In this document: positions 1-39,395 of the stretch, piece by piece
Layout: each line of letters opens with the position of its first letter
How positions within the stretch are numbered: the stretch's first letter is position 1
NCBI GenBank assembly: GCA_027053355.1
Contig: JALUDX010000101.1
Location: 1 to 39,395 of the forward strand
Source: Anaerolineales bacterium
Lineage (GTDB): Bacteria; Chloroflexota; Anaerolineae; Anaerolineales; DRMV01
Length of the DNA stretch: 39,395 nucleotides
Direction: 5' to 3'
Translations under genes and position numbers: made by a program
Notes under the pieces: generated by a model
What the model saw: the letters and a program-made list of their open reading frames with translations, nothing else
Databases searched by the model: none
Told to the model about the DNA's origin: nothing

Positions 1-1
1 A

Positions 2-34
2 ATTGGGGGATTGGGGGATTGGGGGATTGGGGGG
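2..34. repeat. 8-bp tandem repeat ATTGGGGG
   Basis: Four tandem copies of ATTGGGGG open the window. The period of 8 matches the GGTTACTT array near 17.6 kb, so this may be another member of the same class of short intergenic repeats. It probably continues to the left of the window. Confidence 0.85.
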
Positions 35-49
35 CTGGTTGCCCAACCT

Positions 50-107
50 GTTACTGTTTAGCGCAGAAGGGGAATCTCAATGACGCAGGCAGAAAACCAC
101 AGAAGGT
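50..107 (+). repeat. Fragment of the dispersed GTAACnnTTCAGCC intergenic element
   Basis: The segment starts GTTACTGTTTAGC and contains a 26-base stretch (ATGACGCAGG...CACAGAAG at 80-105) found exactly at 17757-17782 and, inverted, at 15051-15076. It is a truncated or diverged copy of the repeat family described at 14750 and 17726. It lies downstream of the minus-strand cyclase gene. No gene is seen in bases 1-172. Confidence 0.8.
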
Positions 108-117
108 TGCAGGATTG

Positions 118-145
118 GTAGGGGCGAGGCGTGCCTCGCCCCTAC
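118..145. repeat. Perfect palindromic hairpin repeat
   Basis: GTAGGGGCGAGGC and its exact reverse complement are separated by two bases, giving a 13-bp stem. It lies 28 bases past the stop of the cyclase gene, so it could end the long minus-strand transcript. It lacks a following U-run, so a simple intrinsic terminator is not certain. It resembles palindromic repeats dispersed in many bacterial genomes (recollection, not searched). Confidence 0.75.
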
Positions 146-172
146 TTTGCGCCTCTGCGTTAGCACCATGGG

Positions 173-829
173 CTACGACTGGGGGCTGCTCGGCAGGCGC
201 AAGAGCACGCGGGCCGGCGCGCCGTCGCTCCCCACCAGTTTGAGCGGCAGGCAACAGAGGTCGTAACGACCGGCGGGCACGGCCGAAAGGTCCAACGTCT
301 CGATGACCACCACCTCCGCGGCCAAAAGGGTGCGGTGCGTCGGGACGGGGTCGTCGAAGGGGGCTACCGAGAGGTAATCGACGCCCACCAAGCGCACGCC
401 CCGGGCGACCAACCAGGCCGCGGCGTCGGCAGTGAGGGCCGTGTAATCAGGGTGAAAGCGGGGGTCTTGCGCGGCCCACCAGGCCGAGTTGCGGGTTTTG
501 AAGAGCACCCGGCGGGCCTCCGGCGGGAGCGCCGCGGCTTCCAACACGGCCGCGGTGATGTGGCCTTCGACGTGCGTCAGGTCGACCACCCAGGCCTCGC
601 CCAGCAGCGCGTCCCAAGGCAGGCTTTCGGCCGTGGGGCCGTCGGCGATGAAATGGCGGGGCGCGTCGATGTGGGTGCCCAAGTGCACACAGCCGCCAAA
701 GCGGGAGACATTGGCCGGCTGCCCCTCTTCCATCTTGAGAAAACGCTCCAGCACCGGCTCGGGGTCTCCCGGCCACACCGGGACGCGGCCGGGGGCAATG
801 GGCACCGAGACGTCGTACACAGCAACCAT
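173..829 (-). CDS. Cyclase family protein (kynurenine formamidase-like metal hydrolase)
   Basis: A 218-residue cytoplasmic protein of the cyclase/KynB-like family, which are metal-dependent amidohydrolases. The family signature HxGTHxDxPxHF is intact as HLGTHIDAPRHF at about residues 50-61, supplying the metal-binding His and Asp residues. The DYLSVAP segment near residue 150 and the short length also fit. The start has a strong AGGAGG site four bases upstream. It is the last gene of the long minus-strand run, 16 bp after the double-receiver membrane protein. Substrate is unknown: members act on N-formylkynurenine, isatin or other cyclic amides and esters. No kynurenine genes are nearby, so the neighbours do not identify the substrate. 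Confidence 0.88.
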   Translation of the reverse strand: MVAVYDVSVPIAPGRVPVWPGDPEPVLERFLKMEEGQPANVSRFGGCVHLGTHIDAPRHFIADGPTAESLPWDALLGEAWVVDLTHVEGHITAAVLEAAALPPEARRVLFKTRNSAWWAAQDPRFHPDYTALTADAAAWLVARGVRLVGVDYLSVAPFDDPVPTHRTLLAAEVVVIETLDLSAVPAGRYDLCCLPLKLVGSDGAPARVLLRLPSSPQS

Positions 830-845
830 GGGGCCTCCTGGGGGG

Positions 846-1811
846 TTAGGGGGATTTCGACTTGGTGAGGAGGTACGAAATCACCAAAAAAGCAAGATCC
901 ACCAAAATACCGGCCAGCGCCCCCCGCCACGAGGGGCTGATCCATAAGGCCACGGCCAAAATGATGAGGGCGGCGGCCAACATCCAAAGGCCGGAGGGCC
1001 GCCACCGTCGCCCCTGGCGGGCTTCGCTCACTTCTTGCAGAGCCTGGCCCAATTCTTCCGGCCAATCAGGGTCGTTCTTGGACACAAAGGCATAAGGCGG
1101 CTCGACCCCCGGCGCGACGTCGAAGGCGCGTTGGATGTCTGCGGGGTTGTCGTGAGCGCTGAGGATGATGACCGGGATACCGGCTCGCGTGACTTCTCGG
1201 GCCAGGATCAAACCACCCCAATCCTCAGGGTTGTTTTCATCCTTCAAACGCACATCTATGATCGCGGCTTGGACGCCCCGCTGCTGCTGAATTTTAGAGC
1301 GGGCTTCTTGAACGGAAGCGGCCTTTACAGGGATGTAACCTCTCTGTTTGAGTGCATCTTCCAACGTGGCCGCAAATTCAGGGCCGTTCTCCACGAATAA
1401 AACTTTTCTTCCCTGTCGCTCCAGCACCTCTTTTAGCGCTGTATTCAATTCTTTTGCCCAATCGGGGCTGTTTTTAGAAACAAAGGCATAGGGCGGCTCG
1501 ACACCCAGTGGGGCGTCGAACGCGCGCCGGATATCTTCTCGCTTGTCATAGGCGCTGAGGATGATGACCGGAATATTGGCCTCGGTCACCCAACGCGCCA
1601 GAATCAAACCGCTCCAATCCTCGGGATTCTTTTCATCCTCCATACGGACATCCACAATGGCGGCTTTGATGCCTCGTTGCTTCTGGATTTTAGAGCGGGC
1701 TTCTTGAACAGAGGCGGCCTTTACAAGACGGTAACCTTTCTGCTTGAGCGCATCTTCCAGCGTTGAGGCAAAAATCGGGTCGTTCTCCACAGATAAGACT
1801 CTTGTGGTCAT
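846..1811 (-). CDS. Tandem double-receiver protein with C-terminal membrane anchor
   Basis: A 321-residue protein with two receiver (REC) domains at about residues 1-135 and 138-270, then two hydrophobic segments (about 275-292 and 298-315). Both receivers keep an acidic start (VEN), the phospho-acceptor Asp in the IVDVR/IIDVR strand, a Ser in ILSA and the conserved Lys in FVSKN. The two copies are very alike, including an unusual loop after the Asp (KNPEDWxGLILAR), so they arose by internal duplication. There is no DNA-binding or enzymatic output domain; the output is a membrane anchor. An inferred role is phosphate sink or membrane partner for the two kinases upstream. The start has GGAGGAG about 8 bases upstream, 19 bp after the preceding gene. 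Confidence 0.85.
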   Translation of the reverse strand: MTTRVLSVENDPIFASTLEDALKQKGYRLVKAASVQEARSKIQKQRGIKAAIVDVRMEDEKNPEDWSGLILARWVTEANIPVIILSAYDKREDIRRAFDAPLGVEPPYAFVSKNSPDWAKELNTALKEVLERQGRKVLFVENGPEFAATLEDALKQRGYIPVKAASVQEARSKIQQQRGVQAAIIDVRLKDENNPEDWGGLILAREVTRAGIPVIILSAHDNPADIQRAFDVAPGVEPPYAFVSKNDPDWPEELGQALQEVSEARQGRRWRPSGLWMLAAALIILAVALWISPSWRGALAGILVDLAFLVISYLLTKSKSP

Positions 1812-1830
1812 CGCGTTAACTCCTCCGTTT

Positions 1831-2535
1831 TCATCCCCAAATTCGAATAGACTTTATCTTCTGAATCAACCACAGCAAATCCTTGATGCTAAAACCCAAA
1901 CTCTCTACTGCCAAGATGCCCCACAACCCAAAGCATATCCAGAATAACGATCGCCAAACAGTGTCTGCATAAGGGAAAGTGGTCGAGATAGCCCAAACTT
2001 TGATTCTCTCAATCTCCGACTCAGGGGCCTGGTAACTTAAAGCGAGGGTTGTCTCTTTCAACCATGCAGGTGTGAACAAGTAACGCCCCCATGCTTTAAC
2101 TTGAACACGCGAATTCACGGAAACAGACCAATCACATCGCTCTTGGACAGGATGTCGAGGGGGGATAGGCGTAGCGGTTGGTAACGCGCACGTGTTCTGA
2201 TTGTTGTTTGTTGCACTAAAAAAGCGAAAAGGCGCGTTTTCATCGTCCATTACGCTAATGAATAAACGACCGGGGAGGGAGTGTCGGGCTGTAACGTCCA
2301 CAATGACATGCAGATCTGAGTCTGCAGGGTCCCACGGCGTTGGAGGGAAGGCAAGATTGTCTACCACCCCTTGGCCATGGGAAAACTCAACCCGAGTGGT
2401 GTGTTTAGTAGGGGCCGACACTATGCCACAGCGAAATTTGGGCAATCCATGGGTTGTGAGATACAGCAACAACAGAAATACAGCCACAGAGAATGCCCAA
2501 GCACCCGGCAACCAATGGATACTGATGTTTCGCAT
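1831..2535 (-). CDS. Unrecognised membrane protein with two terminal membrane segments
   Basis: I do not recognise a family. The 234-residue protein has a hydrophobic segment near the N-terminus (FSVAVFLLLLYL), a largely polar middle of about 160 residues likely to face outside, and a second hydrophobic segment near residue 200 (FWICFGLWGILAV). The middle has two cysteines flanking a Thr/Pro-rich stretch, a possible disulfide. The ORF track starts at a TTG at 2553 overlapping the upstream stop, but the ATG at 2535 has a good AGGAAGG site and is preferred. Base composition is visibly more AT-rich than flanking genes. Its position between kinases and a membrane-anchored receiver suggests an accessory or sensing role, which is only inference. 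Confidence 0.6.
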   Translation of the reverse strand: MRNISIHWLPGAWAFSVAVFLLLLYLTTHGLPKFRCGIVSAPTKHTTRVEFSHGQGVVDNLAFPPTPWDPADSDLHVIVDVTARHSLPGRLFISVMDDENAPFRFFSATNNNQNTCALPTATPIPPRHPVQERCDWSVSVNSRVQVKAWGRYLFTPAWLKETTLALSYQAPESEIERIKVWAISTTFPYADTVWRSLFWICFGLWGILAVESLGFSIKDLLWLIQKIKSIRIWG

Positions 2536-2549
2536 TGTTTCTACCTTCC

Positions 2550-3224
2550 TCAAGTCTTACGACGGTCATGGAGCCAATTCTTTATTTTTGTTTTAGCCGA
2601 CTCGCAGCGCCAATAACAATAGAAAGAAGATATACCACCACCAACCAGACCTATGAGGGCAATGCCTAAAATTCTAGAAATCAACCCTGCAATCACAACA
2701 AGCGTTGCTATCGAGAGAAGAAGAAGCAACCGGTTGGAACAGGAAAGACCCTGCAGCCTCCACAATTGAGATTGTAAAACGAAAATTTCTTCAACAAGTT
2801 CTTGTGCCTCTGTTTGTTCTTCTTGGGCTTCTGGCATCAACCTCCAAAAATCACATTGTGGGGGAACGATATCCTTCGGTTTAAAATTTTTTTCTTGTGG
2901 GTCAGGGTATATCAAGCAGCCTATTGAAGAAAACCGGCACGACCATTTGGACTTTTGTTTATCAAGGCACCGCTCAATCCGCTCACGATGAGGAGTATGG
3001 TTGTCTTTTTTCAAAACGGCCCCTGAAAAGACAAAGATGGCTACAGGGAGGGCGAGAGACAATGAGCATCCGTTAGTCCTTCCAACATCCACAAGTTCGG
3101 AAGAAAAATCTCCCTCTTCCCCCATTTTTACTTCGAGCAACTTCTTGGTCTTCTTTTCCAGATTCTGATAATGCCCTTCTTCTTCTGAAGAGAAGACCCA
3201 CACCAAAGCCAAGTCTTTTGTCAT
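2550..3224 (-). CDS. Unrecognised protein with alpha/beta N-terminus and C-terminal membrane hairpin
   Basis: A 224-residue protein whose ATG overlaps the stop of the large kinase (ATGA-type overlap), with GGAGG seven bases upstream, so translational coupling is likely. Residues 1-125 alternate predicted strands (LALVWVFSS, VAIFVFSGAV, IGCLIYP) with charged helices, loosely like a TIR or other flavodoxin-like sensor fold. That resemblance is weak and I do not claim it as a call. A helical linker (about 130-160) leads to two hydrophobic segments at about 165-182 and 184-203, then a basic tail. AT-richer than its neighbours. Probably an inner-membrane protein with a cytoplasmic head that could meet the soluble kinase upstream. 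Confidence 0.6.
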   Translation of the reverse strand: MTKDLALVWVFSSEEEGHYQNLEKKTKKLLEVKMGEEGDFSSELVDVGRTNGCSLSLALPVAIFVFSGAVLKKDNHTPHRERIERCLDKQKSKWSCRFSSIGCLIYPDPQEKNFKPKDIVPPQCDFWRLMPEAQEEQTEAQELVEEIFVLQSQLWRLQGLSCSNRLLLLLSIATLVVIAGLISRILGIALIGLVGGGISSFYCYWRCESAKTKIKNWLHDRRKT

Positions 3225-6200
3225 ACAATTTCCTCCACCACACCCTCTATGCTTTCGTGAAGATTTGTGCCACCGGTAGACAAACGCGGCAAAGTGAGCA
3301 CAATGGCCGTGCCTTCGGGGCCGGTACGCTCAATGTGCACTTTGCCGCCGTAAAACTGGGCCACAAAGGCGGTAATCAGCGCGCCCGTGCCGTGGCCCCG
3401 GGTCATCTCGGCCGGCACCCGGTCGTCGAAGAGATACGGGCGCACTTCCGCAGGGATGCCAGTGCCGTTGTCGGCTATTTTCAAAAACACCGATCCTCCC
3501 GTGGCGTTGCTCGTCAGGGTGACACGAGGGTTTCTCCCCTCTTTTCCCGCAGCCTGGGCGGCCGCGCGCGCCGCGTTGCTGAGCAAATTGTCCACCGCGC
3601 GGGTTAACCACAGCCGGTTGGCCCGCACCACGGCTTTGTCAGGGGCTCCCTCCAGTTGCAAGGTCACGGGCGAGCCCATTTTCTCCAGCCGCTGCTGCCA
3701 GCGGGTAACGATCTCTTCCAGCCAGGGGCGTACTTCGATGTTTTCCATCTGCTCATCCGGCGGCGGGAACGCGGGACGCTGTTCGCTGAAGATGGCCTGA
3801 ATCCGGTCGAGCCAACGGCAAATTTTCTCCAAATCGGGCACCACCCCCAACCGATGGGCCAGGCGCAGGGTTACCCCGCCTTTTCTTTCTTTTAGTTTTT
3901 TGCAAAACGGCAGGGTTTCCTCTTCCAAAAGGCCCAAGGTGCCCCGAAACGCTGCCAGTTCGTTCTTCCACTGGTGGCCGTAATCCGCGGCCGCGATGCC
4001 CAGCGCGGCCAACGCGGCCGCCAGCCGCCGCTGCCGGGCTTCCTGCTGTAGTGTACGTGCTTGCTCCCGCAACATCAGGGCCACCGCCATTTGCGAGGCT
4101 AAGGACTCCAGCACTTGCCGGTCGTAGAAATCCATGGCCATAGGGTCCCTGTACTCCACATTGAGGACACCAACCACCTCCCCCGTGGGCCACAGCACAG
4201 GGACGGCCATTTCGGCCACTGTATCCTCATGACAGGGCACGTAGTCGGGGTCTTGCGTGACGTCGGGAACGGTGACCGTGCTTTTTTCGAGGGCCGCGCG
4301 CACCACAATACCGTGCGGCTCGCCGGCCGGGGTTTGCAAAGGGAAACGCCGTCGTTTTTGAAACTGCGATTGTCGAGCCTGGGGAGACTGGTGGACTGCG
4401 ATCAATTCCAGCGCCTCGTCGCTCTTGGAAAACAAAGCAACCGCGCTCACCGCGCCGGGAGGGTCGTTCACCAGGTCAAAGGCGGTCTTGACCAACATTT
4501 CCAGCCCGCGTTCAGGCTGGTTGGGAATGCTTGCCGTGACCCCGAGGATTTTCTGCGCCCGCTGCTGGTCGCCCCAGGCGCCCAACGCGGTGGCCAGATC
4601 CTGAGCCACGCGCTCCAGGAAGGCCCGATCCTCTTCCTCGAAAAAGCGAGGCTGGGTAGCCTCAACGGTCAAAACGCCCAAGAGCCGGTCGCCCAAGAGA
4701 ATGGGCACGTCGATTTCGGAGCGGGTGATCGACCGCACAGGGAGGTAATGTTCGTCCTGCTCAGTATCAGGGGCATAGTATGGCCGCTTGTGTTCCGCGA
4801 CCCAGCCGCAGATGCCCTTCCCAAAAGGGATCTCCCGTGGTGGGGCGGTTTGACTCCCTTGCCGGTACATCTCCCACACTGATTCAGGAAAACGCAAACG
4901 CCGCGCCCCGTAATCCGCGTAGAGGATGCTCGGCGTGACCCTTCCATACCCCGTGGTAGGCCATTCTTCCTTCAACAAACGGGTAACCTCTTCTGCCAGA
5001 CGTTCTTCCAGTTTTTGCTGCCTTGCTGCAGCCGCTCCTCCTTGGCTTTTCTGGAGCACGCTTCGGATGGCCTGGGCAATTTTGCCATGCAACTGCCACC
5101 GTTTTTGGCTTCGGTGCTCCCGCGCGGCCATGAGAGCCACTCCTACAGCCATGGCCGCCTCCTGCCCCAAGGTGCGCAGTAAATTCTTTTCCTCTTCGGT
5201 GAAGTAATGGCGTTCCTTAATGTAATGCACCACCAGCACGCCCACCGGCCGAGCCTCGCCATCCTGGGTTAAGGTGAGCACCACGCCGCCGCTGGAACGC
5301 ACGTTGAATATCTGAACGAAATCTCCTTGAAAAACAGGATCCTGAGATGCGTCTTCGGCAAAATGTTCTTTTTGGGGCAGTTTCAACAATTTTTCCAAAG
5401 CGTCGTTTTCTGCTTTACAAGAATAAGCCTTAATGGCTTCTTCGTCCGGCAGCCCCAAACGCACCCGTTCCAGCAAAAACACCTCGCGCTGCGCGTCGTA
5501 AACGTGCAAGGTGACGATATCGGCGTGCAAGGCGCGCTTCACCCGGCCGGCAATCTCTGCCAACACGTCGGGCAACGGCTTTTCGAAGACGCTTTCCAGA
5601 AAAGCCCGATGGGCTTCTTCCTGCCGCCGGCGGGCCAGGGCCAGGCCGACGAGGGCCGCCAAGGTGGTCAAGGCCTCCCGCAGGCCCTGACCAAAGGGAA
5701 TGGGGGCATACCGCTGCACCGAAAGCACGCCTAAAATCTCATCTTGGGCAACAAGGGGCACCCCCACAAAGACTCGCGGCACCGGCTCGCGCACCTGGAT
5801 GGACGCCCCGTCAGGCAAGGGAGGACATGGGTCGTCGGCGCGCCAGCGAAGGCATTGCCACGCTTGACCGGAGCGAATGATATATCCCGTCGCGCCGCTT
5901 TTTGCTTTGGAGGAGGCCTGGCGCGGGGAGGGGGCTTTTTTATGTTTCTTCGAGTCGACGAAAAGGGGAAAGGTGATCGTGTCCGTGATTGCGTCGTATT
6001 CAGCCAGGTAATAAACAGAAACCCCAAACGCCTCTTCCAACGCGCTGCGCACCGCGTCATACACTGCCTTACGCGTGCGCGCGGCCAACAGTTTCTCTCC
6101 CGCCTCGCCCACGGCTTTGAACAGGGCCCGTTGGCGGTGCTGGTCAATGGCCGCACCCAGCAGCCGCGCCACCACCGACAATCCGGCTTCGAAACGCAGT

Positions 6201-7123
6201 CGTTCTTCCTCCGAGGAGGGTTCTTTTCCTACAGCCCATACCACGGCCAGGGGTTGCGGCGTCGCGGCGTCCTGTGTCGCCTCAGCCGTGTCCGGGAAGC
6301 CAAAAGGCTGGGGTCGGGGGGCAAAACAGAGATGAGCCTGCCAGTGTTTTTCCCCTTGGGGCTCTGAATACGACCGCGTCGGGTTACCCTGGCCTTTGTT
6401 CGCCCACAGGTCTGCCAAAAGCCCTTGCGCAATGCCCTGCGCAGTGATGTGGGGCGGGAGTTGCAAATCCTCCACGCCCTGTTCAGAGGCCAGTTGCCCC
6501 GTGGTGAGGTCGAGCAGGCCCACGGCCACCGCGTCCGCGTTCAAAAAAGCCGGCGCTTTCTGGACGACAGTGCGCAGCAGGTCCTCGAGGGTGGGTGCAG
6601 CCAGCAAAGCCTGCGAGAGTGCGGCCAGGGCTGCGGAAGCCAGGGCCTCTTCCTCGGCTTGAACAGCACGTTGTTTGAGTGCTTTACTCGACGATGGCTC
6701 TCGGCCCCGCCTTCGCCTTAAGCGCTTAAATTCCTCGATGAGTCGCTTCCGCTCGACCAGGTAGCGGAAGACCACTTCCGCCTCGGTATAATCGATGGGC
6801 TTTTCCAGAGACCAGAACGCGCCTTCACGAAGGGCCTGGCGGCCGATGGAACGATCCATGCCGGTGATCATGACCACCGGCAGGTCGGGATGCTCTTTTT
6901 TGATCCGTTTGAGCAACGCCATGCCGTCGAGGGGCCCTGCCAGGGCATAATCGATGATCACGCCATCATACGGGTGCTCGCTTATCTTTTCCAAGGCTTC
7001 CCCCGCGGTTGCCACTACGTCCACCGTGTAAGGGCCCAAGCCTTGCAACCACTCGGCAAAGTATTTGCTAAAGAGCCGGTCATCGTCGGCCAACAAGAAG
7101 CGGAAAGCAGGTTTTCGAGTCAT
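3221..7123 (-). CDS. Hybrid sensor histidine kinase: REC, about five GAF domains, HATPase
   Basis: A 1300-residue cytoplasmic kinase with no membrane segment. The N-terminal receiver (about 1-130) has the acidic cluster ADDD, phospho-acceptor Asp in VIIDYAL and Lys in SLEKPID. Five GAF-like blocks follow at roughly 165-325, 340-490, 505-670, 690-870 and 885-1030; the fourth and fifth are clearest (FGKGICGWVAEHKRPYYAPD; MAVPVLWPTGEVVGVLNVEY). The likely phospho-acceptor His is in DYGHQWKNEL near 1060. The ATP-binding domain shows an N box (DNLLSNA), DNGTGIP and a GHGTGALIT lid. The ATG has AAGGA upstream. It lies 30 bp after the S1-domain kinase and overlaps the next gene, so the two probably form one phosphorelay. 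Ligands of the GAF domains are unknown. Confidence 0.9.
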   Translation of the reverse strand: MTRKPAFRFLLADDDRLFSKYFAEWLQGLGPYTVDVVATAGEALEKISEHPYDGVIIDYALAGPLDGMALLKRIKKEHPDLPVVMITGMDRSIGRQALREGAFWSLEKPIDYTEAEVVFRYLVERKRLIEEFKRLRRRRGREPSSSKALKQRAVQAEEEALASAALAALSQALLAAPTLEDLLRTVVQKAPAFLNADAVAVGLLDLTTGQLASEQGVEDLQLPPHITAQGIAQGLLADLWANKGQGNPTRSYSEPQGEKHWQAHLCFAPRPQPFGFPDTAEATQDAATPQPLAVVWAVGKEPSSEEERLRFEAGLSVVARLLGAAIDQHRQRALFKAVGEAGEKLLAARTRKAVYDAVRSALEEAFGVSVYYLAEYDAITDTITFPLFVDSKKHKKAPSPRQASSKAKSGATGYIIRSGQAWQCLRWRADDPCPPLPDGASIQVREPVPRVFVGVPLVAQDEILGVLSVQRYAPIPFGQGLREALTTLAALVGLALARRRQEEAHRAFLESVFEKPLPDVLAEIAGRVKRALHADIVTLHVYDAQREVFLLERVRLGLPDEEAIKAYSCKAENDALEKLLKLPQKEHFAEDASQDPVFQGDFVQIFNVRSSGGVVLTLTQDGEARPVGVLVVHYIKERHYFTEEEKNLLRTLGQEAAMAVGVALMAAREHRSQKRWQLHGKIAQAIRSVLQKSQGGAAAARQQKLEERLAEEVTRLLKEEWPTTGYGRVTPSILYADYGARRLRFPESVWEMYRQGSQTAPPREIPFGKGICGWVAEHKRPYYAPDTEQDEHYLPVRSITRSEIDVPILLGDRLLGVLTVEATQPRFFEEEDRAFLERVAQDLATALGAWGDQQRAQKILGVTASIPNQPERGLEMLVKTAFDLVNDPPGAVSAVALFSKSDEALELIAVHQSPQARQSQFQKRRRFPLQTPAGEPHGIVVRAALEKSTVTVPDVTQDPDYVPCHEDTVAEMAVPVLWPTGEVVGVLNVEYRDPMAMDFYDRQVLESLASQMAVALMLREQARTLQQEARQRRLAAALAALGIAAADYGHQWKNELAAFRGTLGLLEEETLPFCKKLKERKGGVTLRLAHRLGVVPDLEKICRWLDRIQAIFSEQRPAFPPPDEQMENIEVRPWLEEIVTRWQQRLEKMGSPVTLQLEGAPDKAVVRANRLWLTRAVDNLLSNAARAAAQAAGKEGRNPRVTLTSNATGGSVFLKIADNGTGIPAEVRPYLFDDRVPAEMTRGHGTGALITAFVAQFYGGKVHIERTGPEGTAIVLTLPRLSTGGTNLHESIEGVVEEIV

Positions 7124-7153
7124 TTCGTCCTTCCACGGGTGCAGGCCAGAGAC

Positions 7154-9496
7154 TCACGACTGCGTTTTATCAGTCGGCAGTTCCGGCAGGCGGACACGGA
7201 ATAACGAACCTACGCCCATCAGGCTACGCACCACCTGAATGTCGCCGCCCATGGCTTCGACCAGTTGTTTGGCCATGAAAAGCCCTAGGCCCGAGCCGCC
7301 TGGGCGTTGGGAATAGCCAAATTCATAGATCTTGTTGGAGCGGATGAGCGCATAATGCACCCCGGGTCCTGAATCGGCCACGTAAATGCGCAAAGGCAGG
7401 TGTTTGGGCGGCACGTAGCGGGTAGAAATGGTCACCTGGCGCAACGGCTTTACGACGCCGGGGCAAAAGGGGTCCTCCCTCGACCATTGAATGGCGTTCA
7501 AAATGATGTTGTCCAGCACCTGGCGCAGCCAGGTGGGGCTGAAATGGCCGGCCGGCATGTTTTCGTCGAGGGACAATTTCAAATCAATACCCCGATTCTG
7601 CGCCAAAGGGCGAAAGCGGAGCACGCTCTGCCGAATCAGGGCATGGATGTCGGTGGCCCGGCTTTCGTGCTTGTCTTCCAAAGCACGGAACGTTTCCAAG
7701 GTGCTTTTCATCTGCCGCGCGCCGGCCAGGATGTCCCCCACCTTGGAGGCAATCTCACCCATGAAATCCTGCACCACCCGGGAGTCGGTCTGGGCCGTCA
7801 GCGCGGCCATTTGCTGGTCGAGGCTGACCAAAACGGAGTTCAAAGCATTCAACGTATTGCGCACATCGTGCAGCGCGCCGGCGCGCAAGCGGGCGTTGAG
7901 GATGTCGCTTTGCGCTTGCTCCAATACCTGGACGAGAAACGGCTGCTCTAACAACACCCCTAAAACATGGCGAGTGTATAGCCGAATGGCCGGCGACCTA
8001 TGACCCGGCCGACGGGCAAATACGAAAAAGGCCATGGGTTTCTTCGACAAAGGCGGGGTCACGCGCCAACCCCAGGCCGCTTGATAGCCCCCTTGCACGG
8101 CCTGACGGAGGTAGCGGTCATAGCGGCTGGGGCTGTCCGTAATCGCCACCATGTGCCGCTCTTCTTTCAAAATCTCCCCAACCGGACTGTACCAGAGCAG
8201 GTGCAGGCTTTCGTCATCCTGCGCGATGTCGATGCCCCATTGGGCAACCACCTCGATTTTGCCCGGCTGGTCGGGAGAGATGGCAAAGATGGCTGCGCCT
8301 TCCATGCCCACCTGCTGAGCCACGTCGGCGATGAAAGCGCGCAAATCCTGGTCGGTGTAGGCTGGCTTTTCTTTGGCCGCCACCGTGAGCGGCGCTACGG
8401 GCGCTTGCGGCGGCTTGGTTTTCCGCGGCTGCTCTGAGGACGCGCGTTCCCAGCGGCGCAAATAGTCGGCGACTTCTTCCGCAAAAAACGGTTTGTATTC
8501 CAGGGTCAGCCCTTTGGCGCGCAGCCGCGCCTCCAGGGCAGCATCGGTCTCCGCACCAGAAAGCAAAAGCACGTGGCAGTGGGGCGCAGTCCTGCAAATT
8601 TCTTCTGCCCAGGGTGTGGTGTCGCCATCCGCGCCCAAGGTCAGGTCAAGAAAAACGCCGTCGAATGCCCCTTGGCGGAATTTTCGCTTCCCTTCTTGAA
8701 GGTCTGCCGCCGTTTCCACCGCGTAGCCCCAGTCGCGCAGCAAAGCGGCCATGTGCTGGCGGAAGAGGTCGTGGTCGTCCACCACCAAAAGCCGCCGAAT
8801 GCGCTGGGGTTCGGGCGGCGTCATGGTTTCAGGGACGTCTTTCAGCAACCGCTGCAGTTTGAGCCGGTCGGCCGGTCGGAGGTGGTCTGCCAAGGGGGCT
8901 TCGCCTGCTTGCTTTGCCTTGGCTTCTTCCACAAATTCTCCCAAGCGCTCCAGATATCGCTTGATGCTTAACCGCAGCCGGTAGGCTTCAGGGTCAAATT
9001 CGGTAACCACCACCTGCACCATATCGCCCGGCCAAAGGACCTCTTGCGCTTTGACTCTGCACAGGCTGATTTCTTCTACAGGGAGAAAGCCTTCTATCCT
9101 GGGTACCACCTCCCCCGGTGCCACCTCCCCAGGTGCCACCTCCACAAAAGCGCCGAACTCTCGCACCCGTTTGACGATGCCTTCGGCCACGACGCCTTCG
9201 TGGTATTTGTCGCGGTGAATTTCCCAAGGGTTGTGGTCGACAAACCGATGGCTCAGTTCGATGGGCGCGGTTTCGTCGTCCTCCACAGAGGTGAAGCGGG
9301 GCAACACCACCGCCTCCAACTTTTGCCCCACCTGAAACTTTTGGTGCAGGTCAGGGCGCTTGTCGTCCCAACTGACCTCCCGGCGGCGGATGATCCCCCT
9401 TTCCCCATTGGGCAAGCGCACGAAAAGTTTGGAAGGGACGATTTTCTCGATGCTAACCGTGACCTTCTCCCCCGGACGATAGTTTTCTCTACTCAT
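7154..9496 (-). CDS. Histidine kinase with two N-terminal S1 RNA-binding domains, REC and GAF-like domains
   Basis: A soluble protein of 780 residues with an unusual order. Two S1-type OB-fold domains occupy about residues 5-90 and 95-190; the second has the typical GIVKRVREFGAFVEV and IEGFLPVEEIS pattern. A receiver follows (about 228-350; LVVDDHD, phospho-acceptor Asp in VFLDLTL, Lys in EYKPF). Then come a GAF-like region (about 380-520), a dimerisation helix with His in LHDVRNTLN, and an HATPase domain (N box DNIILNA, DSGPGV, GGSGLGL). The ORF track starts at a GTG at 9505, but the ATG at 9496 sits behind GGAGGTG and is preferred. It overlaps the polA stop by 8 bp. S1 domains bind RNA in ribosomal protein S1 and RNases, so RNA or ribosome sensing is inferred. 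Confidence 0.9.
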   Translation of the reverse strand: MSRENYRPGEKVTVSIEKIVPSKLFVRLPNGERGIIRRREVSWDDKRPDLHQKFQVGQKLEAVVLPRFTSVEDDETAPIELSHRFVDHNPWEIHRDKYHEGVVAEGIVKRVREFGAFVEVAPGEVAPGEVVPRIEGFLPVEEISLCRVKAQEVLWPGDMVQVVVTEFDPEAYRLRLSIKRYLERLGEFVEEAKAKQAGEAPLADHLRPADRLKLQRLLKDVPETMTPPEPQRIRRLLVVDDHDLFRQHMAALLRDWGYAVETAADLQEGKRKFRQGAFDGVFLDLTLGADGDTTPWAEEICRTAPHCHVLLLSGAETDAALEARLRAKGLTLEYKPFFAEEVADYLRRWERASSEQPRKTKPPQAPVAPLTVAAKEKPAYTDQDLRAFIADVAQQVGMEGAAIFAISPDQPGKIEVVAQWGIDIAQDDESLHLLWYSPVGEILKEERHMVAITDSPSRYDRYLRQAVQGGYQAAWGWRVTPPLSKKPMAFFVFARRPGHRSPAIRLYTRHVLGVLLEQPFLVQVLEQAQSDILNARLRAGALHDVRNTLNALNSVLVSLDQQMAALTAQTDSRVVQDFMGEIASKVGDILAGARQMKSTLETFRALEDKHESRATDIHALIRQSVLRFRPLAQNRGIDLKLSLDENMPAGHFSPTWLRQVLDNIILNAIQWSREDPFCPGVVKPLRQVTISTRYVPPKHLPLRIYVADSGPGVHYALIRSNKIYEFGYSQRPGGSGLGLFMAKQLVEAMGGDIQVVRSLMGVGSLFRVRLPELPTDKTQS
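9101..9142. repeat. 15-bp coding minisatellite inside the second S1 domain
   Basis: About three units related to CCAGGTGCCACCTCC lie in tandem inside the S1-kinase gene. On the coding strand they give EVAPGEVAPGEV, lengthening a surface loop between FGAFVEV and the IEGFLPVEEIS strand. The period is a multiple of three, so copy changes keep the frame. Boundaries are approximate. Confidence 0.75.
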
Positions 9497-12329
9497 CGTC
9501 TGCACCTCCGCGCAGTTCCCGGCTTTCCGTCCAAGGCGTCATCTCATCCCAATTCTTCCCCACCTTGGCGTCGGTGACCAGCGGCACGGCAAGGCGGTAG
9601 GCGTTTTCCATTTCGCTTTGCACCGCGCGGGCGACGTCGCTCAGCGCGTCTTCCGGCACTTCCAGCATCAGTTCGTCGTGCACCTGCAGCAGCATTTTGG
9701 CCGGCAGGCGGTCGGCTGCCAGGCGCTCAGCCACCCGCAGCATGGCCAGTTTCATGATGTCCGCCGCGGTGCCTTGAATAGGCGCGTTGATGGCTTCCCG
9801 CTCGGCGCGCAGGCGGGCGTTGCGGTTGGCGGGCTTCTGCAGTTCGGGGAAGTAGCGCCGCCGCCCCAGCAGGGTTTCCACATAGCCCTGCGCCGCGGCT
9901 TTGCGGCGGGTTGCCTCGATGTAGCGCTTCACGCCGGGGAAGCGCTTGAAGTAGGCTTCCACGAAGTTTTCGGCTTCGGCCAAAGTCAGGTCGGTGGTGC
10001 GGGTGAGGCCGAAGGGGCTCATGCCGTAAATCAGGCCGAAGTTGATGGCCTTGGCATGGCGGCGCATCTGCGGGGTGACTTCTTCCAGCGGCACGCCGTA
10101 AATGGCCGCTGCGGTCGCGGCGTGGATGTCTTGCCCGGCCCGGAAGGCGGCAATCATGGCCTCGTCGCCGGAAACATGCGCCACGATGCGCAGTTCCACC
10201 TGGGAATAGTCCACCGAGAGCAGCAGGTGGCCTTCGGGCGCGACGAAAGCCCGCCGCACCCGCCGCCCCACCGGCGTGCGCACAGGGATGTTCTGCAGGT
10301 TCGGGTCCGAAGACGCAATCCGCCCGGTGACCGTGCCGGTCTGGTTGTAGGAAGTGTGCACCCGCCCGGTTGCGGGGTTCACCTGCTGGGGCAGGGCGTC
10401 CACGTAGGTGGATTTGAGTTTCGCCAGTTCGCGGTGCTCTAACACCCAATCCACCACCTCGTGCTGGCCGCGCAGGGCTTCCAGCACGCTGGCTGAGGTG
10501 GAATAGTGCCCACTCTTGGTCTTGCGGGTGCGGTCGGGCGGCTGCAGCCCCAAAGTCTCGAACAAAATTTTGGAAAGTTGCCGGGTGGAGTTGATGTTGA
10601 AACGCTGCCCCACCGCGGCGTAAATTTGCTCTTCCAAGGCGCGCAACTGAGCGGCCAGTTCCTGCGACATGCGGGCGAGGAAGTCGGTGTCCACCAGGAT
10701 GCCGTTCATTTCCATGCGCGCCAGCACGGGCACCAAGGGCATTTCGATTTCCCGGAACAGCCGCCAGCCGTTGCGCTCGCGCACGTCGGCTTCCAGCAGA
10801 GGCATCAGGCGCAGGGTCATCACCGCATCGGCCGCGGCGTAGGGCGCGGCCTTGGCCACCGGCACCTCGGCCATGCTGATTTGCTTCTTGCCTTTGCCGA
10901 TGAGGGCGGTAATGTCGGTCATTTCCACGCCGAGGCGCGTCCAGGCTAAGTTCTTCAGCCCCAAATTGTGGGAAGCCGGGTCACGCACCCACTCGGCAAT
11001 CATGGTATCGAAGGCGGGCGTGCTCATGGGCAGGCCGTGGCGGGCCAGCACCACCAGGTCGTATTTGATGTTGTGCCCCACCTTGGCCACCTGCGGGTCG
11101 GCTAAGAAGGGCGCGAGCGCGGCGCGGACGTGTTCCCACGGCAGTTGCGCCTCGCCGGTGCGGTGCCCCACGGGGATGTAAAAGCCCTCGCCCTCGTCCA
11201 CCGCGAGGGAAACGCCCACCAGGTCGGCGCGCATTTTGTCGGTGGCGGTGGTTTCGGTGTCGATGGCTACGGTGCGGGCGACCTTCAGGCGGCGGGTAAG
11301 GGCCTGCAATGCTTCCGGGGAATCCACCACGGTGGTGCGGAAGCCTAAATCGGGCGGGGGGGAAGCCGCGCCTGCCGTGCCCGCGGCGGCCTGCCCGCCG
11401 AACAGGGCAAGTTGCTGGGGTTCGTCCCCTTCCCCGCCCGCGGCCTGCTGCCATGCCCGCAGGCGCTTGAGCAGGGAGCGGAACTCCAGTTCCCGGAACA
11501 GGGCTTCCACCGCACCCACGGCGTCGGGGCGGGGCACGGCCTGGGCAAGGTCCACGGCCACCTCCAGGTCGGTGCGGATGCGGGCCAGGTCCCGGCTCAG
11601 GTAGGCGTTGTGGCGGTCGGCTTCCAGTTTGCGGCGGATGCCGGGGGCGAGTTCGTCCAAATGGGCGTAAATGCCGTCCAAAGTGTCGTATTTTTGCAGC
11701 AGTTTGGCCGCGGTTTTCTCGCCAATGCCCCGCACGCCAGGGATGTTGTCGGATTTGTCGCCCACCAGCGCCTTGAAATCCACAATCTGGTCGGGCCGCA
11801 CGCCGTATTTGGCTTTCACCTTTTCGGGGGTGTAGTCGGTGGTATCCGAAAGTTGCCGCCCGGGCAGGGAAACGATGATCCGCTCGTCCACCAGTTGCAG
11901 CAGGTCCCGGTCGCCGGTGACGATTTTCACCCCCATGCCCTCACTTTGAGCCAGGCGTTTGGCCGCGCTGCCCAGCACGTCGTCGGCTTCGTAGCCCTCC
12001 CTTTCCAGCCGCGGGAAGCCGAACGCGTCCACCAGTTGGCGGATGCGCGCCATCTGGGGCACCAAATCCTCGGGCATTTTGGCGCGGGTAGCCTTGTATT
12101 CGGGGTAGATCTCGTCGCGGAAGGTGCGCCCGACGTCGAAAGCCACGGCCAGGTAATCGGGGTGCTCCTGTTCCAAAAGCCGTAGCAAAATGCTGGCAAA
12201 GCCATAAGCGGCCGCGGTAGGCTCCCCCTGGCTGTTGCGCCAGCGGTCGCCGCCGGTGCCCGCGGTGAGGGCAAAATAGGCGCGGTAGGCCAACGCGTGG
12301 CCGTCGAGCAAGTAGATGGTGGGGGGCAT
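9489..12329 (-). CDS. polA: DNA polymerase I with active-looking 5'-3' and 3'-5' exonuclease domains
   Basis: A 946-residue family A DNA polymerase for repair and Okazaki fragment processing. The 5'-3' exonuclease/flap domain covers about 1-290. The 3'-5' exonuclease domain (about 330-510) keeps its acidic residues: DTETT, the Asp in HNIKYD and the YAAAD motif, so proofreading looks intact, unlike Taq-type enzymes. The polymerase domain shows motif A (DYSQVELRI), the finger motif (RHAKAINFGLIYG) and motif C (QVHDEL). Length is usual. The ATG has GAGGAA upstream. It follows the Roadblock/transposase-like gene by 24 bp, a spacer carrying one copy of the GGCTGAACnGTTACC repeat, and overlaps the S1-kinase gene by 8 bp, so it sits mid-operon. 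Confidence 0.98.
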   Translation of the reverse strand: MPPTIYLLDGHALAYRAYFALTAGTGGDRWRNSQGEPTAAAYGFASILLRLLEQEHPDYLAVAFDVGRTFRDEIYPEYKATRAKMPEDLVPQMARIRQLVDAFGFPRLEREGYEADDVLGSAAKRLAQSEGMGVKIVTGDRDLLQLVDERIIVSLPGRQLSDTTDYTPEKVKAKYGVRPDQIVDFKALVGDKSDNIPGVRGIGEKTAAKLLQKYDTLDGIYAHLDELAPGIRRKLEADRHNAYLSRDLARIRTDLEVAVDLAQAVPRPDAVGAVEALFRELEFRSLLKRLRAWQQAAGGEGDEPQQLALFGGQAAAGTAGAASPPPDLGFRTTVVDSPEALQALTRRLKVARTVAIDTETTATDKMRADLVGVSLAVDEGEGFYIPVGHRTGEAQLPWEHVRAALAPFLADPQVAKVGHNIKYDLVVLARHGLPMSTPAFDTMIAEWVRDPASHNLGLKNLAWTRLGVEMTDITALIGKGKKQISMAEVPVAKAAPYAAADAVMTLRLMPLLEADVRERNGWRLFREIEMPLVPVLARMEMNGILVDTDFLARMSQELAAQLRALEEQIYAAVGQRFNINSTRQLSKILFETLGLQPPDRTRKTKSGHYSTSASVLEALRGQHEVVDWVLEHRELAKLKSTYVDALPQQVNPATGRVHTSYNQTGTVTGRIASSDPNLQNIPVRTPVGRRVRRAFVAPEGHLLLSVDYSQVELRIVAHVSGDEAMIAAFRAGQDIHAATAAAIYGVPLEEVTPQMRRHAKAINFGLIYGMSPFGLTRTTDLTLAEAENFVEAYFKRFPGVKRYIEATRRKAAAQGYVETLLGRRRYFPELQKPANRNARLRAEREAINAPIQGTAADIMKLAMLRVAERLAADRLPAKMLLQVHDELMLEVPEDALSDVARAVQSEMENAYRLAVPLVTDAKVGKNWDEMTPWTESRELRGGADDE

Positions 12330-12353
12330 GGCACGTTCCTCGCTGGTAACCGT

Positions 12354-13286
12354 TCAGCCTTGGGAAAATCGGCCGCGAAGGTGCTTCTGCAGAAAAGCGG
12401 CAATGGCACGGGAAGAAATGGGCACCTGCCGCGGCTGCAGCAAGTAAAACGGGGCCCAAAAATCATCGGCCGGGTGAGCAAAAGGCAGTTCGGGGTGGGC
12501 CTGATAGAGCAAACGGGAAGTATGCCAGCGCACCGCGCGCACCACCGCGGTGGGCGGGGTGTTGGGCGGCACCTCCACCACCCACTGCAGATAGTGAGGC
12601 TGCACGCTGAAATGAAGCAGCCGCCAGCCAAAGCCGTGGATCAGCCGGGGCAACCAGCGGCTGAGGTCGCGCGCCAGATCGCCCACCAAAAACTGATTGG
12701 GGTGCTTGGGCACCAGCACGCCCGCGTAGGCCTGCGTCTGGGGCGAAGGCGGCATAGCCTCTGCCGGCGCGGGGGCCTGCTGAGGCCGCACCACCGCGGC
12801 CTGCGCCTCAGCAGGGGGCGGCGGGGCCGGCCGAGGCGGCGCCGCGGGCACAGTGGGGTTGGGGTCGGGGATGTCGTCGAACAGCGGTTGAAAGGCCTCA
12901 GGCGGCAGGTCGTCGTCTTCCTCTGCTGCGGCGTCGGTGGGGGTGGTCAGCGCAGCAGCCAAATTGTGCAGCAATCGGCGCGCCTGGCTCAGCGGGTGGG
13001 ACGCGTCGAACACGGCCACTAACCACTTCTCGCCCTCCAGCCGCGTCGCCAAAAGCATCAGCGGCGCTTTGGCCAACGGCGAGCGCACATAACGCAGGAT
13101 GTCGCTTTCCCCCTGCAGGGGCACCTCGGGCAACAGCGCGGCCAACGCCTCTTCAGACCACACGCCGTGGTAGGCCGAAAGCTGCCCCGCAGCGGCCACC
13201 ATCACGGCGCGCGCGCCTTCCACCGGCCCCAGGCGCGCCAATGCCTGGGCCAGGGAAGGAAACGACGCCCCCGAAGCCTCTTTCAT
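12354..13286 (-). CDS. Roadblock-like domain fused to an inactivated IS200-type (HUH/Y1) transposase domain
   Basis: The ORF track starts at 13406, but the ATG at 13286 overlaps the stop of the 60-residue gene (ATGA) and gives a 310-residue protein; I prefer it. Residues 1-115 resemble a Roadblock/LC7 fold. A Pro/Ala-rich linker follows (about 130-185). The C-terminal third reads like an IS200 TnpA domain: VLVPKHPNQFLVGDLAR, GWRLLHFSVQPHYLQWVVEVPP, then DFWAPFYLLQP. The HUH metal motif (normally HVH) is HYL here and the catalytic Tyr helix carries Phe (AFLQKHL), so nicking activity should be lost. The domain seems domesticated for another use, perhaps DNA or RNA hairpin binding. The Roadblock call is weaker than the transposase call. 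The stop codon lies in a dispersed repeat. Confidence 0.75.
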   Translation of the reverse strand: MKEASGASFPSLAQALARLGPVEGARAVMVAAAGQLSAYHGVWSEEALAALLPEVPLQGESDILRYVRSPLAKAPLMLLATRLEGEKWLVAVFDASHPLSQARRLLHNLAAALTTPTDAAAEEDDDLPPEAFQPLFDDIPDPNPTVPAAPPRPAPPPPAEAQAAVVRPQQAPAPAEAMPPSPQTQAYAGVLVPKHPNQFLVGDLARDLSRWLPRLIHGFGWRLLHFSVQPHYLQWVVEVPPNTPPTAVVRAVRWHTSRLLYQAHPELPFAHPADDFWAPFYLLQPRQVPISSRAIAAFLQKHLRGRFSQG

Positions 13287-13465
13287 TGCTGCAGCGCGCG
13301 CATCAGTTCTTGAAACTCTTTCCATTCCTCGGCAAAAAAGTGCACGGTCAGAGCGCCCAATTCCAGATGGTAGGTAATTTCGCCATCGGGCTCTTCGGCC
13401 TGCCACACCAGGTAGTTGCGGGTCTCGGCCAAAATTTCGGTTTTGGGTTCTGCAAAGTCGCTCAT
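13283..13465 (-). CDS. Small conserved-looking protein of 60 residues
   Basis: An acidic soluble protein (MSDFAEPKTEILAETRNYLV...) with predicted strands and a C-terminal helix rich in Glu and aromatic residues. I do not recognise a family. The ATG is preceded by TTGAGGAG, a good ribosome site. Its stop overlaps the start of the Roadblock/transposase-like gene, so the two are probably co-translated and may interact. It lies 24 bp after the AI-2E family gene. Confidence 0.7.
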   Translation of the reverse strand: MSDFAEPKTEILAETRNYLVWQAEEPDGEITYHLELGALTVHFFAEEWKEFQELMRALQQ

Positions 13466-13489
13466 GGTTGACTCCTCAAGAAAAAAGGG

Positions 13490-14725
13490 TTACCGGTCGT
13501 GGCCCCGGGGCGGCGGGGTGGGGTCGGTTTTGCGGCGGAGGCGCCGGTAAGCGCGCACCAACCAGCGGCTCACGCTAAAAGCAGGCGCTTCGGGCGGGTG
13601 CCAGTCTTCCCACGGGTTTTGGTCGAACATTTTGCGCATCACATAGTGCCCAAACAGGCGCAAAGAAGCCAGGGAGGGGGCGGCAAAAAGCAAGCCCAAC
13701 ACGCCAAAGAGTTTTGCCCCAATCAACGCGGTCAGCAACACTGCCGCGGGGTGCACGCCCAACGCGTTGCCCAACACGCGGGGGGTGATGAAATTGTCCA
13801 AAATGTTGTCGCCGATGAACATGCCGCCTACCGCGAGCGCGGCCAGTTCCAACGGCGTCAGCCCCCACGCACCCGCGGGCTGAAAGACCACCACCAGCGC
13901 GGTGATGGTGTACAGCACGGCAGGGCCCACGTAGGGCACAAACCGAGCCACCGCGGCCAGCAGCGCCAACACCAAAGCCATGCGCACGCCCAGGACGGTC
14001 AGCCAGACCCACACCCACAGCGCGGCGATGGCCGCCACGGTGAGTTGCCCCCGCAAAAACGCCCGCCAGATACGCCCCAGTTCTTGCCCCATCCGCTGCA
14101 GGTCGTCCTGGTAACGGGGAATTTCTATGGAAATGACGTCTGCCGAGACCGTGCCCGACTCGGCCAGCAAAAAGTACGAGGTCAACCAGATGAAGGCCAT
14201 CCAGCCGATGACCTGCAAGGTACTGGCCGCCAACGCGCTGACCAGCGCGCCCACTTCGCCCAACAGGGGCTGCAACGAAGCCAAAAGTTGCTGGCTGAGC
14301 GCGTTCCAATCATATTGGCGGAAGTCGAGTTTCCAGGGGCCCAAAAGGTAAGTCTGGGTAGAAAGGCGCTCGAACCAACCGGGCAGGTCGTTGAGCAAAA
14401 AGTCTTGCACCACGCCATACAGGCTTTGCGCCTGTTGGACGAGGGCCAACCCGCCGGCGATGAACGCGGTCACGATGGCCGCGGCCAAGAGCAGGTAAAC
14501 TAGGGTAACCGCCATCCGCCACGAAAGGGGGGTGTAATGCTCCAATGCCCGCGCCAGCGGGTGCATCAGATAAGCCAGAATGAGCGCCAGCACCAAGGGG
14601 CCGATGAAATCACGAAAGGCGACCACCAAGGCGGCCAACGAAGCCACCACGGTGATCCCAACCACGATTTTCGTGGCCGGGCTCCAGGGCGGCGAAGAGG
14701 GCGGGGCGGGGGAAGAAGAGGTCAT
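13490..14725 (-). CDS. AI-2E family transporter (PerM/TqsA-like membrane protein)
   Basis: A 411-residue inner-membrane protein with the layout of the AI-2E transporter family: an N-terminal group of hydrophobic segments, a soluble middle region (about 95-210) and a C-terminal group. The family-like motif PYVGPAVLYTITALVVVF and the GDNILDNFITPRVLGNALGVHP segment are strong support. Family members export AI-2 or act as Na+/H+ antiporters; which applies here cannot be told. It is the first gene of the long minus-strand run. Its upstream region is the repeat element at 14750-15108, where I see no convincing promoter. Confidence 0.92.
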   Translation of the reverse strand: MTSSSPAPPSSPPWSPATKIVVGITVVASLAALVVAFRDFIGPLVLALILAYLMHPLARALEHYTPLSWRMAVTLVYLLLAAAIVTAFIAGGLALVQQAQSLYGVVQDFLLNDLPGWFERLSTQTYLLGPWKLDFRQYDWNALSQQLLASLQPLLGEVGALVSALAASTLQVIGWMAFIWLTSYFLLAESGTVSADVISIEIPRYQDDLQRMGQELGRIWRAFLRGQLTVAAIAALWVWVWLTVLGVRMALVLALLAAVARFVPYVGPAVLYTITALVVVFQPAGAWGLTPLELAALAVGGMFIGDNILDNFITPRVLGNALGVHPAAVLLTALIGAKLFGVLGLLFAAPSLASLRLFGHYVMRKMFDQNPWEDWHPPEAPAFSVSRWLVRAYRRLRRKTDPTPPPRGHDR

Positions 14726-14749
14726 GATCTGCGGAACCTGCGGTTTTTC

Positions 14750-15108
14750 GTAACGATTCAGTCACAAGGGAATAGACCACGGAGGGCACGGATAGTCACA
14801 GAGACGCACGGATTTTCAGGTCGCCAAGGATGAACGCAAAGGCGCAGAGGAAGCAGAGGCGCAGAGAGCGCAAAGAAAAAATTTCTGTGTCTTCTGTGTT
14901 TTTCACCCAATCGGTGTAAATCTGTGTCAATCGGTGGATGGTAACGCCAATCATACCAGAGCGCCAAGGTCGCCAAGAAAGGCAATGCCACCCCAATCCC
15001 TCAGTGCTCCAACCCTACCGCCTTCTGTGTTCTCGGTGCCTTCTCTGTGTCTTCTGTGGTTTTCTGCCTGCGTCATCCGTAGCGTCTCTTTGAGGCTGAA
15101 CAGTTACC
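14750..15108. repeat. Dispersed intergenic element A with inverted ends
   Basis: This gap of about 380 bp between two minus-strand genes has no credible gene. It begins GTAACGATTCAGTC and ends GGCTGAACAGTTACC, which are imperfect inverted ends. The interior is purine-biased repeats such as CCACAGAAGACACAGAGAA and GGTCGCCAAGG. Bases 14998-15107, reverse-complemented, match 17726-17835 with 6 mismatches in 110 by my hand alignment. The right end overlaps the last codons of the kinase gene and supplies its TAA stop. Confidence 0.85.
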
Positions 15109-16462
15109 GTTGCGGTAGTTTTACCACAAATATCGCGCCTTGACCACGCCGATTGTGCGCGGTCACCTGGCCGTGGTGGGCACGGACGAGTTCCCGCACG
15201 ATGGAAAGGCCCAGCCCGACGTGCTCGCGGCCGGTGCGGGCGCGGTCGCCGCGGTAAAAGCGGTCGAAGATGTGCGGCAGGGCCTCAGGGGGAATGCCCG
15301 GCCCCTGGTCTTCCACCTCGACCACGGCCCAGGGGCCTTCGCTGCGCACCCGCAGCACAACCTCGCCTTGCCGGGGCGTGTGGGTGAGCGCGTTGTCCAA
15401 CAAATTGCCGAAAATCTGCAGCAGGCGGTCGGGGTCGCCCCAAACGGTCGGCGTGGCCGCGGCCTCCAAGTGCAGCGTCTGCTGGCGTTGGGCTGCACGC
15501 GGTTGAAAGCGGGTCAGTACCGCGCGCAGCAGGGGCACCAGGTCGACAGGCACCTGCTGCAGGTGCGCTGTGCCCGCGTCCAGGCGGGCTAAATCGAGCA
15601 AATCCATCACCAGGCGCTGCATCCGCTCGGCCTCGCTGCGGATAATGCCTGCGGCCTGCGCCGGGGGGGCGGTGCCGTCGGCCAGGGCCTGGGCAAAGCC
15701 CAAGATGGACGTCAGCGGCGTCTTGAGTTCGTGCGAGACGTTGGCGATAAAGGCGCGCTGCGATTTTTGCGAGGCTTCGAGTTGGCGGGCCATCTGATTG
15801 AACGCGCGGGCCAACGTGCGGGCTTCGGCTGGCCCCTCTTCCGGCAAGGGGGCGTAGCGCCCTTGGGCGAAGTCGTGGGCCGCCGCGGCCACTTGCCGCA
15901 GAGGGCGGGCAATCCAACGGCTCAGCCACCAGGCCAAAAGCAAGGCCAGGCCAAAGGCCAGCAGCCCGGCCTCCACCATGGGCAGCAGCCAATCGCCGCT
16001 GTGGCGCAGCAGCCATTGCCAGCGAGAAGGCATGGGTGTGGTAATGACCAGCAGGCCACCGCTGATGCGCCGCGCGGTATAAAGCCACGTCTGGCCTTCT
16101 GCGTCGCGCAGCCGGCCACGAAAAGGCTTCCCCTCGCTTTTTCTGGGGGGAAGAAGGGGCGGTGCCTGAGAGGCGGTGTCCCCCAACACCTGGCCGTGGC
16201 CGTCGGTGACGATCACCCGCACACCCAGTTCGGAGGCCGAGGTGGTCACCTCGGCCCAGCGCAGGGGCGAAAGCGCCACCTGCACCGCGGGCACCTGCCG
16301 CCGCATGACCCGCGCCACCAGATCCATTCTAATGAACTGCCGCTGCTCGATCAAGGGGCTGTGGAGCAAAAACAGGGCTGCAGACGTGGCCGCGGTCACG
16401 ACCACCACCGCGATGACCGCAACGTAACTGAGCAACAGGCGGCTACGCAGGGAACGAAGCAT
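15104..16462 (-). CDS. Sensor histidine kinase (membrane, HAMP)
   Basis: A 452-residue kinase. The ORF track starts at 16546, inside the regulator gene; the ATG at 16462, one base after the regulator stop, begins a normal signal-anchor (MLRSLRSRLLLSY) and is preferred. Order: membrane segment (about 9-33), extracytoplasmic sensor (about 34-160), second membrane segment (about 165-190), HAMP, HisKA (NVSHELKTPLTSILGF) and HATPase (N box NLLDNALTHTP, DQGPGIP, HVGLGLSIV). It partners the regulator immediately upstream. Signal is unknown. The stop codon lies within a repeat end, so the C-terminal residues may be shaped by the repeat. Confidence 0.93.
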   Translation of the reverse strand: MLRSLRSRLLLSYVAVIAVVVVTAATSAALFLLHSPLIEQRQFIRMDLVARVMRRQVPAVQVALSPLRWAEVTTSASELGVRVIVTDGHGQVLGDTASQAPPLLPPRKSEGKPFRGRLRDAEGQTWLYTARRISGGLLVITTPMPSRWQWLLRHSGDWLLPMVEAGLLAFGLALLLAWWLSRWIARPLRQVAAAAHDFAQGRYAPLPEEGPAEARTLARAFNQMARQLEASQKSQRAFIANVSHELKTPLTSILGFAQALADGTAPPAQAAGIIRSEAERMQRLVMDLLDLARLDAGTAHLQQVPVDLVPLLRAVLTRFQPRAAQRQQTLHLEAAATPTVWGDPDRLLQIFGNLLDNALTHTPRQGEVVLRVRSEGPWAVVEVEDQGPGIPPEALPHIFDRFYRGDRARTGREHVGLGLSIVRELVRAHHGQVTAHNRRGQGAIFVVKLPQR

Positions 16463-16463
16463 C

Positions 16464-17150
16464 TCAGAACACCAGTTTGTACCCCACGCCGACCACCGTT
16501 TCGATGCGCAGGTCGCTGCCCGTGAGTTTGCGGCGCAATTGGGCAACGTGCACGTCGACGGTGCGGGTCTGGCCGACGTAGTCGTAGCCCCAGGCCAAGC
16601 GGAGCAGTTGTTCGCGGGTGAGCACCATGCCTCGGTGCTGGGCTAACACCCACAGGAGTTCGAATTCCTGGGCACGCAGGGGCACGGTCTTCCCATCCAC
16701 GCGCACCTCACGGGCTGCGGGGTCGATCAGGGTATTGCCCAAGTGCAGGGGGTGGGCGGTAGCGGTGGCGTTGAAGCGGTCGCGGCGGCGCAACAGGGCT
16801 TTGACCCGGGCGACCAGTTCGCGCGGGTTGAAGGGCTTGGTGAGGTAATCGTCCGCGCCCAGTTCCAGGCCCAAAATTTTGTCGTAGTCGTCGTCGCGGG
16901 CCGTGAGCATGAGCACCGGCACCGGATCGCCAGCCGCGCGCAGACGACGGCAAACCTCTAAACCGTCCAATTTCGGGAGCATGATGTCCAACACCAACGC
17001 GTCGGGGTGCAACGACGCGGCGGCCTGCAATGCGGCCGCACCATCCCCCACCGCGTGCACGCGATAGCCGGCGCGCTTCAGGTAGAGCCCCACCAGTTCG
17101 GTAATGTGCGGCTCGTCGTCTACCACCAGCACCAACGGTTGCTCAGACAC
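16464..17150 (-). CDS. OmpR/PhoB-family response regulator
   Basis: A 228-residue DNA-binding regulator. The receiver (about 1-120) has VDDEP, the phospho-acceptor Asp in LVLDIMLP, Thr in MLTARD and Lys in LTKPF. The winged-helix domain (about 130-228) ends with the usual RTVDVHVAQLRRKL and GVGYKLVF motifs. It starts at GTG overlapping the ridA stop by 8 bp, with GAGG six bases upstream. It forms an operon ridA-regulator-kinase. Its targets are unknown. Confidence 0.95.
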   Translation of the reverse strand: MSEQPLVLVVDDEPHITELVGLYLKRAGYRVHAVGDGAAALQAAASLHPDALVLDIMLPKLDGLEVCRRLRAAGDPVPVLMLTARDDDYDKILGLELGADDYLTKPFNPRELVARVKALLRRRDRFNATATAHPLHLGNTLIDPAAREVRVDGKTVPLRAQEFELLWVLAQHRGMVLTREQLLRLAWGYDYVGQTRTVDVHVAQLRRKLTGSDLRIETVVGVGYKLVF

Positions 17151-17544
17151 CGCTTTCCTCAGGAAGAATGGCCACGGCCTCGATTTCGACGGCCACGCCT
17201 TTGGGCAGCGCCGCGGCCTGCACGGCCGAGCGCGCGGGGTAATGATGGGTGAAAAATTGGGCGTACACCGCGTTCATTTTGGCAAAGTCGCCCATGTCGC
17301 GCAAAAACACGGTGGTTTTGACCACGTGGTCTAACGACGCACCGGCCGCGGCCAACACATGTTGCAGGTTGGTCAGCGCCTGACGGGTTTCGGCCTCTAC
17401 CCCGCCGGCGACCACTTCGCCGGTGGCCGGGTCAATGCCGATCTGACCGGCTGTATAGATGAAGGTGCCCACCTTGACCGCCGCAGAATAAGGGCCAATG
17501 GCTTTGGGGGCTTTGTCAGTGGTGATGATCTGTTTGTGCGCCAT
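17143..17544 (-). CDS. ridA: RidA family reactive enamine/imine deaminase
   Basis: A 133-residue protein of the YjgF/YER057c/UK114 family, which hydrolyses reactive 2-aminoacrylate-type enamines and imines made by PLP enzymes. The conserved segments IGPYSAAVKVG, YTAGQIGIDPATG, the substrate-binding Arg in ARSAVQ and KGVAVEIEAVA are present. Length is typical and it should act as a cytoplasmic trimer. The start has GGAGG four bases upstream. It heads an operon with a two-component system, an unusual partnership. Directly upstream lies the 8-bp repeat array. Confidence 0.96.
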   Translation of the reverse strand: MAHKQIITTDKAPKAIGPYSAAVKVGTFIYTAGQIGIDPATGEVVAGGVEAETRQALTNLQHVLAAAGASLDHVVKTTVFLRDMGDFAKMNAVYAQFFTHHYPARSAVQAAALPKGVAVEIEAVAILPEESGV

Positions 17545-17570
17545 GTCGCCTCCTCACAAGGGGAAAGGTT

Positions 17571-17666
17571 GGTTACTTGGTTACTTGGTTACTTGGTTAC
17601 TTGGTTACTTGGTTACTTGGTTACTTGGTTGCTTGGTTGCTTGGTTACTTGGTTACTTGGTTAGTT
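17571..17666. repeat. Array of about twelve 8-bp repeats (GGTTACTT) upstream of ridA
   Basis: Twelve consecutive octamers, mostly GGTTACTT with GGTTGCTT and GGTTAGTT variants toward the right end, start 27 bp upstream of the ridA start codon. There are no spacers, so this is not CRISPR. The period is not a multiple of three and the array is non-coding for ridA; plus-strand ORFs across it (YLVTWLLG repeats) are artefacts. Diverged octamers of the same kind occur at about 28182 and 33836-33880. Confidence 0.95.
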
Positions 17667-17725
17667 GGTTGGCTGCCTCCCTTGGCGGGCTGGCGCCTCC
17701 CTCTGCGTTTTTGTGTTCCTTTGCC

Positions 17726-17951
17726 GTAACTATTCAGCCTCAAAGAGAGGCTACGGATGACGCAGGCAGAAAACCACAGAAGACACAGAGAAGACACCGA
17801 AAACACAGAAGGCGGCAGGGTTGGAGCACTGAAGGATGGGGGCAAATGGCGATCGACTACTCAGATGCTCCTCCTGGCGCTCTCGGCGCCCAAAAATCCG
17901 CTATCATCCGCGTTCATCCGTGGGCTATTTTCCAGAGGCTGAACAGTTACC
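17726..17951. repeat. Dispersed intergenic element B with inverted ends
   Basis: Bounded by GTAACTATTCAGCC on the left and GGCTGAACAGTTACC on the right. Its first 110 bp are an inverted near-copy of 14998-15107. The right half has AAAATCCGC...TCATCCGTGGG, also seen in element C near 28300. No coding potential is believable. Confidence 0.88.
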
Positions 17952-18110
17952 CTTTGCCTTCTTTGCATGACTTGGCGACCTCAGTGTCTCCTCATTCGCA
18001 ACGCGCAACCCACCTCGCGAGCCGAGGTTTATTTTCTTGGGGCCGAACAGTTACCACGCTACTATCATTATACGCCATACCCCCTGCCGCAGGTGGCTTC
18101 GCAGGCGTGC
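17952..18110 (-). other. Spacer with a repeat end and a possible -10 box
   Basis: This stretch has another copy of the repeat end (GGCCGAACAGTTACC at 18041-18055). On the minus strand a TATAAT at 18072-18067 lies just after the PhoR-like kinase stop, but its -35 region is poor. It could promote ridA transcription from about 520 bp upstream, which is only weakly supported. Confidence 0.3.
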
Positions 18111-19484
18111 TCAGCGGTCAGTCGGCGCAGCCGAGGCCGCGACGGTCTCCCCTTGGGGCAAGGTGAAATAAAAGGCGCTGCCCTGGCCTTCTACGCTTTC
18201 GGCCCACAGCCGGCCACCGTGGGCTTGCACCAGATGTTTGGCAATGGCCAGCCCTAAACCGCTGCCCTGGCTGCGCCGCGATTTGTAAAACCGCTCGAAA
18301 ATGCGGGGTAATTCTTCCGGAGCGATGCCCACCCCCGTATCGCGCACCACGAAAACCACCTCTTCGCCCTGGGGAAAAGCGGTCAGGGTAATCTTGCCCC
18401 CGCGCGGGGTAAACTTGATGGCGTTGTGCACCAGGTTGAAAAGCACCCGCCGGATGTGCTGCGGGTCGGCCAACACCGGCGGCAGGTCTTCAGGCAGGCG
18501 CACTTCCAGCTGCAAACCGGCTTGCTGCGCCTGGGGCTGCGAGCGAGCCACGGAGGCGCGCAACAACGCCTCCGGCAGCACCCGTTCCAAACGCATCGCC
18601 GCCTTCCCCGCCTCTAAACGCGAAAGTTCCAACAGCGATTCCACCAACGCGATGAGATCGTCCAGTTCCTCCTCCATGCGCTGAAGGAAGTGCTGAGCGG
18701 CCTCAGAGTCGTCCCAAGCACCAGTTTGTAGAGTATCGACCAGGGCTTTCAGCCCGGCCAAAGGGGTGCGCAATTCATGAGAAACATTGCTCACAAAGTC
18801 ACGGCGCACGGCTTCCAACCGACGGATGCGGCTGAGATCCTGCAGCAGGATCAGGCAATAGGCCGCGCCTTCGTCGGTGAAAGGCAACGCGGTAGCGTGG
18901 ACAAAGAGCCCCCACGAAGGAATTTCAATGATTTCATTCTGCTCGTGGCCGGAGGCGCGGCAGGCCTCTTCAAGGGTGATGAGTTGGTGCGCCTGCACAA
19001 CCTGGGGGAAGGGCTGGCCGGTGGCGGAACGCAAGTCGGTCTGCAGGAGACGGGCTGCAGCAGGGTTGAGCAGGTCGACTTGCCCCCGCGCGTTGGTGAT
19101 CAGCACACCATCGGACATACGGGCCAGCACCGAGGCCAGCCGCGCCCGTTCGCGGCGCAGGTTGGCCACCATGGCCTGGCTTTGCTGGGCCATCGCGTTG
19201 AGGCGCCGCGCCAGGCGGGCGATGGCATCGTCACCCGAGGCCAAATAGCGGGCACGGCTATCGCCCGCGGCCAATCGGCGGGTGACGTCGGTGAGTTCCT
19301 GCAAAGGGCGGATGACCCGCGCGTACAGGCCATAGGCGAGGAGCAACAACAGTACCACGGCCACGCCCCCCACCACCCACACCGCGCCGCGGGAGGAAGC
19401 CGGCACCCTCTGGGCTGCCACCAGAGTGACGGCCAAAGTCAATAAGGCGGAAAGTACAGCCCCCCACCCCAACAAGCGTGACAT
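18111..19484 (-). CDS. PhoR-like sensor histidine kinase with HAMP and PAS
   Basis: A 457-residue kinase from the ATG at 19484, which has GGAG six bases upstream; the ORF track begins four codons earlier at a GTG. Two membrane segments at the N-terminus are separated by only about ten residues, so there is almost no outside sensor. HAMP, PAS (MSDGVLITNARGQVDLLNPAA), HisKA (NVSHELRTPLAGL) and HATPase (NLVHNAIKFTP, DTGVGIAPEEL, GSGLGLAIAKHLV) follow. This matches PhoR architecture, where signal arrives through partner membrane proteins. No pst or phoU genes are in the window, so a phosphate role is only suggested by architecture. The partner regulator is 66 bp upstream. Confidence 0.92.
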   Translation of the reverse strand: MSRLLGWGAVLSALLTLAVTLVAAQRVPASSRGAVWVVGGVAVVLLLLLAYGLYARVIRPLQELTDVTRRLAAGDSRARYLASGDDAIARLARRLNAMAQQSQAMVANLRRERARLASVLARMSDGVLITNARGQVDLLNPAAARLLQTDLRSATGQPFPQVVQAHQLITLEEACRASGHEQNEIIEIPSWGLFVHATALPFTDEGAAYCLILLQDLSRIRRLEAVRRDFVSNVSHELRTPLAGLKALVDTLQTGAWDDSEAAQHFLQRMEEELDDLIALVESLLELSRLEAGKAAMRLERVLPEALLRASVARSQPQAQQAGLQLEVRLPEDLPPVLADPQHIRRVLFNLVHNAIKFTPRGGKITLTAFPQGEEVVFVVRDTGVGIAPEELPRIFERFYKSRRSQGSGLGLAIAKHLVQAHGGRLWAESVEGQGSAFYFTLPQGETVAASAAPTDR

Positions 19485-19550
19485 CACGCGCTCCACATCA
19501 ATCAGACGAGTTTATTCAACCTCGGTGCGAGAGAGCCGCAGAGAAGGGGG

Positions 19551-20246
19551 CTACCCTTCAAAACAGTACCCCGCGCCCCGCACGGTAATCAAGCGGCGGG
19601 GGTGGGCCGGGTCGTCTTCGATTTTCTCCCGCAGCCAACGGATGTGCACGTCGACCGTGCGGCTGCCGCCGCTAAATTCCCAGCCCCACACGCGCGCCAA
19701 AATCAGATCACGCGAAAGCACGACCCCCCGATTGCGGGCTAAAAACACTAACAGGTCGAACTCTTTAGGCTTCAGGTGCAACGGTTCCCCATGCAGCAAC
19801 ACCTGCCGCCGGTTGAGGTCGATCTGCAAATCGTCGAAGATGAGCCGAGGAGGCGCGAGAGCCTCGGGCGCCCGCTGGCTAAGCGTGCCGCGGCGGAGTT
19901 GCGCCTTGACCCGTGCCAGCAACTCCCTCATGCTAAAAGGCTTGGTCAAATAATCGTCTGCACCCATCTCCAGCCCCAACACCTTGTCCGTTTCGCCGTC
20001 GCGGGCGGTAAGCATCAAGATGGGCGTCGCGGTTTCCTGGCGCAAAATACGGCACACCTCTAACCCGTCGAGACCAGGGAGCATCCAATCCAAAATCACC
20101 AGGTCGGGGTAGTGTTCCCGTGCCAAAGCCAGGCCGCGGTGGCCGTCGGCCGCGAGGAGCACCTCGTGTCCCTCGCGACGCAGGTTGTAGGCCAAGGTCT
20201 CGCGCAACACCGCGTCGTCTTCGACCACCAAAATCGTCGTCGCCAT
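19551..20246 (-). CDS. PhoB-like response regulator, OmpR family
   Basis: A 231-residue regulator with a receiver ([11 protein letters not shown]; Asp in [10 protein letters not shown]; Lys in [10 protein letters not shown]) and a winged helix containing [18 protein letters not shown] and GAGYCFEG. The [14 protein letters not shown] and [10 protein letters not shown] segments are typical of PhoB-type regulators. The ATG at 20246 is preferred over an in-frame GTG two codons earlier; the ribosome site is weak for both. A strong sigma70-type promoter lies about 115 bp upstream. I saw no clear pair of Pho-box repeats there. Confidence 0.92.
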
Positions 20247-20360
20247 GGGCACAACTCAACTGCAGAGCAAGGAATACGGGAAGACGGTTGAGGCGCTGAA
20301 GGACTCGGGAATTGAGTGAAGGGGTATGACGACCCCGCTCCCACTGCCTCAGTGGGGTTC

Positions 20361-20389
20361 AGTATACTGCCAGTGAAAAGGCGCGTCAA
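20361..20389 (-). promoter_or_regulatory. Sigma70-type promoter for the PhoB/PhoR-like operon
   Basis: On the minus strand TTGACG (20389-20384) and TATACT (20366-20361) are separated by exactly 17 bp, close to the housekeeping consensus. The rest of the 20253-20589 gap contains no gene; a clear promoter for the divergent M42 peptidase was not found. Confidence 0.7.
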
Positions 20390-20589
20390 GTTCGGGGAAC
20401 CTCCTTCCTCCCGAAGCCCAGGTGCCAATGCTCACATCTTAGGCGGCAACTTTGTGCAAAACTGGACAATATCATCGCTTTCGGGTATCATTTTACCGCT
20501 CTCCTCAGGGGCTCATTCCCCCCGGCAGGAGGAGTTTTGCTGCGCCTTGGGGAAAGGCGTGGTATCCTTTGTGAGGATGACCTGCCCTT

Positions 20590-21660
20590 ATGGACCAAAC
20601 CGTCCAACTGTTGAAATTGCTTACCGAAGCCCACGGCGTCCCCGGCTTCGAAGCGCCGGTACGTGCTTTAATCCGCGAGCGTCTGCTGCCGTTAGGTGAG
20701 GTTTCCCAAGATCATCTGGGAAGCCTCATTTGCCGTCAGGAAGGGCAAGCCCCCACGCCCAAAGTGATGCTCGCCGCCCACATGGACGAGGTGGGCTTCA
20801 TGGTCAAACACATCACCCCAGAAGGCTTCATTAAATTCCTGCCTCTGGGAGGATGGTTCGACCAGGTGCTCTTGGGCCAGCGGGTCATCATCAAGACCAG
20901 CCAGGGGGATGTAGTCGGCGTCATCGGCGCGAAACCGCCGCACCTTCTGCCTGCCGAGGAACGCAACAAGGTGGTGCCCAAAAAAGAAATGTACATCGAC
21001 ATCGGCGCGACCTCCAAGGCAGAGGTAGAAGAAGCCGGCGTGCGATTGGGAGACCCCGTGGTTCCGCGCGCCGACTTTGTCGTTTTAGCCAGCGGCAAAG
21101 CCTACCTGGCCAAAGCCTTCGACGACCGGGTGGGGGTCGCGGTCATACTGCAGGCCCTGGCAACCCTCAAGGCGCAAGGGCATCCCAACACCCTTTACGG
21201 CGTAGCCACCGTGCAAGAAGAAGTGGGGGTGCGCGGGGCACGCACCGGCGTGTGGGCTGTGGAACCCGACGTAGCCATCGTCTTGGAATCGGACATTGCC
21301 GGCGACGTGCCCGGCGTCAAAGCCGAACAAGCCGCGGCCAAAATGGGGCAAGGCCCCACGCTCATTTTCTACGACCGCAGCATGATCCCCAACCTGGCCT
21401 TACGCGACCTTTTCATGGAAACCGCCAAAGCCATCGGGGTCAACTTGCAAATTTCGTTTTTGGAAGGGGGCGCGACCGACGGTGCGGCCATTCACCTGCA
21501 CCGCATCGGTGTGCCAACCGTGGTTCTGGGCGTCCCGGCCCGCCACATTCATTCCCACAGCGCGATCATCCATCGTGACGACTTTGATCAGGCCGTGCAA
21601 TTGCTGGTAGCCGTCTTGCAGCGCTTAGACGCGGAGACGGTGGCAGCGTTGACGCGGTGA
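20590..21660 (+). CDS. M42 family metallopeptidase (FrvX-like aminopeptidase)
   Basis: A 356-residue co-catalytic zinc or cobalt aminopeptidase of the M42 family, whose members form large tetrahedral cytoplasmic shells that degrade peptides. Metal and catalytic motifs are in place: AAHMDEVGF (about 61-69), KAFDDRVGV (about 176-184), VQEEVGVRG (about 208-216), the Glu/Asp pair in LESDIAGD, GGATDGAAIH and the final HSHSAI. An in-frame stop four codons upstream fixes the start at or after this ATG. The ribosome site (GAGGATG) is rather far. It ends 15 bp before atpA, so both may share a transcript although the functions are unrelated. Confidence 0.93.
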   Translation: MDQTVQLLKLLTEAHGVPGFEAPVRALIRERLLPLGEVSQDHLGSLICRQEGQAPTPKVMLAAHMDEVGFMVKHITPEGFIKFLPLGGWFDQVLLGQRVIIKTSQGDVVGVIGAKPPHLLPAEERNKVVPKKEMYIDIGATSKAEVEEAGVRLGDPVVPRADFVVLASGKAYLAKAFDDRVGVAVILQALATLKAQGHPNTLYGVATVQEEVGVRGARTGVWAVEPDVAIVLESDIAGDVPGVKAEQAAAKMGQGPTLIFYDRSMIPNLALRDLFMETAKAIGVNLQISFLEGGATDGAAIHLHRIGVPTVVLGVPARHIHSHSAIIHRDDFDQAVQLLVAVLQRLDAETVAALTR

Positions 21661-21675
21661 GCATTTGGAGGCGAA

Positions 21676-23343
21676 ATGGCTGAACCCATCAAACAAATTG
21701 TCGAAGACCTGCAAAAACAGATCGAGGATTTCGAACCTCGTCTGGAAGTGCGCGACATGGGCGTCGTGCTGGAAGCCGGTGACGGCATCGCCCGCGCCAG
21801 CGGCCTTTCCGACGTCCGCTCGCAAGAACTGGTGCGCTTCGAAAACGGCGTGATGGGCATTGCCTTCAACTTAGAGAAGGACAATGTCGGCATCATCATC
21901 ATGGGCGACTACACCGAAATCGAAGAAGGCACCAAAGTCTACACCACCAAGCGCATTGCTTCGGTGCCCGTGGGCGACGGGCTGATCGGCCGGGTGGTCA
22001 ACGCGTTGGGCGAACCCATCGACGGCAAAGGCCCCATCCAATTTGAGCGTTACCGCCCGGTGGAACGCATCGCCCCCGGCGTGATCGAGCGCAAAGACGT
22101 CGACACCCCCCTGCTCACCGGCATCAAAGCCATCGACGCGATGATCCCCATCGGCCGCGGCCAGCGCGAACTCATCATCGGCGACCGCCAGACCGGTAAA
22201 ACCGCCATCGCCATCGACACCATCCTCAACCAAAAGGGCAAAGACGTCCTCTGCATTTACGTGGCCATCGGCCAGAAAAAGGCGCAAGTCGCCCGCACCG
22301 TGGCCGTGCTGGAAAAGTTCGGCGCGATGGAATACACCACCGTGGTAGTGGCCTCGGCCGACGAACCCGCGGCCCTGCAATACCTGGCCCCCTACGCGGG
22401 CTGCGCCATCGGCGAGGAATTCATGGAAACCGGGCGCGACGCGCTCATCGTGTACGACGACCTTTCCAAGCACGCGTGGGCTTACCGCGAAGTCTCCCTG
22501 CTCATGCGCCGTCCCCCCGGCCGTGAAGCCTACCCCGGCGACGTTTTCTACCTGCATTCCCGCCTGCTGGAACGCGCCGCCCGCATGGCCGACAAATACG
22601 CCATCGTGCCCGCGGACTACACCAGCGACGACGGCATGGCCGCGCCCGAAGACAGCGTGGACGGCAAAGTATACGGCGGCCCCGTGGGCGAGCACGATGC
22701 CGAAGAAGCCCGCAAAGCCATGGAAAACGCCGACGCCTACAAAGTCGTCAAAGTGCGCGGCACCGGCGGCTCGCTGACCGCGCTGCCCATCATCGAAACC
22801 CTGCTGGGCGACGTTTCCGCCTACATCCCCACCAACGTGATTTCCATTACCGACGGCCAAATCTACCTGGAAAGCAACCTCTTCTACGCGGGCATCCGCC
22901 CGGCCATCAACGTCGGTATTTCGGTTTCCCGCGTGGGCGGCGACGCCCAGACCAAGGCCATGAAACAGGTGGCCGGCCGTCTGCGCCTCGACATGGCCGC
23001 CTTCCGCGAACTGGCCGCCTTTGCCCAGTTCGGCTCCGACTTAGACAAAGCCACCCAGGCCCAACTCAACCGCGGCCTGCGGATGCAAGAAATCCTCAAA
23101 CAGCCGCAATACTCGCCCGTGCCCTTGGAACACGAAATCATCGTGATCTACGCGGCCACCCACGGTTACGCGGACAACGTGCCGCTGGAAAAAATGCGCC
23201 AGTGGGAACTGGACCTGCTGCGCTACATGGACACCAGCCACCCCGAAATCGGCCGCACCATCATCAGCGAAGGCAAAATCACCCCCGCAACCGAAGAAAA
23301 ACTCAAAGCCGCCATCGAAGCCTTCATGGCCGGCTGGAGTTAA
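21676..23343 (+). CDS. atpA: F1F0 ATP synthase alpha subunit, with an enlarged loop
   Basis: A 555-residue alpha subunit, about 45-50 longer than usual. The P-loop GDRQTGKT, the [28 protein letters not shown] block and [13 protein letters not shown] are all standard. The extra length lies between LLERAARM and [12 protein letters not shown] (about residues 304-363; DNA about 22590-22765), where E. coli has about 20 residues. The insert is acidic and Gly-rich. The start has GGAGG upstream. Normally atpH (delta) precedes atpA; here an M42 peptidase gene does, so the F0 and delta genes must be elsewhere. Alpha carries the non-catalytic nucleotide sites of F1. Confidence 0.98.
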
Positions 23344-23356
23344 GGGATAAGCGCCT

Positions 23357-24280
23357 ATGGCTACCGCACGAGAGGTCAAACTCCGTATTCGGAGCGTCAA
23401 AAACATCGCCCAAATCACCCGCGCCTTGCAAGCGGTAAGCGCCAGCAAAGTGCAGCGGGCTATTGCCACGGTGGAAGCCAGCCGCCCCTACGCCACCAAA
23501 GCGTGGGAAGTGCTGACCCACATCGCCAACCAACCGGGGCGAGAACAAATGCACCCGCTGATGGCGCGGCGCGACGAAATCAAGAACATCCTGGTGGTGC
23601 TCATCACCAGCGACCGCGGGCTGGCCGGGCCTTACAACACCAACGTCTTGCGCTACACCTTCAAGAAATTCGACCACGCGCCCGCCGCCGTCCACTACGC
23701 CACCATCGGCCGCAAAGGGCGAGAAATCTTGCACCGCCGGGGTAAACACATCATCGCCGACTTCAGCGGCATCCCCGACCGCCCCACTTTTTCCGACGTC
23801 TCCCACATCGGGCACCTGCTGGTCGAAGAATTCCTCAGCGGCAAAGCCGACGAGGTCTATCTGGTGTACACCGACTTCATTAACATGCTGCGCCAAAACC
23901 CCACCGCGAAAAAACTCCTCCCCTTAGAGGTGGAAGAAGAAAGCCGGGTGCAGCAATTCAGCCCCACGGGCGGGCAAAAAGTGCTCCCCGCGTACATCTA
24001 CGAACCGGACGATGTGGAAATCCTCAATCAGATCGTGCCCCGGTTCACGCAACTGCAGGTCTTCCACGCCATTTTGGAATCACAAGCCAGTGAGCACGCA
24101 GCCCGCATGGTGGCCATGAAAAACGCCACCGACAACGCCAGCGAACTGGCCGACGCGCTGCAACTGGAATACAACAAAGCCCGCCAGCAGAGCATCACCA
24201 GCGAAATGCTGGACATCGCCGGCGGCGCCGAGGCGCTGGCTCAGGCTATGGCCGCCGAAGCCCGCAAGGCGTCTTCCTGA
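23357..24280 (+). CDS. atpG: F1F0 ATP synthase gamma subunit
   Basis: A 307-residue gamma subunit, the rotating central stalk of F1. The N-terminal coiled-coil motif REVKLRIRSVKNIAQITRAL, ITSDRGLAGPYNTN and the C-terminal helix with ASEHAARMVAMKNATDNASEL are typical. It begins 13 bp after atpA. It is followed by a 174-bp gap containing a hairpin repeat, where atpG and atpD are usually close together. Confidence 0.98.
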   Translation: MATAREVKLRIRSVKNIAQITRALQAVSASKVQRAIATVEASRPYATKAWEVLTHIANQPGREQMHPLMARRDEIKNILVVLITSDRGLAGPYNTNVLRYTFKKFDHAPAAVHYATIGRKGREILHRRGKHIIADFSGIPDRPTFSDVSHIGHLLVEEFLSGKADEVYLVYTDFINMLRQNPTAKKLLPLEVEEESRVQQFSPTGGQKVLPAYIYEPDDVEILNQIVPRFTQLQVFHAILESQASEHAARMVAMKNATDNASELADALQLEYNKARQQSITSEMLDIAGGAEALAQAMAAEARKASS

Positions 24281-24301
24281 GCCGCTGAGAAGTAAAAAAA
24301 A

Positions 24302-25861
<1,560 letters not shown>

Positions 25862-25869
25862 GAGGCGCT

Positions 25870-26325
25870 ATGCCCATTCGTTGCGAAATTGTCTCGCAGG
25901 ATCGCATGGTCTGGTCTGGCGAGGCCGACATGGTGGTCGTGCCCGGTGCAGGGGGCGAAATGGGCATCTTGCCCAACCACGCGCCGCTGCTTTCAACCCT
26001 CAGGCCGGGCATCATCAAAGTGGTGCACCAGGGCGAAGAAGAGTATTTCACCGTGACCGGCGGGGTGGTGGAAGTGCGGCCCGAAAAGGTGACCGTGTTG
26101 GCCGACGCGTCGGAGCACGTCAGCGAAATCGACGTCCAACGGGCTGAGGCCGCGCGGCAACGGGCAGAGGAATTGCTCAAACAGGCCCCGCCCACCACAG
26201 CCGAACACCTGGCCGCGCAAGCCGCCCTGCAGCGGGCGCGCATCCGGTTGGAGGCCGCGCGGCGGTTCCGGCCTAAACGAGGCCCGCAGATCCAAAGCGG
26301 CCCCGCGGACGAAGAACAAGGCTGA
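25870..26325 (+). CDS. atpC: F1F0 ATP synthase epsilon subunit
   Basis: A 151-residue epsilon subunit with the beta-sandwich N-domain (RCEIVSQDRMVWSGEADMVVVPGAGGE region, GILPNHAPLL) and a C-terminal helical hairpin (about 88-135) rich in Ala, Arg and Glu. The extra basic and acidic tail beyond the second helix is slightly longer than usual. It couples the gamma shaft to the c ring and can inhibit ATP hydrolysis. GGAGG lies four bases before the ATG. Confidence 0.97.
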   Translation: MPIRCEIVSQDRMVWSGEADMVVVPGAGGEMGILPNHAPLLSTLRPGIIKVVHQGEEEYFTVTGGVVEVRPEKVTVLADASEHVSEIDVQRAEAARQRAEELLKQAPPTTAEHLAAQAALQRARIRLEAARRFRPKRGPQIQSGPADEEQG

Positions 26326-26333
26326 GGTGCCTG

Positions 26334-27341
26334 ATGGCGCTTTTTTCCCGGAACCTGGGCATCGACCTGGGAACCGAGCGGGTGCGGATTGCCGAGGGCG
26401 AACAGGTCTTGCTGGACGAACCCACGCTGGTCGCGGTGGCCGTGGCCGAGCGGCGGATGGTCGCGGCAGGCGAAGAAGCCGCCCAGATGGAAGGCCGCAC
26501 CCCCGACATCTATGAGGTCATCCGCCCCTTGCAAAACGGGGTGGTGGCCTACTACGAGTTGACCGAAAAACTGCTGGGCTTGCTGCTGCGCAAGGCCGGG
26601 GGGGCGTCGTGGCTCTTCCGCCCTAAGGTGATGATCACCGTGCCCTACGGCGTCACCAGCGTAGAACGGCGGGCTGTGCACGAAGCCGCGTTGCAGGCAG
26701 GGAGCAGCGAGGTTTTCCTCATCCCCAACCCCTTGGCCGCGGCCTTGGGCGCCGACCTGCCCGTGGGGAGCCCGGCGGGCAACATGATCGTCAACTTGGG
26801 TGCGGGCACCACCCAGGCCGCGGTGATCGCCATGTATGGCGTGGTGGCCGCAGAAACCCTGCGCGCCGGCGGGCGCGCCTTGGACGAGGCGCTGATCACC
26901 TACGTCCGGCGCAAATACGGCCTGGTGATCGGCCAGCCCACCGCGGAGCAGGCAAAAATCAAAATCGGCGCCGCGGTGCCGTTGGACGAAGAAATGAGCA
27001 CCGAAGTGCAAGGCCAGGATCAGGTCAGCGGCCTGCCGCGCGAAATCACCCTCACCACCAGCGAAATCGTCGAAGCCCTGCAAGAACCCTTGCACCGCAT
27101 GATCGAAAGCGTACGCCTGGTGATGGAAAAAACGCCGCCCGAACTGGTGGTCGACGTGATCGACCGGGGGGTGGCGCTGTGTGGGGGCACCGCGTTGCTC
27201 CGCGGCCTGGATCGGCTGATGACCAAGGAATTAGGGGTGCCCGCGTATCTGGTCGACCAGCCGCAACACGCAGCAGTGTTGGGCGCAGCCCGCGGTTTGG
27301 AACAATTGCCTGTGTTGCGTCGCCATTTGGTCTCCGTCTGA
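26334..27341 (+). CDS. MreB-like actin homologue with altered catalytic positions
   Basis: A 335-residue protein collinear with MreB, the bacterial actin that guides elongation. Phosphate-1 loop GIDLGTE, ITVPYGVTSVERRAVHEAAL, TAEQAKIKIGAA, SGLPREITLT and IDRGVALCGGTALLRGLDRL are all family landmarks. Two acidic positions needed for ATP hydrolysis in MreB seem changed: the Glu of the EEPMAAAIG segment is Asn (IPNPLAAALG) and the Asp of DIGGGT is Asn (VNLGAGT). It could bind nucleotide without efficient turnover. No mreC or mreD follows. It lies 8 bp after atpC and ends at a strong terminator. The usual mreB may exist elsewhere. Confidence 0.88.
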   Translation: MALFSRNLGIDLGTERVRIAEGEQVLLDEPTLVAVAVAERRMVAAGEEAAQMEGRTPDIYEVIRPLQNGVVAYYELTEKLLGLLLRKAGGASWLFRPKVMITVPYGVTSVERRAVHEAALQAGSSEVFLIPNPLAAALGADLPVGSPAGNMIVNLGAGTTQAAVIAMYGVVAAETLRAGGRALDEALITYVRRKYGLVIGQPTAEQAKIKIGAAVPLDEEMSTEVQGQDQVSGLPREITLTTSEIVEALQEPLHRMIESVRLVMEKTPPELVVDVIDRGVALCGGTALLRGLDRLMTKELGVPAYLVDQPQHAAVLGAARGLEQLPVLRRHLVSV

Positions 27342-27366
27342 ACGGCTTGCCTCTTGCAGAAAACCC

Positions 27367-27395
27367 AACCCCCCGCCGACGGCGGGGGGTTCCTT
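27367..27395. terminator. Intrinsic terminator between convergent mreB-like gene and rex
   Basis: AACCCCCCGCC and GGCGGGGGGTT form a perfect 11-bp GC-rich stem with a GAC loop, followed by CCTTTTT. On the other strand the stem is followed by GGGTTTT, so it can also serve rex. Confidence 0.93.
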
Positions 27396-27434
27396 TTTGG
27401 TGGCCTCTATGCCATGGCCGCCAACCCTCACGGC

Positions 27435-28058
27435 CTACGCGAGGTAGTAAGTCATCCGCTGCAGGGGAATCACCGGATCGAGATATTCCACCCGCACGTC
27501 GTCGGGCACGGTGAGATGAATGGGCGCATAATTGAGAATGGCCTTCACCCCTGCGAAGACCAGCAGGTTGGCCACCTCTTGCGCGGCCGCAGCCGGCGTG
27601 GCGATCATCCCGATTTTGATGGCGGCTTCCTGCACCCGCCGCGCCAGCAGGCGCACATCTTCCACCACCAGGTCGCCCGCCTGGGTGCCGATGCGCTCAG
27701 GGTCTTTGTCGAAAGCCATGGCGATGCGGAAGCCGCGGTTGGCAAAGCCCTTGTAACGAGCCAAGGCGTGCCCCAGGTCGCCCACGCCGACCAGCACCAC
27801 ATCCCAAACCCGGTCGATGTGCAAATGGCGGCGCAAAGCCTCGATCAGCGCCGCTATCGGGTAGCCTCGCCCCTGCTTGCCGTATTCGCCAAACATGGAA
27901 AGGTCTTTGCGAATCTGAGCGGCTGAAATGCCCAGACGCTCGCTGAGTTCCTGCGAAGAAATGCACGTCAGCCCCTCTTGTCGGGCGTGCTCCAGGGCAC
28001 GCAGGTAAATGGGCAGGCGGCTGACCACCACGTGGGGAATTTTCTCTCTGCTGCTCAT
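27435..28058 (-). CDS. rex: Redox-sensing transcriptional repressor Rex
   Basis: A 207-residue repressor from the ATG at 28058, which has GAGG upstream; the ORF track used a TTG seven codons earlier. The N-terminal winged helix reads SSQELSERLGISAAQIRKDLSMFGEYGKQGRGY, the Rex hallmark. A Rossmann domain follows with VGVGDLGHAL for NAD(H) binding and a C-terminal swapped helix (DPVIPLQRMTYYL). Rex senses the NADH/NAD+ ratio and represses fermentation and respiration genes when NADH is low. A Rex-operator-like palindrome lies 330 bp upstream, next to a divergent promoter. Confidence 0.96.
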   Translation of the reverse strand: MSSREKIPHVVVSRLPIYLRALEHARQEGLTCISSQELSERLGISAAQIRKDLSMFGEYGKQGRGYPIAALIEALRRHLHIDRVWDVVLVGVGDLGHALARYKGFANRGFRIAMAFDKDPERIGTQAGDLVVEDVRLLARRVQEAAIKIGMIATPAAAAQEVANLLVFAGVKAILNYAPIHLTVPDDVRVEYLDPVIPLQRMTYYLA

Positions 28059-28089
28059 AACCGACCTCGCCAAAGTCAATGAAAAAACG

Positions 28090-28350
28090 ATGACCGCTCA
28101 GCCCCGGCAAGGAGAAACCACAGAGGGTGCAGACTGACGGAAAAACGTGAGGCGGGAGGGGTTGAGGCACTGAGGGCTACCTGGTTACTTAGTGCTTGAT
28201 TGCCTTTCTTGGTGCCCTTGGTCTCTTGGCGTCCTTGGCGCTTTTGGCGCTCTTGGCGCTCTCCTCTGCGCCTCTCGGCGCGCCCTTGGCGACCTAAAAA
28301 TCCGCGGGCCTCCGTGTTAGCCGTGGTCTCCTTGTGGCTGAAGGGTTACG
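28090..28350. repeat. Dispersed intergenic element C
   Basis: This region of the rex upstream gap begins with a diverged GACCGCTCAGCC end and finishes with GGCTGAAGGGTTACG. Inside are AAACCACAGAGG, GTTGAGGCACTGAGGG, GGTTACTT and a run of related CTTGGCGC units, then GGCGACCTAAAAATCCGCGGGCCTCCGTG. It is the same family as elements A and B but more diverged. No gene is believable here. Confidence 0.7.
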
Positions 28351-28373
28351 AAAAAATGATTGGTGTTTATAAT
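28346..28373 (+). promoter_or_regulatory. Sigma70-type promoter upstream of the alpha/beta hydrolase
   Basis: TTACGA (28346-28351) and a perfect TATAAT (28368-28373) are spaced by 16 bp. The -35 box is formed by the end of repeat element C. Transcription would start near 28380, immediately before the Rex-like palindrome. Confidence 0.6.
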
Positions 28374-28390
28374 GTACCATAGAACATCGC

Positions 28391-28410
28391 TTCGTGCAAA
28401 TTCGCACAAA
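28391..28410. promoter_or_regulatory. Candidate Rex operator
   Basis: TTCGTGC, six bases, then GCACAAA form a 20-bp imperfect palindrome (TTnGTGCN6GCACnAA). Known Rex sites are similar in size with TTGTG/CACAA half-sites. It lies between rex and the divergent hydrolase gene, just past the promoter at 28346-28373, a place suited to repression. The assignment is by pattern only. Confidence 0.4.
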
Positions 28411-28478
28411 CGGTTTCTGCGCAGGGCAATTTTGCGCGGGTTGTGTTATCATCCAATGCTGCACAGGAGAGGCCGAGA

Positions 28479-29144
28479 ATGACCGATTTTGTCACCGAAA
28501 CCCTGACCGGCTGGCAGGGGCAACCTTTTGCGCTGAAATGGCGCATTCCCCAGGATGCAGGCGCGGTGGCCGCGCTGATTTTGCCCGGCCTGCGCTACAC
28601 CCCCGACAAGCCGCTGCTTTACTACACCGCCCAGGCGCTGGCTCAGCGCGGGGTGCCCGTGGCCGCGGCGTGGCTCGACTACAGCCAGCCCGCCTTTCAG
28701 GAAGCCGAGCCGCAAACCCGCCTGCAATGGCTGCTGGCCGACGCTGAAGCCGCGCTGCAGGCCGTGCGGCGGCGCCCCGGCGTGAAGCAGGTGCTGCTGG
28801 TGGGGAAGTCCATCGGCACCCTGACCATGGGCGCGCTGTGGGGCGTGGGCGTGTTGGGCGACCTGGCGGCTTCCATCTGGCTGACGCCGCTGCTGGCCTT
28901 CCCCGCGGTGCAGAAAGCCGCCCGCCACGCCGACCGCCCTGCCCTGTTCGTCGCCAGCGAAGCCGACCCCTCCCACAACCCCGAAGGCTGGCAGGCCGTG
29001 GAAGCCAACCCCAACGCCCAAGCCTTGCTGCTGCCCCGCGGCGACCACAGCCTGGAAAACCCCGCCGACCTCGCCGACACCCTCACCCTGCACGCCGACG
29101 TGCTGACCGCGGTCATGCGCTTCTTAGACGACGCCCTCCCCTAA
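28479..29144 (+). CDS. Small alpha/beta hydrolase (serine hydrolase fold)
   Basis: A 221-residue cytoplasmic protein, with the ATG at 28479 preferred over the ORF-track start because AGGAGAGG precedes it. The nucleophile elbow appears as [11 protein letters not shown] (about 105-115), a candidate acid lies in SEADPSHNP and the His in [10 protein letters not shown] near residue 187. This resembles the small hydrolase/dienelactone hydrolase-like families, but the substrate is unknown. It follows the candidate Rex-regulated promoter, so it may respond to redox state. uvrA begins 50 bp downstream after a low-complexity spacer. Confidence 0.8.
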
Positions 29145-29194
29145 CCCACCTATCCTTCCTAACCTGCCTATCCCCTAACCTGATTCCCCTCACC

Positions 29195-32164
29195 ATGAAA
29201 ACACTGAAGATTATCGGCGCCCGCGTCCACAACCTGAAAAACCTCACCGTCGAAATGCCCCGCGAGAAACTGGTGGTCATCACCGGCCTGTCGGGATCCG
29301 GCAAGTCGTCGTTGGCCTTCGACACTATCTTCGCCGAGGGCCAGCGCCGCTACGTGGAATCCCTTTCCGCCTACGCCCGCCAGTTTTTGGGGCGGATGGA
29401 CAAGCCCGATGTGGACGCCATTGAAGGACTTTCGCCCGCGGTTTCCATTGACCAGAAAGGCGCTTCCCACAACCCTCGCTCCACCGTGGGCACCGTCACC
29501 GAAATTTACGACTACCTGCGCCTGCTGTTTGCCCGCGCGGGTGTGCCACACTGCCCCATCTGCGGGCGGGAAGTCACCCGCCAGTCGGCGCAGGAAATCG
29601 TGGACGCCATCCGCCGCCTGCCCGAAGGCAGCCGGGTGCTCATCCTCGCGCCGGTGGTGCGCGGCCGCAAGGGCACCCACCAAAACGTGCTGGAAGAAAT
29701 CCGCAAGTCGGGCTTTACCCGCGCCCGGGTGGACGGCACGGTTTACGACCTGGAAACCGACGAAATCAGCCTCGACCGCTACAAACAGCACACCATCGAA
29801 GCCGTGGTGGACCGCCTGGTCATCCGCACGCCCGCCGACCCGCAAGAGGAAGCCGACTTCCTCGCCCGCCTGACCGATTCGGTGGAAACCGCGCTCAAGT
29901 TCGGCGACGGCTACCTCACCGTCCACCGCCTGCCTTCCCGCGACGCCGAGGGTGACGAAGGCGAAGACCTGGCCTTTTCCGAGCACCTGGCCTGCCCGGA
30001 GCACGGTGTCAGCGTGCCGGAGTTGGAGCCGCGGCTGTTTTCCTTCAACACGCCCTACGGCGCGTGCCCGGTGTGTCAGGGCTTGGGCTTCACGCAAAAA
30101 ATTGACCCTGAACTGCTCATCCCCGACCCGTCGCTTTCCCTCGCCGAGGGGGCAATTGCAGCGCGGGAATGGACGCCCAACGCCATCCGCGGCGGCTTCT
30201 ATTGGGAGCGGCTGGTGGCGGTCGCCAAAGCCTACGGCATTGACCTGCACAAGCCGGTCAAAGACCTGCCCAAGGAGCAGTTGGACATCATCCTCTACGG
30301 CACGCAGGGCGAGCGGGTGCCGATGAAGAGCCGCCGCAGGCACACCATCCGCTACAAGCAGTTTGAGGGCGTCATTCCTAACCTTGAGCGCCGCTACCGG
30401 GAAACGCCCTCGGAGCACATGCGGGCGCGCATCGAAAGTTTCATGAGCAAAAAGCCCTGCCCGGCGTGCCACGGCGCACGCCTGCGCCCCGAAGCCCTTG
30501 CCGTTACCGTCGCGGGCGTGAACATCGTGGAGGTGACGTCGTGGGCGGTGAGTAGGACGTTGGGGTGGGTGAGGGAATTAGGGGAGCGGGATGCGGGAGA
30601 GGGGACGCGGGAGGAGGAAGGCGGGAAGGAACGCATCCCGCATCCATCCATCCCGCATCCCGCACTTTCCCCCCGCCAATACGCCATCGCCCGCCGCATC
30701 CTTCGCGAACTGGAAGCCCGTCTGGGCTTCATGGTGGACGTTGGCTTGGAATACCTCACCTTGGACCGCGCCGCAAACACCCTTTCCGGCGGCGAGGCGC
30801 AGCGCATCCGCTTAGCCACGCAAATCGGCTCGCGGCTGACCGGCGTGCTCTACGTGCTGGACGAGCCTTCCATCGGCCTGCACCCGCGCGACACCGACCG
30901 TCTGCTGCGCACCCTGAAGGGCTTACGCGACCTCGGCAACACCGTGCTGGTGGTGGAGCACGACCCCGAAACCATCCGCGCCGCCGATTGGGTGGTGGAC
31001 CTCGGCCCCGGCGCGGGCGAGCACGGCGGGCAGGTGGTCGCCGAGGGCACGGTGGACGACATCATCGCCAACCCCAACTCCCTCACCGGCGCGTACCTTT
31101 CGGGCCGGCTGCAGGTGCCCCTGCCCGAAAAGCGCCGCGCGGGCACGGGCGATTTCCTCACCATCGTGGGTGCGCGGGAAAACAACCTCAAGAACATCAC
31201 CGCGCGCATCCCCCTTGGCAAACTGGTGCTCGTGACCGGCGTTTCCGGATCGGGCAAGTCTTCCCTCGTGGTGGAAGTGCTTTACAAAGCCCTCGCCCGC
31301 CATCTCAACAGAGCCCGCACCCACCCCGGCAAGCACGACCGCATCGTAGGGCTGGAGCACCTGGACAAGGTTATCAACATTGACCAGTCGCCCATCGGGC
31401 GCACGCCGCGTTCCAACCCCGGCACCTACACCGGCCTGTTTGACCACATCCGCCAACTTTTCGCCCAATTGCCGGAAAGCAAAATCCGCGGCTACAAGCC
31501 CGGCCGGTTTTCGTTCAACGTCAAAGGCGGGCGGTGCGAGGCGTGTCAGGGGCAGGGGCAACTGCGGATTGAAATGCAGTTCCTGCCCGATGTGTACGTG
31601 CCGTGCGAAGTGTGCCACGGCGCGCGCTTCAACCGCGAAACCCTGCAGGTGCGCTTCAAGGGCTACAGCATCGCCGACGTGCTGGATATGACCGTGGAGC
31701 AGGCGATGGAGGTGTTTGCCGCCTTCCCCGCGATGATGCGCAAGTTGCAGACTTTAGCCGACGTGGGCTTGGGCTACATCCGCATCGGTCAGCCTGCGCC
31801 CACCCTTTCGGGCGGCGAAGCCCAGCGCGTCAAACTGGCGCGGGAACTTTCCAAGCGCCCCACCGGCCACACCCTCTACGTGCTGGACGAGCCCACCGTG
31901 GGCCTGCACGCCGCGGATGTGCACAAACTGATTGAGGTGCTCCAGCGCTTAGTGGATGCGGGCAACACGGTGGTGGTGATTGAGCACAACCTTGACCTCA
32001 TCAAAGTTGCCGACTGGATCATTGACCTCGGCCCGGAAGGCGGCGACCGCGGCGGCGAAATCGTAGCCGAGGGCACGCCCGAGCAAATCTGTCAGGTGGA
32101 AGCCTCGTACACCGGGCGCTACCTGCGGGCGTATGTGCGGGAGAATCATGGGGAGGGTGGGTGA
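29195..32164 (+). CDS. uvrA: UvrABC excinuclease subunit A
   Basis: A 989-residue DNA damage recognition ATPase. The ORF track begins at 28838 in another gene; the natural start is [16 protein letters not shown] at 29195. No ribosome-binding site is visible; a CT-rich low-complexity leader precedes it. Two ABC modules are complete: [10 protein letters not shown] with [12 protein letters not shown] and [15 protein letters not shown], then [11 protein letters not shown] with [12 protein letters not shown] and [15 protein letters not shown]. Zinc-binding cysteines are present ([17 protein letters not shown] and [10 protein letters not shown]). About 25-30 extra residues between the first zinc region and [16 protein letters not shown] derive from an in-frame palindromic repeat (see 30586). 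uvrB and uvrC are not nearby. Confidence 0.98.
30586..30663. repeat. Palindromic repeat inserted in frame in uvrA
   Basis: GCGGGATGCGGGA (30586-30598) and its exact reverse complement (30651-30663) bracket 52 bases of purine-rich sequence. It is translated as a charged stretch ([20 protein letters not shown]) and HPSIPHPA. The same GCGGGAT/GATGCGGG words form the repeats directly after the uvrA stop, which suggests one repeat family invaded the gene without breaking the frame. Confidence 0.85.
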
Positions 32165-32327
32165 AGCGGGATTCGGGATGCGGGGTTCGGGATTCGGGAT
32201 TCGGGAGGCGGCTGCTTTTTTCCTAACTCCCTAACCTCCTATCCTCCTTGCCTCGCAAATCCCAAATCGCCAACTGCCAATCGCCATTCATAACTCGCAA
32301 CTCGCAATTCATAATTCACAACCTGCC
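32165..32327. repeat. Low-complexity intergenic repeats between uvrA and the sirtuin gene
   Basis: The spacer has GGGATTCGGGATGCGGGGTTCGG units, then CTAACTCCCTAACCTCC units, then AACTCGCAACTCGCAATTCATAATTCAC units. No promoter, terminator or ribosome site is clear in it. Similar words precede uvrA (29145-29194) and atpD. Confidence 0.85.
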
Positions 32328-33086
32328 ATGTCCACACCCCCTGAACTTCTCCTCCACGCCGCCGAAACCCTCCGCCGCGCCCGGCGGGCAGTGGCCTTTA
32401 CCGGCGCGGGCATCTCGGTGGAAAGCGGCATTCCCCCTTTCCGCGGCCCCAACGGCCTATGGAGCCGCTACGACCCTACCGTGCTTGACCTGAACTACTT
32501 TTTCGCCCACCCTGCCGAATCGTGGGCGGTCATCAAGGAAATCTTCTACGACTTCTTCGGCCAGGCGCAGCCCAACCCGGCGCACCAGGCCTGCGCTCGC
32601 CTGGAAGCCGCCGGTTTCCTGCACGGCGTGATTACCCAAAACATCGACAACCTGCACCAGGAAGCCGGCAGCCGCCGGGTGATCGAATACCACGGCACCA
32701 GCCGCTGGCTGACCTGCACCGCCTGCGGGCACAGGCTGGAAGCCCGCCCCGACCTGCTGCGGGAACTGCCCCCGAAATGCCCCCGCTGCGGCGGCCTGCT
32801 GAAGCCCGATTTCGTCTTCTTTGGGGAAGCCATCCCCGCGGCGGCGCAGCAAGCCGCTTGGGAAGAAACCCGCCGCGCCGACGTCTGGCTGGTGGTGGGC
32901 ACTACGGGCGAAATTTACCCTGCCGCGCTGCTGCCCACCGTGGCGAAAGAGCACGGCGCGACGATTATTGAGGTCAACATTGCCCCTTCCAACTACACCG
33001 CTACCGTGACCGACATCTTCCTGCAGGGCAAAGCCAGCGAAGTGTGCGCCGCGCTGGCCGAGGCCGTGATGCGCGCAAAACCTTAG
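32328..33086 (+). CDS. SIR2 family NAD-dependent protein deacylase
   Basis: A 252-residue sirtuin. NAD-binding and catalytic motifs are intact: FTGAGISVESGIPPFRG (about 21-37), TQNIDNLHQEAG (about 103-114) and the catalytic His in EYHGT. A zinc ribbon is seen as CTAC...CPRC (about 130-150). It removes acetyl or other acyl groups from lysines using NAD+. The ATG has no recognisable ribosome site and follows low-complexity DNA, like uvrA. It is convergent with higA, 33 bp away. Confidence 0.95.
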   Translation: MSTPPELLLHAAETLRRARRAVAFTGAGISVESGIPPFRGPNGLWSRYDPTVLDLNYFFAHPAESWAVIKEIFYDFFGQAQPNPAHQACARLEAAGFLHGVITQNIDNLHQEAGSRRVIEYHGTSRWLTCTACGHRLEARPDLLRELPPKCPRCGGLLKPDFVFFGEAIPAAAQQAAWEETRRADVWLVVGTTGEIYPAALLPTVAKEHGATIIEVNIAPSNYTATVTDIFLQGKASEVCAALAEAVMRAKP

Positions 33087-33119
33087 AAAACCTCCCCCAG
33101 ACGCCCCTGCCGCGAGCGG

Positions 33120-33428
33120 TTACGCCGACGTAGGCGTGTAAGGCCGAATTTGTTCTAAGATAGCGGCTTCTCGCTGATAAGCGCGGTACAGGTCCCAAGC
33201 GTGCTGCAAATTCAGCCAAAACTCAGGCGAGGTGCCGAAATAGCGCGCCAGCCGCAGGGCGGTTTCGGGCGTGATACCCCGCTTCCCCCGCACAATTTCG
33301 TTCACCCGCTGGTAGGGCATGTGCAGGGCGTCGGCCAGCGCCCGCTGGGTGAGCCCCATCGGCTGGAGAAATTCGGCCAGCAAAATTTCGCCCGGATGCG
33401 AAGGTGGTCGGTTGGTTGGAATACGCAT
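33120..33428 (-). CDS. higA: HigA-type antitoxin, HTH transcriptional regulator
   Basis: A 102-residue antitoxin of the HigA family. HPGEILLAEFLQPMGLTQRALADAL and the helix-turn-helix VNEIVRGKRGITPETALRLARYFGTSPEFWLNLQ are the family signature. GGAG lies eight bases before the ATG. It follows the toxin gene by 45 bp, the toxin-first order typical of higBA. It should bind and neutralise HigB and repress the promoter at 33803-33831. Confidence 0.94.
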   Translation of the reverse strand: MRIPTNRPPSHPGEILLAEFLQPMGLTQRALADALHMPYQRVNEIVRGKRGITPETALRLARYFGTSPEFWLNLQHAWDLYRAYQREAAILEQIRPYTPTSA

Positions 33429-33473
33429 GGCGCAAACTCCACAGGGAAACGGTTTACCTCGGCGGCGGAAACG

Positions 33474-33770
33474 TTAGCGATGATAGTCGGTGATTTCCAC
33501 CTCGGTAGGCCCTTCCGGCGTCCAGACAAAGCAAATGCGGTAACGCTCGTTGATGCGGATGCTATACTGGCCTTGGCGGTCGCCGCGCAGGGCTTCAAGC
33601 CGGTTCGCGGGCGGCACCCGCAGATCCTCCAGCCGTGTAGCCGCGTTCAACATATCCAACTTGCGCTGCGCCACAGCCCACAATGCCCGCGGCAACTTGC
33701 GACGGGCAGCCGCAGTGTTGCGGCCATCGAAAATGTCAGCCGTGGCCTGGTCGTGGAACCGCCGAATCAC
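33474..33770 (-). CDS. higB: HigB-type toxin, RelE/ParE superfamily
   Basis: A 98-residue toxin. The basic helical N-terminal half, LEDLRVPPANRLEALRGDRQGQYSIRINERYRICFVW and the final EVEITDYHR match the HigB/RelE-like mRNA interferase fold, which cleaves mRNA at the ribosome. Residues needed for activity (Arg/Tyr pairs near INERYRI and the C-terminal DYH) are kept, so it is probably functional. It starts at GTG with GAGAGG upstream. Confidence 0.93.
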   Translation of the reverse strand: MIRRFHDQATADIFDGRNTAAARRKLPRALWAVAQRKLDMLNAATRLEDLRVPPANRLEALRGDRQGQYSIRINERYRICFVWTPEGPTEVEITDYHR

Positions 33771-33802
33771 TGCATGGCCTCTCGCATCCTCAAGGTATTA
33801 GC

Positions 33803-33831
33803 ATGATAGCACGGAACCCATGCTGCGTCAA
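33803..33831 (-). promoter_or_regulatory. higBA promoter with overlapping inverted repeat
   Basis: On the minus strand TTGACG (33831-33826) and TATCAT (33808-33803) have a 17-bp spacer. AGCATG (33800-33805) and CATGCT (33819-33824) form an inverted repeat across the -10 region, a plausible HigA operator. Confidence 0.7.
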
Positions 33832-33835
33832 CCCA

Positions 33836-33880
33836 CCAGGTAACAGCCAACCGTGTAACCAGCCAACCAACTTCCCCGGA
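33836..33880. repeat. Degenerate octamer repeats upstream of folP
   Basis: On the minus strand the sequence reads as GGTTGGCT, GGTTACAC, GGTTGGCT and a GTTACC remnant, related to the GGTTACTT array near ridA. It fills most of the space between the higB promoter and the folP ribosome site. Confidence 0.55.
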
Positions 33881-33888
33881 GCCTCCCC

Positions 33889-34773
33889 ATGACCAACCTC
33901 CCCTGCCAAGCCCGCACCTGCATCATGGGCATCCTCAACGTCACCCCCGACAGTTTTTCGGGCGACGGCCTGCTGGCGCGCGGCGACGCGGTGCAGGCCG
34001 CCCTCGCTCAAGCGCGCAAATTCGTCGCCGCGGGCGCGGACATTCTGGACGTGGGCGGGGAAAGCACCCGCCCGGGCGCGCAGCCGGTTTCCGCCGAAGA
34101 GGAAGCCGCCCGCGTGGTGCCTGTGGTGCGGGCGTTAGCCGCCGAGTTCCCCGACGTGCTGATTTCGGTGGATACTTACAAGGCCACGGTGGCCGAAGCC
34201 GCGCTGGAAGCGGATGCGGGCATGGTCAACGATGTGTGGGGGCTGCGCGCCGACCCGCGCATGGCCGAAGTGATTGCCCGCCACCGCGCCTGGGCGGTGC
34301 TGATGCACAACCGCAGCACGCCGCAAAACGCCGAAGTGCGGGAACGCCTGGGCGGGCGCTATGTGGGCGTGGCTTACACCGATTTGCTCGCCGAGGTGAA
34401 GGCCGAACTGCTGGAAAGCGTGGCCTTGGCGCGGCAGGCGGGCATCCCCGACGAGCGCATCATCCTCGACCCCGGCATCGGCTTCGGCAAAACGGTGGAG
34501 CAAAACCTGGCGCTGGTGAACCGCCTGGATGAGATCCGCGCCCTCGGCTTCCCCCTGCTGCTGGGCGTTTCCCGCAAGTCGTTCATCGGCTACACGCTGA
34601 ACCTGCCGCCGGGCGAGCGCCTCGCGGGCACTGCCGCCGCGGTGGCGGTGGGCATTGTCCGCGGCGCAGACATCGTGCGCGTCCACGATGTAGCCTTCAT
34701 GGTGCAGGTCGCCCGCATGACCGACGCGATTTTGGGGCGGTGGGCTGCTGACACCGCCAATGGCAGCGGGTGA
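33889..34773 (+). CDS. folP: Dihydropteroate synthase
   Basis: A 294-residue enzyme joining p-aminobenzoate to dihydropterin pyrophosphate in folate synthesis. GILNVTPDSFSGDG (about 14-27), DVGGESTRPGA (about 50-60), ILDPGIGFGKTVEQNL and LGVSRKSFIG are the family motifs of the TIM-barrel substrate sites. GGAG lies seven bases before the ATG. No other folate genes are present. Its last 60 bases include a 29-bp stretch repeated exactly beyond the restriction-modification genes. Confidence 0.96.
   Translation: MTNLPCQARTCIMGILNVTPDSFSGDGLLARGDAVQAALAQARKFVAAGADILDVGGESTRPGAQPVSAEEEAARVVPVVRALAAEFPDVLISVDTYKATVAEAALEADAGMVNDVWGLRADPRMAEVIARHRAWAVLMHNRSTPQNAEVRERLGGRYVGVAYTDLLAEVKAELLESVALARQAGIPDERIILDPGIGFGKTVEQNLALVNRLDEIRALGFPLLLGVSRKSFIGYTLNLPPGERLAGTAAAVAVGIVRGADIVRVHDVAFMVQVARMTDAILGRWAADTANGSG
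34712..34740 (+). repeat. Left 29-bp direct repeat, in folP 3' end
   Basis: CCCGCATGACCGACGCGATTTTGGGGCGG occurs here in frame in folP and exactly again at 36618-36646. The two copies bracket the restriction-modification pair. Confidence 0.95.
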
Positions 34774-34811
34774 ATGCAAGTTTCCCTGCAATATAATACG
34801 CCTCGCGTAAG

Positions 34812-34840
34812 GAAACGCTCATTTTGTAGGTAAGCGTTTC
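34812..34840. promoter_or_regulatory. Inverted repeat upstream of the restriction-modification genes
   Basis: GAAACGCT and AGCGTTTC form a perfect 8-bp inverted repeat with a 13-base centre. It may be a weak folP terminator or an operator for the methyltransferase promoter just downstream; no controller gene is seen. Confidence 0.5.
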
Positions 34841-34853
34841 GCTGTTTTGAACT

Positions 34854-34881
34854 TTGGAGAAGCCGCGCGGTTTGGTATACT
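34854..34881 (+). promoter_or_regulatory. Candidate promoter of the methyltransferase gene
   Basis: TTGGAG (34854-34859) and TATACT (34876-34881) with a 16-bp spacer. The -10 is good, the -35 moderate. A second TATAAT at 34792-34797 lacks a clear -35. Confidence 0.45.
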
Positions 34882-34929
34882 AAAAGGGCATAGACAAAGT
34901 TTTATTGTCTCATGCTTGGAGCGGATGAT

Positions 34930-35796
34930 ATGGGCATTGTCGCAAAACCAATGTTAGGCGATTGCAGGGAAGTGTTGAAAACCCTGCCTGACGACTCGAT
35001 CGATCTGGTCGTCACTTCGCCCCCTTACGCGGACAGGCGCAAACATACCTATGGCGGCGTTGCACCAGATGATTATGTTGCATGGTTTCTGCCCATTAGC
35101 GCCGAAATCAAGCGGGTATTGAAGCCTACAGGGACGTTCATCCTCAATATCAAAGAACGGGTTGTCAATGGGGAGCGCCACACTTACGTGTTGGAACTCA
35201 TCCTTGCTATGCGACAGCAAGGATGGCTGTGGACGGAAGAATTTATTTGGCATAAGAAAAACTCATATCCCGGCAAATGGCCCAATCGTTTTCGGGATGC
35301 ATGGGAGCGGTTGTTACAGTTCAATAAACAGCGTAAGTTCAATATGTATCAGGAAGCAGTCATGATACCGGTGGGCGATTGGGCACAAAAACGCCTGCGG
35401 AGGTTAAGCCCAACAGATAAGGTGCGCGACGTCTCGCGGGTGGGGAGTGGTTTTGGAAAACGGGTAGCAAATTGGGTGGGCAGAGAGAGGGTATATCCCA
35501 CCAATGTATTACATTTAGCAACAGAGACAAGAAATCGCCGCCATAGTGCCGTTTTCCCTGAGGCGTTGCCCGAATTTTTTATAAAATTGTTTACCAGAGA
35601 GGGAGATTGGGTGTTAGACCCTTTTATGGGGTCGGGAACGACTTTAAAGGTGGCCTATCGCTTGCGCCGCAATTCCATTGGCATCGATATTATGCCCGAA
35701 TACTACGAAATGGTACAGCGTGCTTTGGCATCTATGCAGCCGTACCTTTTGGAGCCTGAAGGAGTGTACGATGACGGGCAAACCTCTCGATCTTGA
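34930..35796 (+). CDS. Type II DNA methyltransferase (N4-cytosine or N6-adenine)
   Basis: A modification enzyme with motif IV as TSPPY near the N-terminus and motif I as DPFMGSGTT near residue 235, a permuted order seen in beta-class amino-methyltransferases. SPPY favours N4-cytosine methylation but does not prove it. The ATG at 34930 has GGAG eight bases upstream and is preferred over the track start at 34912 (288 residues). It overlaps the endonuclease gene by 26 bp. The base composition is more AT-rich than flanking genes, with codon use to match, suggesting transfer. It protects the host from the partner endonuclease; the target sequence is not readable from the protein. Confidence 0.92.
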   Translation: MGIVAKPMLGDCREVLKTLPDDSIDLVVTSPPYADRRKHTYGGVAPDDYVAWFLPISAEIKRVLKPTGTFILNIKERVVNGERHTYVLELILAMRQQGWLWTEEFIWHKKNSYPGKWPNRFRDAWERLLQFNKQRKFNMYQEAVMIPVGDWAQKRLRRLSPTDKVRDVSRVGSGFGKRVANWVGRERVYPTNVLHLATETRNRRHSAVFPEALPEFFIKLFTREGDWVLDPFMGSGTTLKVAYRLRRNSIGIDIMPEYYEMVQRALASMQPYLLEPEGVYDDGQTSRS

Positions 35797-36514
35797 GTTG
35801 GTGGAGCAATATGTCGCTTCGCACATTTCTGTTTTTCATCAACGCCGTTTAGAGAGCCTCAAAAAACTGAGCCTGCGTAGAATTTTGAAGCGGAAAAACC
35901 CTTATCTGTTCCGTGCTAAGAACATTTTGACGGCAGAGGCATTGGTGAAAGGAATTTTGGACGCCCATTTGTCTTCGCAAGAAGAAACGCTTTTTGGTGA
36001 ATTTTTGGAAGACCTGAGCATCTTTGTTTGTGAGCAAGTATTTGGCGGACACAAATCCACGGCCGAAGGAATTGACCTGGAATTTCAACGAAGCGGCGTG
36101 TACTATATCGTCTCGATTAAATCGGGGCCAAATTGGGGAAACTACAGCCAGATTGAGCGAATGCGCCGCAATTTCAAACAGGCGGCCAAACGATTACGGC
36201 AGAATAAGGGCTTTACCATGCCCATTCAGGCAGTCAACGGTTGCGCCTACGGGAAGGACAGCAAGCCCGACAAGGGAGATTACTTCAAGTATTGTGGACA
36301 ACGCTTTTGGGAACTTGTTTCAGGCAATGAGCGGCTGTATCTGGATATTATCAAACCTTTGGGCTATCGGGCCAAAGAGAGGAACGAGGAATTTCAAGAG
36401 GCGTATGCCGCTCTGGTAAACCAGTTTAGCCTGGAATTGTTGCAAGAGTTTTGTTTGCCCACCGGCCAGATAGATTGGAACAAACTTGTCGCTTACAACG
36501 CAGCGGCTGCGTGA
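35771..36514 (+). CDS. Type II restriction endonuclease, PmeII-like family
   Basis: A 247-residue protein from the ATG at 35771, which has AAGGAG upstream; the track start lies inside the methyltransferase. LRRILKRKNPYLFRAKNI, LFGEFLEDLSIFVCEQ, and especially STAEGIDLEF...YYIVSIKSGPNWGN look like a PD-(D/E)xK nuclease core (Asp in GIDLEF, then SIKSG supplying the Lys). PDKGDYFKYCGQRFWELVSG matches my memory of the PmeII restriction family. It overlaps the methyltransferase gene, so the pair is co-transcribed. AT-rich like its partner. Confidence 0.85.
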   Translation: MTGKPLDLELVEQYVASHISVFHQRRLESLKKLSLRRILKRKNPYLFRAKNILTAEALVKGILDAHLSSQEETLFGEFLEDLSIFVCEQVFGGHKSTAEGIDLEFQRSGVYYIVSIKSGPNWGNYSQIERMRRNFKQAAKRLRQNKGFTMPIQAVNGCAYGKDSKPDKGDYFKYCGQRFWELVSGNERLYLDIIKPLGYRAKERNEEFQEAYAALVNQFSLELLQEFCLPTGQIDWNKLVAYNAAAA

Positions 36515-36617
36515 GGGCAAAAAAGCGGGTCATGCTCTCCGCCCAACCACCCATAAACGACTTTTAGCGCGCACAAGTGTCTTTCAATGGTTGGAATGGC
36601 GGTTATGTTGGGTCTCT

Positions 36618-36646
36618 CCCGCATGACCGACGCGATTTTGGGGCGG
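36618..36646 (+). repeat. Right 29-bp direct repeat, remnant of folP 3' end
   Basis: Exact copy of 34712-34740 lying in non-coding DNA after the endonuclease gene. Weaker similarity extends to both sides (GGTC before, GGCTGC...ACGCC after), so it looks like a decayed longer duplication. The rest of the 36515-36684 gap shows no gene. Confidence 0.92.
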
Positions 36647-36684
36647 CAGCAGGCTGCCCAGACGCCCCCAGCCCAACCATAACG

Positions 36685-37806
36685 CTACGTCACTTCCCCC
36701 AACGCGGCCAAAATTTGCCGGCCAAAACGCTCGAAACGCCAGGGAATGTCGCGCATCAATGGCTGCAGCGCCTCCAACGTGGACGGATTGGCCGCGGCAA
36801 TGGCCTCCATGTGGCTACGCGGCAGCACCACATCCGAAGGCACCCCCATGGCCGCGGCAGCCCCTTGCCGCCAGCGCCGCAACGCCTCCAGCCGGGCAAT
36901 GGTGGCCTCGTCGGGCCGGGCGCGGCGGGTACGCGGTTCCGCAGGCGCACGCAACCCCGCCTGCACCGCGGCCAGCAACGCCTGACCGTATCGCCGCAGC
37001 GGGTGCCCCCGCATCCCCGGCACCGCGCGCAACTCCCCTGGCGTGCGGGGCAAAGCCCGAGCCAACGCCACCAGCGTTTTGTCGCCCAAAATTTTGAACG
37101 GCGGCACATTTCGGCGGCGGGCCTCCTCTTCCCGGAACTCCCAAAGCGCTTTGAGCACGGCCACCTGCTGCGGGGTGAGGTCGTGGCCGCCCCGCTGCCA
37201 CAACGGCGGCCGGCCTGGCGTCTCCAACGGCCGGGCCAGGCGGGCAAAATCTTCTTCGGCCAACGGCAGCAGACCGCGCGCTTCCAACGCCTCGGCCAGC
37301 CGCTCCCGCAGGGGGAGCAGGTAGTGCGTATCTAAGCGCGCATAATCGAGCAGTTCTCGCGGCAGGGGGCGCTGCCCCCAATCCGCCCGCTGGTAACGCT
37401 TTTCCACCCGCACCCCAAAATGCTGCGCCAGCAGCGCGCCCAGCCCCACCTTTTCGTACCCCAAAATGCGGGCGCTGACCATGGTATCGAACAGGTGGGC
37501 AAACGAAAAGCCAAAATCGCGGTGCAGGCCGAGGACGTCGTACTCCGCGGCGTGGAAAATCTTTTCCACCTGGGGGCTGGCAAACACCGGGGCCAACGGG
37601 CTCAAATCGTCCAACGCCAACGGGTCGACCAGATAATCGGCCTCGGCGGTAGAAAACTGCAACAAGCACACCTGCTCGCGATACGCGTGCAGGCTGTTGG
37701 CCTCGGTGTCCACGCCGATGCGCGGCTGAGCCCGCAAATGTGCGGCCAGGTCGCGCAGCGCGTCCGGGGTGTCGATCCAATGGGGGGGAGGGAGCGTAGG
37801 GGGCAT
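36685..37806 (-). CDS. rnd: Ribonuclease D with two HRDC domains
   Basis: A 373-residue 3'-5' exoribonuclease of the DEDDy type, used in tRNA 3' maturation. DTEANSLHAY (about 33-42), the Asp in HAAEYDVLGL and the YARLDTHYLL block supply the four acidic residues and the Tyr. Two HRDC domains follow at about 217-293 and 300-372, the usual RNase D layout. The ATG at 37806 follows an in-frame GTG by one codon. It starts about 60 bp after the CpaB-like gene and is probably in the same transcript. Confidence 0.93.
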   Translation of the reverse strand: MPPTLPPPHWIDTPDALRDLAAHLRAQPRIGVDTEANSLHAYREQVCLLQFSTAEADYLVDPLALDDLSPLAPVFASPQVEKIFHAAEYDVLGLHRDFGFSFAHLFDTMVSARILGYEKVGLGALLAQHFGVRVEKRYQRADWGQRPLPRELLDYARLDTHYLLPLRERLAEALEARGLLPLAEEDFARLARPLETPGRPPLWQRGGHDLTPQQVAVLKALWEFREEEARRRNVPPFKILGDKTLVALARALPRTPGELRAVPGMRGHPLRRYGQALLAAVQAGLRAPAEPRTRRARPDEATIARLEALRRWRQGAAAAMGVPSDVVLPRSHMEAIAAANPSTLEALQPLMRDIPWRFERFGRQILAALGEVT

Positions 37807-37869
37807 CACGTCAGGCGAAAAGTTTTGGGGAAAGGGGTCGGTCTGCTGCCGCTAAGCCTGAGCCCAACC

Positions 37870-38895
37870 TCAAGGCTGCGGCGTGGACGCGCCGCCCGCG
37901 GGCTGCACGTCGTGCTTCTTTTTCGGCGGGAGCGGCACGCCAAAATGCTCCTGGATGTACTGCAGGCTCACCGGGATCACCGTCGCCGGCGGGGTGGCCG
38001 TGGTTTCCGCGGGGCTGCGGAGGAGGACGGTCAGCGGCTGTTGGCGGCTGAGCAGGTATTCCAGGGTCACAGCCTCTTGCGGCGGCAGCGCCAGCACCAA
38101 CACCATGCTGCCCGCCGGGGTGGCCTCGGCCGTCGCCGCGGGCGCGGTCAGGTTGCGCAAAGCCAAAATTTTCGCCCCCCGCAGGCTCATCTGCACCACC
38201 AAACGCGGCCGCTGGCCTTCCGCAGGCACCACGTACACAGGCACGATCAACGACGCTTCGGTGATCGTATGGCCTACCAGCCCCGCGGGGCGGAAGGCAA
38301 AGGCACCGGTCTCCAAATTTTGGCTAAGCACTAAGGTGCTATCGGGCAAGCGGGTGTAGAAATCGGGATCCACATCCACGAACAAAAAAGTGACCAGCAG
38401 GTCGATGCGGTCGCCGGGCCGCAGCGCGGGCGCCTGCCCGCGGGTAATGGGCAAGGCCACGGCCACCTGCCCCTCCGGAATTTGCGCGGCCAGCGCCGAA
38501 CCTTCACCCAAGGGCTGCCCACGAGGCGCCAGATCCGACAGGTGGATCGCTTCCCCGCGGCGGTAAGGCAACCGCACTAATTTCCCTATCACCTGGGTGA
38601 GGTCGACGGCTGCGCCCGGGGGGATCTGCTTCAGCGGACGCTGCACCACGTCGACCACTGCAGGGGAAAGCAACGCGCCCGCGGGCAAGTCGCGCACCGC
38701 GACCACCACCGGGCCCATTGGGGGCGTGGGGGTGGGGGTCGGCGTGGGGCCGGGCGTCATGGTGAGGCCAGGCAGCGCCAAGGGAATGCGCCCGTGCTGG
38801 GTGTATTCCCAGGCCACGTACACCGTCAACCCCAAAACCACCATCAACAAGAGAAAAAGGATGCCGCTAAAGAGTTTGCGTAACATCGGGTGCAT
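37870..38895 (-). CDS. CpaB-like SAF-domain pilus assembly protein
   Basis: A 341-residue secreted or membrane-anchored protein. One membrane segment (about 8-30) is followed by a Thr-Pro linker (GPTPTPTPTPP) and a SAF domain (VVVAVRDLPAGALLSPAVVDVVQRP, about 62-130). The RcpC/CpaB-like region with PGDRIDLLVTF follows. CpaB helps assemble Flp/Tad pili in the periplasm or cell wall. No other tad genes are in the window, so it is an orphan or at the edge of a cluster. The C-terminal end is Pro/Lys/Ala rich. The start overlaps the upstream gene by 29 bp. Confidence 0.82.
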   Translation of the reverse strand: MHPMLRKLFSGILFLLLMVVLGLTVYVAWEYTQHGRIPLALPGLTMTPGPTPTPTPTPPMGPVVVAVRDLPAGALLSPAVVDVVQRPLKQIPPGAAVDLTQVIGKLVRLPYRRGEAIHLSDLAPRGQPLGEGSALAAQIPEGQVAVALPITRGQAPALRPGDRIDLLVTFLFVDVDPDFYTRLPDSTLVLSQNLETGAFAFRPAGLVGHTITEASLIVPVYVVPAEGQRPRLVVQMSLRGAKILALRNLTAPAATAEATPAGSMVLVLALPPQEAVTLEYLLSRQQPLTVLLRSPAETTATPPATVIPVSLQYIQEHFGVPLPPKKKHDVQPAGGASTPQP

Positions 38896-39250
38896 CCGGC
38901 GTAGGGAGAGAAGCCAAAGGCTCGTGCAACAGGGCTATGGTCAGGCGCTGCACCTCGGTGAAGAGATCCACGTGGGGCGGCAGTTGAAATTGCATGTCCA
39001 CCTTCATCGTGAGCCGTTGGGCTGCGATGCGGGCGTCGGGGGGCGTGGTGGGCAAGGCCAGCAAAATTTTGAGCCGCTCGTAAGCGTTGGGCCCCGCCGG
39101 GTCGGGGATGCCCTGCCGGCGAAAATACTCGCCCACGATGTGCCCCGCCGCGCGGCGGGCGCGCACCCGCGCCCGACCTTCGAGGCCCTGCGCGCGCTCG
39201 GCCAAACCCAAACGGATTTCTTCTTCGGTTGCGGTTTTCCAGGTGTTCAT
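38867..39250 (-). CDS. Small protein of unknown function upstream of the CpaB-like gene
   Basis: A 127-residue soluble, Arg/Ala-rich protein with predicted helices and a central LTMKVDMQFQLPPHVDLFTEVQ strand region. I do not recognise the family. Its overlap with the CpaB-like gene makes co-translation likely. Some charged helices (LAERAQGLEGRARVRARRAAG) might bind a partner. It could be a pilus-linked accessory protein, but only position supports that. Confidence 0.6.
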   Translation of the reverse strand: MNTWKTATEEEIRLGLAERAQGLEGRARVRARRAAGHIVGEYFRRQGIPDPAGPNAYERLKILLALPTTPPDARIAAQRLTMKVDMQFQLPPHVDLFTEVQRLTIALLHEPLASLPTPDAPDVTQTL

Positions 39251-39355
39251 CGCTCTTCTCGGTTACTGCTCGGTCTCATGGGCCGCGGAGTTTGGTAGTG
39301 GTCAAGTAGTAAGTGATGCAAGGCAGGGTTTTTCACAACCCTCTCCTCTCCCCCC

Positions 39356-39390
39356 AGCCGCCCCCTGAGCGAAGTCGAAGGGGTGCGGCT
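39356..39390. repeat. Hairpin-forming dispersed repeat at the window edge
   Basis: GCCGCCCCCT...AGGGGTGCGGC surrounds GAGCGAAGTCGA. The core CCTGAGCGAAGTCGAAGGG resembles a short palindromic repeat scattered through many environmental bacterial genomes (recollection, not searched). Bases 39251-39355 show no gene. Confidence 0.65.
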
Positions 39391-39395
39391 TCCCC

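Follow-up and report, generated by a model that had tools for sequence, protein, structure and literature searches.

The window, by which we mean the whole 39,395-nt stretch of DNA analyzed here, carries on its minus strand an ORF (12354..13286, read from 13286 to 12354) for a protein of 310 amino acid residues. The ORF listing, a match to Pfam Y1_Tnp and an AlphaFold model characterize the product as a Roadblock domain joined to an inactive, TnpA-like Y1 domain. Immediately upstream, on the same strand, lies a gene for a 60-residue protein (13283..13465), the stop codon of which overlaps the ATG of the Roadblock-Y1 gene in an ATGA arrangement (CAATGA at the junction). Downstream, polA, encoding a DNA polymerase I of 946 residues (9489..12329, minus strand), begins after 24 nt. 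An intact frame, a start/stop overlap with a small gene and a position before polA had all been reported in the preliminary description, and each was borne out: the 310-residue ORF contains zero internal stops, the overlap is as given above, and the placement of polA is kept among the homologues. Beyond polA (7154-9505) is found an unusual protein possessing two S1 RNA-binding domains, a receiver and a histidine-kinase ATPase domain.

The 60-residue protein has homologues that are 46-83% identical, several of them encoded directly upstream of the same Roadblock-Y1 gene, and it is present as a single copy in 101 of the 121 genomes of the order. A confident model predicts four strands and one helix (bbbba); a search for a database relative or a confident structural relative of this protein returned none. 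As a fixed partner of the Roadblock-Y1 gene it was rejected: common as it is in the order, it accompanies that gene in several families but lies elsewhere in several others.

The C-terminal part of the 310-residue protein (residues 178-310; 12357..12755, minus strand) is a Y1 transposase domain of the HUH fold. Pfam Y1_Tnp (PF01797) covers residues 187-284 with 35.1 bits (E 1.7e-8; curated cut-off 23 bits), and the NCBIfam IS200 model scores 35.6 bits, under its equivalog cut-off of 55; no other Y1 match occurs in the 2.45-Mb genome. Compared with PDB sequences, the C-terminal part alone retrieves IS200 TnpA structures at 4.9e-5, and a family profile built from 53 homologues matches IS200/IS605 transposases exclusively, to E 4.8e-24. 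The AlphaFold model, based on an alignment of 130 sequences, has a mean pLDDT of 83, with Roadblock and Y1 mostly above 90 and a disordered linker; with this model Foldseek returns TnpA 2ec2 (E 6e-9, TMt 0.75). The rmsd to the TnpA structures is large (3-14 Å) despite the good TM-score. In TnpA the last helix is placed in trans, which may explain this. Pfam, the PDB profile and AlphaFold/Foldseek agree on the Y1 HUH fold, so that the IS200-type transposase domain proposed from the letters alone stands, and the structural comparison with TnpA that had been suggested as a check finds the fold in the model.

The catalytic residues are a different matter. The PDHxH motif of TnpA (PDHIH in the PDB alignment) pairs with P-H-Y-L-Q-W in the window protein, where Tyr232 and Gln234 replace both histidines of a degenerate HUH motif (Tyr232-Leu233-Gln234; 12585..12593, minus strand). 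The second His had been described as lost, which is correct; the first has also gone, and the His that had been taken for it occupies the Asp position. The substitution of Phe for the catalytic Tyr was read correctly, the alignments placing Phe298 (12393..12395, minus strand) at that position. These changes are shared by the family, as conservation among homologues had been proposed to reveal. None of the 132 long homologues retains HUH together with Tyr, and HUQ together with Tyr is likewise absent from all 132. The HUH columns mostly read Y-x-Q, with the first His lost in 124 proteins and the second replaced by Gln in 105; His is kept in the first column by eight, in the second by six and in both by one (L015, which has HLH with Phe for Tyr). 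The catalytic position is Tyr in 69 proteins and Phe in 58, and the alignment of the closer clade shows that the Gln of the Y---Q motif has been lost there. By comparison, HxH is kept in 33 of the 34 IS200 rows from the same phylum in the tree set. Tyr187, Trp277 and Tyr281, residues of the fold core, are common to the family and IS200, while Trp221, Arg222, Trp235, Arg303 and a C-terminal Gln-Gly are conserved specifically in the family; Arg303, new on the old catalytic helix, is 97%/86% conserved. A single conserved ligand across the class is doubtful, since distant lineages are variable at the HUH and Tyr positions.

The N-terminal part is recognized through its family. A family Roadblock profile scores 97 bits on residues 12-117 (12936..13253, minus strand) of the window protein; searched against the PDB, the Roadblock profile finds MglB at 1.1e-6 and LAMTOR4 far more weakly, and Foldseek assigns the domain to MglB/LAMTOR with probability 1.0. 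Single sequences lie near or below the Pfam cut-off for Roadblock/LC7. The Roadblock-like N-terminus of the preliminary description is thus upheld by profile and fold. The domain occurs in 130 of the 132 long homologues, and 117 of them have a receiver-like N-terminus, the profile of which matches response regulators in the PDB at 4.7e-21. Within this domain the phospho-Asp is present in 26 of 31 homologues and the Lys in 21 of 31, and the acidic-pair position is mostly non-acidic. The window protein has no receiver, nor do a small number of others (L027/L028, one Anaerolineales group). In the window the gene has no room for one, because the 60-residue gene overlaps its start codon. The receiver has been lost several times, and the window copy is a shortened form. 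The linker is acidic in the family (mean charge -10) and carries a conserved motif, LFDDIPDPNP in the window protein (residues 135-144; 12855..12884, minus strand); the pattern [LI][LFIV]x[DEN][VI]PxPxP is found in 83 of 130 homologues, as against 0.025 in shuffled linkers. In distant families (L078, L088-L094) the protein reaches 900-1250 residues, receiver and Roadblock being separated there by a very long stretch that is acidic and disordered.

Homologues of the window protein were found in 36 of 61 close relatives and, within the order, about 66 of 121 genomes have a member when open frames of at least 280 residues are counted. Across the class Anaerolineae 201 of 397 genomes gave matches, some of which are ordinary short IS200 transposases. 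About 130 distinct Anaerolineae homologues share the Roadblock-Y1 design, most of them adding the receiver-like domain, and the named family matches are Anaerolineales, Anaerolineae or Chloroflexi MAGs. With no member detected in about half of the Anaerolineae genomes searched, the protein would not be essential everywhere. Elsewhere in the phylum, the inspected matches were short HUH-bearing transposases; three longer open frames from outside the class were rejected as members, being ordinary HVH transposases without Roadblock. The full-length form was not found in the plasmid, phage and viral sets; since a consensus-like TnpA control query matched nothing in plasmids, homologous IS200 loci served as the comparison instead. 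As the sole Y1 copy in its genome, fixed beside polA and without mobile carriers, the gene lacks IS200-type mobility.

An unrooted tree of 94 Y1 domains separates IS200 transposases from all family members and short paralogues by a branch with 100/100 support, which the long protein L076 adjoins. On this tree two changes account for the HUH pattern, one of which falls in a decayed IS200 copy, and five for Tyr/Phe, from which it follows that HUH was probably lost once and that Tyr and Phe toggled afterwards. The short paralogues, which branch within the polA-linked family, are dead-Y1 proteins of 144-194 residues without Roadblock (L082:2618-3199, L083:2326-2847, L084:2256-2837, L085:1552-1983 and 2734-3177, L087:2068-2583). 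Their genes are closely followed by those for an Mrr-type restriction endonuclease (PADLOC candidate PDC-S02) and a TPR protein, with which they possibly form a defence locus that has a dead-transposase subunit. The polA-linked gene itself was rejected as a defence component, there being no PADLOC match.

Downstream sequence sufficed for judging the neighbor at 122 loci. In 102 of these the Roadblock-Y1 gene is followed directly by polA in the same orientation, at a distance of at most 700 nt (median 91 nt); in five more polA lies within 6 kb, and the remaining 15 have none nearby. The link also holds in distant families whose proteins are 655-1004 residues long, while the upstream genes vary by family (AI-2E-type permease, lipoprotein and others). 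The loci are related, so that the 102 are not independent events, but with the link spanning the class a chance association is untenable. Pairwise distances of Y1 and of the neighboring PolA correlate with r 0.88 over 58 loci, with none of 999 permutations as high; this is a prediction of vertical inheritance and alone no evidence of contact. Values of dN/dS were obtained from closely related pairs, the more divergent of which include one from the genus of the window itself: for Y1 they are 0.00-0.06 within one family and 0.09-0.23 in the more divergent pairs, and the values of the two domains, Y1 and Roadblock, together span 0.00-0.09 and 0.04-0.23, respectively. The exaptation suggested earlier is accordingly well founded: the gene is class-wide, falls on a single branch, is under purifying selection in conserved synteny, and has lost catalysis and gained a fused Roadblock.

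The role then proposed, that of a hairpin-binding protein in a genome rich in small palindromic repeats, fared less well. The 39-kb window contains four perfect hairpins with stems of at least 9, compared with 2.05 ± 1.7 in shuffles, and none of these was found near the Roadblock-Y1 gene; the claimed richness is not seen. A dispersed intergenic repeat occurs at 14991-15107 and 17726-17842, with partial copies at 80-105, and at least 40 copies (328 candidates at first look) were scored in the 2.45-Mb genome; it folds no better than shuffles. Local palindromes were consequently rejected as targets. A separate 8-nt tandem repeat, TTGGTTAC, runs for about a dozen units at 17561-17664. The charge of the domain has also shifted. 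The net charge of Y1 averages +7.1 in 29 IS200 proteins and -0.2 in family representatives (Mann-Whitney p 9e-12, the rows being related), divided into +2.6 in the closer and -4.6 in the distant clade. The Arg196 that is invariant in IS200 is lost in the family, together with the basic Lys/Arg of positions 197, 198 and 279. With no palindrome excess, non-folding repeats, basic residues lost and a lower net charge, the hairpin-binding role is not supported, although the window copy, at +7, may still have it.

What the protein does can be considered against several readings. That it is a transposase pseudogene in decay, which came to lie beside polA fortuitously, is scarcely credible. The window copy is indeed shorter and more diverged than its relatives, but the ORFs are intact throughout and domains have been added, and the reading is contradicted by dN/dS well below 1 together with the fixed polA synteny. 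An enzyme with altered metal ligands, in Tyr or Phe variants, is very improbable. HUQ enzymes are known, and the frequent Gln at the second His position and the Tyr kept by 69 of the 132 proteins recall them; in no member, however, does Tyr accompany a motif that could supply two ligands (HUH or HUQ), the first His has nearly always gone, and the closer clade has lost the Gln of Y---Q. A pure protein scaffold, in which Y1 merely dimerises, Roadblock pairs with a Ras-like GTPase and the position beside polA is historical, is unlikely, if not to be dismissed so readily. The Roadblock match is MglB, the partner of MglA (PMC4316618), the genome codes for an MglA-like GTPase at another locus, and distant members have lost charge. 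The Roadblock-Y1 locus, however, has no adjoining GTPase gene, polA linkage is maintained across the class, and the pocket residues of the closer clade are conserved rather than drifting.

A binder of single-stranded DNA or hairpins, in which the dead Y1 retains the hairpin recognition of TnpA and acts on the lagging strand or in repair beside Pol I, strikes us as a tentative candidate, a little stronger than the scaffold. The TnpA fold is kept, the Pol I gene is adjacent and the window copy has an IS200-like charge; moreover, the closer clade keeps basic residues at 194, 250 and 253 (84-100%), and Arg222, Arg229, Arg266 and Arg303 have been gained. Against these stand the loss of Arg196 and its basic companions, the lower net charge of both clades and the want of a palindrome excess or of folding repeats. 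An extension, that of a class-wide Pol I accessory factor whose remodelled pocket senses single-stranded DNA or hairpins and signals via Roadblock and receiver, is a speculative proposal to which we give little weight.

The observed domains, lost catalysis, conservation and synteny of the family are best read as those of a pseudo-transposase that arose long ago, has been passed on vertically and acts as an adaptor, co-expressed with Pol I, in which two dimer-forming domains are combined with a conserved linker motif. We lean, by a modest degree, toward a fuller explanation in which an ancestor of the Anaerolineae captured, a single time, a TnpA domain of the IS200/IS605 type; this domain then forfeited both metal ligands and nucleophile and was joined to receiver-like and Roadblock domains beside polA, with vertical inheritance since. 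The protein would now be a non-catalytic and probably dimeric adaptor, because the Roadblock and Y1 folds both dimerise in known relatives. We infer that the motif in the acidic disordered linker serves as a docking site, and that the remodelled pocket, consisting of Y-L-Q-W and the near-invariant Arg on the old catalytic helix, may bind a ligand instead of cutting. Presumably made together with Pol I, the adaptor would most likely recruit or regulate a partner in Pol I-related DNA repair or replication; the polA link could also be an inherited gene order without functional contact.

The family shares its fold with IS200/IS605 TnpA, to which homology is clear (PDB 2ec2, 2f4f, 2fyx, 2xm3). In contrast to these transposases its members are long, multidomain and without catalytic residues, and each is one vertically inherited copy beside polA rather than a mobile element; neither tnpB nor terminal hairpins, as in IS200/IS605, were seen. 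Another parallel is TnpAREP/RAYT, likewise a domesticated host gene derived from a Y1 transposase, with housekeeping-like behaviour (PMC8266576) and a conserved HuH/Y core that defines the group (PMC6006769). Those proteins retain HuH and Tyr and are accompanied by REP palindromes, whereas the Roadblock-Y1 family has lost catalysis and possesses fused Roadblock and receiver domains; in the window, flanking REP palindromes are absent near the gene and not in excess. With MglB the family has the Roadblock fold in common, but here it is fused to receiver and Y1, and no MglA gene is adjacent. Neither a fusion of Roadblock to Y1 nor a dead TnpA linked to polA was found described in the open-access literature, where absence is weak evidence.

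We regard the protein as a domesticated transposase turned pseudo-enzyme. Whereas the known domesticated Y1 proteins (TnpAREP/RAYT) keep their chemistry, the Roadblock-Y1 family is a clear bacterial example of the opposite path, in which the chemistry has been discarded, the fold is strongly selected, signalling-type domains have been added and polA is the neighbor class-wide. It offers a defined case for asking what the HUH fold is worth without catalysis, and it hints at a new Pol I-linked factor in a large and little-studied group of bacteria.
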